In this document: positions 1 to 64,000 of the stretch, piece after piece
Layout of the letters: each line of letters starts with the position of its first letter
How positions within the stretch are numbered: the stretch's first letter is position 1
Assembly (NCBI GenBank): GCA_026713105.1
Contig: JAPOPC010000050.1
Span: forward strand, 1-64,000
Direction: 5' to 3'
DNA: 64,000 nucleotides
From: Acidimicrobiaceae bacterium
GTDB taxonomy: Bacteria; Actinomycetota; Acidimicrobiia; Acidimicrobiales; Poriferisodalaceae
Program-made: the position numbers and the translations under genes
Notes under the pieces: generated by a model
What the model was told of the DNA's origin: nothing
What the model saw: only the letters and a program-made list of their open reading frames with translations
Databases searched by the model: none

Positions 1-69
1 GCGCCGTGAACCATCAAACACAGCACGGTGTCTTTACGCCAGAGACCACCCACTCCTAGGAGTCAGTCC

Positions 70-513
70 ATGAGCAGACCAGTCTTCGAGACGTTCAACC
101 AGGAGTGGGCCGACAAGGTCATCGGTCGGGTATCCCGCTCGGGCATCGACGGCTATCTGGGCATCAAGGCGGTCGAGTTCGAAGCCGGGCGGCTGGTCTG
201 CGAGATGCCGATCACCGACGAACTCATCACCACCATGGGCACGATGCACGGCGGCTGTCTGTCGGCCATGTGCGATCACGTGCTCGGCGTGGTCATGTAC
301 CCCGTCATGCCGCCCGGCTACTGGGCAGCGACCACTGAGTTCAAGATCAATCTGCTCGCCCCCGTCACCGGCGGTACTTGCGTCGCCACCGCCGAGATCA
401 TCTCGATGAGCAAGCGGCTCGCGGTCGTGCGCGTCGAGATCACCAACGCGGACCGCATGGTTGCCGTCGCCCAGGGCACCACCACCATCGTCGCCCCCAA
501 GAACGCCAGTTGA
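70..513 (+). CDS. PaaI-family hotdog thioesterase
   Basis: This 147-residue protein is a PaaI-type acyl-CoA thioesterase, expected to hydrolyse an aryl- or acyl-CoA ester in the cytoplasm. The hotdog-fold signature HGG is at residues 60-62, with Asp69 on the following helix, and the length is normal for the family. The ATG at 70 is chosen because AGGAG lies at 58-62, seven bases upstream; an in-frame GTG at 28 has no comparable ribosome binding site and would add a low-complexity leader. The gene stands alone and converges on the arylsulfatase gene. The substrate cannot be read from the sequence. Confidence 0.88.
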   Translation: MSRPVFETFNQEWADKVIGRVSRSGIDGYLGIKAVEFEAGRLVCEMPITDELITTMGTMHGGCLSAMCDHVLGVVMYPVMPPGYWAATTEFKINLLAPVTGGTCVATAEIISMSKRLAVVRVEITNADRMVAVAQGTTTIVAPKNAS

Positions 514-544
514 GGCCGTTCGCCAGCCATCCACCTACGCGCAT

Positions 545-565
545 TTCGGCGGGGGACTCGCCGAA
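545..565. terminator. Hairpin between convergent genes, possible bidirectional terminator
   Basis: TTCGGCG at 545-551 is perfectly repeated in inverted form as CGCCGAA at 559-565 with a 7-nt loop, in the 59-bp gap between two converging genes. Only a short TTT run follows, so intrinsic termination is plausible but not certain. Confidence 0.4.
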
Positions 566-572
566 GGTTTCG

Positions 573-2858
573 CTACTGGCGGGCCATCTCGGCTCGGGCG
601 GTGGCGGCGACGTCGGCTTCGGTCCGTGCCGACAGGTTGATCTCCACCTCGTGCAAGGTTCCGGAAAATGGGAACGAATCCTCGTAGCGATCTGACACCG
701 TCGAGCCGTAGTCGTGGCCGACGCTGGAACCGACCGACGAGATCATCCGCATCATGTACGGCAGCTCTGCGGTGCCGGCCTGCTGGCCCTCGACCGCCAG
801 TTCGATGACACCACCCGCCTGGTCTGTGCGTCGAAATCGCGCCGTCAGTTCGCAATCGCCTTCTGGGACCTCGATGGTCGACTCCACGACAGTGCGTGCC
901 CCAAACGCGTTGTAGTCCACGACGAGGTGTTCGTTCTGGACGAGGACCGACACGCCGGCACTCGCGGAGCCCGTCGCCCAGATGACGCCCTCGTCGCCCG
1001 CACCCCGACTCACCCGGGCGGTGAGGTCGAACAGATTGCCACCGACAGCCGGGGTCGCTGCCATGGGGATCCGGGACAGCGGCAGCCGGTACACGTAGCG
1101 CCGGCTCGGCGGATGCGGCGAGTTCTCTCGCAACCGTGCCCCGAACAGCGATATGCCAGCGCGATCGTCAAGCGGCAGTACGCCGTTGCGCTCGGCTTCG
1201 TCCCACCACAGGCCGATGAGCTCTTCGAGACGCTCGGGAAGTTCGGCCGCAAGGTCGTTGCATTCGGAGGGATCCGCCCCGAGGTCGAACAGCTCCCACG
1301 GCTCAGTGTCGAAGTCGTCGCCCGGCATATGCCGTACCACCGCCTTCCACCAGATGCCGTCGAGCAATGCGACCAGGGCACGCGACCCGGAATTCTCGAA
1401 GTACTGCAGCGTGTTGGCGGCCGGGGCATCGGGGTCGGCCAGGACCGACGCGAGCGAGTCGCCGGTGACCGGGAGCTGGTCCAGCCCTCGATACACCTCG
1501 GGCGCGGTGACGCCAAGCAGCTCATAGACCGTGGGGGTCACGTCAGACACGTTGACGAACTGGTTCCGTTTGGTCCCGCGCTGTTCGGCCGCGATGCCGG
1601 CCGGCCAGTGCACCACCATCGGTACATGCACCCCGCCTTCGTGGGTGTTCTGCTTGTACCAGCGGAATGGCGAGTTGCCGCATTGAGCCCAGCCCCACGG
1701 GTAGTTGGTGTGGCTGTTTGGCCCGCCGATGTCGTCGAGCCGCTCAACGACATGTTCGATCGGCTCAGGCACCTGGTTGAAGACACTGAATTCGTGCATC
1801 ACACCGGTCGGTCCGCCCTCTTGGGATGCACCGTTGTCGGCCATCACGAAGAAGATCGTGTTGTCGAGCTGGCCGAGATGCTCGAGTCCGGCGACGAGCC
1901 GTCCGATCTGGTCGTCTGTGTGGTCCAAGAACGCAGCAAAGGCTTCTTGCAGCCGGCAGGCCAGTTTCTGCTCGTTCTCTGACAACGCGTCCCACGGCCT
2001 CACGCCCGGATTCAGCGGGGCCAGCACGGTGTGCGGCGCAATGACGCCCATCTCGATCTGCCGGTCGTACCAGCGCTGGCGCACCGCATCCCAACCTTCG
2101 TCGTAGCGACCCCGGTATTTCGCGAGGTACTCCGGCGGTGCCTGATGCGGAGCGTGCGTAGCGCCGAAGGGCACGTAGGCGAAGAACGGTCGATCGGGAC
2201 GCACACCCTTGCTGTTGCTGATCATCCGCAGCATCTGATCGACCAGATCTTCGCTGACGTGATATCCGTCCTCGGGTCGTGCGGGCGGGTCGATCGGGTG
2301 GTTGTCCGCCACGAGTTCGGGGAAGAATTGATCGGTTTCGCCTTCGAGAAATCCGTAGAAGCGATCGAAGCCGCGGCCGAGAGGCCATTGGTCGAACGGG
2401 CCGGCGGCAGAACCGCTGTCGGTCGGCGCGAGGTGCCACTTGCCCGTGCAGAACGTGGCATAGCCCTCGTCCCGGAGCACCTCCGCGATCGTGGCTGCGT
2501 GGTTGGTGATGTGGCCGAGCTGGTTCGGGTATCCGGTCTGGAAATTCGACACCGAGCGCATGCCGACGGCGTGCTGGGACCGTCCGGTCAGCAACGATGC
2601 CCGAGTGGGCGAGCACAGCGGCGCGACATGGAAGTTCGTGAACTGGATGCCGTTGGCGGCGAGGGCGTCGATGTGGGGTGTGTCGATGTCGGACCCGTAG
2701 CAGCCGAGCTGGGCGAATCCTGTGTCGTCGAGCAGCACGAACACCACGTTGGGCGCCCCGGCGGGAGCGTGGGGATGCTCTTCGAACCAAGGCTCTGACT
2801 CGGCAACTGTCCGACCGATTCGGCCTTGGAAGGACGGGTGTGCGCTTGGCATCGCCAT
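573..2858 (-). CDS. Arylsulfatase (formylglycine-dependent sulfatase)
   Basis: This 761-residue protein is a type I sulfatase hydrolysing sulfate esters. Near the N-terminus, Asp44-Asp45 (VLLDDTG) supply calcium ligands. The signature CSPTR begins at Cys82 and is followed by SLLTGR; Cys82 should be converted to formylglycine by a separate activating enzyme that is not in this window. GKWHL and the metal-binding MADNG motif follow as in arylsulfatases. No secretion signal is apparent, so a cytoplasmic enzyme is likely. It is longer than typical 450-550-residue sulfatases because of a C-terminal extension of about 150 residues. The substrate is unknown; sulfated polysaccharide or sterol sulfates are guesses for a marine setting. 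Confidence 0.93.
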   Translation of the reverse strand: MAMPSAHPSFQGRIGRTVAESEPWFEEHPHAPAGAPNVVFVLLDDTGFAQLGCYGSDIDTPHIDALAANGIQFTNFHVAPLCSPTRASLLTGRSQHAVGMRSVSNFQTGYPNQLGHITNHAATIAEVLRDEGYATFCTGKWHLAPTDSGSAAGPFDQWPLGRGFDRFYGFLEGETDQFFPELVADNHPIDPPARPEDGYHVSEDLVDQMLRMISNSKGVRPDRPFFAYVPFGATHAPHQAPPEYLAKYRGRYDEGWDAVRQRWYDRQIEMGVIAPHTVLAPLNPGVRPWDALSENEQKLACRLQEAFAAFLDHTDDQIGRLVAGLEHLGQLDNTIFFVMADNGASQEGGPTGVMHEFSVFNQVPEPIEHVVERLDDIGGPNSHTNYPWGWAQCGNSPFRWYKQNTHEGGVHVPMVVHWPAGIAAEQRGTKRNQFVNVSDVTPTVYELLGVTAPEVYRGLDQLPVTGDSLASVLADPDAPAANTLQYFENSGSRALVALLDGIWWKAVVRHMPGDDFDTEPWELFDLGADPSECNDLAAELPERLEELIGLWWDEAERNGVLPLDDRAGISLFGARLRENSPHPPSRRYVYRLPLSRIPMAATPAVGGNLFDLTARVSRGAGDEGVIWATGSASAGVSVLVQNEHLVVDYNAFGARTVVESTIEVPEGDCELTARFRRTDQAGGVIELAVEGQQAGTAELPYMMRMISSVGSSVGHDYGSTVSDRYEDSFPFSGTLHEVEINLSARTEADVAATARAEMARQ

Positions 2859-2973
2859 TGTCAGCCTTTCGTGAGCATTTGCACCGGGACGCTACGCCAC
2901 TTCCTCGAGAACTACCGTCCTGCGGTGGCGCTCGACACCGACGTCGCCCCTTCATGAGAGGACCACGAGGCCA

Positions 2974-3393
2974 ATGCCCACCCAAAGCCGGCTCACCTAC
3001 ATCCAGCACATGGTCCTGATGATGGTGATCGCCGTCATCGGCTGGGCCGTGTTCCTGGGGCTGTTCCTGCTGATCTTCACCGATAACTACGAACCGTCGG
3101 ATTCCCGCACCGTGTGGTGGGTCTGGCTGATCGTCGGGACGATCGTCACGGTTATCACCATGTTCGTGTGCTTCCGGGTGCTGCAGACTCCGAGACAATG
3201 GCGCAGTTCAGCCGCAATAGCGCTCTTCGCGCCCGCGATGATCCTCGATGCGATCACCACCACCTATTTCAACGACTGGTTTGATCAGGGCATCCACGAC
3301 GACACCGCCTATTCGGCACTCATCCTGGGCGCCGCCGGCATCGGCCTGCTACTGGCAATGTTCATCAACAAGCCGACGGCCGACAAGCCGTAG
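2974..3393 (+). CDS. Small four-helix membrane protein (DUF5367-like)
   Basis: This 139-residue integral membrane protein has hydrophobic segments at about residues 13-36, 48-68, 78-96 and 108-128. The stretch APAMILDAITTTYFNDWF resembles DUF5367 proteins as I remember them, but the assignment is tentative and no function is known. It reads divergently from the arylsulfatase gene and precedes the restriction gene by 69 bp. Confidence 0.6.
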   Translation: MPTQSRLTYIQHMVLMMVIAVIGWAVFLGLFLLIFTDNYEPSDSRTVWWVWLIVGTIVTVITMFVCFRVLQTPRQWRSSAAIALFAPAMILDAITTTYFNDWFDQGIHDDTAYSALILGAAGIGLLLAMFINKPTADKP

Positions 3394-3462
3394 ACCCTCC
3401 GGCGCCAGGCTGCACAGCGTCGGCGCTCTCGACTACAACTGCGGAAACCACAGGAGGCATTG

Positions 3463-6400
3463 ATGAGCGAGACACTCCCACCGCAGGTCGAGGCGGACAC
3501 CGACGAGATCACACTCTTGCCCTCCGCGACTCGCGGGATGCGTCGTGAGGACATCAACCTCGCCTCGTTGAGCCTCCCGTTCGTAGGTACCCCCCCCCCC
3601 ACTTCGGATACTGCGTCCGAGCCGCCGGTCGAAGCACTCGTTACGGTCGGCGAGGTCATCGAACGTATTCGCACGACCAGCCGTGACGAATCCGAGAAGG
3701 GCCGATGGTTCGAGGAACTCGTCAAGATCGTCTTCCTTGAGAGCCCCGAGTACGAGATCGACGAGATCGAACACTGGGGACGGTGGCGCGAACGTCAGCA
3801 ACTAACCGGCCTCAGCGGCAAGGACACCGGCATCGACCTCGTCGCGCGCCACCGCGACGGCAGCCACATCGCCATCCAATGCAAGTGCTATGCACCGAAA
3901 CGACGAGTTGCCAAGGCTGACATCGATTCGTTCCTGAGCCAGTCGCAGGCGACCGATGCCACCGATCAGCCCGTATTCGCGATGCGTTGGATCGTCACGA
4001 CGTCGCCCTGGACCGACAACGCACTCGCGCAGGTCGACAGCCTCGGTTCCTCGGTCCGCCGGATCGACTTCCTGCACCATGAGTTCGAGAAGATCAGCGA
4101 GAAGCTGCAGGAACGACCTGTTCGAGCGCCTTGGCCACGCCAGCGCGAGGCCATCGACAAGGTCGTCGGGGGCTTGTCGCACCACGACCGGGGCCGGATG
4201 ATCATGGCCTGCGGCACAGGCAAGACGTTCACCTCGCTGCGCATCGCCGAAAGCGTGGTCCCCGACGGCGGACGCATCGCGTTCGTGGCACCGAGCATCG
4301 CATTGGTGGCACAAGCGCGCCGAGAATGGCTGTTGCACACGACGCGACCCCTTGAGTGTGTCGTCGTCTGCTCCGACGAATCCGCGGGTGGCCGCTCCGA
4401 GAGCGCGACCGAGATGCGGGTTTCCGAGCTGGAGTGCCCGGTGACTACGTCGCCGCAGCAACTCGGGGTGACGCTGGACCCCGCCCGTGACACCGATGCA
4501 ACACGCGTGGTGTTCTGCACGTATCAGTCTCTGCATCGACTTTGCGAGGCGCAGAGCCAACACGCTGCCGGGGCTTTCGATCTCGTCCTCAGCGACGAGG
4601 CACATCGCACGACTGGAGCAATCTCTGATGCAGCCGGAAGCCTGCGGGACAGCGGCTTTCAGATGGTCCACGACGACGATCGCCTGCGTGCCCGCAAGCG
4701 GCTCTACATGACGGCTACTCCCCGCATCTACACCGCATCATCCAAGGCATCACTCGCCGGACGTGGCATCGAGACCGTGGACATGAACGACCCCCATGTT
4801 TATGGCCCCGAACTCGAGCGCCTGTCGTTCAAGGAAGCAGTCGAGACCGACATGCTCGCCGATTATCGGGTGATCGTGCTGGGCGTCCACGACAGCGCCG
4901 TTCCGGCAGGCATGCGACAGCGGCTCATCGACCTGGGCGACTCGTCCGCCGAATCGCAGACGCAAAAGGCGGGGCCGAAGCCGCTCGTGGTCAGCATCGA
5001 AGACCTGCAACGGCTGCTCGGCACGTCGCTCGCCATCAACGGCATGGCGGAGGGCAGCGAACTGGAGGTGCCTCGGCGCCTCGACAGCACCATCGCCTTC
5101 GCCAATTCCATCGCGAGGTCGAAGTTCTACGCCATGGGACTTGCTGATTCGCAGCTGCGCGCCCTCATTACCCGACGCAGGCGCGCACATGGCGAAACGG
5201 AAGGAGCCACCAAGGTCGAAGCGACCCACCTCGACGGAACCGCGTCCGCCTTCGAACGCAGCGAGGAACTGCGCAAGCTCGCGCGGACTCGTACCGACAA
5301 CTGCGCGCGCGTGATCTGCAACGCGAAGCTGCTGACTGAAGGGGTGGACGTGCCATCGCTGGATGCGGTGGTGTTCATGGAGCCTCGCGACAGCCAGGTC
5401 GACATCGTGCAAGCCGTCGGACGAGTCATGCGACGCGTCGAAGGAAAGAAGCTCGGCTACATCGTGATTCCGGTCCCGGTGCCGCCGGGTGAAGATCTCG
5501 CAGCGGCGCTCGAAGCGGGTGGCAGCGGCTACGAATCAGTCGGCCAAGTGCTGAGGGCACTGCAGGCTCACGACACTCGCCTCGCTGAGACGCCAGCCCG
5601 ATTCGTCACAGCATGCGAGGTCACGCGCTCGCCGCCTGCGGGGACTCAGGGCGATGGAGACACCTTGGCAGCGGGCGTCGATGATCCTGCACAGCTCAAG
5701 CTCGATCTGCACAAAGCGGGCGCTGCCATCTACGCGCATGTCGTCGCCGCCTCGGGCCTGGGGTCGGCCGGCAAGCTCGTGGCAGACGATCTGGGGCTCG
5801 CCGTTTCCATCGCCGGAGCTCGCTTCAGTGAAGGCAATCTCGCGGCGCCGCTGGCGGCTGCGCTCGGCAATCTCACCGTTGACGACACCAATGAGGCCGA
5901 CATCTGCAAGGTCGCGGCGCTCGTCCTGATCAATGCCTGCCTGCTGCACCGTCGCCTGCGTGAGGTGCCCCGGTTCAGCGACATCGCCGACTTGGCCCGA
6001 GTGACCGGAGCGCCCGACCCTGCGGCGGTCCTGGCAGACGGATGGGAACGGATTCTCGAGCACGACTACGAGCCGGTGTTCGGATCGGCGCTTTCCGTAC
6101 TCAGACAACTTCCGACTAGGCCATACGCAGTCGAGGCACTGCGAGGTTTGGCCGAATGCGCGAACCGCACCGCCGATTCGCTCAGCGAGATGGGATACGA
6201 CCACGCTGGCCCCCTGTATCACCGGATTCTGCCCAACGCAGCCGCGTATGGCGCGTTCTACACCAAGAATCTGTCAGCGCTCATGCTGGCGCGACTGGCC
6301 ATTGACGAGGACTTCGCCGACTGGTCAGATTCCGATCAGATCGCCCGCCTGCGGATCATGGACCCTGCTTGTGGGACTGGGACGCTTCTCATGGCGGCGC

Positions 6401-8133
6401 TGCGGGTGCTCAAACAACGCGTCGATGAGCATGGCCAACACTTGGACAGCGACGATGCTGATTCCGGCGGTTCCGACCTGCACAAGGCGGTCGTCGAGAA
6501 CGTGCTCCACGGGCTCGACATCAATTCACCGGCCATCCAGTTCGCTGCATCGAATTTCACTCTGGGCGCTCCGACCGTCGACTACCGCAAGATGAATCTG
6601 TTCACGCTCCGTCACGGACCGCAACCCGACGGATCGATGATGGCAGGAACCCTGGAGGTCCTCGGATTCGCCGATTCCGAAGCATCACTGCGAAACCTCG
6701 TACAGCACGCCGACTCCAGAAGTGTGGGCGCACAGCTGACCGGCTCCGGGGCCAAGTTCCCGATCAGCGACATCGATCTCGTCATCATGAATCCTCCCTT
6801 CACCAACAACACAAGGAAGCACGGACACTTTTCGGCCCACGAGAAGAAGGCTATGCAGCAGCACGAATTGTCCATTCGCGACTTCTTGCTGCACGTAGAT
6901 CCTGTTGCCGGTGAAGTAGTCGATGCCAACAGCATCAGCACCTACTTCACACCGATCGCGGCCTTCTTGGCGCGCAGCGAGCGTGGCGTGCTGGCAAAGA
7001 TCACACCGGCGACTGCCTGTACTTCGTCGTCGGGGCTCAACGAGCGTCGGTTCTTGGCCAACCGCTTCTGGGTTCAATACGTCATCACGTCACACGATCC
7101 GAAGAACATCAACTTTTCCGAGAACACCGGCATTCACGAGTGCTTGCTTGTCGCCCGACGTCGCGATGACCGGTCGAATTCGACTGCAAGCGACCCTCCG
7201 ACTCGATTCGTGTCACTTCGCAAGATGCCATCGACCCCCGTCGAGGCCCTAGCTGCTACCGATGCGATTGCGAGCGGCGATCCTGGAGAGTGGGGCAACG
7301 TCACGCTGTGGCCAGCCGAACGCGTACGCGATGGCGATTGGTCGCCCGTGCAGTGGTTCGACGGCGGTTTCGCCGATGTCGCCCACAACCACATCAACAA
7401 GCTCGCAGACCTCGGACCTGCAGGAAACAACCACGGCTTTGGGCCCGCAGGCCGGCGCATTCGCGAGACCTATCAGGCTTGCGATGCCGCGGCCTCTGAT
7501 GTTCGGAAGCTGTTCTGGTCAATCAGCGCAACGACCCGAACCACCATGTGCGCGCAGCCCGAAGCCCATCGGCAGCCGAAGCCTGCATTGCTTGAACGCG
7601 CGAATCGGTATTGGGAACATCGCAGCAATGTGCTTGTGGCTCAGAAATACGACACCATCAGCGGACGACTGACCGCACTGTGGTCCGAGGAACCCTCGGT
7701 TGGCTCCGGGTGGATTCCGGTAGCCGTTGATTCAGCCATTCCCGAGAAGGCCTTCGTTGCGTGGTGGAACTCAACGCCGGCTCGTCTGATGCTGCTCAAC
7801 CTGCGAAGCAAGAAACTGACGTATCCAGATTTCTCTCTCGGTCAGCTGCGAAGTGTTCTGGTGCCGTCGCCAGACAGCCCTAGTTGGGGTGACTTGCTAG
7901 CGGCCTACGAGCAGGCCTGCGACATCGAGTTGCTACCGCTGCGAGACGGGGAGCGATGCGAAGGCAGGCGCATCATCGACAATGCAGCGGCTCAAGTGCT
8001 CGGTGTGCCTGAGAGCACGATCGCCAACTGGCGCAGCCGACTCGCCCGCGAGCCGACGATCACCAACCGAGCCGCCGAGCCAGCCGAAGGCGAAGCGGCG
8101 CAGCGATCAGAAGCGGAAACACACATCGGTTGA
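3463..8133 (+). CDS. Single-chain Type ISP-like restriction-modification enzyme
   Basis: The 1556-residue protein joins all activities of an anti-phage restriction system. The order is: an Mrr-like PD-(D/E)XK nuclease (about residues 60-200, Asp125 and Gln139-Cys-Lys141); a superfamily 2 helicase/translocase (Walker A ACGTGKT at 249-255, DEAH at 378-381); a coupler; an N6-adenine methyltransferase (DPACGTGT near 967, NPPF at 1110-1113); and a C-terminal target-recognition region. Order and length match the Type ISP enzymes LlaGI and LlaBIII. No separate specificity subunit is nearby, as expected. The ATG at 3463 follows AGGAGG at 3452-3457 with five bases spacing. An 11-C run within codons 43-46 could switch the gene off. 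It is convergent with the VapBC genes. Confidence 0.93.
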   Translation: MSETLPPQVEADTDEITLLPSATRGMRREDINLASLSLPFVGTPPPTSDTASEPPVEALVTVGEVIERIRTTSRDESEKGRWFEELVKIVFLESPEYEIDEIEHWGRWRERQQLTGLSGKDTGIDLVARHRDGSHIAIQCKCYAPKRRVAKADIDSFLSQSQATDATDQPVFAMRWIVTTSPWTDNALAQVDSLGSSVRRIDFLHHEFEKISEKLQERPVRAPWPRQREAIDKVVGGLSHHDRGRMIMACGTGKTFTSLRIAESVVPDGGRIAFVAPSIALVAQARREWLLHTTRPLECVVVCSDESAGGRSESATEMRVSELECPVTTSPQQLGVTLDPARDTDATRVVFCTYQSLHRLCEAQSQHAAGAFDLVLSDEAHRTTGAISDAAGSLRDSGFQMVHDDDRLRARKRLYMTATPRIYTASSKASLAGRGIETVDMNDPHVYGPELERLSFKEAVETDMLADYRVIVLGVHDSAVPAGMRQRLIDLGDSSAESQTQKAGPKPLVVSIEDLQRLLGTSLAINGMAEGSELEVPRRLDSTIAFANSIARSKFYAMGLADSQLRALITRRRRAHGETEGATKVEATHLDGTASAFERSEELRKLARTRTDNCARVICNAKLLTEGVDVPSLDAVVFMEPRDSQVDIVQAVGRVMRRVEGKKLGYIVIPVPVPPGEDLAAALEAGGSGYESVGQVLRALQAHDTRLAETPARFVTACEVTRSPPAGTQGDGDTLAAGVDDPAQLKLDLHKAGAAIYAHVVAASGLGSAGKLVADDLGLAVSIAGARFSEGNLAAPLAAALGNLTVDDTNEADICKVAALVLINACLLHRRLREVPRFSDIADLARVTGAPDPAAVLADGWERILEHDYEPVFGSALSVLRQLPTRPYAVEALRGLAECANRTADSLSEMGYDHAGPLYHRILPNAAAYGAFYTKNLSALMLARLAIDEDFADWSDSDQIARLRIMDPACGTGTLLMAALRVLKQRVDEHGQHLDSDDADSGGSDLHKAVVENVLHGLDINSPAIQFAASNFTLGAPTVDYRKMNLFTLRHGPQPDGSMMAGTLEVLGFADSEASLRNLVQHADSRSVGAQLTGSGAKFPISDIDLVIMNPPFTNNTRKHGHFSAHEKKAMQQHELSIRDFLLHVDPVAGEVVDANSISTYFTPIAAFLARSERGVLAKITPATACTSSSGLNERRFLANRFWVQYVITSHDPKNINFSENTGIHECLLVARRRDDRSNSTASDPPTRFVSLRKMPSTPVEALAATDAIASGDPGEWGNVTLWPAERVRDGDWSPVQWFDGGFADVAHNHINKLADLGPAGNNHGFGPAGRRIRETYQACDAAASDVRKLFWSISATTRTTMCAQPEAHRQPKPALLERANRYWEHRSNVLVAQKYDTISGRLTALWSEEPSVGSGWIPVAVDSAIPEKAFVAWWNSTPARLMLLNLRSKKLTYPDFSLGQLRSVLVPSPDSPSWGDLLAAYEQACDIELLPLRDGERCEGRRIIDNAAAQVLGVPESTIANWRSRLAREPTITNRAAEPAEGEAAQRSEAETHIG
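3590..3600 (+). repeat. Poly-C(11) tract inside the Type ISP gene
   Basis: Eleven consecutive C residues encode the end of a Thr codon plus three Pro codons near residue 43 of the restriction enzyme. By hand translation, gaining one C meets TGA at 3684-3686, and losing one C meets TAA at 3803-3805. Either change gives a truncated protein of roughly 75-115 residues without nuclease, helicase or methylase domains. Mononucleotide tracts of this kind drive phase variation in other restriction systems; a sequencing homopolymer error is the alternative. Confidence 0.8.
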
Positions 8134-8176
8134 CGGACTAGACGAGCCCGCCCCGCTGCGTTCGCTCTCTGGCAGG

Positions 8177-8557
8177 TCAGACCGGGATGATGTCGACGTC
8201 GAGTCCGGCGGCGTTGGCGAGCGCATCGATATCGGCGGGATCGGAGGTCACGATCTGGTCACCGGCGTGGCACAGCGCGACAAGCGCCGCATCGATGGCG
8301 TCGGCCAGGCCAGTCCGTGCCAGTAGAACACCGGCTCGGCGGCCGAGATCATTGTCGAGAGGAACGACAAGGGTGCCGAGCAAGGCCATTGCCAAACGGG
8401 CTTGCCGTCCCGATCCACCACGCCACACCTGCGCCACGATGCCGCCATGGGTCAGCGGGGCGCTGCCTCGTACGTGTGCATCGTCCACCCGTCGCCACAG
8501 AGTCGGATCGTTGCGCTCCAAAGCGACGAGTGCGCCTGCGTCAAGCACCAAGCTCAC
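8177..8557 (-). CDS. vapC: VapC-like PIN-domain toxin
   Basis: This 126-residue PIN-domain ribonuclease is probably a VapC toxin cleaving RNA when freed from its antitoxin. The acidic active site is visible: Asp6 in LVLDAGALVAL, Glu14, an Asp in the LADAIDAALVAL segment, and Asp in the C-terminal VTSDPADIDAL motif. The GTG start at 8557 is chosen because it places Asp6 at the usual distance, overlaps the antitoxin stop by 17 bases (translational coupling), and has an AAGG-like site upstream. Earlier starts add an unrelated leader. Confidence 0.85.
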   Translation of the reverse strand: MSLVLDAGALVALERNDPTLWRRVDDAHVRGSAPLTHGGIVAQVWRGGSGRQARLAMALLGTLVVPLDNDLGRRAGVLLARTGLADAIDAALVALCHAGDQIVTSDPADIDALANAAGLDVDIIPV

Positions 8558-8840
8558 GCTGCGCCCTTCGACGTACGCCGTCGGCGCGGACCTGCTTGGC
8601 CGCAGCCTTGTCAAGACGGCGTTGTTCCTGGAGTTCCTCGTCGGTGATCGGCCCGAACTCAGCCTCATAGTCCGCGATCGCCTCGCCGAGAGCCTTGAGG
8701 CGATGTCGATGCTCGTTCTTGTCCGCCATTGCCTCGTTCACCCAGGCGCTCACCGACGAGGCGTCGCCGTCGCTCACTGCATCGCTCGCAGCCTCGATGA
8801 GATCCTCATCGACGGTGACCGTAATGCGACGCTTTGTCAT
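8541..8840 (-). CDS. vapB: VapB-like ribbon-helix-helix antitoxin
   Basis: The 99-residue protein begins with a ribbon-helix-helix DNA-binding segment (TKRRITVTVDEDLIEAASDA, about residues 2-45), followed by a charged, helical C-terminus rich in Glu, Lys and Arg that would wrap the toxin. It precedes and overlaps the PIN toxin, the standard antitoxin-first order. It is expected to neutralise the toxin and repress its own promoter. The pair lies directly downstream of the restriction gene on the opposite strand. Confidence 0.82.
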   Translation of the reverse strand: MTKRRITVTVDEDLIEAASDAVSDGDASSVSAWVNEAMADKNEHRHRLKALGEAIADYEAEFGPITDEELQEQRRLDKAAAKQVRADGVRRRAQRELGA

Positions 8841-8898
8841 ACCTTCATCATATTTGCGGGGCGCGCTCCGGTGATCCCCTCGAGCGCTCCGGCGACTA

Positions 8899-10068
8899 CT
8901 ACGCGGCGCTTGGCTGCCGGCCCAGCAGGCGCTTGAGGCGGTTGACGGCCGGCGTCCAGATCCAATCGGGCTCGGTGAACCGGCGATGGTTCTCGTCGGG
9001 CAGTTCCATGGGGTCGTAGTAGTTCTTGTCGGTGTTCTTGCGTAGATACTTCGACTTCTTCAGCACTTGCAAGCTCGCGTAGATGGTTCCCTTGTGGGTC
9101 CAGCCCTGCCGGTGGTAGTTCCAGTTGTCCGGAGCCAGTCGCTGCGCGGCGTCAAAGTGCAGCAGTGCACGGTCGCTGTCGCCCGCTGCTTCGAAGTGCA
9201 ACGCCAGCTTGAACGTGGGCTCCGCCAGCAGCGTGTAGTCGTCGACGGGCTTCAGACGAGCGGCCAGCTCTTCGGGAGACCAGACAAACTCGCTGTCAGC
9301 CCCGCGCTCGATCCAGTCTCTCGTGGCACGCGCAAAGGCGTTATTGCCCAGCCGTACCTTGCCGAGGCCGAACTTGATGGTGGTCTCGTCGGGGAACACG
9401 CCCTCATTGCTGCGGACGATGCGCCCCTCCTCGTCGATCCACGCACCCGAGGGCACATTGACCCAGCCGAACAACGAGCTGATCCGATGTGTCGGGTCGA
9501 CGATGCATCGGAACGTCGGCGACGCCTTGTCGAACCACTTGCCGGCAGCGGCTTCGCCTTGGGAATCCTCCGCAACGCTGATCAGCTCGAAGCGGTCAGC
9601 GCCGATCGATTCGTACAGTTCCTGCCAGACCGGCAGGTTGACCCGGCACCCTCACCACGACGCCCAGCTGAACAGCACCACCTTGCGGCCGCGCAGCTCG
9701 GATAACCGCACCGTGTCACCGTTGCGGTCGGTCATCTCGAAGTCGGGGGCGAGCCCCGACTCCAGCCCCATGCGACGGACTTCGGGCACGGAGCCGAGGC
9801 TCCACACGCCGTCGTCGTGCACATACTTCTGGCCGATCTTGTCGGCGAAGGCCGAGTAGCAGAACCACACCCAGTCGTCGGCATCTGCGATCCACGCTTC
9901 GCGTTCGGGCTCGAAGAGCGGCACGCATATCTCCCCGAGGCACACCCCCTCAGGCTTCAGCTGCCAACCAGTGGCCTCGGCGAGCTGATCGACCCGCACC
10001 CACAGCTTGTGCGTGTCATCGCTTCGCTGAGCGATGTCGCTGGTGCTGTCACTCGTCAAGACAATCAC
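8899..10068 (-). CDS. TlpA/ResA-like redoxin selenoprotein with in-frame UGA
   Basis: Read through one in-frame TGA (9654-9652), this is a 389-residue protein. Residues 1-110 form an unrecognised domain with a CLGEIC pair (Cys43, Cys48). Residues 110-260 form a thioredoxin-fold redoxin (APDFEMTDRNGD, VVLFSWASW, then Sec139-Gly-Cys141-Arg). A TPR-like helical hairpin lies at about 285-323. The UGA sits where the first active-site cysteine (WC) is expected, and the frame on both sides encodes one continuous redoxin. A bacterial SECIS-like hairpin follows. The motif is U-x-C rather than U-x-x-C. The GTG start at 10068 follows AGGGG. There is no export signal, so a cytoplasmic thiol oxidoreductase or peroxidase-like role is inferred. 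Confidence 0.88.
9621..9654 (-). promoter_or_regulatory. bSECIS-like hairpin with UGA(Sec), redoxin gene
   Basis: The UGA at 9654-9652 is followed after 14 nt by a perfect 6-bp stem, CCTGCC (9637-9632) with GGCAGG (9626-9621), closing a GGTCT loop. The loop matches the GGUCU of the E. coli fdhF SECIS, and its distance from the UGA (20 nt) is in the working range for SelB recognition. Confidence 0.82.
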
Positions 10069-10112
10069 TGCTGACCCCTGCTCTTGGGTCCCATTTCAGC
10101 CGATGGCCGTTG

Positions 10113-11279
10113 CTATGGGAGACCACCGCCCGGATCGAGACCCAGTACCACGCGGCCATAGCTTTCATAGCCGACATCGGAGACCATGAGGTGTGACTGC
10201 ACGGTGTAGATGTCGCGCAGGATGCGACCCATGTCGTTCGCCAGCATGACCGCGCTTCCGCCTGCGTACCGGAATAGCTCGCTCACCACGTCGACTGCCT
10301 CGTCGGTGCACCAGACCGCGGCGGCTTGGGCCTCGGTGACGAGCGCCGGATCGGGCGGGCCGGTGGCGGCCGAGTCGAACATGCGCTCGAGCGCCTCGGC
10401 CATCCCGGCAGCGCAGGCGTTCATCCGGATGGCGCCGTGGCCGACAGCCCGCTGGAAGACCTGCCGATCGGCGACGCTGGTCCCGCCGAGATAGCCGCGC
10501 TTCTTCTCGATTGCGGCATAGCTCATGGTTCGCAGCGCCAGCCGGCCGAGGGCGTAGGCGAAACTGCCGTGCTCGTTCACGACATACCCCGGCAGGCCCA
10601 GCCGGTGCAGCGCCCCTCCCCGCAGCAGCTCGGCCCCCAGCAGATCGGTCGCGAACCTGTCGGGCACGAACACGTCATCCAGCTCGTAATCGCAGCTACC
10701 CGTGCCGCGCATGCCCAGCGTGTGCCAGTTGTCGTGCAGGATGACTTCGCTGGTCGGCACCAGCGCCCTGATCAGTGGCGGGTCGTCGCAGAAGACCGGC
10801 ACCATCACCCAGTCGGAATGCTCGACGCCGCTGCCCCACGCCCACCGGCCCGACACCTGATACCCGCCGTCGACCTTTCGAGCCATTCCGCCGGGCCGCA
10901 GCGCTCCGGCCATGAAGGGGAAGCCGTCGGCGAGCACTTCGTCGACGGCATCGTCGGTTAGCTGAGCCAAGGTGGCGCCCGACACCGCCGCCGTGATGAA
11001 CATGCACCACGCTGCGGCCGGGTCAATCATGACCACCGCCTCGATCACGTCCATCTGCACGACCGGGTGTGCTTCGGCCCCGCCGACCTCGCGTGGTGTC
11101 TTGAGCATGAAGAGCCCTGATGCGCGCAGGGCCTCCACCGAAGTCGACGAGAGCCGGCGTGCCTGCTCGGATTCGTCCCGGCCTGCGGCCAATGCATCGG
11201 CAGCCGATTCGACTGACGCGAGCAGATGCGCCCGGTTGGCTTCTCGATCTGCCGGAAACTGATTCTCTCGGGGGCCCAC
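10113..11279 (-). CDS. Acyl-CoA dehydrogenase-fold flavin monooxygenase (HsaA-like)
   Basis: The 388-residue protein has the acyl-CoA dehydrogenase fold of the two-component flavin-dependent hydroxylases (HsaA and related phenol or steroid A-ring hydroxylases). Typical segments are the N-terminal helical domain, the beta domain (YQVSGRWAWGSG, WHTLGMRGTGS) and the C-terminal four-helix domain (YAGGSAVMLANDMGRILRD). The GTG at 11279 is chosen as start, seven bases after the extradiol dioxygenase stop; earlier starts overlap that gene. A hydroxylase directly after an extradiol dioxygenase suggests hydroxylation and then meta-cleavage of one aromatic substrate. The flavin reductase it would need is not adjacent. 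Confidence 0.8.
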   Translation of the reverse strand: MGPRENQFPADREANRAHLLASVESAADALAAGRDESEQARRLSSTSVEALRASGLFMLKTPREVGGAEAHPVVQMDVIEAVVMIDPAAAWCMFITAAVSGATLAQLTDDAVDEVLADGFPFMAGALRPGGMARKVDGGYQVSGRWAWGSGVEHSDWVMVPVFCDDPPLIRALVPTSEVILHDNWHTLGMRGTGSCDYELDDVFVPDRFATDLLGAELLRGGALHRLGLPGYVVNEHGSFAYALGRLALRTMSYAAIEKKRGYLGGTSVADRQVFQRAVGHGAIRMNACAAGMAEALERMFDSAATGPPDPALVTEAQAAAVWCTDEAVDVVSELFRYAGGSAVMLANDMGRILRDIYTVQSHLMVSDVGYESYGRVVLGLDPGGGLP

Positions 11280-11286
11280 CGCGGGC

Positions 11287-12516
11287 TCAGATCCCCTCGA
11301 CGATGCGCTGTATCTCGCTGAGGTCCCTCGACAGCAGCGAGGCACGGACGTCATCGGGTCGGTCTGCGAACGTGGGGTCGCACTGGGGGCCGTTGAGGTT
11401 GTGCACGCCCGATTCCTCAACCGTCGGACCCCACTGGTTGCCGCCGTTGTCTCCGAATTGCCCGGGATCGGTCATGTCGATCGTGTTCGGTCCGTAGCTG
11501 GCGTCCACCCGATCGCCGTCGCACATGTGCTCGTGGACGTGGCCGTAGGGGTCGTGCCAGTAGTCATAGACCTGCGAGCCGTAGACGTGGCGCCCGATGC
11601 CCCATGCCAGGTTGTACGGCGATCCGTCGGCGGCTCGCTCCCGGAAGTGCATATGGCCCCGGAAGACGTCGTCCATGCTGAACACCTCGAACGCGGCATG
11701 GCTGAACTGCGCCTCCGGTGTTCCGTCCATGAGCGGCAGCACGAGGATGCTGTGGTGGTCGGTCAGGGCAGCGCCCCGGTCCATGCGCATGAACTGAAAC
11801 ATCACGTCGGAGCCTGTCGCTTTGATCAACTCAACGAGCGGCGGCGGGAAATGCTCCTCAGCGCCAGGGGGGATGATCATTCGAGCGGCGTCGCTCACGA
11901 GCATGCCGAAGGTGTCCGACAGGAATTGCATGAAGGCCTGGTGGGCTCCCGGAGGGACGGCCGTCACCACGTGGCCGAGCCGATACACCTCGGGCGGCCC
12001 GGGATCCTTCTTGATCGGGTAGCGGTTCCCGGCCACGTCCTGCTCGACACCTGCGCGCTCGTCGACCCCGGCGTGGTTGTAGGTGATGCGGTCGCGACGC
12101 GGTGCAAGCGGTTCGGCGTGCTGGCCGTGTACCGCTTCCAGCAGGAACCCAGTGATCGGTTCCACGAAGTGAACTCGCTTGCCGCCGCCGAGCTGGCCCT
12201 CGGCGCCGCCAATGTCGTGAACGGGCGAGCAGCCGGGCACTGCACTGGCCAACGCAGCCAGATCATCGGGGGTGTCGACGTTGAACGCCCAGCCGATGAA
12301 CTTGGCGGGACCCCGATGCACGACGTGCAGAAACGGCATCGGTTCGAGGCCACGCGAGATCAGCACATCGTCGTCGCGGTGAGCCACAACGAGCCCGAAG
12401 TCGTTGACGAACGTCTCCATCGCGTCGAGATCGGGCGCCGACAATCGGATGTACGCGATATCGGCTGCCTTCACAATGGGTGCCGCCGTTTCGGGCAGTG
12501 TCGCGGTGTCGGTCAT
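11287..12516 (-). CDS. Type I extradiol ring-cleavage dioxygenase (VOC fold)
   Basis: This 409-residue, two-domain vicinal-oxygen-chelate protein resembles catechol-type extradiol dioxygenases (BphC/HsaC group) that open dihydroxylated rings with Fe(II). The 2-His-1-carboxylate ligands can be placed in the C-terminal domain: His182 (LGHVV), His273 (FSHAAFEV) and Glu329 (VHEHMCDG). It is about 100 residues longer than BphC, with extra sequence between and after the domains. The ATG follows a strong GAGGAGG site. It is the first gene of a two-gene operon with the HsaA-like monooxygenase. Confidence 0.83.
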   Translation of the reverse strand: MTDTATLPETAAPIVKAADIAYIRLSAPDLDAMETFVNDFGLVVAHRDDDVLISRGLEPMPFLHVVHRGPAKFIGWAFNVDTPDDLAALASAVPGCSPVHDIGGAEGQLGGGKRVHFVEPITGFLLEAVHGQHAEPLAPRRDRITYNHAGVDERAGVEQDVAGNRYPIKKDPGPPEVYRLGHVVTAVPPGAHQAFMQFLSDTFGMLVSDAARMIIPPGAEEHFPPPLVELIKATGSDVMFQFMRMDRGAALTDHHSILVLPLMDGTPEAQFSHAAFEVFSMDDVFRGHMHFRERAADGSPYNLAWGIGRHVYGSQVYDYWHDPYGHVHEHMCDGDRVDASYGPNTIDMTDPGQFGDNGGNQWGPTVEESGVHNLNGPQCDPTFADRPDDVRASLLSRDLSEIQRIVEGI

Positions 12517-12603
12517 GTCGCCTCCTCACGGGCGCAAGTACGGTAACCCAGCGGCGCGACGAGCAACAGGGCCAGTACCACAGCCGCCAGGAGCGTGTTT
12601 GCC

Positions 12604-13383
12604 ATGGACCTCGGACTTGCCGGTCGGTCAGCGATCCTGATGGCTTCCAGCCGCGGGCTGGGCCGCGCCTGTGCTCACAGCGTGGCCCGTGAGGGCGTCG
12701 ATGTGGTGATCAACGGCCGCAACGAGGCTGATGTGAATTCGACCGCGACCGACATCGCATCAACCCATGGCGTGGATGTTCAGGCCGTTGTCGGTGATGC
12801 AACCGAAGCTGACACCCAAGATCGGCTGCTGGCCGCGTGCCCCGAGCCCGACATCGTTCTGCTCAACGGCGGCGGTCCCCCACTGAAGGGCTTCGCTGAC
12901 ATCGAGCCCGAGCAATGGGAAGACGCTGCGCAGCGCCTGCTGATCTCCCCCCTGATATTCGTCCGCCAGGTGGTGCCCGGCATGCAGCAACGACGCTTCG
13001 GCCGCATCGTGGCGATCACCTCGGCGATGGTGAAGGCGCCCAATCCTGCATTGAGCCTGTCGGCCGGCCCGCGGCTCGGCCTGACGGCGGTGCTCAAGGC
13101 GCTGTCCAAGGAAGTCGTCAAGGACAACGTGACGATCAACCAGTTGCTGCCCGAGCGCTTCGACACAGATCGGCAGCTGTACATGGCGAACATTGCCATG
13201 GAGCGCCGGGGCATCACCTACGAGGAGGCGCGGGCGGAGCAGGAGGCGATGATGAATGCCAAGCGGCTCGGTCGTCCCGAGGAATTCGGCGACGCCTTCG
13301 CCTTCATGTGCTCGGCGCAGGCCGGCTTCATCAGCGGCCAGAGCCTCCAGCTTGACGGCGGCAGCTACCCCGGCGTCTTCTAG
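12604..13383 (+). CDS. Atypical short-chain dehydrogenase/reductase
   Basis: The 259-residue protein is a Rossmann-fold SDR with the nucleotide motif ASSRGLGRACA (about residues 14-24), NGGGPP for the NNAG position, and a C-terminal GGSYPGVF tail. The usual YxxxK catalytic pair is absent: the corresponding helix reads LSLSAGPRLGL, as in a known SDR subgroup with an LSxxxRxGL pattern. It may use other residues or act differently. The ATG at 12604 is preferred to the in-frame GTG at 12595. It diverges from the extradiol dioxygenase operon and converges with the carotenoid oxygenase gene. Confidence 0.82.
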   Translation: MDLGLAGRSAILMASSRGLGRACAHSVAREGVDVVINGRNEADVNSTATDIASTHGVDVQAVVGDATEADTQDRLLAACPEPDIVLLNGGGPPLKGFADIEPEQWEDAAQRLLISPLIFVRQVVPGMQQRRFGRIVAITSAMVKAPNPALSLSAGPRLGLTAVLKALSKEVVKDNVTINQLLPERFDTDRQLYMANIAMERRGITYEEARAEQEAMMNAKRLGRPEEFGDAFAFMCSAQAGFISGQSLQLDGGSYPGVF

Positions 13384-13407
13384 CCGGCATCACCGCCTGC
13401 GCGGCTG

Positions 13408-14805
13408 TCAGCGGTCAGCTGGCGGGGCGACTGCTGTGTCGGGGACCCAGTTCCCGTGGAAGCCGTACGGCACGCGCTGCGGCAACGGCACGCGCGCGAC
13501 GGGTGGCCGGCCGAGATCGTGGGCGTCGAGGATGACGAGTTCGCTGCCGTCGCTCGTCGCGTCGTAGATGAACGAAATCAGCCAGCCTTCGTCTTCGGCG
13601 GTCCCGTCGGGATCGGCCACGAACACCGCCTCACCGCTGCCCCGACCGGGGCCGTGATCGTGAAACACGACGTCGCCGGTGTCGTAGTCAATTTTGTAGT
13701 TGGCGCCGGGGATCAGGCCGTCGCCCACGCCTACCGTGTAGCCGAATCGGTGCTTGCGGGAGGCCCTGTCGGCTCGCACCTGAGGGAACTCGTGGAACCG
13801 GTCGTCGACCCGTTCCTCATTGACCCGGCCCCTCGCCGGGTCGACGGTCCAACGGTCGAGCGTGGGCTGGGCGTCGCCCGCCGGGCCCAGCAAGTCCCGG
13901 TCGAACATCTTGTCGTAGCGGCACAGGTCAAGCACCACCCGGCCCTCGCTGTCCTCGTACGCGTTCAACGGGTGAAACACGTAGCAGAGCCCAACATCGC
14001 ACCAGACGATCTCGTCCGCGGTGCCTTCGCGGGGCAGCAGACCGACCCGGGCGCCGTAGTCGGGATCCCACCGGAACGGGAACGACGACTCGCCGCTCAA
14101 CGCAATGTCCAGATCCACCGTCACCGGCAGGTCGTAGATCACTGCGTAGTTCTCAGTGAGGGACATGTCGTGAATCATCGACATGCCCGGCAACGGGACA
14201 TCGACCGTGCGGCGCACCTTGCCGTCGGTGCCGATCACGACGTACTCGACATGGTCGAAGAGGTCCTGCCACGCATAGCACATGGCGTGCATCTCGCCGG
14301 TGCCCGGATCCACCTTGGGATGGGCCGTGAAGCCGGTCTGCAGCGACCCGAAGAAGTCGTTGCGGCACACCGTGTCCAGCTCGTAGCCCAATTCGGCGGG
14401 CAGCGCTCCGGCCTCGACGAGCGCCCAGGTTGTGCCCGCGAACCCCCCGACGCTGGTGTTGGGAGAAAAGTCGAGCCCGCGGGTGGGACCCGGGATTGGG
14501 GGCTCGCCAAGCGCTTCGGCCACGTCGTGACCGCGCACCCACCGGTTGCGGTACCACTCAGCACGACCGCCGCGCAGCCGCACACCGTGGACCATGCCCG
14601 TGCCAACGAACCAGTGACTCGTCGCCGGATCGGTCGGCACCACCGGATTTGGCCCGTTGCGCAGGTAGCGGCCTTCGAAGGCTTCAGGGATCTCCCCGAT
14701 CACTTCGAGATCGAATGCCGTCACCTCGTCGGTGACCGGCGCGAAGTTGCCTTCGAGGTAGGGGTTGGCGGTCGCAACCTCGGCTGTCTCGGCTGTCTCG
14801 GTCAT
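13408..14805 (-). CDS. Carotenoid cleavage oxygenase family protein
   Basis: The 465-residue protein belongs to the carotenoid/stilbene cleavage oxygenases, seven-bladed propellers with Fe(II) held by four histidines. The four sites are seen in HPKVD, MIHDMS, FHPLNA and the C-terminal GFHGNWVP. The N-terminal YLEGNFAPV and LRNGPNP motifs are also typical. The substrate could be an apocarotenoid or lignostilbene-like compound. The ATG at 14805 follows AAGGAA. It ends a five-gene minus-strand run that starts with a flavin monooxygenase. Confidence 0.9.
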   Translation of the reverse strand: MTETAETAEVATANPYLEGNFAPVTDEVTAFDLEVIGEIPEAFEGRYLRNGPNPVVPTDPATSHWFVGTGMVHGVRLRGGRAEWYRNRWVRGHDVAEALGEPPIPGPTRGLDFSPNTSVGGFAGTTWALVEAGALPAELGYELDTVCRNDFFGSLQTGFTAHPKVDPGTGEMHAMCYAWQDLFDHVEYVVIGTDGKVRRTVDVPLPGMSMIHDMSLTENYAVIYDLPVTVDLDIALSGESSFPFRWDPDYGARVGLLPREGTADEIVWCDVGLCYVFHPLNAYEDSEGRVVLDLCRYDKMFDRDLLGPAGDAQPTLDRWTVDPARGRVNEERVDDRFHEFPQVRADRASRKHRFGYTVGVGDGLIPGANYKIDYDTGDVVFHDHGPGRGSGEAVFVADPDGTAEDEGWLISFIYDATSDGSELVILDAHDLGRPPVARVPLPQRVPYGFHGNWVPDTAVAPPADR

Positions 14806-14831
14806 GAGGGATTCCTTGGTTGTTCGCCAGC

Positions 14832-16271
14832 TCAGTCGACGTGGCGGCCGATGACGTTGCGGGTAACCGTCGCCACGTCATCGTGTTCGAGGCCGTAGGC
14901 CCAATCCGTACACCCAGTAGTGAACACCTCGCCGAGACCCCGCTGGAACCAGCCCATCACCGCGGCGCCGTGCGCAAACCGCTCCCGGTTCTTGGGCGTG
15001 TCGCCGCCGCCGAGTCGCTCGGTGACCCAGTTGAGCTCGCCGACGTAGCTGTCAGGCATCCCCGGTGGGGCTTCGGAGGTCTCCCACAGGTGCGCCGGGG
15101 CCGTGCCGAGCACCTCGAAGTTGGCCGGCGTGCCGCCGGTCCCCGTGGCCACTGGCAAACCGTCCGCCAGCGCCAGCTCACAGCCGTCGCACTCGTAGCC
15201 CACGACGACGGGCTCGCCGCCGAGCACGTCGCCCGTGATCAGACGCAGGCCGTCGAACGCCCAATGGTCCGGCCGCCAGATCGTGTAGCCGCCGGAACCC
15301 TTGGGAGCCCGCCGGCAGTGGGCGTAGCCGCCTCGGGTAAAGGAGACCCCGGTCATTTCCGACTCGGGCCTGCCGGTGAGCGGGTCGCTCCACATCGTCG
15401 ACACCGTGTGCTCTGCGTCGGTCCCCATCACGGGGTCAAGGTGGAAGTCGAGCTTGTAGCCGATCACCCGATCGTTGTCACCGAAGCGGACCTGCCAGAA
15501 CGAGGTGTTGCCCGAGAAGAACGCAGCAGCGCCACCGGATTCGACCCAGCTCTCGACGTGGTCACGCATGGCCTCGGACCAGTACTCGTCGTGGCCGACG
15601 CTGATGTACAACCGGCGTCCGTCGAGCAGGTCGGGGTGGTGGTGCAGGTCCAAGCTGGTCGCATAGTCGAGTTGGATGCCGTTGCGCTCCGCCCAGCTGA
15701 CGAAGAGTCGCTCCCAATTCGCCCACCCCGCGGCGGCGGACCAGTACGAGTAGTTGTCGAAGTACTCGTCGACCTCTGGACGGGGCAGCTGCCCAAAGCG
15801 GGCGACGCGGTAGCGATGGGGGTCCGGCTTGTCCAAGAATCCCCGTGGCAGCGGCCGTTGCTGGGAGGACACGTGCCCGCCGGTATAGAAGCTCGGCCCG
15901 CCCCAGTCGTTGTAGGCCGCCCACGTCGAGGTGGACAGCACGAGCAGTGTCTCGCCCGGCTCGGCTGCACGGACGACAAAGAACGCTTCGGCGACCTCGC
16001 CGTCAGGGCCAGCCAAGCGCACCAAGTGGAAGCCCGGCTGCCACGCAGGATCGATCTCGAGCTGCAGCGTCGGGGTCCAGCGGCATCCTTCGGTGGCACA
16101 GTCGTCGGGGACCGGCTGCTCTGCGGTCGCCACCACCCATGAACCCACGAGTTGCTCGTCGGCGCCGATTCGCAGCACCTCCACGCGGCATGAGCCGCCG
16201 TCCGCGCTGACCATCAGGTCGATGTTGTCCCCCGCCACGCCGCTGTGCGGCCAGCAATAGCCCGCGATCAT
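14832..16271 (-). CDS. N,N-dimethylformamidase beta-subunit-like protein
   Basis: The 479-residue protein resembles the large subunit of N,N-dimethylformamidase, a mononuclear-iron amidohydrolase. Recognisable stretches are GYCWPHSGVAGDNI at the N-terminus, LVLSTSTWAAYNDWGG, and GHDEYWSEAMRDHVE with SGNTSFWQVR. The catalytic domain and the N-terminal beta domain are both present, but there is no small alpha subunit gene, so the substrate may be another amide. The ATG at 16271 is chosen because upstream in-frame sequence is unlike the family. It is separated from the dehalogenase gene by 50 bases and likely co-transcribed. Confidence 0.78.
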   Translation of the reverse strand: MIAGYCWPHSGVAGDNIDLMVSADGGSCRVEVLRIGADEQLVGSWVVATAEQPVPDDCATEGCRWTPTLQLEIDPAWQPGFHLVRLAGPDGEVAEAFFVVRAAEPGETLLVLSTSTWAAYNDWGGPSFYTGGHVSSQQRPLPRGFLDKPDPHRYRVARFGQLPRPEVDEYFDNYSYWSAAAGWANWERLFVSWAERNGIQLDYATSLDLHHHPDLLDGRRLYISVGHDEYWSEAMRDHVESWVESGGAAAFFSGNTSFWQVRFGDNDRVIGYKLDFHLDPVMGTDAEHTVSTMWSDPLTGRPESEMTGVSFTRGGYAHCRRAPKGSGGYTIWRPDHWAFDGLRLITGDVLGGEPVVVGYECDGCELALADGLPVATGTGGTPANFEVLGTAPAHLWETSEAPPGMPDSYVGELNWVTERLGGGDTPKNRERFAHGAAVMGWFQRGLGEVFTTGCTDWAYGLEHDDVATVTRNVIGRHVD

Positions 16272-16321
16272 GCGGCGACCGTAGTGGTCCAGCCGCGGTT
16301 GCGGCGTTGGTGACGGTCCGC

Positions 16322-17230
16322 TCAGTTGGCGCTGATGAACTCGATCAGCACCTGGGCCAACTCGGGTCCCTTGTCTTCCTGCAGGAAGTGCGAGGCGCCC
16401 TCGATGGTGACATGCGCCTGGCTCTGGGCGCCCGGAACCATCCGACGGAACGGCTTGTCGGCTCCAGCGGTCACGGGGTCGCTGTCGCTGAAGCAGCACA
16501 GGAACGGCTTGTCGAACTGCTGCAGCACACCCCAGGCTTCTCGGTTTGGCTGAGCCTCGGGATCGTCGGGAGATGTGCACACATGGGACGGCCAGGCCCG
16601 TGCGCCGGTCTTGAACGAGTCATCCGGGAACGGCGCGTCGTAGGCGGCGATGACGTCGGCGGGGAACTCCGTGAGGCACCCGCCGTTCACAATGTCGCCG
16701 ATCGGGAATACCGGTGACTCCCGAGCGAATTTCTGCCAGTTCATGAAGGCTTCGCTGGGCTGACGGTCCCCGGTGGGCAGGCCCGTGTTGGCTATCGCCA
16801 CTCGGGCGAACCGGTCCGGCTGCGCCGTGACGAGCCGCAGGCCGATCAGACCGCCCCAGTCCTGGCCGAAGAAGGTGATGTCGCGCAGGTCCAGCGCGTC
16901 GAAGATCAGGCTCGACATCCACGCCACGTGGCGGGCGTAGCTGTAGTCAGACTGCTCGGCGGGCTTGTCGCTGCGGCCGAAGCCGACTTGGTCCGGCACG
17001 ATCACCCGGTGCCCGGCTTCGGCGATAGGCCCGATCATGTGGCGGTACAGATACGCCCACGACGGCTCGCCGTGCAACAGCAGCACCGGGTCGGCGTCGG
17101 ACGGTCCCTCGTCGAGGTAGTGGACACGCAGCGTTCCGTCCTCGCCGTCACCGATCTCGACGTAGTGCGGCTCGAAGTCGTAGCCCGCCAGATCGGCGAA
17201 GCACTCGTCGGGCGTGCGAAGGATCTTCAT
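16322..17230 (-). CDS. Haloalkane dehalogenase (DhlA-like subfamily)
   Basis: The 302-residue alpha/beta hydrolase should replace a halogen on an alkane with hydroxyl using water. The nucleophile and halide-binding Trp lie in FGQDWGG as Asp124-Trp125, the same numbers as in DhlA. The oxyanion segment HGEPSWAYLYR starts at residue 53, the probable acid is Asp250 (or Asp248), and the base is His280 in GASHFLQED. The ATG at 17230 follows AGGAG. It lies mid-way in a co-directional run with a metallo-beta-lactamase-fold hydrolase upstream. Confidence 0.9.
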   Translation of the reverse strand: MKILRTPDECFADLAGYDFEPHYVEIGDGEDGTLRVHYLDEGPSDADPVLLLHGEPSWAYLYRHMIGPIAEAGHRVIVPDQVGFGRSDKPAEQSDYSYARHVAWMSSLIFDALDLRDITFFGQDWGGLIGLRLVTAQPDRFARVAIANTGLPTGDRQPSEAFMNWQKFARESPVFPIGDIVNGGCLTEFPADVIAAYDAPFPDDSFKTGARAWPSHVCTSPDDPEAQPNREAWGVLQQFDKPFLCCFSDSDPVTAGADKPFRRMVPGAQSQAHVTIEGASHFLQEDKGPELAQVLIEFISAN

Positions 17231-17309
17231 GGCAATTGCTCCTGGGTCGCTGTCATGGGATTCCAGTCGCTGGCAGGCCGGCGAGTGTATGGCGTCGGTG
17301 TTGGGCAGC

Positions 17310-18131
17310 TCAGAGTGCGATCGTCGTGAGGTCGTCACCGATGACGATCTCGCCGTCGAAGTGCGCCGCGGCCAGCTCGATCCATTCGGGGTACTGCTCG
17401 GGGGTGGGCGCGGGGACCATGTGCGTCAGCACCAATCGCTTGGCGCCGACTCTGGCCGCAGTCTGCGCCGCTTCGACCACGCCGGAGTGGTAGTCGAGGA
17501 TGTCCTGGAACATCTCGTTGGGGCTTAGCTCGACCAGGTCCCTTCGTATGACGGTCTGGACATAGGCGTCGGCACCCGCTGCCAATTCGTCCACGCCGTC
17601 ACACGGCACGGTGTCGCCGACCACGGCGGCCACAGCGCCGTCATGGGCAAGCCGGTACCCGAGCGTGGGCCGCACCGGTGCATGATCGGTGGCCGCAGTG
17701 CTGACGTGAACGTCGTTGATGTCGAAGGTGTCTCCCGCTTCCAACTCGGTCACTTCGACTCTCGGGCCGTTGACCAGCGTGTCGTGGTGCTCGATGCGGT
17801 AGCCGATGTCGGCTTCGAGGGCGCCCATCTGGCGTTCGACGAATTGCGCTGTGCCAGGCGGGCCGTACACCTGCAGGGTCGCGTTGCCCTGGCTCATGAC
17901 CCAGTGGGTTGTGATCACGTCGTTGAGCGCACACACATGGTCGCTGTGCAGGTGGGTGATCAGCACCGCACTCAGGAAGATCGGCAGCGAGCCGCCGCCT
18001 GCCATGCGCATGACGGTGCCACGGCCGGCGTCAATGAGGATGTGCGTGTCGCCGGCCTTGACCAGCGTCGAGGGACCGGCTCGGTTGGCGTCGGGCAGCG
18101 GCGAGCCCGTCCCGGTCAGCACGATGTCCAT
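17310..18131 (-). CDS. Metallo-beta-lactamase-fold hydrolase (RNase Z/arylsulfatase-like)
   Basis: The 273-residue MBL-fold protein has the zinc motif HLHSDH (His60, His62, Asp64, His65), an N-terminal GTGSPLPDANR segment typical of the RNase Z/ElaC-like branch, and later metal ligands in HTP-like positions (DHAPV, GDTVPCDG, LTHMVP). Members of this branch without tRNase activity hydrolyse phosphate, sulfate or lactone esters. Its place between a flavin monooxygenase (30-base gap) and a dehalogenase suggests ester hydrolysis in the same pathway. The substrate is not identifiable. Confidence 0.85.
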   Translation of the reverse strand: MDIVLTGTGSPLPDANRAGPSTLVKAGDTHILIDAGRGTVMRMAGGGSLPIFLSAVLITHLHSDHVCALNDVITTHWVMSQGNATLQVYGPPGTAQFVERQMGALEADIGYRIEHHDTLVNGPRVEVTELEAGDTFDINDVHVSTAATDHAPVRPTLGYRLAHDGAVAAVVGDTVPCDGVDELAAGADAYVQTVIRRDLVELSPNEMFQDILDYHSGVVEAAQTAARVGAKRLVLTHMVPAPTPEQYPEWIELAAAHFDGEIVIGDDLTTIAL

Positions 18132-18161
18132 GCGGTTCCCCTATCGCTTCGTCCGTTGCGG

Positions 18162-19736
18162 TCAACTCTGGGACAGTTGGAAGGCTGCACGGTAGGCATT
18201 GCACACCTCACGCTCGTCGCCGAAGGCGAACCGTCCGAGCAGGACGCTGTTCTCGAGCATGGCGACATAGGACGTATCGCCGAACAAGGCAGAGCGTTGG
18301 CGTGTATCGGGGATCGCAAGGACTTGACCGATGGTTCGGGCCTGCGGACCGTCAACGGCGGCGTACAGGTCGGGACGGACAGAATCGGGCAGGGCGCCGA
18401 GGCTGTCGAACACCCCGGCCGCTATGGGGCCGTCCGCGATGATCTTGGCCCGTTCGGGATGCAGCAACGTGAGAAATGTCGAGTCGCCGCTGTCGGGTTC
18501 GACACGCACCCTCGGCAGCAGCTTGCGCAGGCTCGAGGGCACGTCGTCGGCCAGGTCGAGTGCTCGCGCAGTCGGCGCTATCTGGGCGGTGATGTCGATC
18601 GGTTTGCCCCGTCGCAGGCTGCTGATCGCCCCGCGCAAAGCGTTGGCCGGCGGCGAGGTGTTGAACAGCAGCTTGCCCATCTTGAGCGCCTCTTTGATCG
18701 TGCCTTTCGTGTCCTCGAAGCACTCGGCCTGGTAGCGATCCAGCAGCGAGCTCGGGGCTTTGCCCGCTGCCACCAGCTCGATCTTCTGGCACAGGTTGCG
18801 TGTGTTGCGGATGCCCATATTGAGGCCCTGGCCCAGGAAGGGCGAGGTCTGGTGAGCGGCATCACCGCACAGGAAGACGTTGCCGAACCGCCAACGGTCT
18901 GCGATGAGGGAATTGAACTTGTAGATCGTGTGACGCAGCAGTTCGGTGTGATCAGGGTCCGAGAATGGAGCAATGAGTTCCCGGATCCGCTCGGGCGATT
19001 GGATTTCCAAGATGTCGTCGCCGGGGTTGATGCGGAATTCCCACCGCACGTGATTGTCCACACCCATCGGCAGGTAGGTCGTCGGGCGCTGCTGGTCGAC
19101 GATCTGGTAGGCGCAGCCGTCATCACCCACTCGATGCTCGGGTGCAGAGATGGCGTCGATCACCAGAAACAAGACGTTGTCGCCGAGCTGAGTCAGGCTG
19201 CCGCCAGCTTGCTTGCGCACGAAACTGTTGGCACCGTCGCACCCGAGCAGGTACGTCGAACTCAGCTCGCGCATCGTTTGGCTCGACAGCTCTTCGATGG
19301 TGAGCTGCGACTCGCCTTCGGTGTAGAGCTTGCGGGCACTCCAGCCGTAGAACGTGTCGATGTTGCCGTCCTGGCTGATGACGTCCCGGAGAATGTCCTC
19401 GACTTGGGGTTGCACGAACCAGTTGCGGGTGTCGCCGACCTCGAGGGCAGTCTGCGCGAACGGTTCGTCGAGGTTGTCCTTGTCGAGGTAGTAACCCGCT
19501 CGCGGGGTCCGCTTCAGCGAGATGCGGCTGAAGTCGTCGCCCAGGATCTCGGCGAGGATCGCGCACGAGTAGGCGTCGAACATGACAGCTCGCGGGTACG
19601 GGTACGGGTGCTCGAACTCCTCGATCAGTGCCACCCTCATGCCGGCTCGGGCGAGATGCAGGCTCGCGATGCTGCCGACCGGACCTCCCCCGACGACGAT
19701 CGCGTCGTAATGCTGCCGATCGGCGGGCGTCACTGA
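18162..19736 (-). CDS. FAD-dependent aromatic monooxygenase (MhpA/PheA-like)
   Basis: The 524-residue class A flavoprotein hydroxylase has the FAD motifs GGGPVGSIASLHLARAG near the N-terminus, a DG-type motif LLGCDGANSFVRK, and GDAAHQTSPFLGQGLNMG. This matches the MhpA/PheA/TfdB group, which hydroxylates phenolic or bicyclic substrates with NAD(P)H. The GTG at 19736 is preferred because AGGG lies upstream; an in-frame GTG at 19760 is possible. It is the first gene of the five-gene minus-strand run. Confidence 0.88.
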   Translation of the reverse strand, partial: SVTPADRQHYDAIVVGGGPVGSIASLHLARAGMRVALIEEFEHPYPYPRAVMFDAYSCAILAEILGDDFSRISLKRTPRAGYYLDKDNLDEPFAQTALEVGDTRNWFVQPQVEDILRDVISQDGNIDTFYGWSARKLYTEGESQLTIEELSSQTMRELSSTYLLGCDGANSFVRKQAGGSLTQLGDNVLFLVIDAISAPEHRVGDDGCAYQIVDQQRPTTYLPMGVDNHVRWEFRINPGDDILEIQSPERIRELIAPFSDPDHTELLRHTIYKFNSLIADRWRFGNVFLCGDAAHQTSPFLGQGLNMGIRNTRNLCQKIELVAAGKAPSSLLDRYQAECFEDTKGTIKEALKMGKLLFNTSPPANALRGAISSLRRGKPIDITAQIAPTARALDLADDVPSSLRKLLPRVRVEPDSGDSTFLTLLHPERAKIIADGPIAAGVFDSLGALPDSVRPDLYAAVDGPQARTIGQVLAIPDTRQRSALFGDTSYVAMLENSVLLGRFAFGDEREVCNAYRAAFQLSQS

Positions 19737-19850
19737 CACGGCCGCAACCCTAAGGGGCACCTGGGGACAGCGAAGCGGGCTGACTGCGATACCCGATGAG
19801 GCCTACCGATATGGTCCGCTCACGTCTCGCTGACGTTGGGAGGTGGACGA

Positions 19851-22181
19851 ATGCGGGCACAGCCTCGACGCCGATGCCGCGTCATCGCCGTGCTTGTCGC
19901 AGCGGCGCTGATCGCGGCTGGCTGCACCAGCACGGCCGACGACGGTGTTCGGGCGGCCCCGAGTCTCGCCTCCGATGCAGCCCCGTCCACCACCGAGCTC
20001 GCCCCGGACGCGGTCCCCTCTACGACCACTGCGTCAGTAGCACTTCGAGAGGACGGCGAGGCCCTGCCGCGCGAGGCCTATTTCGACCTCGGCCACGTGC
20101 TCGACATCAGCATCGAGATCGCCGTCGAGGACTGGGACACCCTGCGTCACCAGACTCGCACCCTCGCGGACGTATTCGCGGAGATCGAGGAATACGGCCT
20201 CTCGCGGCCCTTCGCCAGCATCTACACGTGGTTCAGCGCCACGGTGACCGTCGACGGCCAGATGCACGCAGCGGTGGGTGTGCGCAAGAAGGGTTTCGTC
20301 GGCTCCCAGAGCTCCACCAAGCCGTCCCTCAAGCTCCGCTTCGACAAGTACGTCGACGATCAATCCCTGTCAGAGGGCATGAACCGGATGACCCTAAACA
20401 ACAGCGTTCAGGACCCTTCGATGGTCAACACCTGCCTGTCGTTCCGGGTGTTCGCCGCTGCTGGCAACCCTGCACCGCGCTGCAACTTCGCCACCGTGTC
20501 GGTGAACGGCACCGATCTCGGGCTGTACGTACACGTCGAGGAGTTCAAGGCCCCGTTCCTCTTGCACCATTTCGGGAGTGCTGAAGGCAACCTGTACGAA
20601 GGCACGGTCAGCGACTTCACGCCGGAGTTCCGCGGCACATTCGAGAAGAAGACCAACGAAAACGCCGACGACTGGTCCGACATCGACGCCGTGGTCGCAG
20701 CCCTGAGCGACCCTTCCGAGGCCGGACTGGCGGCGCTGGAAGAGATCGTCGACCTCGACCGCTTCCTGTCGTTCTGGGCGACAGAAGTACTGGTGGGTCA
20801 CTGGGACGGCTACGCCGGCGACCGCAACAACTACTGGTTCTACCGTGTGCCCGACGGCCGGTTCGTGTTCATGCCGTGGGGCACCGACGGCACATTCCAC
20901 CTCTCCGACGACCCCAATCCATTCGACAACATCTCCAATCCTCCGCCGTCGGTGCTGGCGCTTACCGCCATTCCCAACCGCTTGTACAACTACCCGGATT
21001 GGCGGGCGAAATACGTCGCACGGCTGAAGCAGCTTCTGGACGACATCTGGGACGAGACCGAGCTGTTGGCGGCGGTCGACGAGATGGCCGCCATCGTGCA
21101 GCAACACGCCCTTCCCGCCGAAGCCAGGACGGCAGCGGCCGACACCGAGCGGTTGCGGACCTTCATCTCCAAACGCAAAGCCGAGATCCTCGCTGACCTG
21201 TCGCCGACACCTCCCGAGTGGCCCGAAGCCGAGTGGCCCGAAACCGCGTTGACTGCGCCGCCCACCGGGGGGTCAGGAACCCTAGAGGTCACCTTTGAGA
21301 CGACCTGGGGCAGCAACTTGAGCCCCAATCCGTTCGGCCAGGGAACAGTCCACAACCTGGTGCTGGACGGATCCCCCGAGTCGATCGACCGCATCGGGGT
21401 TTTCGCCGGTGACGCCAACCCCGACGAGAGCATCCTGCTTCCGGAGATCGACAGACCTGCGTCCATCGTCGTCGCAGGGCTCGATTCCGACGGCTCGGTC
21501 AACGGAATGTCGTTGGTCATCGACCCGCGCCAGCTGGTGGCGGGCCGAACGCTGGTCATTGGCGTGGACGCCATAGCGGGAGGAATCTGGTCGATCCCGG
21601 CGGGAGCGTCGACGCCGGACAGCTTCTCTCCGTTCACCGAGGGGTCGCTAGAACTGTCGAGTGGCGCGACGACACCCGGCGCCGTTATCGCCGGCTCCTT
21701 CTCGGGCGTGTACGGGTGGTCCCCATCGCCGTCTGGCGTCAGCGGCGCAGACACCCAGGGCGCTGACCCGTCAGATTCACCGCTTGATGTCGGGTTGGTC
21801 ATCAATGAGGTGGCCGCCAAGGGCGATCCGCTGGACTGGTTCGAGTTGCACAACGCATCGCGGGTGCCCATAGCGCTCGACGGCTTCGAGATGGCTGACG
21901 ATCTCACGGACGTCGGGAAGCGAGTGCCCTTCCCAGCCGGCACAGTCATCCAGCCAGGTGCATACATGCAATTCAGCCTCGACAAGGACGGCTGGCCCGG
22001 CTTCGCGCTCGGGAGCGACGAAGAGCTGGGCATCTGGCTGCTAGATGGGACACTCGTCGCCAGCGTCAACTGGGACGACGGCCAGGCGGGTGCGAGCCAG
22101 AGCTACGCCCGAGTGCCCGACGTCACCGGACGATTCGAGACGGTCGACGCACCCACGCCAGGCGCTGCCAACCAGCCGTGA
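19851..22181 (+). CDS. CotH-kinase-family lipoprotein with lamin-tail domain
   Basis: The 776-residue protein begins with a lipoprotein signal peptide (twin-Arg-rich start, hydrophobic stretch, lipobox IAAGC with Cys25), so it is probably anchored on the outer face of the membrane. A Ser/Thr-rich linker leads into a CotH domain with the hallmark HWDGYAGDRNNYW and FVFMPWGTDGTF. CotH proteins are atypical protein kinases in spore-formers, although this organism shows no sign of sporulation. The C-terminus (after about residue 650) is a lamin-tail-like beta sandwich (LVINEVAAKGDPLDWFEL). The ATG at 19851 follows GGGAGG. Confidence 0.88.
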   Translation: MRAQPRRRCRVIAVLVAAALIAAGCTSTADDGVRAAPSLASDAAPSTTELAPDAVPSTTTASVALREDGEALPREAYFDLGHVLDISIEIAVEDWDTLRHQTRTLADVFAEIEEYGLSRPFASIYTWFSATVTVDGQMHAAVGVRKKGFVGSQSSTKPSLKLRFDKYVDDQSLSEGMNRMTLNNSVQDPSMVNTCLSFRVFAAAGNPAPRCNFATVSVNGTDLGLYVHVEEFKAPFLLHHFGSAEGNLYEGTVSDFTPEFRGTFEKKTNENADDWSDIDAVVAALSDPSEAGLAALEEIVDLDRFLSFWATEVLVGHWDGYAGDRNNYWFYRVPDGRFVFMPWGTDGTFHLSDDPNPFDNISNPPPSVLALTAIPNRLYNYPDWRAKYVARLKQLLDDIWDETELLAAVDEMAAIVQQHALPAEARTAAADTERLRTFISKRKAEILADLSPTPPEWPEAEWPETALTAPPTGGSGTLEVTFETTWGSNLSPNPFGQGTVHNLVLDGSPESIDRIGVFAGDANPDESILLPEIDRPASIVVAGLDSDGSVNGMSLVIDPRQLVAGRTLVIGVDAIAGGIWSIPAGASTPDSFSPFTEGSLELSSGATTPGAVIAGSFSGVYGWSPSPSGVSGADTQGADPSDSPLDVGLVINEVAAKGDPLDWFELHNASRVPIALDGFEMADDLTDVGKRVPFPAGTVIQPGAYMQFSLDKDGWPGFALGSDEELGIWLLDGTLVASVNWDDGQAGASQSYARVPDVTGRFETVDAPTPGAANQP

Positions 22182-22188
22182 CGTGACG

Positions 22189-22204
22189 GCGCCTCGTTGG
22201 GCGC
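22189..22204. terminator. Short GC hairpin between convergent genes
   Basis: GCGCC (22189-22193) and GGCGC (22200-22204) form a 5-bp stem with a 6-nt loop in the 64-base gap between the converging CotH and PPOX genes. There is no T-run, so this is only a weak terminator candidate. Confidence 0.25.
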
Positions 22205-22245
22205 TGTCGTGGCGAGTGCTGTGCTGCGTCTGAGGTCGAGACCGC

Positions 22246-22671
22246 CTACGCCGGAGTGTGCTCGAAGGGCAGGTCTTGGTACAGGTACTGGGTGACCGTG
22301 ACCCGCAAAGCGACGCCCGTGTCTCCACGGGCCGGGAACGGTTTGCCCGTGTACTTGTGGCTCAGCGCATCGAGGACCGCCATATCGGTGTCGGGCTCGA
22401 CCACGCATGTGCCGCGCAGCTGCAGTTCCTCGTAGGGGTTGTCGATATCGACGATCGAGATGGCAACGCGTGGATCGCGCACGATGTTCAGCGTCTTGAG
22501 CGAGTCCTCACCCGTGGCCATGATCACCGTGGAGGGGTCGACGAGGTCGATCCAGACCGGGTCGAGCTTGGGCGACCCGTTCGCACGGACAGTCGCGAGG
22601 TGCGCGAAGTTCGGCCTGCGCACCAGGCTCTGAGCCTCGGCGCTCATGATCTTCGGTGTCGGTGTCGTCAT
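22246..22671 (-). CDS. PPOX-class (F420/FMN) split-barrel oxidoreductase
   Basis: The 141-residue protein is a pyridoxamine-phosphate-oxidase-like split barrel of the PPOX class. Members bind F420 or FMN and reduce or oxidise small molecules. Recognisable are FAHLATVRANGSPKLDPVWID near the N-terminus and the RDPRVAISIVD strand. Such proteins are numerous in actinobacteria. It is a single gene with no obvious partner. Confidence 0.82.
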   Translation of the reverse strand: MTTPTPKIMSAEAQSLVRRPNFAHLATVRANGSPKLDPVWIDLVDPSTVIMATGEDSLKTLNIVRDPRVAISIVDIDNPYEELQLRGTCVVEPDTDMAVLDALSHKYTGKPFPARGDTGVALRVTVTQYLYQDLPFEHTPA

Positions 22672-22773
22672 GGTTTGCCTCGCGCTGTGGATCCGCCGGT
22701 CGAACTCACCGTAAGCGCGGTCACGGCGCCAACGCCACGCCTCGGCCGTTCGTACCCAATGCCGTCGCGCTCC

Positions 22774-23310
22774 CTACTCGACGGCGATGGCCGCAGCGAT
22801 GTGTGTCTCGCCGAGTTGCTGCCGACCTGCGAGGAACGCAAGCTCAACAATGAACGAGTAGCCCACCAGGTTGCCGCCGCCGAGCGCGACCAGTCGGGCA
22901 CTTGCAGCAGCCGTCCCGCCAGTGGCGAGCACATCGTCGACGATCAGCACATTCGCCCCGTCAACGATGGCGTCGGTGTGCATTTCCAGGCTTTCAGACC
23001 CGTACTCGAGCTCATAGCCGGCGCGCAGCGTCTCGCGCGGGAGCTTGCCCGGCTTGCGAAGCGGCACAAAGCCAGCATCGAGCCGATCCGCGGCCATCGA
23101 ACCAATCACAAAGCCCCGAGCCTCAGGCGCCACAACAAGGTCGACGCTGTGGTCCCCGAACGGCTCTACCAGCTCATCAACACAAGCTCGCAGCCCCGCC
23201 GCATCGGCCAACAACGGCGTGATGTCCTTGAAGACAATCCCCGGTCGAGGAAAGTCCGGAACATCCCGAATCAACGACCTCCACACAACCGTCATTCTCG
23301 GGCCGTTCAT
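22774..23310 (-). CDS. apt: Adenine phosphoribosyltransferase
   Basis: The 178-residue cytosolic enzyme converts adenine and PRPP to AMP in purine salvage. The N-terminal RDVPDFPRPGIVFKDITPLL, the central PEARGFVIGS and the PRPP-binding loop VLIVDDVLATGGTA are all intact. The start is the ATG at 23310; the in-frame ATG five codons later is also possible. In many actinobacteria apt lies near relA or secDF, which are absent here. Confidence 0.95.
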   Translation of the reverse strand: MNGPRMTVVWRSLIRDVPDFPRPGIVFKDITPLLADAAGLRACVDELVEPFGDHSVDLVVAPEARGFVIGSMAADRLDAGFVPLRKPGKLPRETLRAGYELEYGSESLEMHTDAIVDGANVLIVDDVLATGGTAAASARLVALGGGNLVGYSFIVELAFLAGRQQLGETHIAAAIAVE

Positions 23311-23449
23311 CCTCGATTCCGAATCTGAGCGTGGCTATCGGAGGTGAGTCGAGCCCTCACGCGCAGTGATAACGAAACCATCCTCCGCCAAGGATCTCGC
23401 GCCACGGCTCCGAAACTACGCTCCACGCACATGGCACCCCAGGTCGGCA

Positions 23450-24367
23450 GTGACGGTTAGCGCCGGCTTTGACGAACGAGTGCGATCGAGCGCGCTCGCG
23501 TTTCTCCGTGCCGTTCAGGATCGCACGGGCGGTCCCGTGCGAAGTGAAGAAGTCGCCGGGTTCGAAATTGATGGCCAGCGGATCGCCCTCATGAACCCCT
23601 ACCGAGGAATTCGCAAACCGAGGCAACTCGATGCTGCGCTGAGCATTCTGACCGTCTTCTCGAGTGATCCCGAGCGGCGACCGTACGCCGACGAGACCGG
23701 TCCCGATGGCTACCTTCGCTACAAGTGGATGGGCACGGACCCCAACCACTCGGACAACGTTGCACTACGGCTCGCGATGCGATCCAACCTTCCGCTTATT
23801 TGGTTTCAGGGAATCGCATCAGGACTGTACCTACCGGTCGTTCCGGTTTGGTTGGTCGATGAAGAACCCGCCAACCATCAGTTTGTGGTCGCACTTGACG
23901 AGCAGCAGCGGGACACATGGGACAAGACGGAAGATGAACGCGTGAATGACCTCCGGCGCGCGTACGCAGAGAGAGTCGTACGAGAGCGGCTACATCAGCC
24001 CGTGTTTCGCCAGCAAGTTCTCGCCGCCTACGAGAACCAGTGCGCTCTCTGTCGTCTACGACATCGCGAGCTGCTCGATGCCGCTCACATTCGCGGTGAC
24101 GCCAAGGGAGGCGAACCGGTTGTCCCGAATGGCATCGCTATGTGCAAGATCCATCATGCGGCCTTCGATAGTCGACTCATGGCAATCCGGCCGTCGTACG
24201 AAATTGAGGTGCGAGCCGACGTCCTGACCGAGGAAGACGGCCCGACGCTCAAGCACGCGCTTCAGGGGCTGCATCGCCAGCGAATCGACATCCCTCGCCG
24301 CCGAGCGATGCGACCAAGTCCCGTCCTCCTTGAGGAGCGGTACGAGGAGTTTCTGCGCGCCGGCTGA
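23450..24367 (+). CDS. HNH endonuclease, probable modification-dependent nuclease
   Basis: With the GTG at 23450 the protein has 305 residues; AGGT lies seven bases upstream, whereas the longer in-frame GTG start at 23366 adds a leader unlike the family. The N-terminal two thirds contain the pattern YADETGPDGYLRYKW, MGTDPNHSDNVALR and PLIWFQGIASGLYLPV, a conserved DNA-recognition-like domain. The C-terminus is an HNH nuclease (CALC, then LLDAAHI, then NGIAMCKIHHAAFD). Relatives with this architecture are suspected or shown type IV restriction nucleases; that role here is inference. Confidence 0.82.
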   Translation: MTVSAGFDERVRSSALAFLRAVQDRTGGPVRSEEVAGFEIDGQRIALMNPYRGIRKPRQLDAALSILTVFSSDPERRPYADETGPDGYLRYKWMGTDPNHSDNVALRLAMRSNLPLIWFQGIASGLYLPVVPVWLVDEEPANHQFVVALDEQQRDTWDKTEDERVNDLRRAYAERVVRERLHQPVFRQQVLAAYENQCALCRLRHRELLDAAHIRGDAKGGEPVVPNGIAMCKIHHAAFDSRLMAIRPSYEIEVRADVLTEEDGPTLKHALQGLHRQRIDIPRRRAMRPSPVLLEERYEEFLRAG

Positions 24368-24378
24368 AGAACAGTCGA

Positions 24379-24672
24379 CTACCCCCGAGGCCCCACTGTC
24401 CCTGTCGCTTCCGCGACGGCTCTTGGCCCGTACTTGCGTTGCGCGGCTTGCTTCGACACCCCCAGCATGGCCCCGATCATGGACCAACTTCGACCTTCGG
24501 CGCGTGCAGATCGCACGGCGTCCACGAGCTGTTCATCGATGGCGTCACGTCGGGTAGCGAGTTCGCTGATGAGCCGAAGCGAGGCAGTATCGGATTCGAC
24601 GAGATCTGCTGGATCAACTCGATCCGCCCACTCCTCGAGGGCCTTGGCGAGCTGTGCTCTCGACCGGCTCAT
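24379..24672 (-). CDS. Small helix-turn-helix protein, putative antitoxin
   Basis: The 97-residue protein is mostly helical, with a DNA-binding helix-turn-helix at about residues 60-82 (GRSWSMIGAMLGVSKQAAQR). The ATG at 24672 overlaps the stop of the upstream gene by the sequence ATGA, indicating coupled translation; an in-frame TTG twelve bases earlier is less likely. A small DNA-binding protein coupled to a 75-residue partner behind a palindromic operator is typical of toxin-antitoxin operons with the toxin first. The family is not recognised. Confidence 0.65.
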   Translation of the reverse strand: MSRSRAQLAKALEEWADRVDPADLVESDTASLRLISELATRRDAIDEQLVDAVRSARAEGRSWSMIGAMLGVSKQAAQRKYGPRAVAEATGTVGPRG

Positions 24673-24896
24673 CGCTGCCACCAACCTCTCAAGAACTTCG
24701 GACGTGCCACCATGGCATGAATGATGGCTACGTCATCGACAACACCGATCTCAAGTGGTGCCCCTGCCGATGACGGTCCGACGTACATGCGGACAGCGGG
24801 ATTCTCAGTCTCGAATGTGTGCCAGTGATGTCGTAGGGCGTGTTTCATGTCGAAATCGCGGACACCGTGCCTCCGAGCACTCGGCTCGATGTCCAC
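24669..24896 (-). CDS. Small protein, putative toxin of a toxin-antitoxin pair
   Basis: The 75-residue basic protein (GTG start) has the pattern HALRHHWHTFE, RMYVGPSSAGAPLEIGVVDDVAIIHAMVARPKFL. This is compatible with a small beta-rich RelE/BrnT-like fold, but I do not recognise the family with certainty. It overlaps the downstream helix-turn-helix gene by four bases. The palindrome at 24925-24944 lies 28 bases upstream of its start, where an autorepressor would bind. Confidence 0.5.
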   Translation of the reverse strand: MDIEPSARRHGVRDFDMKHALRHHWHTFETENPAVRMYVGPSSAGAPLEIGVVDDVAIIHAMVARPKFLRGWWQR

Positions 24897-24924
24897 TAGG
24901 TCAGGATATTCGCACTACGCCGCG

Positions 24925-24944
24925 ACGTCAACATTTGTTGACGT
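24925..24944. promoter_or_regulatory. Perfect 20-bp palindrome, probable operator
   Basis: ACGTCAACA (24925-24933) and TGTTGACGT (24936-24944) are perfect inverted repeats with a 2-base centre. The site is 28 bases upstream of the toxin-like gene. It is AT-richer than its surroundings, has no T-run, and fits a dimeric autorepressor site better than a terminator. Confidence 0.65.
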
Positions 24945-25098
24945 TGTGCCGCCGTCTTCGTCATACAGATCCTCCGATCACCTGTCCCCGATTCACGCGG
25001 ACGCAGGATCTGAGGTCTAGTTCCGGAGGTTCAGAGATTGGCAACGATTTTCTGCAGCGTGTGCTCAGTGCGTGCAGCGGCATCAACGCAGTCGTTTC

Positions 25099-25902
25099 TC
25101 AAAGGGGGTTACCTCGATGCTGGCCGGTGTACAGATCGGAGATGTAGGGAACTTCGAATTTGCCTGACGGATGGTGTTGCTCCAACAAGGCTCTCAGGAC
25201 CCCCTCCACATGGGCGTCGCCGAGCGCGTCGACGGCTGCCTGCAGCTTGGTCGACGATCGCGCCATGTTGACGAACCGCTCGTGTGTCATCGACAGGATC
25301 CACTCGCTGGGCATGTGCCTGACGTGGTCGAAGCCAGCAGCGGCCAGCTCTGCGACGACATCGAATTGGCAGTAGTCGCGTGAGTAGCCCGGACTGTGTT
25401 CTTCGAGGAAGTTCTCGTAGTCCTCCAAGAGCGGCGAGTCTGGCCATGAACGGTTGATCTGGACTATCCCGATCGTTCCGCCCGGGGCCAACACCCGGCG
25501 GGCTTCGGCATAGAACCGGGAGTGATCGAGCCAATGCAGGACCTGGGCAGCGACTACGAGACCTACCGAAGCGGCTTCAAGAGGCATCTCCTCAGCACTT
25601 CCGTGAACAAACTCGATGGCTGTCCCACGGCTGTCCTCGGCAGCCTGAGCACGCATCGCATCGCCGGGCTCGACTCCGATGATGTGCCAATGCGGCAGGG
25701 CAGCCGCGAGCTGCCGAGTGGAAATGCCAGTACCCGAGCCAACATCGGCAGCCACCTGCGGCACCGGTTTGTCCGCAAGAGCGTCGCGCAACGCGGCCCA
25801 GAGGGCCTCTGGATAGTCGGGCTGCGCCGTGCTGTAGGCACCGGCGAGCTCGTTGAATGCCTGGTGCCGATCGCTCTTCGAATGGTGGAGCGGCGACGTC
25901 AC
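25099..25902 (-). CDS. Class I SAM-dependent methyltransferase
   Basis: The 267-residue cytosolic protein has the SAM-binding motif I VAADVGSGTGISTRQLA, followed by GVEPGDAMR, FVHGSAEEMPL and VVAAQVLHWLD. The N-terminal FNELAGAYSTAQPDYP segment is typical of trans-aconitate/UbiE-like methyltransferases. The GTG at 25902 is preferred because upstream codons resemble no homologue. The substrate is unknown. It lies 99 bases downstream of the PhyH-DDN-PhyH operon. Confidence 0.82.
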   Translation of the reverse strand: MTSPLHHSKSDRHQAFNELAGAYSTAQPDYPEALWAALRDALADKPVPQVAADVGSGTGISTRQLAAALPHWHIIGVEPGDAMRAQAAEDSRGTAIEFVHGSAEEMPLEAASVGLVVAAQVLHWLDHSRFYAEARRVLAPGGTIGIVQINRSWPDSPLLEDYENFLEEHSPGYSRDYCQFDVVAELAAAGFDHVRHMPSEWILSMTHERFVNMARSSTKLQAAVDALGDAHVEGVLRALLEQHHPSGKFEVPYISDLYTGQHRGNPL

Positions 25903-26001
25903 CGGCACATGATGCCTGGGCCCGGCGTTTTCCCACTCCCGTGTCGGCCGGACTTCGCAGCGCAACAGGCGGTCAGCGGCAGGCCCGCCCATTTGTCCCG
26001 A

Positions 26002-26937
26002 TCAGCGGGGCCAGACCCGGGGGAATCGCTCGGCGCCGTCGAGACCGTCGCCGTCCTGCAGCCCGACGGTGTTGCGGAACGGCTCGGGCGACGAGGCTCG
26101 CTTGTAGAAGGTGACGTCCTCACCTGCGAAACGCACCGAGGCCGCTCGCCGCAGCCGGTCGGCGCTGGTATTGCCCAGCGAGCCGTGCAGCGTCATCCAG
26201 TGGTGCACGATCACGTCGCCGGGCCCGGCCTCGTACCTGCGTATGTCGAAATCCTCAGGGTGGTCGTCGATCGCCGGGAGTTCGTCGAGACCGTCGAAAC
26301 TCAGGCCCGGGAGCTTGAAAGTTCCTTTCAGGGTCACGAAGTCATTCGGCTTGAACACTTTGCCCCAGCGGTGACTCCCAGCGACATAGCCCATGACGCC
26401 GGATTCCACCGTGACTTCATCGACGGGTACCCAGCAGACGGCCACCTTGGTGCCCTGCAGCAGCCAGTACGGCTTGTCCTGGTGCCACGGCGTGCGCACA
26501 CTCGACCCGGGTTCCTTCATGAACAGCTGGTCGCTGTAGAGATTCACGCGCTCGCTGCGGGTCAAAGCAGCGACAAGGGGCGGCAAGGGGCCATTGACGT
26601 GCATGTCCCGCAGCCCGTCATGCCAACTGCACGCGTCGGTCTCCACGATGTTGCGCCCCTCCGGCACCCGGTTCGGCTCGATCGCCAACGTCGAGACGTC
26701 GTGGTTCTTCATCATCTGGCGCACACGTTCGGCAACGTCCACCCTGCTTCCGGCCCGGCTCGCGCCGGTCACGAGCCCCTCGCGGCCGACATCGGTGTCG
26801 CGGTTGAACACTCCGTCGAGGACAACCCGGAACTCATCGACCCAGCCGAGGGGACAGATGTCGCGCAGCACCACAACGCCGTCGCGGTCGTAGGTCTCCA
26901 ACTCGGCGTCGCTGACTGCGCGGGTGGGGTCAATCAT
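26002..26937 (-). CDS. Phytanoyl-CoA dioxygenase (PhyH) family protein
   Basis: The 311-residue Fe(II)/2-oxoglutarate-dependent oxygenase has the iron ligands HxD in TPWHQDKPYW and a distal His in HHWMTLHGSLGN, followed by Arg residues for 2-oxoglutarate. It presumably hydroxylates a small natural product or branched acid. It is the last gene of a three-gene run with a deazaflavin-dependent reductase (20-base gap) and a second PhyH enzyme. Confidence 0.87.
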   Translation of the reverse strand: MIDPTRAVSDAELETYDRDGVVVLRDICPLGWVDEFRVVLDGVFNRDTDVGREGLVTGASRAGSRVDVAERVRQMMKNHDVSTLAIEPNRVPEGRNIVETDACSWHDGLRDMHVNGPLPPLVAALTRSERVNLYSDQLFMKEPGSSVRTPWHQDKPYWLLQGTKVAVCWVPVDEVTVESGVMGYVAGSHRWGKVFKPNDFVTLKGTFKLPGLSFDGLDELPAIDDHPEDFDIRRYEAGPGDVIVHHWMTLHGSLGNTSADRLRRAASVRFAGEDVTFYKRASSPEPFRNTVGLQDGDGLDGAERFPRVWPR

Positions 26938-26957
26938 CGGACACCCCCGATCGAGGG

Positions 26958-27377
26958 TCAGCTGCGGACGAGGCGGAATACGGGGATTTCACGGCCGTGC
27001 TCGCCGGCGCTCTTTTCGTACTCGGCGAACTGCGGCATCAGCGCAGCCTGGGCATCGAAGAGCCGCTTGCGCTCGTCACCCTCGGTGAGTTGCGCCGTGG
27101 CCGCCCATGTGTCGGTGCCCACCTCGACGGTGACGGTCGGGTTGGCGACGAGGTTGTAGTACCAGTTCGGGTTCGTGGGTGCGCCGCCCTTGGAGGCGAT
27201 GATCACGATGTCGTCGCCATCGGTGGAATACACGAGCGGCGAGCACAGCTCACGGCCGGACTTTGCGCCGGTCATGGTCACCAGGATCATCGGCGCGCCC
27301 TTGAGCCAGCCGCTGCAATTGCCCTCGTTCTCGCGGAACTCCTTGATCACAGGCTCGTTCATCTTCAAAAAGTCCAT
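26958..27377 (-). CDS. Deazaflavin (F420)-dependent nitroreductase family protein
   Basis: The 139-residue split-barrel protein is of the Ddn family, F420H2-dependent reductases characteristic of actinobacteria. Visible motifs are LVTMTGAKSGRELCSPLVY, VIIASKGGAPTNPNWYYNLVANP and VEVGTDTW. Members reduce quinones or enones. Its place between two PhyH oxygenases suggests reduction of a shared intermediate. The ATG follows AGGAGAT. Confidence 0.9.
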   Translation of the reverse strand: MDFLKMNEPVIKEFRENEGNCSGWLKGAPMILVTMTGAKSGRELCSPLVYSTDGDDIVIIASKGGAPTNPNWYYNLVANPTVTVEVGTDTWAATAQLTEGDERKRLFDAQAALMPQFAEYEKSAGEHGREIPVFRLVRS

Positions 27378-27399
27378 GGGAATCTCCTGTCCGGTGGGC

Positions 27400-28287
27400 T
27401 CAGGCAGTATTGCCGTTGGAATCCACCACGTCCTGCATCTCGCGGGCGTGGCGCAGCCACAGGCCGCCGCCGTTGTAGGGGCGCGGATCGTACGAGCTGT
27501 GGCCGAGCAGTCGCTGCACGCGTTCGCTGTGGCCGGACAGCTCGCCCAGGCCGAAATCGAGTGGGCTGGCTTCTTCGGGCGTCAGCCAACCGGCGACGAA
27601 GCTGCAATGGAATGCCCGGCGCCACCGGTCTGCCGTCTGGTTGGCGCCGCCGCCGTGCAGCACATATCCCGAGTAGACGAGCGCGTCACCTGGTCCTAGC
27701 TCGGCCGGCACGGACTCTCGCTCTTCATAGCGAGCAATCTCAGACTGGCGATGGCTGCCCGGCACCACCCGAGTCGCGCCCAACTCCTCGGTGACCTCCT
27801 CAAGCCCGATCATGGCGCTGATCGTGACCTCGGGAGAATCCGGCCACGTGGCCTTCACAAATGCCCACCAGTTGTTGGCGTCCCGATGCAGCATCTGCTC
27901 GGATTCTCCCGGGCCGATGTACATCACCTGGGCGGTGTTCAGCCAGTACGAACCGCAGATCGGCAACAGCACCGCATCGGCGATCTGGGCGTAGAGCTCG
28001 TTGTCGAGGACATCGAAGAACGCCGGTGTCAGACGGGCCAGGCTCGAGAAGCGAATCGTGTTCGCCCCGACGAAGCCCTTGCCGTCGTCGCCGAGGCCCT
28101 GCGTGGCACCGCCAGGCTCTTCGCCCTGGGCAAAGTCATCGGCGGCCTCACGTATCTTGGCAATGGTCTCAACGGGGAACATGCCTTCGACAATGACGCC
28201 GCCGTCTTCCTGCAGCGCCGCGAGTACGGGTTCAAGGCCCGCCGCAGCAGGGGTCCTTTGCAAGGAACGAATGGCGGTCATGCTCAT
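27400..28287 (-). CDS. Phytanoyl-CoA dioxygenase (PhyH) family protein
   Basis: This 295-residue protein is a second Fe(II)/2-oxoglutarate oxygenase of the PhyH family. The iron motif is MLHRDANNWW, and the distal His lies in YSGYVLHGGGANQTADRWRR. It begins the PhyH-DDN-PhyH run, 22 bases before the reductase gene. It shares only the family motifs with its neighbour PhyH, so the two probably act on different positions or substrates. The ATG at 28287 is chosen over an upstream start with a non-family leader. Confidence 0.86.
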   Translation of the reverse strand: MSMTAIRSLQRTPAAAGLEPVLAALQEDGGVIVEGMFPVETIAKIREAADDFAQGEEPGGATQGLGDDGKGFVGANTIRFSSLARLTPAFFDVLDNELYAQIADAVLLPICGSYWLNTAQVMYIGPGESEQMLHRDANNWWAFVKATWPDSPEVTISAMIGLEEVTEELGATRVVPGSHRQSEIARYEERESVPAELGPGDALVYSGYVLHGGGANQTADRWRRAFHCSFVAGWLTPEEASPLDFGLGELSGHSERVQRLLGHSSYDPRPYNGGGLWLRHAREMQDVVDSNGNTA

Positions 28288-28447
28288 GGCAACACGTCTC
28301 AGCGTCGAGCGCCCGCAGGCCGGGCGGTTCCTCCAGAAAACTACTCCGCAGCGAGTACGTCGCATCGGCCCGAGCGGTCCGGCGGACCTGATTTCGAGGC
28401 AGGGCTAGCGTCAAGATCGACGGCAAGCCACGAGCCAGGGGGCACCT

Positions 28448-29080
28448 ATGGAGATCGTCACCATCGACAGTGATCGGGCGGCGCAGTTCACTGGCGGGGT
28501 CGTCGAGCTGGCGCACTCAACCGGTCCCTCGACCTACGACTACCAATTCGGTACACGAGAATCCTTCGACCGCCTGGTCGGCGACTCGTGGCTCGCCGAG
28601 GGCACGCTCTACGGCTACGACGTGACGAGGCTCGCTCTCGACGACGACGACCTGCTGGGCATCGAGATCGGGTTCGCCGGACCAGAGTTCGAGCGCCGCA
28701 AGAAGACGCTGCGACCGCTGTGGCATTCCATCCTGGATGACGGGGTCGTCACGGCCTCCGAGCTCACCGACATCGGTCGGCGCTCCTATCTCGCCAGCTA
28801 CCTCAACGTCGTCATCCCCTCGAGCGCCTACTACATCCATGCGCTGGCGGTTCGGCCCGACCTGCACGGCCAAGGCATCGGCGCCGCACTTCTGAAGGAC
28901 GTCATCGAACGGGCCACCGACGAGGGGTACCGGGTGGTCCACCTCGACGTGCTGTCGGACAACCCGGCAGTCAAGTTCTACGAGGCATTCGGCTTCGAGG
29001 TTCTGGCGCAGACCATCACGCCCATCCCCCACAGCCGCGGCGTCCCCATGGAACAGCGCATGTCGCTCGACCTGCACTGA
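28448..29080 (+). CDS. GNAT-family N-acetyltransferase
   Basis: The 210-residue protein has the acetyl-CoA-binding motif A of GNAT enzymes (IHALAVRPDLHGQGIGAALL, about residues 138-157) and the following VVHLDVLSDNPAVKFYEAFGF typical of motif B. The substrate is unknown. It reads divergently from the PhyH operon and is followed by a haloalkane dehalogenase. Confidence 0.88.
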   Translation: MEIVTIDSDRAAQFTGGVVELAHSTGPSTYDYQFGTRESFDRLVGDSWLAEGTLYGYDVTRLALDDDDLLGIEIGFAGPEFERRKKTLRPLWHSILDDGVVTASELTDIGRRSYLASYLNVVIPSSAYYIHALAVRPDLHGQGIGAALLKDVIERATDEGYRVVHLDVLSDNPAVKFYEAFGFEVLAQTITPIPHSRGVPMEQRMSLDLH

Positions 29081-29134
29081 CCCGGGGCCGATTCGGGCAT
29101 CATTTGCCGACATCGATAAATCCGGCAGGAATTC

Positions 29135-30097
29135 ATGACTGACTTCGCACGTACTGACGATGCGCATTTCGACGCACTCACCGACTGGGACTACGAGCCC
29201 CGCTACCACCAGTGGAAGGACCTACGAGTCCACTACATCGACGAAGGCCCCTCTGACGGGCCCGTCATGCTGCTGCTGCACGGCATGCCGACGTGGGCGT
29301 ACCTGTACCGCACCATGATCCCGGGTCTCGTCGAGGCCGGGTATCGCTGTATCGCCCCCGACCACCTCGGTTTCGGCCGCAGCGACAAGCCGACCGACCC
29401 GCACTGGTACTCGATCGCCCGCCACTCCGAAGTGCTGAGTTCGCTGATCTGTGGTCTCGACCTCTCGGACATCTCGGTGGTCTGCCAAGACTGGGGCGGC
29501 CCGACCGGCCTCGCCCAGGCGGCGATGATGCCGGACCGGTTTAGCCGGCTCGTGATCATGAACACCTGGCTCCACCACCCGGAGTTCGAATACGACGAGA
29601 GCTTCCTGCAGTGGATCGCCGCGTGGAAGCCAGGCGGCCGATATGCACACCCCCAACCGAGCATCGGTCTCGTGCCCCTGCTGGCCGGACGCATGGTCCG
29701 CTCACGCGACGTGGTTCCCGCGATCAAGGCCGGCGTCGAACCGGAACTCGAAGGCGAAGCAGCCCTGAGGTACGCAGGCTTCTCCGCAGCGTTCCGGGGC
29801 CTGCCCGAAGAAGGCTTCAACGGCGCCCGCTGGTTCCCGCTGTCCATCCCCGTCGGGAACTACGACAGCGGCAACGGCGCCGGGCAGGAACTGCACTACC
29901 GGGTGCTGCTGGGCTGGGAAAAGGCCGCGCACTTCGTCTGGGGCGCCCGCGACGACGGCTTCAACGAGGAGTGGGGCCGCACCTGGGCCGGTCAGATGAA
30001 CGCACCGATCGACGTGCTTCCAGACGCCGGTCACTTCCTGCAGTTCACCCACGGCCCCGAGATCGTCGAACACATACTTCGGCGCGCCAGCGACTGA
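29135..30097 (+). CDS. Haloalkane dehalogenase-like alpha/beta hydrolase
   Basis: The 320-residue alpha/beta hydrolase has the dehalogenase nucleophile elbow VCQDWGG with Asp119-Trp120, the oxyanion segment HGMPTWAYLYR (49-59), and a C-terminal His300 in DAGHFLQF, with Asp273/274 as possible acid. It is a second, divergent copy of the function encoded at 16322-17230, with a longer cap domain. Activity on halogenated alkanes is inferred; epoxide hydrolase activity is an alternative. Confidence 0.83.
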   Translation: MTDFARTDDAHFDALTDWDYEPRYHQWKDLRVHYIDEGPSDGPVMLLLHGMPTWAYLYRTMIPGLVEAGYRCIAPDHLGFGRSDKPTDPHWYSIARHSEVLSSLICGLDLSDISVVCQDWGGPTGLAQAAMMPDRFSRLVIMNTWLHHPEFEYDESFLQWIAAWKPGGRYAHPQPSIGLVPLLAGRMVRSRDVVPAIKAGVEPELEGEAALRYAGFSAAFRGLPEEGFNGARWFPLSIPVGNYDSGNGAGQELHYRVLLGWEKAAHFVWGARDDGFNEEWGRTWAGQMNAPIDVLPDAGHFLQFTHGPEIVEHILRRASD

Positions 30098-30143
30098 GCC
30101 GCACAGTGGCCATTCGCCGCCGGCAAGAGCGTCTCGGCGCCGC

Positions 30144-30533
30144 TTACTCCTTGTAGGCGACCGCTTCGATCTCGATGAGCGCGCCGGGAATGATGATCCC
30201 GGCGATCACCGTGGTGCTGGCCGGCGGCTCGCCCGGGAAGTACTTCTTGCGGGCTGCGCTGTATTCGCCGTACTGCTCGACATCGGTGATGAACGCCTGC
30301 AGCTTGACCACGTCGGCCATCGAGAAGCCCTCTTCGCTAAGCGCCAGGCTCATGTATTCGAAGATCTCCTCGGTCTGGCCGCCCATGCTCTTGCTGAGGT
30401 CGTTCGCGATGCAACCCGAGATGTAGACAGACGGACCGGCTCTCACCGCCGCCGAGAACGCTCCGGAACGGATCAGCTCCGGAACCGGATGGGCCTCGAT
30501 GAGTGCTTCTGAACGAATGACCTTGCCAACCAT
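30144..30533 (-). CDS. RidA/YjgF-family protein lacking the catalytic arginine
   Basis: The 129-residue protein has the YjgF fold (SGCIANDLSKSMGGQTEEIF, FITDVEQYGEY, ALIEIEAVAYKE). The Arg105 that RidA needs for enamine deamination, found in its PARSxV motif, is Ser here (PASTTV). It therefore belongs with the Rid subfamilies without deaminase activity, some of which act in catabolic pathways. It is 21 bases downstream of the TauD-like gene and probably co-transcribed. Confidence 0.87.
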   Translation of the reverse strand: MVGKVIRSEALIEAHPVPELIRSGAFSAAVRAGPSVYISGCIANDLSKSMGGQTEEIFEYMSLALSEEGFSMADVVKLQAFITDVEQYGEYSAARKKYFPGEPPASTTVIAGIIIPGALIEIEAVAYKE

Positions 30534-30554
30534 GGCAGGAGACTAACCGTGAGG

Positions 30555-31400
30555 TCAGAAGGGGCGGTCGCCGACGAGCGTCACCCGCTCCATGCGACGG
30601 TGCATGCCGCCGTGGTCGGGCACGGCGTAGTGCTGGGTACAGCGGTTGTCCCACTGCGCGATCGAGTTCGGCTTCCAGCGGAAGCGGCACTGATACTCCG
30701 GCGTCGCAGCCTCGTTGTAGAGACGCTGACGCAGCAGGCGGCTCTCGTCGGGGGTCATCCCGTCGATCGTGAGCGTGAAGATCCGGTTGATGTACAGGCT
30801 CTTTCGCCCGGTTACGGGGTGCGTCCGCACGACCGGGTGCTTCTGGTCCGGGAATTGCTCGACAGCCTGGGCGCGTTTGCTGTCGCTCATGCCCCGCCCG
30901 AATGCCTTGATGTAGGAGTGAATCGCGAACCGGCTGTCGATCTGTTCCTTGAGGTCATCGGGCAGCCGCTCGTAGGCCAATTCCATGTTCGCAAAGCATG
31001 TGTCGCCGCCATAGGGGGGCACGGTGCGGCCCATCAGAACCGAGCCGAGGGGCGGACACTCGCGAAACGTCACATCTGAGTGCCAGGTTTCCGCTGCGTA
31101 GAAGTTCTCGGGCGTGGAGTCGAGCACCAAGATCTCAGGATGGCCGTCCACATGAGGCGCAAACGGATGCACCTCTAGTTCACCCAGGGCCCGCCCGTAG
31201 GCGACGTGCTCGGCTTGGCTGAGATGCTGATCCCGGAAGAACAGCACCTTGTGGGCCAGCCATGCGTCCTGCAGCTCCGCGATGAGCTCGTCGTCGAGCT
31301 CCCGCAGGTCGACGTTGACGATCTCCGCACCGATCGAACCGGTGAGCGGCTCCACCCGGATGCGGTGGTACTCGTTCGGCTTCACCGCGTCGACACGCAC
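30555..31400 (-). CDS. TauD/TfdA-family Fe(II)/2-oxoglutarate dioxygenase
   Basis: The 281-residue dioxygenase has the iron ligands HxD at His107-Asp109 (ETWHSDVTF), a C-terminal His within DNRCTQHYAV, and an Arg in the final segment for 2-oxoglutarate. The N-terminal GSIGAEIVNVDLREL and KVLFFRDQHLS are typical. Members cleave taurine, alkyl sulfates or aryloxy acids, often releasing sulfite or an aldehyde. The GTG start follows GAGGGA. It diverges from the P450 gene. Confidence 0.88.
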   Translation of the reverse strand: MRVDAVKPNEYHRIRVEPLTGSIGAEIVNVDLRELDDELIAELQDAWLAHKVLFFRDQHLSQAEHVAYGRALGELEVHPFAPHVDGHPEILVLDSTPENFYAAETWHSDVTFRECPPLGSVLMGRTVPPYGGDTCFANMELAYERLPDDLKEQIDSRFAIHSYIKAFGRGMSDSKRAQAVEQFPDQKHPVVRTHPVTGRKSLYINRIFTLTIDGMTPDESRLLRQRLYNEAATPEYQCRFRWKPNSIAQWDNRCTQHYAVPDHGGMHRRMERVTLVGDRPF

Positions 31401-31464
31401 GTCGTTCCCTCACACGGCCCGCCAGAGCGCTTTGCGAGTCCGCTTGCTGCCTAGATTAGCCCTG

Positions 31465-32703
31465 ATGGCTGAAACGGCACCCGTTGAGAACTGGGGCACT
31501 GACTACGACATCTTCGACCCGGACTACGTGAACGATCCGGCGCCTGTGTGGGACGAGTTGAGGGGTCGTTGCCCGATCGCCCACACCGAGCGCTGGGGAG
31601 GCTCCTTCCTGCCCACGCGGTACGACGACGTCCAGGCACTCGCCAAGATGGTTCCGGAGCTTTCGAGTGGCGACCCCTTGGTCACGACGCCGCCTCCGGA
31701 GATCATCGAAGAACTGCTCGCTGACCCCGTCTTCGAGAAGTACGGCGCGAATGCCGCTCCCATCTCCGAAGACCCGCCAATTCATGGCTGGACCAGACGC
31801 CTGCTGCTGCCCCACTTCACGGTGAAAGCAGTGCAGGCACACCGCCAGTACACGGTCGACCTCGCCAACAGCCTGATCGACGGATTCATCGACGAGGGCA
31901 CCGTGGACGGAGCCGGGCAGTACGCCCAGCAGATCCCGCCGCGAGTCATCGCTCACCTGATGGGTGTGGACGAGAGCCGAGTGGACGATTTCACGTACTG
32001 GGTGCAGTGCATCCTGGAATTAGGGCTCTCGGACATCGAACTGCGCCTGAAGTACCGCAAGGTGATCCGCGATTACTTCCGTGAGGTCGTCGAGGACAAG
32101 CAGGCCAATCCCGACGATGGCTTCGTCTCGGCTTTGCTGGCGGGAACCGACGACGAGGGCGAATCGATCGACCCCATGCGGGTCGTGGGCATGCTCAATC
32201 TGCAGCTCATCGCCGGCATCGACACCACGTGGAGCTCGATCGGCTCGGCGCTGTGGCATTTCGGCACACACCCCGCCGACCGCGAACGCATGCTGGCCGA
32301 GCCGGAGCTGTGGCCGTCGGCCATCGAGGAGCTGCTGCGGTTCTATTCGCCGGTCACCATGGGACGTCGGGCCTCCGAAGACGTGGAATGCAACGGCGTG
32401 ACGATCCCTCAGGGCAGCAAGGTGCTGATGAACTTCCCGGCCGCCAACCGCGACCCCGAGACGTTCGAACGGCCGGACGAGGTCATCCTGGACAGGCCGC
32501 ATAACAGGCACATCGCGTTCGGCGCAGGCATCCACCGGTGCGCAGGCTCGAATCTGGCACGCCTGGAGATGGACATCGCACTGCGCACCTGGTTCGAGCG
32601 CATCCCGGACTTCGAGGTGAGCGAGCCCGACCAGGTGACTTGGGCAGGCGGGCAGGTTCGCGGACCTCGCTTCCTCCCGATCCGCTTTCCGTCTGCCGGC
32701 TGA
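31465..32703 (+). CDS. Cytochrome P450
   Basis: This 412-residue soluble bacterial P450 shows the I-helix AGIDTTWSSIGS, ExxR in ELLRFYSP, and the heme loop FGAGIHRCAG with Cys359 as thiolate ligand. The fold and length match the bacterial class that uses separate ferredoxin partners. None is encoded in the window. The ATG at 31465 is used; upstream in-frame codons overlap the divergent gene. A TetR regulator follows in the same direction, 85 bases downstream. Confidence 0.93.
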   Translation: MAETAPVENWGTDYDIFDPDYVNDPAPVWDELRGRCPIAHTERWGGSFLPTRYDDVQALAKMVPELSSGDPLVTTPPPEIIEELLADPVFEKYGANAAPISEDPPIHGWTRRLLLPHFTVKAVQAHRQYTVDLANSLIDGFIDEGTVDGAGQYAQQIPPRVIAHLMGVDESRVDDFTYWVQCILELGLSDIELRLKYRKVIRDYFREVVEDKQANPDDGFVSALLAGTDDEGESIDPMRVVGMLNLQLIAGIDTTWSSIGSALWHFGTHPADRERMLAEPELWPSAIEELLRFYSPVTMGRRASEDVECNGVTIPQGSKVLMNFPAANRDPETFERPDEVILDRPHNRHIAFGAGIHRCAGSNLARLEMDIALRTWFERIPDFEVSEPDQVTWAGGQVRGPRFLPIRFPSAG

Positions 32704-32788
32704 CGTGCATCTGTACAAACGCTGATCCGCCGGAATTCTGATTGCCGCTGAACTGTCGGAAATTTGGCCTCGCTAGCGTGGTGGAGCA

Positions 32789-33448
32789 ATGTCGATCACT
32801 GATATTCCGATGCTCGGCGAGGCTACGGACCTCGATGACGCCGACCTGGGCAAGCGCGAGCGCAACAAGCTCGACAAGCGGCGTCGCATCGTGGCGGCCG
32901 CCACTGCGCTGTTCCAGGAGAAGGGGTTCGAGGACACCACGACGGCAGAGATCGCGAAGGCCGCAGGGATCGGTGCCGGCACGCTGTACCTCTACGTCGA
33001 GTCGAAGGAGGATCTGCTCGTCAGCGCCTTCGTCAACGTGGCGGGCGATACGTGGGCCGAAGCATTCGACCTCGTCGATCCCAGCGCAGATGTCGTCGAC
33101 CAGGTCTTGACCCTGCTGATGCATGTGACCGACCATCACGAGGCCGACCGCCGGCTGGCTCGCTCATTCTTCAAGGAACTCCCATTCGTCAGTCATTCCG
33201 GCCGCGACGGCACCAACGTCGTGGCGGACTGGTTTTCGACTCGCCTGGCATCGCTGCTCGGCGACGCGAGCACGTGCGGCAAGCTGGCTCCCGAGGTGCC
33301 CAAGTCGACGCTCGCCTTCAACCTCTATTCGATCTGGCAGGTCCTCATGCGACGCCTGATCACCGACAGGATCACTTACGACGACATGGTGACCCAGCTG
33401 CATGACGCCGTTCGAGTCGCTCTGTGGGGAACGACCATCCCGCGCTGA
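32789..33448 (+). CDS. TetR-family transcriptional regulator
   Basis: The 219-residue repressor has an N-terminal helix-turn-helix (TTAEIAKAAGIGAGTLYLYV, about residues 50-70) and a helical ligand-binding C-terminal domain. It follows the P450 gene and converges on the ring-hydroxylating dioxygenase operon, so it could control either. No clear palindrome was found directly upstream. Confidence 0.92.
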   Translation: MSITDIPMLGEATDLDDADLGKRERNKLDKRRRIVAAATALFQEKGFEDTTTAEIAKAAGIGAGTLYLYVESKEDLLVSAFVNVAGDTWAEAFDLVDPSADVVDQVLTLLMHVTDHHEADRRLARSFFKELPFVSHSGRDGTNVVADWFSTRLASLLGDASTCGKLAPEVPKSTLAFNLYSIWQVLMRRLITDRITYDDMVTQLHDAVRVALWGTTIPR

Positions 33449-33474
33449 GCAGGTAGGCCCGGCCGGTCCCGACG

Positions 33475-34950
33475 CTAAGACCAGTCGGGCCAGGCGAGTC
33501 GCTCTGAGCCCCGCGGTGGCTGCAGGATCCGGGCCACCATCTTCACTGCATCTTCCTTGTCGTAGAACTGGTAGTTCAAGCCCTTCATCCGCTGGGTGTC
33601 GCCGAAGAAGAAGCGCTCGTACAGCTCCTGGCGCCCGCCCCAGCCGGTCCCGCAGATGTCCCACGCCATCCGGAACAGCGCCACCTTGTCCTTTGCCTCC
33701 TGGCTGGCACCTTGGAAGTAGCGGTCGACCGCAAGCTCGGCCATCTCCAAGGTCGCCTCCTGTGGCAGCGAGACGTATCCGCCGCCGCCGAGCTGGATGA
33801 TGTGGTCGATGATGCGGGGATACACCTCGGGATAGAGGCGCAGAGCAGCTTGGATGGCGCTCTCGTTGGCATAGAAGAGTCCGTTGTCGGGGTTCAGCTC
33901 GGCCCCCTCGACTGCCGCGATCGCAAGCGACTCCATGGTGTGCAGCCACATCAGGATGTCCCCGAGGCGGTCCTGCACGTTCACGAACTGCGAGATCTGC
34001 GACGACTCGGCCATCAGGTGCGCCAGCCCGAACAGGAACCGCGTCTTGGCCACGTTCTTCACGATGACGTGATGCCCGAGCGACTGGAAGAACTTCATTC
34101 CGAAGATCGACAGGTTGTGGACCTCGACGTCGTTGCAGATGAACACGTCCTCCCAAGGGATGAAGGCGTCCTCCCAGATCGCGAGGGCATCCATCTCCTC
34201 GAATCGGCCGGTGAGGGGGCGGTCGTAGTGGGAGCGCTCCGGATCGAGCTTGTCCCGGCACATCCACTTGAGGTTCGGGTGGTTGACCTTGCAGGTGAAG
34301 CCGAGGGCATAGATCTCGTCGCCGTTGCCCTCGAGGCCCAGCGGTGCGCCGAAGCTCAGGTTCTCCTCGCAGAAGGGAGCGAGCGTGCCGACCATTCGGG
34401 CGCCGGTCACGACGATTCCGTCGTCGTTGGTGTCGACGATGCCGGCGTTGACGAACTTCTCCTGCTCGGCAATCGGCGTGAAGCGGTCCGTCATCGGGTT
34501 CACGAACGTGTGGGTCATGCAGATGTCGTTGCGCCGGCAGTGCAGGTACGTCTCGTAGGCGTTCTTGGCGAACCGCTCGTCGTGCATTCCCCAGACATGG
34601 CCGGTATTGCCTACCGCCATCATGCAGGCGTTCATGTAGTCGGGCGCCCGGCCCATGAGCCCGCCGGTCACCTCAGCCCAGAGGCCGAACGCTGCTGCTC
34701 GCCGCCGCAGATCGTCGACTGAGCGAGGCTCGATGAACGACAGGTGCGCACGGTCCCCGTCGGGCGTCTCATAGGTGAGGGCGTCTTTGAGCTCGGGGAT
34801 GTTCTGCATGTCGTAGTACTGCGCGACGGTGAGCGCCGTCGTGCGCAGTCCCGGCTCGGCCGACGCGTCGGTCACGAGATGACCGTCGTAGTAAACCTGC
34901 CGCCCGTCCTCCAAGGTCGAGAGATAATCCGCTCCGGTCTTCATCCCCAT
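33475..34950 (-). CDS. 4-hydroxyphenylacetate 3-monooxygenase (HpaB) family oxygenase
   Basis: The 491-residue protein belongs to the HpaB/4-hydroxybutyryl-CoA dehydratase superfamily (GADYLSTLEDGRQVYYDG, THTFVNPMTDR, GARMVGTLAPF). In this context it is most likely the FADH2-using oxygenase of a two-component phenol hydroxylase. The partner flavin reductase is not in the window. The ATG at 34950 follows AGGGGG. It is the last gene of the ring-dioxygenase cluster, 149 bases after the SDR, so it may have its own promoter. Confidence 0.85.
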   Translation of the reverse strand: MGMKTGADYLSTLEDGRQVYYDGHLVTDASAEPGLRTTALTVAQYYDMQNIPELKDALTYETPDGDRAHLSFIEPRSVDDLRRRAAAFGLWAEVTGGLMGRAPDYMNACMMAVGNTGHVWGMHDERFAKNAYETYLHCRRNDICMTHTFVNPMTDRFTPIAEQEKFVNAGIVDTNDDGIVVTGARMVGTLAPFCEENLSFGAPLGLEGNGDEIYALGFTCKVNHPNLKWMCRDKLDPERSHYDRPLTGRFEEMDALAIWEDAFIPWEDVFICNDVEVHNLSIFGMKFFQSLGHHVIVKNVAKTRFLFGLAHLMAESSQISQFVNVQDRLGDILMWLHTMESLAIAAVEGAELNPDNGLFYANESAIQAALRLYPEVYPRIIDHIIQLGGGGYVSLPQEATLEMAELAVDRYFQGASQEAKDKVALFRMAWDICGTGWGGRQELYERFFFGDTQRMKGLNYQFYDKEDAVKMVARILQPPRGSERLAWPDWS

Positions 34951-35099
34951 GACGCCCCCTGTGCCATCTCCGAGGCCGCTGAAGCACCGCACGCCGTGCT
35001 GTCCTGTGAGCAGCTCGCAGAGAACTGACGCTAATCACTTTTCGCCACAGGTTTTCCGCCAGCAGCTGGAGTGCCCAGACGCCTCAACGCCAGCGAGGC

Positions 35100-35876
35100 T
35101 CAGGGAAGGTTGGCGCCACCGTCGCTGTGGATGAAGCGGCCGGTCATGCCGCGCGCGGCCTCTGAGGCGAGGAACACGTAGCTCTCCGCGTGGTCCGCCG
35201 GTCCGAGGGCGACGTCGAGGCGACTGCGCTGGCGGATGGACTCGGCACGATTCGGTTCTTCACCGAGCGACCGATCACGCAGGCCGAGTGACCGCAGGCC
35301 ACGCAGGTCGGTGCTGTGCGTGCCGCCTGGAGCCACCCCGTTCACCCGGATCTCCGGAGCAAGCTCGTGGGCGAGCGATTCCACGCAGCCCCTCACGGCA
35401 AATTTGCTGGCCACGTACAGGATTCCCCCGCGACCCGGCTTGAAACTGCTGGTCGAGCCGGTCAGGATCACCGATCCCCTGCTCTGTTGGAGCGGTTCGA
35501 TCGCCGCCCGGACGGCCAGCAGCATGGACCGCACGTTCACATCCATGATCTCGGCGAAGGCATCGTCGAGGGCGTCGGCGGGAATCTTCCGCAGCCCCAG
35601 GTAGAAGTCGAAGAGACCGACACAGCTCACCAGCGTGTCGAGGCCGCCGAATGACTCCAGCACCGCCGCCACGGCAGCTTCGTTGTCGTCTGTGCTCGTC
35701 GCGTCGCCGCAGATCACAGGCCCCGTCGAGGCTGCCGCCAGCGCTTCGCACTTGTGCGGATTGATCTCGAGCGCACCGACGCCGGCCCCCTCGCGCACGA
35801 AGGCATCGTGAACCCCTCGGCCGATGCCCGATCCCGCCCCGATGACCAGAGCCCGCTTGCCGGCCAGCCTGCTCAT
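35100..35876 (-). CDS. Short-chain dehydrogenase/reductase (cis-diol dehydrogenase-like)
   Basis: The 258-residue SDR has the nucleotide motif VIGAGSGIGRGV and the catalytic Ser and YxxxK pair in GSTSS and YVASKFAV. Its place 43 bases after the dioxygenase beta-subunit gene suggests it rearomatises the cis-dihydrodiol made by that enzyme. The NNAG-equivalent reads SCVG. The C-terminus ends with DGGANLP, as in BphB-type enzymes. Confidence 0.9.
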   Translation of the reverse strand: MSRLAGKRALVIGAGSGIGRGVHDAFVREGAGVGALEINPHKCEALAAASTGPVICGDATSTDDNEAAVAAVLESFGGLDTLVSCVGLFDFYLGLRKIPADALDDAFAEIMDVNVRSMLLAVRAAIEPLQQSRGSVILTGSTSSFKPGRGGILYVASKFAVRGCVESLAHELAPEIRVNGVAPGGTHSTDLRGLRSLGLRDRSLGEEPNRAESIRQRSRLDVALGPADHAESYVFLASEAARGMTGRFIHSDGGANLP

Positions 35877-35919
35877 CGCATGATCGCTGCGGGATCGGCG
35901 TCAGCCCAGGCCACGTCAG

Positions 35920-36450
35920 TCACAGGAAAATCGCCAGATTCTGCGTGCGCAAGACGGATTCATCGATCTCGATATCCCGCGATCGCAGGCGCAGCCCGTC
36001 CGTGGTTGGGACCAGCACGTCAGTACGGCCAGCCGACAGCAGGCTCGGCGCCGTCCGGTCCCCCCGAGACCGGTACAGCAGCACGGCCGATTCCACCCTG
36101 AGCTCGTCGCCGTCGCCCGCGAACGTTCGCACGTTGGAAACGTGGTGGCGGATCCGGCTCTGGGGATCTTCGGTCCACGCGTAGTCGGTCCCGAAGCGCT
36201 GCACCCGCTTCTGCAGGGAATACCAGTCTTCGTCGAAGTGGTGCATGGTCTGCACTTCGGCTTCGTCGGCCGCCTTGACGGCAGTCACCCGCACCGGCAT
36301 CCGGTAGCGGATCTCGGGGGCCATCAACTCGAGCCAGCCCTCGAAATCAGACGTGTCGAGCAGATGCGCTTCTTCGGTCAGAAACTGCGCAGCCGACTGG
36401 TGCCGCGCATCGGTATAGGGAAGCGGGTCCCCGGACTGCACGGGCCTCAC
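35920..36450 (-). CDS. Aromatic-ring-hydroxylating dioxygenase beta subunit
   Basis: The 176-residue protein is the small NTF2-fold subunit of a Rieske dioxygenase (FLTEEAHLLDTSDFEGWLEL, IRYRMPVRVT, HHVSNVR). It stabilises the alpha3-beta3 oligomer. The GTG at 36450 overlaps the alpha-subunit stop by GTGA, which fixes the start and suggests coupled translation. Upstream in-frame sequence is only the alpha gene read in another frame. Confidence 0.9.
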   Translation of the reverse strand: MRPVQSGDPLPYTDARHQSAAQFLTEEAHLLDTSDFEGWLELMAPEIRYRMPVRVTAVKAADEAEVQTMHHFDEDWYSLQKRVQRFGTDYAWTEDPQSRIRHHVSNVRTFAGDGDELRVESAVLLYRSRGDRTAPSLLSAGRTDVLVPTTDGLRLRSRDIEIDESVLRTQNLAIFL

Positions 36451-37817
36451 TCCGGCTGCTCCCCCATGCCGAAGGCCAGCGGCTCGTGGGCAGGCGCCGG
36501 CTGGGACACAAAGTCGGCCCACATCGAGAACCAGTGGCGCTGGTTGTGCTCGCCGAAGCCCTGATAGGCCGTGCCCGGGCCGCCGAAGCGTTCGAATTGA
36601 TCGACGATCGGATCGCCGTCGAGTGTGAGACCCATGCGGTTGTTGAGCAGAAGGTTCCGCGCCATCGAGCCCCGAGCCATGGTCGTGATCGAGACCCAGT
36701 TCTCGACGTCGTCCTGCTCGAACATGCCCGAGGACCCGAAGCACATGAGATACGCCTTGTAGGACGCGGCCTTGTAGTCGTCCGGGGCGTCGGCAGCCAC
36801 GCAGAACCACGAGTACACCTCGGTCTCGCCCGGTCCCACGGGTTGCCACAACCGGACGGAGATGAACGGGGTGATCCGCCCGTCGGCGTCGGTCTGCGGC
36901 CAGTTGTGGACGAAGCTCAGATTCGGGAAGAGCGTCGATGCGGAGGGCATGAAACCCGGCTCTGCGGCCAGCGCTCGCTGGGCAGGGCTCAGCTTGGCCT
37001 CCATGGCATCGATCATCTCGTCGGGGTAGCCGACGTAGGCCAGTCCTGATCTGAATTCGCTGCCGGCCGGCAGCTTGTAGGTGGTGCCGCCTCCGGGACC
37101 GGCGTGCCACAGCACGCCTTCTTTACGCTTGTATGGCCTCGGTTCGCCGAACAGCTCGATGTCGACCACGCTCGCGTGCGTGTGAGGCGTGTGGTAGCTG
37201 TCGCCCATGAAGTTCTCGGCGCCGATCTTCCAGTTCGCTTCGACGCGCCAGCGCTGCGGGCCGCGGAATTCCATCCCGGCCGCGCTCTGGCCGGTGTAGA
37301 AGTCGAGATAGAAGGCGAAGTCGCCGAGCCAGTACTCGAAGTCGGGAGAGTCGGGGTCGAGGCTGGCGAAGATCATCCCGTTGCGGACCGCCACCGATGG
37401 CGCATCAAGCAGCGCCTGGCCTTCCTTGATGAAGCCGGCGTCGCCGCCGTAGGCGTCGGCGTGGAAGGGCAGGCCAGCGAGCTGGCCATCGTTCTTATAG
37501 GTCCAAGCGTGATACGGGCAGCGAAAGGTACGGGCGCTCCCCCGCTCGGCCCGGCACACCTGCATGCCCCGGTGGACGCACATGTTGAACATCACGTGGA
37601 CCTGCCCGTCGGAGTCGCGGGTCACCAGGAACGAATCGTCCCCGATGTTCCGCACGACGTAGTCGTTCGGCTCGGCGATCTCGGACTCGTGAGCGAGAAA
37701 GTTCCACGACCGGCCGAACAGGCGTGATCGCTCGAGCTCGTGCACCTCGGCGTCGTTGTACAGGTAGGCAGGAATCAGGCCCTGGCGCACGGCTGTGGTG
37801 ATCTCGTCGATCTCCAT
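36447..37817 (-). CDS. Aromatic-ring-hydroxylating dioxygenase alpha subunit
   Basis: The 456-residue Rieske oxygenase has the [2Fe-2S] ligands Cys80, His82, Cys100 and His103 (CVHRG and CPYHAWTY) and the mononuclear-iron histidines in GDSYHTPHTH (His209 and His214). It adds both oxygen atoms of O2 to an aromatic ring. The ATG follows GAGGAGG. Ferredoxin and reductase genes are missing from the operon and must come from elsewhere. The aldolase gene ends 16 bases upstream. Confidence 0.93.
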   Translation of the reverse strand: MEIDEITTAVRQGLIPAYLYNDAEVHELERSRLFGRSWNFLAHESEIAEPNDYVVRNIGDDSFLVTRDSDGQVHVMFNMCVHRGMQVCRAERGSARTFRCPYHAWTYKNDGQLAGLPFHADAYGGDAGFIKEGQALLDAPSVAVRNGMIFASLDPDSPDFEYWLGDFAFYLDFYTGQSAAGMEFRGPQRWRVEANWKIGAENFMGDSYHTPHTHASVVDIELFGEPRPYKRKEGVLWHAGPGGGTTYKLPAGSEFRSGLAYVGYPDEMIDAMEAKLSPAQRALAAEPGFMPSASTLFPNLSFVHNWPQTDADGRITPFISVRLWQPVGPGETEVYSWFCVAADAPDDYKAASYKAYLMCFGSSGMFEQDDVENWVSITTMARGSMARNLLLNNRMGLTLDGDPIVDQFERFGGPGTAYQGFGEHNQRHWFSMWADFVSQPAPAHEPLAFGMGEQPE

Positions 37818-37833
37818 CGCTCCTCCTCGGGCA

Positions 37834-38574
37834 CTAGTTCAGCCCAAAACCGTCGCGGTCCAAGGCAGCCAGGTGGTGCCGCCACAGGGTCTCACGATTG
37901 AAGGCCCCGCCGAGATCCGGCAATTCGGCCAGGTCGGCGTCCGGTATGGCCTCGGGGATCGCCCCCGCAGCGCGCACGCGCAGGTGCATGCGGGCCAGCG
38001 TGTCGATCTGCAGCGCCCGCAGCACCGCCTCGGCGACGTCAGCACCCGTGGTCACGACGCCATGTCCCTTCAGCACCAGTGCTGATGCGTTGCCGAACGA
38101 CGTCACCATCTCCGCGGCAAGGTCGTCGCTACGGATGAGGACCGAGCGCGGGTGGACGGGTATGCCTGCCGCCGCGAGATGGGCGGCGGGAATGTCGTAG
38201 GCGCCGAAAATCGGCTCGAGCGCGAACCCGGCGAGGCTCGCCGCCACGACATCGGGCGGGTGGGCGTGCACCACACACCCAACATCGGGATGCGCCGCGA
38301 GCACGGCCGTGTGGATTGGCAGCTCGCTCGGGGTTGCGTAGTGCCCTGCTGTGTTGTCGACGATCTCACCGGAATCCAGATCGACCACACGTACGTCGTC
38401 AGCAGTCGTGAATCGCAACCCGCTCTCCTGGGGTCCGCGGCACCTCACCAGCGCTCGCCCGCCATCAACGCGGAGACTGATGTGCCCCAAAATGTTCTCG
38501 ACCAGACCACGGTGCGCCATCACCCGGCACCCGACAGCGACCTCCCGCCGAAGTCCATCCAGACCATCGCTCAC
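37834..38574 (-). CDS. Class II aldolase/adducin-family protein
   Basis: The 246-residue protein has the zinc ligands of class II aldolases in HTAVLAAHPDVGCVVHAHPP and a catalytic Glu/His region further on (LKGHGVVT). It may split a ring-cleavage product, or act as a decarboxylase like those in phthalate-type operons. It begins the operon that continues with the dioxygenase subunits. The start codon is GTG. Confidence 0.88.
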   Translation of the reverse strand: MSDGLDGLRREVAVGCRVMAHRGLVENILGHISLRVDGGRALVRCRGPQESGLRFTTADDVRVVDLDSGEIVDNTAGHYATPSELPIHTAVLAAHPDVGCVVHAHPPDVVAASLAGFALEPIFGAYDIPAAHLAAAGIPVHPRSVLIRSDDLAAEMVTSFGNASALVLKGHGVVTTGADVAEAVLRALQIDTLARMHLRVRAAGAIPEAIPDADLAELPDLGGAFNRETLWRHHLAALDRDGFGLN

Positions 38575-38708
38575 GGTCCGAACCTATAGCGCCGCGCACA
38601 ACCCAATACCCGAACACTGTGCGGTGCAGCCAGTGATTCCCCAAAGAAGCAACCGCCTACTGGTTATCGTCCTGCGAATGGCCATAGGCAGCATCGTCTA
38701 GAGGTGAA

Positions 38709-39896
38709 ATGAGTACGAGCGAGGACGTGACAGGTCCGCTGGCGGGGGTTCGGGTGCTTGACCTGTCGTCGGTGCTCATGGGTCCGGCAGCTACGCGCAC
38801 GCTCGGGGATCTCGGTGCGGATGTCATTTTCGTGGAACCCGCGAAGGGCGACCGCAACCGCACCATGGGGTCTGGCCCCGTCGAGGAGTTCTCGGGGATC
38901 GCGCTCAACCTGCTGCGCAACAAGCGCAGCATCGCGGTCGATCTCAAGCAGTCCCGTGGCCGCCAGGCCTTCCTGGACATCGCTGCGACCTGCGACGTGA
39001 TGATCACCAACCTCCGCCCCGCGCCGCTGCACCGGCTCGGCCTGCACTACGAGGCCGTCCGGGACGTTCGCGACGACATTGTGTTCTGCCGGGCTCACGG
39101 CTACCCGTCATCCAGCGAGCAGGCAAACGCTCCCGCGTACGACGACATCATCCAATCCGCAAGCGGCGTCGGCGATCTCTTCCGCCGCATGGGCGCTGAG
39201 CCGATGCTGCTGCCCAGCCTCGTGGCCGACAAGGTCTGCGGCCTGACCATCGCGAACTCGGTGACAGCGGCCCTCTTTCACAAGGCCCAAACCGGGCAGG
39301 GGCAGTGCATCGAGATCCCGATGGTCGACGTGATGCGAGCGTTTGTGCTCACCGAGCACGGCTCTGGCGCGATTTCCGAACCTCCCGTCGCCGACGCCGG
39401 CTACGCCCGCATCCTCACGCCGGAGCGTCGGCCTCAGCCGACCGCCGACGGCTGGATCAACATCCTGCCCTACGACCATTCGCACTACGTCGCGCTCTTC
39501 GAAGCCGGCGGGCGGCCAGATCTCGCAGCCGACGAACGTTTCGCAACGCCCATCGAGCGCGTCACCCACAGCGACAGCCTGTACCGAGACGTCGCAACGG
39601 TGCTCACGCAGCGCACCACCGCCGACTGGCTGAATTTCTGCGAAGAGCACGGGATCCCCGCAACTGAGGCCGCCACGCTTGACGAACTCATCGACCAGCT
39701 CCCGATCGATGAGCATCCTGTGGCCGGCCCGTTCCGGGTCATCCCGCCTCCCGAGCAGTTCTCCGAGACCCCACCCAGCATCCGGCGACCTGCACCAGGC
39801 ATCGGCGAGCACGGCCGCGAGATCCTGGCTGAGATCGGCTACGACTCTGCCGAGATCGACGGCCTCATCGACGCAGGCGTTCTCACCGTGCCCTGA
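38709..39896 (+). CDS. CaiB/BaiF-family CoA transferase
   Basis: The 395-residue class III CoA transferase has the N-terminal GPLAGVRVLDLSSVLMGPAATRTLGDLGADV and IAVDLKQSRGRQAF motifs of the family. It moves CoA between carboxylic acids, for example in activation of bile-acid-like, carnitine-like or aromatic acids. Length is normal. It reads divergently from the dioxygenase operon and may activate a substrate for it. Confidence 0.92.
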   Translation: MSTSEDVTGPLAGVRVLDLSSVLMGPAATRTLGDLGADVIFVEPAKGDRNRTMGSGPVEEFSGIALNLLRNKRSIAVDLKQSRGRQAFLDIAATCDVMITNLRPAPLHRLGLHYEAVRDVRDDIVFCRAHGYPSSSEQANAPAYDDIIQSASGVGDLFRRMGAEPMLLPSLVADKVCGLTIANSVTAALFHKAQTGQGQCIEIPMVDVMRAFVLTEHGSGAISEPPVADAGYARILTPERRPQPTADGWINILPYDHSHYVALFEAGGRPDLAADERFATPIERVTHSDSLYRDVATVLTQRTTADWLNFCEEHGIPATEAATLDELIDQLPIDEHPVAGPFRVIPPPEQFSETPPSIRRPAPGIGEHGREILAEIGYDSAEIDGLIDAGVLTVP

Positions 39897-39942
39897 CATG
39901 CATCGAAATACAACCAAGAGCGAGGCAGGCCCATCACTACGA

Positions 39943-40018
39943 TCGCGAGAGGGCCAGCCCCCCGGTTGCTACCCATGAGGGGTTGCTCTGCCAACTCCGG
40001 GGCGACTGGCCTCTGCGA
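39943..40018 (+). other. Long imperfect hairpin in an intergenic region, possible RNA element
   Basis: Between the CoA transferase and the LLM gene, a 76-nt segment folds by eye into a long stem. TCGC (39943-39946) pairs with GCGA. AGAGGGCCAG pairs with CTGGCCTCT with one bulged G. CCCCGG (39960-39965) pairs with CCGGGG (39997-40002). An inner ACCC/GGGT hairpin lies at 39971-39983. No T-run follows, and the LLM start is 58 bases downstream. A cis-regulatory RNA is possible but the class is not recognised. Confidence 0.5.
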
Positions 40019-40075
40019 GTCAGCGTAACAAGCCGCCCATGATGGCGATGGCCGGGCTTCGGTAGGGTCGCGACG

Positions 40076-41287
40076 GTGAAGTTTGCAGCGTTCCTGGCGC
40101 CCCACCATCTTCCCGGCGAGAGCCCGGCGCTGCAGCTGCAGCGGGATCTCGACCTCGTCGCGCAGCTTGACCGGCTGGGCTATGACGAGTTCTGGTGCGG
40201 CGAGCACCACTCGACCGGCTGGGAGACCATCGGCTCGCCCGAGATGTTCCTGGCCGGCGCAGCCATGCGCACGGGTCGCATCAAGCTGGGCACCGGGGTC
40301 ACCTCGATCCCCTATCACCACCCCTTTCACGTCGCCCAGCGCATTGTCCAGCTCGATCAGATGAGCCTCGGGCGCGCAATGCTCGGCACCGGACCGGGCG
40401 CGCTGCCGTCTGACGCCCACACACTGGGCATCGACCCGATGCTGCTGCGAGACCGCCAGGACGAGGCGATCCCGGTCGTCAAGCGGCTGCTCGCCGGCGG
40501 CGAACGCTTCACCTATGAGTGCGACTGGTTCTCGCTGTACGACGCCAAGCTGCAGATCCTGCCGTACCAGCACGAGATACCGATGACGACGGCATCAATG
40601 ATCAGCCCGTCGGGTATGACCCTCGCCGGCAAGTACGGCATGGGTGTGCTGTCGATCGGGTCCATGTCCACCGAGGGCCTGGCGTCGCTGCCGCTGCAGT
40701 GGAGCTTCGCCGAAGAGGCCGCCGCCAAGCACGACCAGGTCGTGGACCGTGCCAACTGGCGGGTGATGTTCAACTTCCACGTGGCGCTCACCCGCGACCA
40801 GGCCCGGCGCGATGTCGAGCACGGGCTGCTGCGGTGGCACAACGAGTACAACGTCGACACGCTGCAGCGTCCGGGCCTCGAACACCTCGGCTCGACGGCC
40901 GACGCCATCGACTTCTACGCCAACCCCGAGACTGCGGCGGGTGTCATCGGCACACCCGACGACCTCATCGAGAACATCTTGCAAATGCAAGAGATCACCG
41001 GCGGGTTCGGCGTGATGATGGGTTTCGTCAACGACTGGGCCGAGCCCGAGGCCATGTTCCGCAGCTGGGACTTGGTGGCGCGCCACGTCATGCCCGCCGT
41101 CAAGGGCCAGCTCGCGTCGATGCAGGAATCGAACGAGTTCGTGATCGAGAATCGTGAGTACTTCGACCGGGCAGGCAAGGCGATCCTGGCGAAGATCTTC
41201 GAGAACAAGCGAGCTGCCGAGGCCCTCAAGGGCGCGGGCACCCCCAAGGGCGGCTTCACGCCCCGGGTCGGCGCCGATACTGACTGA
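40076..41287 (+). CDS. Luciferase-like (LLM) flavin-dependent oxidoreductase
   Basis: The 403-residue TIM-barrel protein belongs to the bacterial-luciferase-like family (AAFLAPHHLPGESP, LDRLGYDEFWCGEHHSTGWE, GTGVTSIPYHHPFHVA, LGRAMLGTGPGALPSD). It uses reduced FMN or F420 to oxygenate or oxidise a small molecule such as a terpenoid, alkane or sulfonate. The start is the GTG at 40076. The structured segment at 39943-40018 lies just upstream. Confidence 0.9.
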   Translation: MKFAAFLAPHHLPGESPALQLQRDLDLVAQLDRLGYDEFWCGEHHSTGWETIGSPEMFLAGAAMRTGRIKLGTGVTSIPYHHPFHVAQRIVQLDQMSLGRAMLGTGPGALPSDAHTLGIDPMLLRDRQDEAIPVVKRLLAGGERFTYECDWFSLYDAKLQILPYQHEIPMTTASMISPSGMTLAGKYGMGVLSIGSMSTEGLASLPLQWSFAEEAAAKHDQVVDRANWRVMFNFHVALTRDQARRDVEHGLLRWHNEYNVDTLQRPGLEHLGSTADAIDFYANPETAAGVIGTPDDLIENILQMQEITGGFGVMMGFVNDWAEPEAMFRSWDLVARHVMPAVKGQLASMQESNEFVIENREYFDRAGKAILAKIFENKRAAEALKGAGTPKGGFTPRVGADTD

Positions 41288-41464
41288 CAGCGGCAGCGGT
41301 CGACGACGACCGAACTGATCGGGGACAACGACTGGAGCTGACGGCCGCTGCAGCACTTCTGGGATCGGCAACGGCTCGCATAGGGTGCGGGCATTCCGAC
41401 TTCTGGAGATCCCGCCCGGCTGGAAGCTGCCATTGGTGTCACCGCGCCTGTCCTGCAGTCAGGC

Positions 41465-42499
41465 ATGGGAGGTGTCGCCGGGCCCGAGCTGGTGGCTGCG
41501 GTGAGCAATGCCGGGGGTTTGGGAACCCTGGCCGCGTTGAATCTGAAGCCTGATGCGGTCCGCGCCGGCATCCAGCGAGTGCGAGAGCTGACAGATCGGC
41601 CGTTCGGCGTCAATATCTGGCTTCACGACGATGTGCGCTACCCGCCTGATGTCGCCGAGCACTCGGACTTGGTCCGCTCGGTCCAGAGCGTGTTCAACGA
41701 GCTGCGCCCCCGCTTCGATCTCGCCCCGACGCTTGAGGCGCCCCGGCCCGTGCCCGATCTCGTCGATGCCGCGCTCGAAGTGATGGTCGACGAGCGCATC
41801 CCGGTCTTCTCCGCAGGGCTCGGGATTCCCGAGCCTGGACTGGTCGATCAGTTCCATAAGGCCGGCGCCAAGGTCGTGACGATGGTGGCGACGACCGTCG
41901 ACGCCGTCAACGCCGTGGACCAGGGAAGCGATGTGGTAGTCGCACAGGGACTCGAAGCGGGCGGGCATCGCAGCCACGGCCGCAAGCTCACCGCCGCGGA
42001 GGCCGCCGGGATCGGCACGTTCACACTCATTCCCCAGGTCATCGAGGCGATTGACGATCGGGTGCCCGTGGTGGCTGCCGGCGGCATTGTGGACGGGCGC
42101 GGCCTCGCGGCAGCCACGATGCTCGGGGCGGCCGGCGTGCTCATGGGAACGCGATTCGTGGCTACCGCCGAGTCCCAGGCGAGCCAGCTGTGGAAGGACC
42201 GGCTCACTTCGGGGTCCGGCACCACAGTGCTCACCGACGGCTTCACCGGTCAATGGGCCCGGGTCCTGCGGTCGGAGTTCACCGATCATTGGGCGGACCA
42301 CGGCAGGCTGCCCCTGCCCGGTCTGCTGCAGGCCGCCGCCTGTGCTGACCTGCAACGTGCCGCCGTCGATGCCGACGACGACCAGATGCAGCCCCTCTAT
42401 GCGGGAGCCGCGTTCGACCTGCTCGACGACTTACCGAGCGCCGCCGACATCGTGACCAGGACCGTCAGAGAAGCTCTCCATCTGCTGGGCAGAGTTTGA
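41465..42499 (+). CDS. Nitronate monooxygenase family protein
   Basis: The 344-residue TIM-barrel FMN protein resembles nitronate monooxygenase (GPELVAAVSNAGGLGTLAAL, RPFGVNIWL, GLEAGGHRSH with the catalytic His, PVVAAGGIVDGRGLAAA). The first ATG at 41465 cuts off the first barrel strand: in-frame codons upstream, back to a TAG at 41381, encode GVTAPVLQSG, which fits the family. They offer only CTG (41420, with GGAG eleven bases upstream) or ATT codons as starts. The true N-terminus probably uses a non-standard start. Confidence 0.85.
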   Translation: MGGVAGPELVAAVSNAGGLGTLAALNLKPDAVRAGIQRVRELTDRPFGVNIWLHDDVRYPPDVAEHSDLVRSVQSVFNELRPRFDLAPTLEAPRPVPDLVDAALEVMVDERIPVFSAGLGIPEPGLVDQFHKAGAKVVTMVATTVDAVNAVDQGSDVVVAQGLEAGGHRSHGRKLTAAEAAGIGTFTLIPQVIEAIDDRVPVVAAGGIVDGRGLAAATMLGAAGVLMGTRFVATAESQASQLWKDRLTSGSGTTVLTDGFTGQWARVLRSEFTDHWADHGRLPLPGLLQAAACADLQRAAVDADDDQMQPLYAGAAFDLLDDLPSAADIVTRTVREALHLLGRV

Positions 42500-42558
42500 C
42501 GAACGACGCGCCCAATCACAGAATTCGGATAGGCGACGAGCCCGATCTGCCCGGAATG

Positions 42559-42576
42559 CCGCCTTGTGTTCGGCGG
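42559..42576. terminator. Short hairpin between convergent genes
   Basis: CCGCC (42559-42563) and GGCGG (42572-42576) enclose an 8-nt loop in the 98-base gap between the nitronate monooxygenase gene and the converging molybdenum-enzyme gene. No T-run follows; this is a weak terminator candidate. Confidence 0.25.
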
Positions 42577-42597
42577 TGACGAGACGGTCGGATCGAA

Positions 42598-44865
42598 CTA
42601 GCCGGCAGCGGTGCCGGCGTGCAGCGAGCGCCAGATCTTCTCGGGCGTCAGCGGGAGATCGAGGTGTTCGACGCCGTAGGGCTCGAGAGCATCCAGCACC
42701 GCGCTGTGGAGAGCAGGGGTCGCGACGACGGTCCCCGACTCGCCGATGCCCTTGACGCCGAGCGGGTTGAGGGGCGACGGCGTCACGGTCTCATCGCACT
42801 CGAAGAACGGCATCTCAGCGGCCGAGGGCAGGAGGTAGTCCGCCAGGCCAACCGTCATGGGAATGCCCTCGTCGTCGTAGAACATCTCCTCGTACAGCGC
42901 CGCGCCGACCGCCAGCGCCAGGCCGCCGTGCACCTGCCCGTGGGCAAGGACGGGCTGCAGGATGACGCCAGCGTCGTCGACGCTCACCAGCCGCCGCACC
43001 TGTACCTCGCCGGTGGAGGTGTCGACCTCCACAGCGGCCACGCACGCACCGAAGGAGAACGAGCCGGCCCCGCCCTCGGATCTGAAATGGTGGTCGACGG
43101 TGAGCTCGCCCAGGTCGGCCCAGCCGAGCGACCGAGCAGGAGTGCCCACCACGTGGAACAGGCCGCGACCGGTGTCCAACGTGACATCGTCGGGGTCGGC
43201 CTCGAGCAGCTCAGCGGCACGTTCACGTGCTGCGGCCACCAAGTCGAGTGCCGCGCCATGGGCGGCTGCGCCGCCGAGCTGCGCGGAGCGCGATCCGATG
43301 GTTCCCCCTCCGATGGGTGAACGATCCGTGTCGTCGTGAGAGATGGTGATGCGCTCGACGTCGATGCCGAGCTGGGCGGCGACCACCGGGGCGAACGTTG
43401 TCTCGTGGCCCTGGCCGTGAGGCGATGTGCCGATCACGACGTCGACGGTGCCGTCTGCAGCGAGCTGAGCCGTCGCACGCTCGCCCTCACCGCCACCGGT
43501 GACTTCGGTGGTGCAGCTCACGCCGATGCCAAGCAGCACGTCGCGGTCGCCGGCTGCACGTCGTTCGGCTTGTTCGGCCCGCAAGCCTTGGTAGTCGGCT
43601 ATCGCGGCGGCCTCTCGAAGCGCTTCGGGGTAGTTGCCGCTGTCGTAAGTGGCGCCGACTGCGCTGCGGTACGGGAACCGATCTGCCTGCACGAGGTTGG
43701 CGAAGCGAACCTCGAGCGGGTCGCGGCCGATGGCCCCGGCGAAACGGTCGACGGCCCGTTCGATCGAGCACGCCGCCTCGGGCCGACCGGCGCCCCGGAA
43801 CGCAACCGTCGGCGTGGTGTTGGTGACCACCGAGGTGCCGCGCAGCGTTGCGTGAGCGATGTCGTAAACACCGGTGCCGCTGTTGCGAAGGTTCGTGGTG
43901 ACGTTGGTGCCCATGGCGGGGTACGCACCGCTGTCCTGCAGGGCGTCGACCGAGTACGCCACGATCGTGCCGTCACGGTTGCCGCCAATACGGATCCGAT
44001 GGCGAGAGGCTCGTCCGTGGCCCATCGCCAGCGACGCTTCCGAGCGGGTCTGAGCCCACCGGATCGGTCGCCCGAGCTCACGTGCCGCCCACGCGACTGC
44101 CACGTCTTCGGGGTAACAGCCCCAGCCGCCCTTGGCGCCGAACCCGCCGCCGACGTCGGGCGATATGGCCCGCACCGTGCCCGGTTCGAGACCGAGCAGC
44201 GTCTCGATCACGTGCTTGGCTCCCGCCGGCCGCTGCGAGCACACCCACGCCGTGCAGCGCCCGTCGTCGCCCCAGCTCGATGCACCGGCAAGCGGCTCAA
44301 TGGGGTGCGGGCCCAGCCGTGGGTGTGCCAAGTCGAACTCGACTGTCACGTCACAGCCATCCCACACGTCGTCGGGCACCGGGTCGAGTTCCCAGGCGAG
44401 GGCGACGTTGGTGCCGGCGTGGGGGTGCAACAGGGTCTCGCCAGCGAGGCTCGCATCGAGGTCGACAACCGGGGTCAGCGGTTCGTAGTCCACGATCACC
44501 CCTTCGGCGGCGTCCACTGCCGCGGCCCGGGTCTCGGCGATCACCAGTGCGATGGGCTCGCCGACGAAACGGACTGTGTCGTAGGCCATGAGCGGCCGCC
44601 ACAGATCCCGATTCATCGACGGCAGGCGGGGCGGGAACGGCCAGCCGTTCACTTCGGGACCGAGGTACACGGCGATCACCCCGCCAGCAGTCCGGGCTTC
44701 AGCCACGTCGACAGAAACAATCCGCGCGTGAGCTTCAGCCGAGCGCACGAAGACGGCCTGCGCCGCTCCGGCCAACTCGGGGACATCCAGCCCATCGATA
44801 TAGGTGCTCTCGCCGCGCAGCAGCGGCTCGTCTTCGCGCCGCCCGTTGAATCCTGAATCAGCCAC
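42598..44865 (-). CDS. Molybdenum hydroxylase large subunit (CoxL/aldehyde oxidase-like), orphan
   Basis: The 755-residue protein is the molybdenum-cofactor subunit of the xanthine oxidase family. The active-site loop reads AFRGAGRPEA near residue 355, close to the AYRGAGR signature of form II CoxL-like proteins and unlike the AYxCSFR of true CO dehydrogenase. The catalytic Glu lies in KGIGESG near residue 708. The FeS and FAD subunits, normally adjacent, are absent on both sides, so partners must be encoded elsewhere. The GTG start at 44865 gives the expected N-terminus. It reads divergently from the redoxin selenoprotein gene. Confidence 0.88.
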   Translation of the reverse strand: MADSGFNGRREDEPLLRGESTYIDGLDVPELAGAAQAVFVRSAEAHARIVSVDVAEARTAGGVIAVYLGPEVNGWPFPPRLPSMNRDLWRPLMAYDTVRFVGEPIALVIAETRAAAVDAAEGVIVDYEPLTPVVDLDASLAGETLLHPHAGTNVALAWELDPVPDDVWDGCDVTVEFDLAHPRLGPHPIEPLAGASSWGDDGRCTAWVCSQRPAGAKHVIETLLGLEPGTVRAISPDVGGGFGAKGGWGCYPEDVAVAWAARELGRPIRWAQTRSEASLAMGHGRASRHRIRIGGNRDGTIVAYSVDALQDSGAYPAMGTNVTTNLRNSGTGVYDIAHATLRGTSVVTNTTPTVAFRGAGRPEAACSIERAVDRFAGAIGRDPLEVRFANLVQADRFPYRSAVGATYDSGNYPEALREAAAIADYQGLRAEQAERRAAGDRDVLLGIGVSCTTEVTGGGEGERATAQLAADGTVDVVIGTSPHGQGHETTFAPVVAAQLGIDVERITISHDDTDRSPIGGGTIGSRSAQLGGAAAHGAALDLVAAARERAAELLEADPDDVTLDTGRGLFHVVGTPARSLGWADLGELTVDHHFRSEGGAGSFSFGACVAAVEVDTSTGEVQVRRLVSVDDAGVILQPVLAHGQVHGGLALAVGAALYEEMFYDDEGIPMTVGLADYLLPSAAEMPFFECDETVTPSPLNPLGVKGIGESGTVVATPALHSAVLDALEPYGVEHLDLPLTPEKIWRSLHAGTAAG

Positions 44866-45056
44866 GGCTGCAACGTAGCCCCCGCGAGCCTGCGGCCCGC
44901 ATGCCGCTGGAGCGGTTCGGAGCTGGAATTCGCCTCGCTGCGGTCTGTCAGCGGGTCGCCATACGCCAAGCCCCTCCTTCTGGGAACACCGCACGCCCGG
45001 CGTGTCATGATCACCGCTGGAGTTCGATGCCTCACGACAGACGATCGGAGCGGACG

Positions 45057-46211
45057 ATGGAGATCACACTTGACACCCGGGGCGGCCCGTCGAATGGTCC
45101 GTACTTCGAGGACGCCGAGGGCTTCAACATGCCGGAGCCGCCCGGCAACGGGAGTCGGCGAATCCCGTTGGGAGACTTTCCGACCGGACCCGACGTGGGA
45201 TCCCGCCTGCCCGACATCGTTGCGACCGACCAGTCCGGCCGCACCGTGGATGTGCACGCCGACCGTGCGGGCCAGCCGGCTGTGGTGGTGTTCTACCGCT
45301 CGGCAGTGTGGTGACCGCCGTGCCGCACCCAGCTGGTCGAGCTGGAACGAGGCATGGATGCCTACCGGGCAGCGGGCGTGCGCCTGTATGCGCTGAGCTA
45401 CGACGAGCCCGACGCGCTGGCCGACTACGCGAAGGCTCACGACACCACGTTCACCATGCTGTCGGACCCCGACAGCGAGGTCATCGAGTCGTTCGGGATC
45501 CTGAACACGCTGATCCCGCCCGATGACCACCCGTGGTATGGCCTTCCGTTTCCAGGGTCGTACGTCGTCGATGCGGACGGGATCGTCGTAGCGAAGTTCT
45601 TCGAGCACAACTTCGCCGTGCGCTCCGGTCCCGAGCAGATGCTCGCTGCTGCTCTCGGCCAAGAATTCGAGGCTGAGGATGTGCGCGGCGGGCAGCCGGT
45701 CGACCGGGTCTCCGCGGAGGTGATGGTCGACGGCGATCGGCTGCCGATGGGCGTCACTCGCCACATCGTCGCGACGTTCCGCGTGCCCGAGGGCCAACAC
45801 CTCTACGGCGAACCTGTGCCCGAGGGCCTGGTGGCTTCAACGATCGAACTCGACGACAGCGACGGGATCCTGTCCTACGAGATGCTGGCGCCGCCGACTT
45901 CACCCCTGACTCTTGCCGGGTCGGGCGAAACGCTGCAGACCTATGAGGGGGATGTGGTGCTGCGGCTTCCGATTGCGCAGAACGCCCGGCAAATGCAAAA
46001 GGACGACGACGGTCGTTACGTCACAATCAGCGGCCGGCTTCGCTGGCAGGCCTGCGACGACAACGAGTGCTTCTTGCCCGAGTCGATGCCGTTCAGCTTC
46101 CGCGTCGAGGCCGGCTTCCCGGTTCTGGGCGACATGGGGCCCGGTGTCGGCCGGGTACCGGCCATGAACGGCGCACAGCACTTCCAGCGCCTGATCGACC
46201 GCCGTGCTTGA
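45057..46211 (+). CDS. Redoxin-DsbD-alpha fusion selenoprotein with in-frame UGA
   Basis: Read through the TGA at 45312-45314, this is a 384-residue protein. Residues 55-210 are an AhpC/TSA-type redoxin (RLPDIVATDQSG, VVVFYRSAVW, then Sec86-Pro-Pro-Cys89-Arg), so the UGA replaces the first cysteine of a CPPC-like redox centre. Residues 230-365 resemble the DsbD alpha domain, with a Cys333-x4-Cys338 pair in QACDDNECFLPE. Redox relay between the two domains is inferred. The ATG at 45057 has GGAG six bases upstream. No signal peptide is seen. A bSECIS-like hairpin follows the UGA. It converges with the linalool dehydratase-like gene, 13 bases apart. Confidence 0.9.
45312..45345 (+). promoter_or_regulatory. 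bSECIS-like hairpin with UGA(Sec), redoxin-DsbD gene
   Basis: After the UGA at 45312-45314 and a 14-nt spacer, CCAGCT (45329-45334) pairs perfectly with AGCTGG (45340-45345) around a GGTCG loop. Spacer, stem length and GGUC loop start are the same as in the redoxin gene at 9621-9654. Confidence 0.83.
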
Positions 46212-46224
46212 GACGATCGGCGCC

Positions 46225-47727
46225 TCACAGATCTGATGGCCGAGCGGACGACCTCGTCCAAGCCTTTCCCCAGGCCGAAGGAGCCAGCTCGATCTCGCCG
46301 TCAACGAGAGGCGTGTCGACGATCAGGTCTCGTTCAGTCGAGCTCACCGTGACACCTTCTGGTCCGGCAATCCGCCATGACCCAGGGGCAGCGCCGACGA
46401 CCCTGAACGTCGTCCGCTGACGTGGCTGGGGTTGCAGCGGTGCCAGGTTGAGCCGCAGCGTGCTGCCGACCCATTCGGCCTGGCGCAGGGCGACACGAGG
46501 AAAGTCGACATCGACCACTTGAGGGCAACGCTCCAGCGGCGCTGCCGAGAGCGCTGTCCAGCGCCCCGGACCGCCCGCTTCGGCCGCCGCCAGGAATGCG
46601 TTGAACTGGCCCCGGGGGTGCTCTTCTTCCAATCCCATGCCCCAGGTGAACTCGCCCCGGTCGTGGTCCCAAGTGGGTTCGTACGACGCCTCGACGGCAG
46701 CCGTCAGCCGTTCGGCGAGGTCGGTCATGCCCCATTCATGGGCCAGCACCAGCGACGACGGGATCCCGCGGCCGGCAATCAGCGGGAGGTCGGGGCTCTC
46801 GTCGAGCCGTGCCGACCGGCAGGCTGCCTCGAACAGGCGCCGGGCCTCGTCGGCCTGCTGGGGAGCCACGTAAAAGGCCGTCGTCAGCGCCGCCCGCACC
46901 GGCAGGCGGTGATGCACGTCGATCAGGGGGTCGTAATACATGGTGGTGGTCGTGGGCTCGGCCTCGCCGACCAGGCCCAGGTAGTGCTCTCGGGCGTATT
47001 CCCACCACGGATCGAAAGCTGCGGGGTGATGATCGGTGCCGTAGCGGTTGTCGTGAAGCCTCAGACCGAGGCCGGCTCCGGCCAGTCAGAACGGCCAGAT
47101 CTTGGTGTTCTCTCAGTGGCAGCCGATCGGGGCGGCCAGCCACTGCTGGCGCAAGTGAGCGGCAATCGCCGAGTGCGTCCACGTGAATGTGTGCTCGCCG
47201 TCGCGAATCATGTCGAACGGTTCGTTCCAACGGCTTTCGGCGGCGATCATCTCGCGGATGCCGAGCAGCACCAAGAAGAAGCCCTTGTAGAAGAGCATTC
47301 CGTCGGCAGCGACCGGATCCATCTGGACGCCCCACGGCTCGGTGCCGTTGGCCGTCCAGCCGGGCACGTCGTATTCGCCCCACAGCTGTCGAGGGATGAA
47401 CGGCCGGTAGGCGTCGGGATAGTTGGCCCGGTCGGGATCAGGACCGAACTGGGTGAGCCAGTCCGAAGCCGACCACCAGCCGGTGTGGCGCTCGATCATC
47501 TGGTCCAGCACGGCGACGTAACGCTCGGTCCACGCCGGTGTGCGATGGGCCATCAGTCCGAGGGCGTAGGACGAGTCGACCAGGTCGAAACGATGCCAGC
47601 TCGCCATGGGCGGATCGGAGCGGTCGTCCCAGTGGGGGTGCGGCTGGCCGGTGCGTGACCAGTCGTCGGCAGTATGGGCCTTGCGATCGAGGTACCGGAG
47701 CCACCCCAGGCTGCGATCGGACAGCAT
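46225..47727 (-). CDS. Linalool dehydratase/isomerase-like protein with two in-frame UGA codons
   Basis: Read through two TGA codons (47115-47113 and 47088-47086), this is a 500-residue alpha/alpha-barrel-like protein. Around the UGAs it reads GCH, Sec205, ENTKIWPF, Sec214, LAGAGLGLRLHDNRYGTD. From memory, the LinD catalytic cysteines C171 and C180 lie in CEPDNYFVQC followed by an L-L-D-GTD pattern: identical nine-residue spacing, with Glu after the first. Upstream LVDSSYALG and FYKGFFLVLLG match the LinD Asp39 and YKGH regions, although His129 appears to be Phe. The reaction may be hydration, dehydration or isomerisation of a terpenoid-like alcohol, which is inference. It is the last gene of a four-gene run, 27 bases after an alpha/beta hydrolase. 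No signal peptide is evident. Confidence 0.87.
47057..47088 (-). promoter_or_regulatory. bSECIS-like hairpin for the second UGA(Sec214)
   Basis: Twelve nt after the UGA (47088-47086), GGCCTC (47073-47068) pairs with GAGGCT (47062-47057, one G-U pair) around a GGTCT loop, the same loop as in the redoxin gene and the E. coli fdhF SECIS. A competing GGCCGG/CCGGCC fold lies just upstream. Confidence 0.78.
47078..47115 (-). promoter_or_regulatory. bSECIS-like hairpin for the first UGA(Sec205)
   Basis: Fourteen nt after the UGA (47115-47113), CTGGCC (47098-47093) pairs with GGCCGG (47083-47078, one U-G pair) around a 9-nt loop beginning GTTCT. The second UGA lies inside this loop. The spacer equals that of the other elements, but the loop is larger and less canonical. 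Confidence 0.6.
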
Positions 47728-47754
47728 CGACGTTCCCGCTCTGTTCTTCGCCAG

Positions 47755-48630
47755 CTACTCGGCGGTGTGAGCGAGGATGGCTTCGGTCACCTGCGGCCAG
47801 ACCACCTCGGGAAGCTCATGGCCGACCCGGTCGAGGGTCACCATGCGCGCCCCGTCGATGGCTTCCACGGTGGCTTCGCCGTGGGGGTACGGCAGGATCG
47901 GATCCTCGGTGCCGTGGATGACGATCGTCGGCGTGGAGATGTCGCGCAGCTGCTCGGCACGGTTCTCCTCGTCCATGAGCGCCATGCCGTGGTTGTGCAT
48001 TGTCGGCCAGTCGGCGGCCCGGTCGTACTCCCGCTCGAAGATTGCCGTGAAGCGCTCGACGTCGAATTCGGATCGGCTGCCGGCGAGTGCACCGAAATTT
48101 TCAAGCCGCGACCGCACCCGGTCTTCGCGTGTGAGCGGCGGCTCCGACATCCACTTCATGGTGAGCTCGATGTACTCCGGCAGCGGCGGCGGCAGCTCCG
48201 GGGTCTCTCCCATGAAGATCGCTCTCGCGATCTCCCCGCCCGCAGGCGTCGACATGATCGATGTCATCGTCCGGATGCGCCCGGGATGGTCGATCGCCAC
48301 TTGCTGGCTGATCATCCCGCCCATCGATGCCCCAACGAGATGTGCGCTGGAAAGCCCGTAGGCGTCGAGCACTCCCACGGCGTCGTTCGCCATGTCTGCG
48401 AGGCCGTACGTCTCCTGTTCGAGGTCGAAGGTCGTGGACTGGCCCGTGTCCCGGTTGTCGAATCGGATCACGTAGCGCCCGCCGTCGACGAGCCCGGCGA
48501 TGAAGCCTTCCTCCCACAGGATCATCTGGGCGCTCGCGCCCATCACGAGCAGGATCGGAGTGTCCCCTGGGTCGCCGAAGTCCTCGGTGCAGATGTCGAT
48601 CCCGTTGGCCTTGATCATTCGCTCAGCCAT
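47755..48630 (-). CDS. Alpha/beta hydrolase
   Basis: The 291-residue hydrolase has the nucleophile elbow GASMGG (LVGASMGGMISQQVA), an N-terminal LLVMGASAQMILWEEGF oxyanion region, the FDNRDTGQS motif, and a C-terminal His in DRVGHELPE. It resembles RdmC-type esterases and could hydrolyse an ester or lactone. The ATG at 48630 follows AGGGGG. It lies between an LLM oxidoreductase gene and the selenoprotein linalool dehydratase-like gene, so a shared pathway is likely. Confidence 0.88.
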   Translation of the reverse strand: MAERMIKANGIDICTEDFGDPGDTPILLVMGASAQMILWEEGFIAGLVDGGRYVIRFDNRDTGQSTTFDLEQETYGLADMANDAVGVLDAYGLSSAHLVGASMGGMISQQVAIDHPGRIRTMTSIMSTPAGGEIARAIFMGETPELPPPLPEYIELTMKWMSEPPLTREDRVRSRLENFGALAGSRSEFDVERFTAIFEREYDRAADWPTMHNHGMALMDEENRAEQLRDISTPTIVIHGTEDPILPYPHGEATVEAIDGARMVTLDRVGHELPEVVWPQVTEAILAHTAE

Positions 48631-48711
48631 GACGCCCCCTCGAGCCTGCGGCGCTGCCGCGGCTCCGACGCTAGCCCTCGCAGCTTCCGGCAATTTGGGG
48701 GGACTGCGCTC

Positions 48712-49737
48712 TCAGACGCTGGCGAGCGAGACCACCTCGAACATCGACTCGTAGCCGGCGATCCCAGACGCATCAGTGCGCTGAGGCACCCGGAACAGGA
48801 TGATCTCCGAAGTCAGACCGCTGTAGTCGGCGATGCGAGCCGCGCATTGGGCCGGTGTGCCGGTGATGCTCATGGAGTCGACGACCTCGTCGGGCACCAG
48901 CTCCATCGCCTCGCGTACCTGCCCTTGGGGCATCAGCCGGGTCGCGGCGTCGGCGAACTCGTCGAAGCCGAGTTGGCGAAGCTGCGAGTCGTAGTACGGG
49001 TGCGGCACGGGGTGGAACAGCCCGCAGATGGTGGCTCGGGTGGCGTTGCGGGCCAGTTCTTCGTCCTGATTGACGCTGAGGAACGATCCCATCAGGAATC
49101 CGACGCCGTCGGGGTCGCGACCCGCATCGGTGGCGGCCTGGCGCGCTGCTGGCCCGACGATGTCGCGCATGAATTCGACCGAGGACATCACGCCGACGCC
49201 GACCCCATCGGCGACCTCGCCCGCCAAGCGGACCATCTTGGGTCCCGAAGCGGACAGGTACACCGGGATCGACGGCCTCGTCGGCTCCCACGTGGCCCGC
49301 CAGCGGATGCGGTGGTGATCGCCCTCGTAACGCACCGGCTCCCCCGCCCGTCCGGCGACGGCGCTGCGCACGATCTCGATGTAGTCGCGCAGCTTGCCGA
49401 GAGGGCGGAACTCGTCGATGCCCATGTACCACTCGTTGAAATGGCGGTTGCCGGTGCCGAGGCCGAGCGTGAACCGACCCCCGCTCATCTCGTCGAGGTC
49501 CCGGGCTGCGATCGCCGTCAGCCACGGTTCGCGGGCATAGGCGTTGGCGATGTACGTGCCGACCGTCACCCGCTCAGTCGCAGCGATCACGGCGGCTGCA
49601 GACACGAAGGCACTGCGACCGGCCTCGACGGTGTACATCGAGTCCATACCGGCGGCCTCGCCTTCGCGGGCCAGCTCGACGAAGTCGGCCATCGAGTCCT
49701 CGAAGCCAAGCAAGAGGCCAAGCGCGGGTTTTGACAT
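48712..49737 (-). CDS. F420-type LLM flavin-dependent oxidoreductase
   Basis: This 341-residue luciferase-like TIM-barrel enzyme resembles the F420-dependent group (GLLLGFEDSMADFVELAREGE, SMYTVEAGRSAF, GTYIANAYAREPWLTA, GRFTLGLGTGNRHFNEWYMG). It probably oxidises an alcohol or reduces an unsaturated group. The ATG follows a strong GGAGGAG site. It sits 24 bases after the PhnD-like gene and 81 bases before the hydrolase gene. Confidence 0.88.
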   Translation of the reverse strand: MSKPALGLLLGFEDSMADFVELAREGEAAGMDSMYTVEAGRSAFVSAAAVIAATERVTVGTYIANAYAREPWLTAIAARDLDEMSGGRFTLGLGTGNRHFNEWYMGIDEFRPLGKLRDYIEIVRSAVAGRAGEPVRYEGDHHRIRWRATWEPTRPSIPVYLSASGPKMVRLAGEVADGVGVGVMSSVEFMRDIVGPAARQAATDAGRDPDGVGFLMGSFLSVNQDEELARNATRATICGLFHPVPHPYYDSQLRQLGFDEFADAATRLMPQGQVREAMELVPDEVVDSMSITGTPAQCAARIADYSGLTSEIILFRVPQRTDASGIAGYESMFEVVSLASV

Positions 49738-49761
49738 GTCTGGTTCTCCTCCGGGTGGGCT

Positions 49762-50595
49762 CTAGAAGATCTTGCCGACGAGATCAGCGTGCTCGACCGC
49801 GCCCATGAGGTCGCTCCAGCCGTCGTCGGTGGCTCGCACCCATTTGGACAGGTGCTCCATGCGCATCATCTCGGCGATCTCGGGATCGGCTGGGTCCATG
49901 GCGACAAGGAGTTCTACGAACTGCTCGCACGCGTCGTCGCTCAGACTCGGACCGGAGGTGAACGCACAGTGACAGTAGGGACGTGTGCGCCACACCTCGA
50001 CGATGTCGTCCGCGGCCAGCTCGTGGCGACGCAGCAGATACCCGAGCCACGGTTCGAAGATGACGCCGGCGTCGGCCCGACCGTCCAGGACGGCCCCGAA
50101 GATCGTCCGGTCGTCCACCCATCGCTGCAAGTTGGAGTACTCGGTGGCTTCGAGTTCGACGAGTTCGCAGTCTGATTCAACGTCGAGACCGTCTTCGGCG
50201 AGCTGTGCCGCTGGCAGCAAGTACAGCTCGCTGGAGATGTCCACGCCCATGGCGAGTCGCCGACCGCGCAGGTCGTCGAGATCGGCGATGGCAGCGTCGG
50301 CTCGGGCGACGATGAGCGAGTGGACATCCTCGTCGGTGTCGCGCATCGCGAGCGTCCGGCATGCACTCGGGGACCGCAGCAACAGCTGGGCGTGTGCCAT
50401 CGGGGCGTTCCACGCAATGTCGACGTGGCCGTCCAGCACGGCGCTGCCCAGCGCGTCGTAGGTGGAATAGAGCGCGTACTCCGTCTCGAGGCCAGCCTCG
50501 TTGAAGTACTTGCGGATGGCGTTCCAGATGTAGACCGCTCGCTTCGGATCAGCAGCCGTGGCGCCGATCATGAGCGGCCGCGGGCGTTCGGTCAT
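49762..50595 (-). CDS. PhnD-like periplasmic-binding-protein-fold protein without signal peptide
   Basis: The 277-residue protein resembles PhnD-type substrate-binding proteins (YNEAGLETEYALYST-like N-lobe, LDGHVDIAWNAPMAHAQ, DLRGRRLAMGVDISSE, GRADAGVIFEPWLGY). It lacks the signal peptide or lipobox of an ABC transporter receptor, and no permease or ATPase is nearby. It may be a cytosolic enzyme or sensor using this fold, as MqnA/MqnD-type enzymes do. It heads the run leading to the LinD-like selenoprotein gene, 58 bases after katG. Confidence 0.8.
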   Translation of the reverse strand: MTERPRPLMIGATAADPKRAVYIWNAIRKYFNEAGLETEYALYSTYDALGSAVLDGHVDIAWNAPMAHAQLLLRSPSACRTLAMRDTDEDVHSLIVARADAAIADLDDLRGRRLAMGVDISSELYLLPAAQLAEDGLDVESDCELVELEATEYSNLQRWVDDRTIFGAVLDGRADAGVIFEPWLGYLLRRHELAADDIVEVWRTRPYCHCAFTSGPSLSDDACEQFVELLVAMDPADPEIAEMMRMEHLSKWVRATDDGWSDLMGAVEHADLVGKIF

Positions 50596-50653
50596 GGGCT
50601 CATCCCCCGCCGCCCAACGTAGTGCCGGGCCCGAAGGCGAAGCTCAGGTCAAC

Positions 50654-53307
<2,654 letters not shown>

Positions 53308-53319
53308 GGCAGCAGTATA

Positions 53320-53336
53320 TCTGATTCTAGATTAGA
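53320..53336. promoter_or_regulatory. Candidate FurA operator
   Basis: TCTGAT and ATTAGA form an imperfect inverted repeat (one mismatch) around TCTAG in an AT-rich island just upstream of furA. The position fits an autoregulatory Fur-family site; the match to any consensus is only approximate. Confidence 0.45.
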
Positions 53337-53412
53337 TCCAATTTCAGGACTACACTAAAATGCTGCGCGCGTGGATGGCGTCGGCTGCGTCTGGCCCGAG
53401 TCCGAGGCCCTG

Positions 53413-53757
53413 TTACCCGGGGATGTCGAGGATGAGTCCGAGGACCTCACGGACTTGGGAGAGCGCGGCCGATCCGATGTTGCCCCTGGATTCGCGAATC
53501 CGTCCTGCGGCAACGGCCCGGACGTGCTGGCACTGCGCCGCCGAGGCGGTGTCCAGCCCGTTGTGAGGATCAGCCTCGAGTTCGACCTCGGACACGAACT
53601 TTCGAAGTCGTGACGTCAGAGGCACCACATGAATGACACTCGGTGCATTGTCGAGCACACGCTGAGCAGTCACGATGACTGCCGGATGGCGGAAACCTGC
53701 TTCTCGCCCTTCAGGCAGGCCGAGATCGAGGTCGACGACGTCACCCGAGGTCAGCAT
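53413..53757 (-). CDS. MazF/PemK-like toxin
   Basis: The 114-residue protein resembles MazF endoribonucleases: GDVVDLDLGLPEGREAGFRHPAVIVT at the N-terminus, VVPLTSRLRKF, and SAAQCQHVRAV. It would cleave mRNA when unopposed. The ATG at 53757 overlaps the antitoxin gene by 17 bases, which supports this start over one eleven codons earlier. Confidence 0.85.
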   Translation of the reverse strand: MLTSGDVVDLDLGLPEGREAGFRHPAVIVTAQRVLDNAPSVIHVVPLTSRLRKFVSEVELEADPHNGLDTASAAQCQHVRAVAAGRIRESRGNIGSAALSQVREVLGLILDIPG

Positions 53758-53935
53758 CAAGCCAGGCGGTCTCGGCTTCGTCGAGCTCACCGCTCAACTC
53801 CGCACCGATCTCATCTTGGCGCAGGCGGCGCACCGCCAATTTGACGGTGTCGCCCACGCTTGCACCGAGCATCGTTGCGAGCTTCTTCAATTCCCGATGC
53901 GTCACGACGTCGATGCGAACGCTGGTGCACTGCAT
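53741..53935 (-). CDS. Small antitoxin paired with MazF-like toxin
   Basis: The 64-residue protein (VRIDVVTHRELKKLATMLGA, GDTVKLAVRRLRQDEIG) looks like a ribbon-helix-helix DNA-binding antitoxin with an acidic C-terminus (ELSGELDEAETAWLDADLG). It precedes and overlaps the MazF-like gene. It presumably represses the operon and neutralises the toxin. Confidence 0.75.
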   Translation of the reverse strand: MQCTSVRIDVVTHRELKKLATMLGASVGDTVKLAVRRLRQDEIGAELSGELDEAETAWLDADLG

Positions 53936-54089
53936 GCAAATACGTTAACAGAGATGCATGCACTGCCTCCGTGGCCACGGGGCGTCATGCGCCCCGCTGA
54001 CAGGAAACGGATGGGACAATGTGTGAGTAGCGGGCGTCATCGACGATCTGCTTCGGCGTATCGCCGAGTTCCATCGCAGCCGCCCCGCC

Positions 54090-54638
54090 GTGCCCGAATT
54101 TCCGATGGTCGCCGACGTGCTCGACGCGCTGGATGAAGCCCGCAGTCCCATGCTGGTCCAGGCTCGCTACCTGCCGGTGCTGCGTCACCTTGACGCCGTT
54201 GAGCTCAGCGGTGATGCCGCGGTGGACGCCGTGCTCGAGGAATTCCTGGCTCTTGCCCCGTCTCTGCCGTGGATTCAGACCGCCGCTTATCGCGGCGTGC
54301 TGAGCCAGGAGTTCCACGACAACTACGGCTACGTGCAGCTCGTCGGCCCGAGCTCGATCGTCGAGCATCGCTCGGTGCGCGTCGGCATCGCCGTGTGGGG
54401 TCCGAACCTGCACTACCCCAGCCACCATCACGAGGCCGAGGAGCTGTACCACGTGCTCGCCGGCGAGCCCTGCTTCACCACCGATGGTGTGCGCCGCACC
54501 ATCGAACCCGGTGATGCGGTGCATCACGCACCGTGGCAGCCGCACCAGCAGGATTTCGGCGCGACACCGACGGTGCTGCTCTACTGCTGGACCGGCGCCG
54601 TAGTAGCCGACGCGGCACTTGTCGAGGGCGCGTGCTGA
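54090..54638 (+). CDS. DMSP-lyase-like cupin (DddL/DddQ family)
   Basis: From the GTG at 54090 this is a 182-residue cupin with the metal motif of DMSP lyases, YPSHHHEAEELYHVL (His112, His114, Glu118, Tyr120), and a distal His in AVHHAPWQPHQ. Such enzymes split dimethylsulfoniopropionate to dimethyl sulfide and acrylate. Coding sequence appears to continue upstream (IDDLLRRIAEFHRSRPA), back to a TGA at 54024, but offers no ATG, GTG or TTG there, so a CTG at 54048 or a sequence error is possible. No acrylate-utilisation genes are adjacent. The family is convincing; the substrate is inferred. Confidence 0.75.
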   Translation: MPEFPMVADVLDALDEARSPMLVQARYLPVLRHLDAVELSGDAAVDAVLEEFLALAPSLPWIQTAAYRGVLSQEFHDNYGYVQLVGPSSIVEHRSVRVGIAVWGPNLHYPSHHHEAEELYHVLAGEPCFTTDGVRRTIEPGDAVHHAPWQPHQQDFGATPTVLLYCWTGAVVADAALVEGAC

Positions 54639-54653
54639 ACGCTCTTGTGGGGG

Positions 54654-55097
54654 CTAGCCCTCGGCGACGGCCTTGAGGTTCTCCAACGACTGGGCGATGT
54701 TCTTCACCAGCAGGCTGTGACGGTTGTGCTTCTGGAAGAACTCCATGTCGAGAATCGGCGAATCGAAGCTCTCGGTGACCCGACAGCCTGACGACGTGGC
54801 TTCGATCTCGTAGCGCCACAGCGTGCGACGGCCGTCCTGGGCGGGCACTTCGAACGCCCACTCCCGACCGGGATCGGCGGCTACGACGACGCAGCCCGCG
54901 TCCCACTTCATGTCGCCGTTCTGGTTGTAGCCACGGAACTTCGCACCGACCTCGGGACCGGTCGAGCCGTCCTCCCACTCCGACTTGTAGCACTCAGGGC
55001 TGATCTCGCTGATGCGGGACAGGTCTGTCAGGATCCCGTACACCGCCTCGGGGCTTGCGGCAATGTCGATGCTGGTGCTGGCAGTGGTCTCAACCAT
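54654..55097 (-). CDS. SRPBCC-family protein
   Basis: This 147-residue START/Bet v 1-like protein has the pattern STSIDIAASPEAVYGILTDL typical of polyketide cyclase/dehydrase-like SRPBCC proteins, and a hydrophobic ligand cavity is expected. It is convergent with the DMSP-lyase-like gene, 15 bases apart. The ligand is unknown. Confidence 0.86.
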   Translation of the reverse strand: MVETTASTSIDIAASPEAVYGILTDLSRISEISPECYKSEWEDGSTGPEVGAKFRGYNQNGDMKWDAGCVVVAADPGREWAFEVPAQDGRRTLWRYEIEATSSGCRVTESFDSPILDMEFFQKHNRHSLLVKNIAQSLENLKAVAEG

Positions 55098-55215
55098 GGG
55101 GCTCTCCTGTTTGGGGATGGCAGCAGCGAGAGGCTATCGACATACAACCCACGAGATTGCGTTCGAAGTGGTGGTGGAATGAACAGGTGCCGGAAGACAT
55201 ACCGCCCGGCTCGCG

Positions 55216-55296
55216 CGCAAGGGCCGTCCGGTCAAGAAGATGATCGGCGGCACCTGGGGTTGGCTCGACGAGGGATCCGAACTCGTCTCCACCTGA
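55216..55296 (+). pseudogene. Possible C-terminal remnant of a lost gene
   Basis: In the gap between the SRPBCC and alcohol dehydrogenase genes, one plus-strand frame encodes KGRPVKKMIGGTWGWLDEGS followed by ELVST and a TGA (55294-55296). The sequence looks protein-like, but has no start in frame within reach. It may be the tail of a decayed or frameshifted gene. The family is not recognised, and chance coding in GC-rich DNA is possible. Confidence 0.25.
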
Positions 55297-55342
55297 CGGC
55301 GCCTCAGCGAAGCCGTGAGCGGTCGCTATCAGTCATGTTCTG

Positions 55343-56428
55343 TCAGTCGAAGTTGATGACCGAGCGGACGACCTTGCCGGCTTTCATGTCGGCGAAACCG
55401 TCGTTGATCTGATCGAGCGTGATCACCGCTGAGACCCACTCATCGAGATGCAGCCGGCCTTGGAGATACAGCTCGACGAGGCGCGGCATATCGATGCGGA
55501 AGCGGTTCGATCCCATGGACGAACCCTTCAGCGTGCGGCCCCGCAACAGTTGCATCCCGTCGACAGAGATCTTCTGGTCCGCCGGGATCATGCCGACGAT
55601 CGTGGCGGTTCCGCCCAAGGCCAGCATGTTGAACGCCTGCTCTGCCGTGGTGTTCATGCCCAGGCATTCGATTGCGTGATGCACTCCCCCGCCGGTCAGC
55701 TCCAGCACCGCTTCGACAGGGTCCGACTCGAGCGGGTTCACCGCGTCGGTGGCGCCCAGCATGCGCGCCAGCTCCAGCTTGTCGGAGTTGGTGTCGACGG
55801 CGATGACTCGACCGGCTCCCGCAATGTGCGCCCCCTCGACTGCGGCCATGCCGACGCCGCCGCATCCGATGACCGCCACCGATTCGCCCCAGCGGACCTG
55901 GGCAGTGTTGTTGACCGCTCCGAAGCCCGTCATGACCCCGCAGCCGATCAGCGCCGCCTTCTCCAGCGGCATGTCGTCGCGGATCTTCACGAGGGCGTGC
56001 TCGTGCACCAGCATCAACTCGGCGAACGCCGAGAGGTTCAGGAAGCCGTGCAACGGCTCGGGCCGGTCCCACTCCAGGCGATCACTGGCGCCCGGCGGCA
56101 GCTTGACCGAGGTGTCCGAGCAGGTAGACGGATTGCCCGACAGGCAGCGCTCGCATTCGCCGCAGAAGACCGAGAGACAGGTGATGACGTGGTCGCCGGG
56201 CTTGACGTAGGTGACGGCACTGCCGACCGCTCCGACGACGCCGGCCGCTTCGTGGCCGAGCACCGCCGGCAGCGGATGGGGGAAGAGCCCTTCGATGAAG
56301 TGCAGATCGGAATGGCAGAGACCGGCGTAGGCGGTCGCGATCAGGACTTCCCGTGGGCCTGGGCTGCGTGTCGCGACGTCTGTGATCTCCATCGGTTGGT
56401 GCGGTTCATGCAGGACTGCCGCCTTCAT
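55343..56428 (-). CDS. Zinc-dependent alcohol dehydrogenase (class III-like)
   Basis: The 361-residue medium-chain dehydrogenase has the catalytic zinc region GLCHSDLHFIEG and GHEAAGVV, the four-cysteine structural zinc loop (CGECERCLSGNPSTC), and the NAD motif VIGCGGVGMAAVEGAH. It resembles NDMA-dependent or mycothiol-linked actinobacterial dehydrogenases. The ATG at 56428 follows AGAGG. The substrate is probably a primary alcohol or aldehyde adduct. Confidence 0.93.
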   Translation of the reverse strand: MKAAVLHEPHQPMEITDVATRSPGPREVLIATAYAGLCHSDLHFIEGLFPHPLPAVLGHEAAGVVGAVGSAVTYVKPGDHVITCLSVFCGECERCLSGNPSTCSDTSVKLPPGASDRLEWDRPEPLHGFLNLSAFAELMLVHEHALVKIRDDMPLEKAALIGCGVMTGFGAVNNTAQVRWGESVAVIGCGGVGMAAVEGAHIAGAGRVIAVDTNSDKLELARMLGATDAVNPLESDPVEAVLELTGGGVHHAIECLGMNTTAEQAFNMLALGGTATIVGMIPADQKISVDGMQLLRGRTLKGSSMGSNRFRIDMPRLVELYLQGRLHLDEWVSAVITLDQINDGFADMKAGKVVRSVINFD

Positions 56429-56503
56429 CTGGATGCCTCTCGTCCGAACTGCGGCACCCCGCGGGAGCCGCACTTCCTTGGAGGTTGGCACAATCCGTCG
56501 GTC

Positions 56504-57418
56504 TCACACCCTGAAGGCAACCCCGGTGAGCTGTTCTGACGCTTCCCAGAGCCGTCGTTGAAGCGCTGTGTCGTGGGAGCGAGCATTCGATGGGACGAGC
56601 ACCGGGTGCCCTCGCATCTCGAAGAATCCATCGGGTCCGTAGAACTCGCCCCCGGAGGCCGTGGGATCAGTGGCAGCCCGCAGCGTCGCCAAAGCGCCCA
56701 CGGCAGCGCTGTTGCGCAGCGGGCCGATGAGAGGATGGATGAAACGAATGCCCGGAAAGTCGCGCAGTATCTCTGTTTCGGACCAACCCGGATGAGCGGC
56801 CAGCGCCATGGTCTCCGCGTCTGCAGCTGCCAACCGCCGCTGCAGCTCGTAGGTGAACTGCAGATTCGCCAGCTTCGACCGACCGTACGCAGCTGACTGG
56901 CTGCGGCCCTGTGCGACCCCAAAGCGCTCGAAGTCAATCCGTGAGCGGTAGCGGTGAGCGTTGCTGCTCACCGTGACTACCCTCGACCCAGCTACAGGCA
57001 GCAGCCGCTCCAGCAACAGCCCAGTCCACGCGAAGTGTCCGATGTGGTTGGTGCCGAATCGGATCTCGAGTCCGTCAGCAGTCTGACGGCGAGGCGTGTG
57101 AAAGACGCCCGCATTGTTGACGAGCAGATCGATACGGTCGAATTGATCCCCGACGGCCGCCGCCGCCTCTCGCACCGAGTCAAGCAATGCAAGGTCCACT
57201 TCCTGCAGCACCAGGTCGGCTCGTGGATGTGCGATGCGAATCGCCTCGGCAGCAGCGCTGCCCTTGACGAGGTCCCGGACGGCGAGCACCACCTGCGCCC
57301 CACGGCCCGCCAGCGCCTTCGCTGTCTCGTATCCGTTGCCGGAGTTGGCACCGGTTACGACGGCAATGCGGCCCGACTGATCGGGAATGTCCTGAGCTGT
57401 CCAGTTGTCGTCGCTCAC
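56504..57418 (-). CDS. Short-chain dehydrogenase/reductase (retinol dehydrogenase-like)
   Basis: The 304-residue SDR has TGANSGNGYETAKAL for cofactor binding (the usual GxxxGIG reads GxxxGNG), VNNAGVF, and a catalytic YGRSKLANLQF. The pattern matches the WWOX/retinol-dehydrogenase-like group common in actinobacteria. The GTG at 57418 is used; only 4 bases separate it from the copA stop, so it may be transcribed with the copper genes. Confidence 0.9.
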   Translation of the reverse strand: MSDDNWTAQDIPDQSGRIAVVTGANSGNGYETAKALAGRGAQVVLAVRDLVKGSAAAEAIRIAHPRADLVLQEVDLALLDSVREAAAAVGDQFDRIDLLVNNAGVFHTPRRQTADGLEIRFGTNHIGHFAWTGLLLERLLPVAGSRVVTVSSNAHRYRSRIDFERFGVAQGRSQSAAYGRSKLANLQFTYELQRRLAAADAETMALAAHPGWSETEILRDFPGIRFIHPLIGPLRNSAAVGALATLRAATDPTASGGEFYGPDGFFEMRGHPVLVPSNARSHDTALQRRLWEASEQLTGVAFRV

Positions 57419-57422
57419 GCAG

Positions 57423-59570
<2,148 letters not shown>

Positions 59571-59578
59571 ATGACCAC

Positions 59579-59608
59579 TCTAAAGATTCCATCTGACTGG
59601 AAGGTCAA
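59579..59608 (-). promoter_or_regulatory. MerR-type copper promoter of copA
   Basis: On the minus strand TTGACC (59608-59603) and TTTAGA (59584-59579) are separated by an 18-bp spacer containing the imperfect inverted repeat ACCTTCC/GGAATCT, like the ACCTTCC-N7-GGAAGGT site of CueR promoters. The long spacer with a dyad is the hallmark of MerR-activated promoters. Confidence 0.75.
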
Positions 59609-59632
59609 GTCACCGTCACATAAATGGTCGTA

Positions 59633-60037
59633 TCAATCGCGGGTTTGGCCGATCACCTGGCAGCGATTGGGATCGGTGCACGATGCCGGATCCAGCCCCT
59701 GCGCCCGCCTCAGCAGCGCAGCGAGCTCTTTTCGAGCCGAACGAAGCTGGGCAATCTGAGCGTCGATGGCATCCACGTGGGCCTCGATGAGCGCCGTGGT
59801 GTGCGCGCATGACCGCTCACCGACGCTCTTGAGCTCGAGCACCGAGGAAATCTCCGCCAATGTGAGTCCAGTCGCTTGCGCGTCGCGGATGAACTGCAGC
59901 CGCTCGACAGCGTCACCTGCGTAGGTGCGGTACCCGCTCGCAGTCCGGTCTGGTTCATCGAGCAATCCGATCGACTCGTAATATCGAATCGTCTTCGTGC
60001 TCACCCCGCAGCGGTCGCCCAGTTCCCCGATCTTCAT
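59633..60037 (-). CDS. MerR-family metal-responsive regulator (CueR-like)
   Basis: The 134-residue activator has an N-terminal winged helix (KIGELGDRCGVSTKTIRYYESIGLL), a long dimerisation helix, and a C-terminal Cys pair (SCTDPNRCQV) like the Cu(I)-binding loop of CueR, though with shorter spacing between the cysteines. It lies directly upstream of copA in the same direction and should activate the promoter at 59579-59608 in response to copper. Confidence 0.92.
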   Translation of the reverse strand: MKIGELGDRCGVSTKTIRYYESIGLLDEPDRTASGYRTYAGDAVERLQFIRDAQATGLTLAEISSVLELKSVGERSCAHTTALIEAHVDAIDAQIAQLRSARKELAALLRRAQGLDPASCTDPNRCQVIGQTRD

Positions 60038-60106
60038 ACCGACGACGGTACTTGAGCTCGTGGCCCCAACCTTCCAGCCGGGAGGAATCCCGACGAGGAG
60101 CAGTGG

Positions 60107-60529
60107 TTACTCGCGGACGAACTGGGCGACCGTCTCGATGTTCAGCTGACCGGCCAGCCCCGCTGTGCGATGCACTGCTGCGTCTCGCCACTCCTGCGAC
60201 GTCGACATGGCCAGCAGCGCACCCCGGTTCGGGTACTTGGCGATAGCGATCTCGTCCCACAAGTCCTCGACCTGACCGAGCGACAGGAACGTCACATCCG
60301 CTGCAAACTGGACCTCGCCGCCATAGTCGCGGATGATTCTCGACACTGCTCGGCCGTACAGCTGGTACGCCTCGTAGCCGCTCAGATCGGTCTCACGCCC
60401 GTCCTCATACACGGCCTTTTCCTTGAACTTCAACAGGTTGACCATGTAGATCGGCCCATCAGGCCCGGGCTGCATCATCTCGTCGATGCGCTCGGGGCTC
60501 GTGGGCATCACTTCGTTGACGACCTCCAT
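60107..60529 (-). CDS. DUF1330-like protein
   Basis: The 140-residue protein has the pattern IYMVNLLKFKEKAVYEDG, GYEAYQLYGRAVSRIIRDYG, of DUF1330/NIPSNAP-like dimeric alpha/beta barrels, somewhat longer than usual. Function is unknown; relatives act in small-molecule catabolism. It stands between merR and a divergent aldo/keto reductase gene. Confidence 0.7.
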   Translation of the reverse strand: MEVVNEVMPTSPERIDEMMQPGPDGPIYMVNLLKFKEKAVYEDGRETDLSGYEAYQLYGRAVSRIIRDYGGEVQFAADVTFLSLGQVEDLWDEIAIAKYPNRGALLAMSTSQEWRDAAVHRTAGLAGQLNIETVAQFVRE

Positions 60530-60623
60530 CGGGTCACCCTCCAGTCGTGGGCATAGGCCCCATCAGTCAACTACGTCGGCGGGCACAGACCTAGTGTCGG
60601 TACTGCGCAACTTCGGGGGACCC

Positions 60624-61649
60624 ATGGCCGAACTCGTATCGAGAGCCCAAGCGGCACCCGTCGTGCTGGGAGCGATCGCCTTCGGCAAGCCCAAGCCGAC
60701 CACACGCGACCATCCCCTATCAACCGACGATTCCTGCGACGCCCTGCTGCGGGCTTTCGCAGATCTCGGCGGCGAGGAACTCGACACGGCGCGGCTGTAC
60801 CAGAACGGCCACAGCGAAGCCGTCATCGGCCGGGTGCCGGCGGGCGCCCGCTTCCGGGTCGGCACCAAGTACCACCCGACCCTTGAGGGCGGACCGGTCG
60901 CACAGATGGAGCAGTCGCTGACGGCACTGCAGCGCGACTCAGTGTCGATCTATTACATCCACATGCCCTCGACCGAGATCCCCCTCGAGGACACGCTCGC
61001 CGAGATCAACGAGTGCCATGCCGCCGGACAGCTCGAGCAATTCGGGCTGTCGAACTTTCCTGCCTGGCAGGTCGTCGAGATCGCCCAGTACTGCCAGCGG
61101 CAGGGCTACGTGATGCCGACCGTCTACCAAGGGGTGTACAACGCCCTGAATCGCACTGCCGAATACGAGCTCATCCCGGTGCTGCGCAACTACGGCATGC
61201 GCTACTACACGCACGGGTCGCTCGCGAGCGGGTTCCTCACGGGCAAGTACCGCAAGGGTGTCGACCCGGTGAAAGGGGTCGACCGCTTCGCCCAGTCACG
61301 CCGGCTCCGCCAGTACCAGGAGCGCTACCTGCACCGGGACGAGATGTTCGATGCGCTCGATGCGATCACCGTTGCCGCGTCGGAAGCCGGCATCAGCACG
61401 ATTGAGGCCGCGGTGCGCTGGACCCAGCATCACTCCGCCGTCGACGCCTCGCTCGGCGATGCGGTGCTCATCGGCGTGTCACGCCTCGAACAGCTCGAAC
61501 CCGTCATGACGGCTTCGCAGGGCGGGCCGCTGCCCGACGCCGTCGTAGAGGCGTTCGAGATGGCGAATGACTGCGTGAAGATGAAGTCCGAGTACTACAT
61601 GCAGTACCCCTACCCCACCCAGGGCAGCCCCTGGCGCTCGCGTTACTGA
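60624..61649 (+). CDS. Aldo/keto reductase
   Basis: The 341-residue TIM-barrel NADPH-dependent enzyme resembles the aflatoxin-aldehyde-reductase (AKR7) group. The catalytic set can be traced: Asp and Tyr in LDTARLYQNG, Lys in RVGTKYHP, and His in YYIHMPS. The ATG at 60624 is chosen because the upstream frame overlaps the divergent gene and is unlike the family. The substrate is unknown. Confidence 0.9.
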   Translation: MAELVSRAQAAPVVLGAIAFGKPKPTTRDHPLSTDDSCDALLRAFADLGGEELDTARLYQNGHSEAVIGRVPAGARFRVGTKYHPTLEGGPVAQMEQSLTALQRDSVSIYYIHMPSTEIPLEDTLAEINECHAAGQLEQFGLSNFPAWQVVEIAQYCQRQGYVMPTVYQGVYNALNRTAEYELIPVLRNYGMRYYTHGSLASGFLTGKYRKGVDPVKGVDRFAQSRRLRQYQERYLHRDEMFDALDAITVAASEAGISTIEAAVRWTQHHSAVDASLGDAVLIGVSRLEQLEPVMTASQGGPLPDAVVEAFEMANDCVKMKSEYYMQYPYPTQGSPWRSRY

Positions 61650-61698
61650 GCCGAGAGCGCCATCGCGCCTTGCTGACCGCTCAAGGGTCTCGGCTGCG

Positions 61699-62844
61699 TC
61701 AAGCCTGCCCGACGAGCAACGTGAGCAGCCCGCCCTGTTGCTTCTTGCCGGTTTGCAGCACCCGTCCCGTCGGCACTGCAGTGATCTCGACGGCACCGTT
61801 GTCGAAGCCCGCGCTGACGGACTCGGCGACGAGGTCCATGTCTCGCATCGGGCCCCAGAACGGTTCGTGGTTGTAATAGGTGTCCCAGTCGATCATCGCC
61901 TGGGTGACCGGGTCGACGCCGGCGTACCCGGCGAAGTCGGCGTGCACCATGAGCCCGCCCGGAGCCAGCAGTCGGCGGCATTCGGCCAGGCTTCTGCGCA
62001 GCGCTGCGGGGGACATCTCGTGGATCACGATGTGGGAAACGATCAGATCGAAATGGCCGTCGGGAAAATCAGTGCACTCAGCGTTCTGCTGGGAGAAATG
62101 CACTCTCCGCCCGAGTGACTCAGCCCTCGCATGCGCATAGCGCAGCACGGGTGCGCCCAGGTCGATGGCGTGGACTTCTGCGGCCGGAAACGCGTCGACG
62201 TAGGGCAGCGTCGAATTGCCCGAGGTGCAGCCCATGTCAAGAATCCGCCGCGGCGAGAACTCTGGGTGGGAGACCGCCAGGAAATTTCGGCAGACGGACT
62301 GGCCGTAGTTGTCGTTGAGGGCGCCCATCTGACCCATCGCGTAGACGTAGACGCCGCGGTCGAACAGCGCCCCGACCCCCACGTCGCCGTCCATGTACTC
62401 GCCCCGGTAGCCGCCCGGCATGGCGTGGATGTCGACCTCGGCGTTGTACCAGGGGATCTCAAGATCGGGGTCCAACCGGAGCGTCCCGAGTCCCGCGTCG
62501 GCCGCACGTGCACGTTCCGCGAGGTCGTCGGCCTGGCGCGCGATGGCATCGCCGACCGAGCTCCACAGCAGGTGCTGGCTGGATCGCCGCACCGAGCTCC
62601 ACAACCGGTAATACGTGTCCGAGCTCAGCGCCTCACGGACTTCATGGCGGTCAGCAGGCTCGGCCCCGCGCTCGGAGATCCATCGGTCCCGGACCCGACA
62701 GTCATAGACCTCCCGTACACCGGGGCTGACCCGGGTCGCGATGTGCGACTTCAGCGCTTGGACGAAGCTCTCCCGAGCGGTCTCGTCATGCGTTTCTGTG
62801 GGAAGAAGCGGGTGTCGTTGCTGGCTCATCTGGTTGTCCCCCAT
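61699..62844 (-). CDS. SAM-dependent methyltransferase
   Basis: The 381-residue protein has an N-terminal helical extension of about 190 residues before a class I methyltransferase domain (ILDMGCTSGNSTLPYVD, HAIDLGAPVLRYA, DLIVSHIVIHEM). The ATG at 62844 directly follows the TAG of the upstream gene; a second ATG five codons later, with GGGGG eight bases ahead, is also likely. It ends a three-gene coupled operon. The substrate is unknown. Confidence 0.87.
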   Translation of the reverse strand: MGDNQMSQQRHPLLPTETHDETARESFVQALKSHIATRVSPGVREVYDCRVRDRWISERGAEPADRHEVREALSSDTYYRLWSSVRRSSQHLLWSSVGDAIARQADDLAERARAADAGLGTLRLDPDLEIPWYNAEVDIHAMPGGYRGEYMDGDVGVGALFDRGVYVYAMGQMGALNDNYGQSVCRNFLAVSHPEFSPRRILDMGCTSGNSTLPYVDAFPAAEVHAIDLGAPVLRYAHARAESLGRRVHFSQQNAECTDFPDGHFDLIVSHIVIHEMSPAALRRSLAECRRLLAPGGLMVHADFAGYAGVDPVTQAMIDWDTYYNHEPFWGPMRDMDLVAESVSAGFDNGAVEITAVPTGRVLQTGKKQQGGLLTLLVGQA

Positions 62845-63234
62845 CTAGAGCTCTGCGAATGCGCGGTCGACGATCTGGAGATACCGGTCTTCGGTGTCGC
62901 CCGCCAGCGCCTCTTCGCGCATTTCCTCAAATACGCGATACACGCGGCCGGCGAACACTGCCGCTTCAGCCGCCCGGTCGGCAGTTTCCGCCTCGTCGGG
63001 TCGGTACGCCTCGATCGCCACAGCGACGTCGATGCCGGCCTCGGCAAGCACCGCTTCGAGCGTGCGCTGCCGTTCCCGCAACGCCCACACCTCGGACGCC
63101 AAGGCCGTCACGATCGCCAGGACTGCATCGGTCGCGCCCCCATCATCGAAGAAGGTCGGTCTCGCGCCGCGCGCCGTCGTCGGAAAACTCCGCCCCTCGA
63201 CGGGCTGAGCTTGCGGCGCTGTGGGCTCGCCCAT
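62845..63234 (-). CDS. Hypothetical protein coupled to methyltransferase
   Basis: The 129-residue protein is helical and acidic in its second half (ALASEVWALRERQRTLEAVL, EAAVFAGRVYRVFEEMREEA). No known family is recognised. Its ATG shares the A of the preceding gene's TGA (TGATG), and its own stop abuts the methyltransferase start, so translation of all three genes is likely coupled. It may be a subunit or chaperone of the methyltransferase. Confidence 0.7.
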   Translation of the reverse strand: MGEPTAPQAQPVEGRSFPTTARGARPTFFDDGGATDAVLAIVTALASEVWALRERQRTLEAVLAEAGIDVAVAIEAYRPDEAETADRAAEAAVFAGRVYRVFEEMREEALAGDTEDRYLQIVDRAFAEL

Positions 63235-63386
63235 CACTCCAGCTTCCCAGACTTTCGCTCGACCCGTCTCCCTTGAGCGAAGACGTCGAGAATCCAGGTG
63301 GTTGCTGGCGAGTAAACATCGATGAACACCGCCGGTTCATCGCCGAGGAACTCGGCCCCATGCTCGTTGAACTGCGGCTCGCTCAT
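63234..63386 (-). CDS. 50-residue small protein
   Basis: This short gene encodes a 50-residue acidic protein (MSEPQFNEHGAEFLGDEPAV, then a hydrophobic FIDVYSPATTWILDVFAQ, then a basic tail RRVERKSGKLE). Its TGA overlaps the start of the next gene as TGATG. It was found by reading the gap upstream of the methyltransferase operon. Coupling and base composition support a real gene; no family is recognised. Confidence 0.6.
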   Translation of the reverse strand: MSEPQFNEHGAEFLGDEPAVFIDVYSPATTWILDVFAQGRRVERKSGKLE

Positions 63387-63420
63387 GCTGCCCCGATTGG
63401 ACCGTCAAGTGGCTGTCGGC

Positions 63421-63460
63421 GACCTGCATCCTGAACATACACTGGTGTAGGTAGCAGGTC
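63421..63460. promoter_or_regulatory. Nested inverted repeats in a divergent promoter region
   Basis: An outer pair, GACCTGC (63421-63427) and GCAGGTC (63454-63460), encloses a perfect inner palindrome TACACTGGTGTA (63438-63449). The segment lies between the small-protein operon and the sterol desaturase gene. A dimeric regulator site for one or both genes is likely. Confidence 0.5.
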
Positions 63461-63505
63461 GGCAGGCACGCCGGTTTCGGCGTGAGACCGCTCGGGGGTG
63501 ATGCG

Positions 63506-64000
63506 ATGCCCTTGATCCCGTCGTCGTCCGACAGCGGTCGCGCGATGTGGAACTACACGCCGGGATTGCCCCTGCGCTCGGCGCCGTTCCTGCACTGGCC
63601 GCTGCGGCCAGGCGCCATTGCGAAGTACCTCGGGCGCACCTGGCTGCCGCTGCGGTCCCGCTTCTTCATGCTGGCCGTGTCGTTCGGGATCTGGGCCTGG
63701 TTCATGCCGTCGCTCGAACGCACCAAGAGCTTCGAATTCGGCTGGATATTCGAGGTGTGGCTGCGCAATCTGATCCTCGTGACGCTCGTCGCCGGCGGGC
63801 TGCATGCCTGGTTCTACGTCGTGCGCCGCCAGGGCGACAGCCTGCGCTACGACAGCCGCCCCTTCGGCCGCAACAAGCGGGTGTTCCTGTTCGGGAACCA
63901 GGTGCGGGAGAACACCTTCCTCACGCTCACCTCTGCTGTCGTTGTCTGGACCGGGTTCGAGTCGCTGATGCTGTGGGCCTACGCCAACGGGCACGCACGC
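63506..64000 (+). CDS. Sterol desaturase/fatty acid hydroxylase family protein (N-terminal part)
   Basis: The open frame runs off the window after 165 residues, with no stop. Hydrophobic segments at about residues 53-68, 87-106 and 140-158 and the phrase GGLHAWFYVVRRQGD with FGNQVRENTF resemble the membrane-bound sterol desaturase/hydroxylase family. The diiron histidine clusters would lie further downstream. The ATG at 63506 is used; the ATG at 63501 is out of frame and closes quickly. Confidence 0.72.
   Translation, partial: MPLIPSSSDSGRAMWNYTPGLPLRSAPFLHWPLRPGAIAKYLGRTWLPLRSRFFMLAVSFGIWAWFMPSLERTKSFEFGWIFEVWLRNLILVTLVAGGLHAWFYVVRRQGDSLRYDSRPFGRNKRVFLFGNQVRENTFLTLTSAVVVWTGFESLMLWAYANGHAR

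Follow-up and report, generated by a model that had tools for sequence, protein, structure and literature searches.

What do two in-frame UGA codons mean in a gene that is otherwise open from end to end? The question is raised by a locus of an Acidimicrobiaceae bacterium (GCA_026713105.1, contig JAPOPC010000050.1), analysed here within a window of 64,000 nucleotides. An earlier, sequence-only reading proposed a terpenoid hydratase or isomerase resembling linalool dehydratase/isomerase (LinD), with selenocysteine (Sec) in place of both catalytic cysteines. The core of that proposal stands on homology, fold, cysteine exchange, SECIS and decoding machinery; the terpenoid substrate and the hydration or isomerisation follow from family membership only. 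From sequence comparison, it is highly probable that the locus encodes a LinD-fold selenoprotein with Sec at both LinD catalytic columns (171 and 180). What was computed for this core is family membership, fold, the column match, Sec/Cys exchange in relatives, the SECIS past UGA-214, and the Sec machinery.

The reading frame

Translated from 47727 to 46228 on the minus strand with UGA read as Sec, the gene gives 500 residues, and in-frame UGA occurs solely at codons 205 and 214 (Table 1). The single frame with these two codons had been recognised correctly, its strand being left unstated. Translation table 11 cuts the gene into two open reading frames of 204 and 238 amino acids; since standard gene calling cuts such genes at their UGA codons, genes of this type are probably misannotated. 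LinD has a signal peptide and is periplasmic; at the N-terminus of the window protein (MLSDRSLGWLRYLDRK) a signal peptide is not evident by eye. A plus-strand frame of 408 codons overlaps the gene and is regarded as a shadow frame.

Table 1. Features of the locus and its surroundings, with one cysteine-only relative.
Feature	Position	Strand	Remarks
Putative LinD-like double selenoprotein gene	46225..47727	(-)	ATG at 47727; terminal UGA 46225-46227; codons 1-500
UGA codon 205	47113..47115	(-)	putative Sec; column of LinD Cys171
UGA codon 214	47086..47088	(-)	putative Sec; column of LinD Cys180
H1 spacer hairpin	47077..47099	(-)	8-bp stem; 7-nt loop UUUUGAC carrying UGA-214
H2 SECIS	47057..47073	(-)	6-bp stem; loop GGUCU at 47063-47067
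C-terminal β-strand domain	46273..46521	(-)	approximately residues 403-485; secondary structure of the model; outside the LinD match
AhpC-TSA/Redoxin and DsbD_N gene	45057-46211	(+)	convergent neighbour; in-frame UGA 45312-45314 in W-U-PPC
Catabolic-type genes	36447-44994		Rieske oxygenase, class II aldolase, CoA-transferase III, luciferase-like monooxygenase
Further genes	36447-44994		nitronate monooxygenase, molybdopterin aldehyde-oxidase-type protein
L106			Cys/Cys relative from strain Ktedonospora formicarum SOSP1-1

Relationship to linalool dehydratase/isomerase

The profile search that the sequence-only reading had proposed as a check places the read-through protein in Pfam family PF18566 (Ldi), with 48.6 bits against a curated cut-off of 26.1. 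The same family is matched at E 0.01 or better by 54/54 members of alignment A2, which consists of the window gene and 53 of the 80 loci described below, some trimmed ahead of terminal stops. NCBIfam gave no family for the protein, and a search of the PDB with the single sequence missed LinD, which was found by profiles alone. In a viral collection a single match was obtained, weak and partial. The predicted structure has the (α/α)6 barrel of LinD (VIA-align), with matched ranges that stop near residue 400; the β-strand domain beyond this point is an addition that LinD does not have.

In LinD/Ldi of Castellaniella defragrans (PF18566; PDB 5G1U, 5HLR, 5I3T and mutants), an enzyme of plant terpene hydration and dehydration whose activities include myrcene hydration and linalool isomerisation, cysteine stands twice where the window protein would have Sec. 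The LinD motif given in the sequence-only reading agrees with the PDB sequence; CEPDNYFVQC and the downstream D...GTD align to the window protein gap-free in that stretch. The columns of Sec205 and Sec214, and their nine-residue spacing, are those of the LinD catalytic pair Cys171/Cys180.

Identity to LinD is only 17-18%, and there are further differences. The LinD disulfide Cys48-Cys101, which caps the active site, has no counterpart in the window protein, and in A2 no column N-terminal of residue 203 carries Cys in 8 or more of the 54 members. The His of LinD's KGH is replaced by Phe in 51/54. Asp-48 and Tyr-54 are retained in 54/54 and 50/54 members, respectively; we take them to be candidate counterparts of the catalytic Asp and Tyr of LinD. 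Overall, a LinD-type active site is very probable. Closer relatives of the Cys/Sec (for example L061, L096) and Cys/Cys (for example L067, L106) types share the motif GxHCENTK(I/V)WPx(U/C) and the Ldi domain with the window protein, and differ from it in having one Sec or none. In them H1 is mostly absent, and the Cys/Cys forms are without a SECIS.

Selenocysteine and cysteine among relatives

Relatives were collected from GTDB species genomes by a scan that started from two conserved peptide patterns, and the fractions of the states below are therefore not population frequencies. The scan yielded 90 relatives, of which the best 80 were used. Including genes reached by two routes, 95 loci could be scored, with 80 distinct over 120 nt; the partial locus L032, which does not contain the region, was left out. 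Both columns carry UGA or a Cys codon in 95/95 loci, in the combinations UGA/UGA (U/U, 29), Cys/UGA (C/U, 57), Cys/Cys (C/C, 9) and UGA/Cys (0). An alignment of homologues had been suggested for exactly this comparison, with unrelated residues at the two columns as the result that would speak against Sec; such residues are absent from these 95 loci and occur only as Ser and His in two distant homologues (G127, G236).

Within the GTDB family, 15/39 genomes have a match. Every U/U record bears the label of Actinomycetota or of a group inside it, mostly Acidimicrobiia, while C/U records also come from bins labelled Gammaproteobacteria, Alphaproteobacteria, Chloroflexi, Myxococcales, UBP10 and Entotheonella. 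In an evenly drawn sample of the order, 23/298 genomes gave matches at 1e-20. Partial matches (G191, G112, G156) set aside, the 20 full-length ones comprise nine with two UGA codons, seven with one and four with none. The last four are G361, which is C/C; G276, with coordinates identical to those of the C/C locus L067; and G127 (L115) and G236 (L116) with Ser and His. These two homologues (about 50% identical) belong to the same genus and are also altered in the otherwise conserved stretch HRFDLVDSSY; the active site was apparently lost in their lineage.

On trees of 54 and 53 proteins, the first site needs three changes and the second two. The U/U genes form one clade, inside which two C/U genes (L035, L042) are nested, and the C/C genes fall into two groups. 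In genome G025 two members of the family occur together, one Cys/Sec and one Cys/Cys (L024, L033).

Selenocysteine machinery

The genome encodes tRNA-Sec with anticodon UCA, SelA, SelB, and SelD, whose gene itself carries an in-frame UGA; of the 13 remaining tRNA-Sec-like hits, the seven inspected proved to be ordinary tRNAs. SelA scores above its cut-off in 39/39 genomes of the GTDB family. Among 49 further genomes (L074 was left out, and 30 of the 80 loci lie outside this test), the same is true for 39/42 UGA carriers and 4/7 C/C carriers. The three exceptions among UGA carriers (L081, L082, L094) are metagenome bins, one of them with a weak match, and the remaining C/C carriers (L059, L062, L067) are Acidimicrobiia bins. 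In 15 genomes from the order, SelA is present in 11/11 UGA carriers and in both Ser/His carriers, and missing in G276 and G361, which appear to be counted already among the 49. Single absences can be explained by incompleteness of bins. Considering relatives, machinery and the structures described next, we are confident that both UGA-205 and UGA-214 are decoded as Sec.

The SECIS element of UGA-214

The loop of H2 starts 18 nt past UGA-214 and 45 nt past UGA-205, for which it is the nearest GGUCU. In E. coli fdhF, as read from the genome record, the GGUCU loop of the SECIS likewise starts exactly 18 nt past the UGA; the window gene differs from fdhF in having a second UGA 27 nt upstream, with an 8-bp hairpin between. 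Counted over distinct sequences, a GGUCU loop with at least five stem pairs is found at this position in 24/24 U/U and 49/49 C/U genes, and in 0/7 C/C genes.

The DNA alignment holds 71 of the 73 UGA-containing sequences (70 distinct); two C/U sequences with N were excluded from it and from the shuffles, leaving 47/49 C/U. All 420/420 pair cells of H2 are standard pairs. One pair occurs as CG, UA, UG and GC, and another as CG and UA. Cells changed on both sides number 20, matched by 0/500 shuffles; the two pairs changed on both sides are matched by 31/500, and for pair types the observed number recurs in 38/500. Codon choice is bent at residues 221-223 because of H2: Gly-221 is GGT and Leu-222 CTG in 73/73 UGA forms, and for Arg-223 all 24/24 U/U genes use AGG or AGA, two codons that account for 5.3% of Arg elsewhere in the same genes.

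Rfam's own models give no SECIS match at the locus, and the bulk folding energy past UGA-214 is ordinary when compared with synonymous shuffles (mean z 0.71 in U/U, -0.35 in C/U). The SECIS of UGA-214 is evident from position, loop and compensatory changes; bulk stability is no indicator.

Decoding of UGA-205

A SECIS-like hairpin had been reported near each UGA. That of UGA-214 is canonical; that of UGA-205 (H1) is real in Sec/Sec genes, but its loop holds no GGUC-type motif. All eight H1 pairs are formed in 21/24 U/U genes and seven in the other 3/24, against a synonymous expectation of 5.86, so the stem is under selection beyond the protein sequence in U/U genes. The mean in C/U genes is 4.26, and the sole C/U genes with seven or eight pairs are the nested L035 and L042. 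Compensatory changes were looked for in H1, and none was found.

Folding was begun 11 nt past UGA-205, approximately what a ribosome at that codon leaves free. The mean pair probabilities of H1 and H2 are then 0.91 and 0.94 in U/U genes, 0.11 and 0.54 in C/U genes, and 0.01 and 0.00 in C/C genes; the U/U values are at least 0.77 at all seven start points tried. The joint value for H1 and H2 in U/U genes is 0.89 versus 0.014 in synonymous shuffles, and was matched in 0/100 shuffles for each of the 24 sequences.

A similar tandem layout is found in the SelD gene of the same genome (L119), also a selenoprotein, where UGA is followed by a spacer hairpin and then by a hairpin with loop GGUCU at +32; it has one Sec only. 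A second hairpin near +32 is frequent among the 26 distinct SelD sequences from the family, and since a GGUC-type loop at +32 is present in only four (L119, L121, L123, L129), the precedent is clear in the own genome and loose in the family. SelD of the family is likewise a selenoprotein: its genes (L119, L120-L148) carry UGA, in many cases followed by two tandem hairpins, and the loop near +32 varies between GGUCU, GGUCG, GGUUC, GGUGC and CGUGC.

These observations suggest a mechanism in which H2 serves both codons. Folding of H1, which takes up 23 of the 45 nt between UGA-205 and GGUCU, would shorten this path, and H2 would first serve UGA-205. A ribosome reaching codon 214 would have opened H1, and the GGUCU loop would then lie at its usual 18 nt. 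H1 conservation, folding, the nested C/U genes and the SelD layout argue for one shared SECIS, and the lack of compensatory changes in H1 and the relatedness of the U/U genes to one another argue against; in our estimate the chances are even. The double selenoprotein might instead have one element per UGA, with H1 as the own SECIS of UGA-205. H1 lies 21 nt past this codon, is kept in U/U genes and has a stem selected beyond the protein sequence, all of which would suit that role. However, it is without compensatory changes, and a loop of non-canonical type would set it apart from the SECIS elements of the window gene, fdhF, the own SelD and the neighbouring redoxin gene; separate elements are a possibility of substance, to which we give less than even weight.

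Gene neighbourhood

The convergent redoxin gene, conserved in the congener L112, has a GGUCG-loop hairpin 20 nt past its UGA. By these sequence features it is a putative second selenoprotein beside the LinD-like gene. The two direct neighbours in the window recur, at high identity, only in the congener (L112/L019). No neighbourhood is conserved across the family; the largest cluster covers 15/80 loci, the window counted and many loci being short. Neighbour types overall include luciferase-like and FMO-like monooxygenases, CoA ligase, CoA transferase, enoyl-CoA hydratase, acyl-CoA dehydrogenase, P450 and aldehyde-oxidase-type proteins. Because such catabolic-type neighbours are too little conserved, no substrate can be named. 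Elsewhere in the window, at 50654-53307 (-), a catalase-peroxidase-like frame was seen by eye behind a Fur-like regulator frame.

Possible chemistry and place among selenoproteins

Judged from fold and catalytic pair, hydratase/isomerase chemistry is slightly favoured. The two selenols would be an acid/base pair with which the enzyme would hydrate, dehydrate or allylically isomerise a hydrophobic alcohol or alkene in the manner of LinD. The production of alkenes and terpene alcohols makes LinD attractive, but it is oxygen-sensitive (PMC6600392); because of this sensitivity of the Cys form, the advantage of Sec may lie in repair after oxidation, together with a low pKa. As Sec forms are also located among oxygenase-type genes, they may be useful. 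The combination of a Sec acid/base pair with a single SECIS used twice through the opening of H1 is offered tentatively, as a reading with less than an even chance of being right in all its parts.

Alternatively, a double selenoprotein on the LinD scaffold could perform redox chemistry, for example peroxide reduction, selenenylsulfide formation or thiol exchange involving Cys203-x-Sec205. A redox role is attributed to most known selenoproteins (PMC13188914), residue 203 is Cys in 29/29 U/U loci, and a putative Sec redoxin adjoins the gene. Yet residue 203 is Val in 15/57 C/U and Pro in 5/9 C/C loci, among the loci searched only the congener has the redoxin neighbour, and the Sec pair sits on the LinD catalytic columns, nine residues apart. 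We consider redox chemistry unlikely, if well short of negligible.

In agreement with the sequence-only reading, to which no described LinD-type selenoprotein was known, the literature searched gave no paper joining linalool dehydratase and selenocysteine, and none on the subject among the matches listed; nor did it give anything on two UGA codons with a SECIS in bacteria. The portions consulted of the main text of the 2026 review PMC13188914 (119 selenoprotein families) mention neither PF18566 nor linalool, and those of the deep-Sep paper (PMC12013277) neither linalool nor dehydratase. Known double bacterial selenoproteins in the portion consulted of the table of PMC13188914 (for example MduS, MbdU, TsoB) have two Sec each, as here, but these and the other tabled doubles have other folds, none being PF18566. 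According to the same review, Deng et al. 2026 list further groundwater selenoprotein candidates needing validation. The LinD-type family seems new, with earlier notice in Deng et al. 2026 or Haft and Tolstoy 2025 possible.

If correct, these assignments would extend selenoproteins beyond the usual redox proteins by a family in which the catalytic pair of a lyase/isomerase fold contains selenium, and a shared H2 would show bacterial decoding of two nearby UGA codons by one element. The Sec/Sec, Cys/Sec and Cys/Cys relatives form a natural series for testing what selenium gives the enzyme.

Selection and readings without selenocysteine

Against the 89% identical gene of L112, dN/dS is approximately 0.05 ahead of the UGA codons (0.025/0.493) and approximately 0.17 past them (0.100/0.586), and both sides are under purifying selection. 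Sec insertion and termination compete in general, and UGA-205 might mostly end translation, with a 204-residue product and read-through as selenium-dependent regulation. This is very improbable, as the part past the UGA codons is under purifying selection and contains a large share of the Ldi domain, and Cys stands at these sites in relatives. Some bacteria have suppressor-type Cys tRNAs, and such a tRNA could insert Cys or another amino acid at UGA; we reject this, since the UCA anticodon occurs in only one of eight tRNA-Sec-like loci examined (14 hits), which is tRNA-Sec itself, SelA, SelB and SelD are present, and the fdhF-type SECIS tracks UGA exactly. Two in-frame stops in an uncultured genome could also point to a pseudogene or a sequencing error, a reading that, short of one artefact repeated in every assembly, has next to no probability and is rejected: the same two UGA codons recur in 24 distinct Sec/Sec sequences from many assemblies, selection is purifying, and disabling mutations, named earlier as a sign of decay, are confined over the matched stretch to further stops in six of 78 loci checked, all at codon 485 or later, near the C-terminus.
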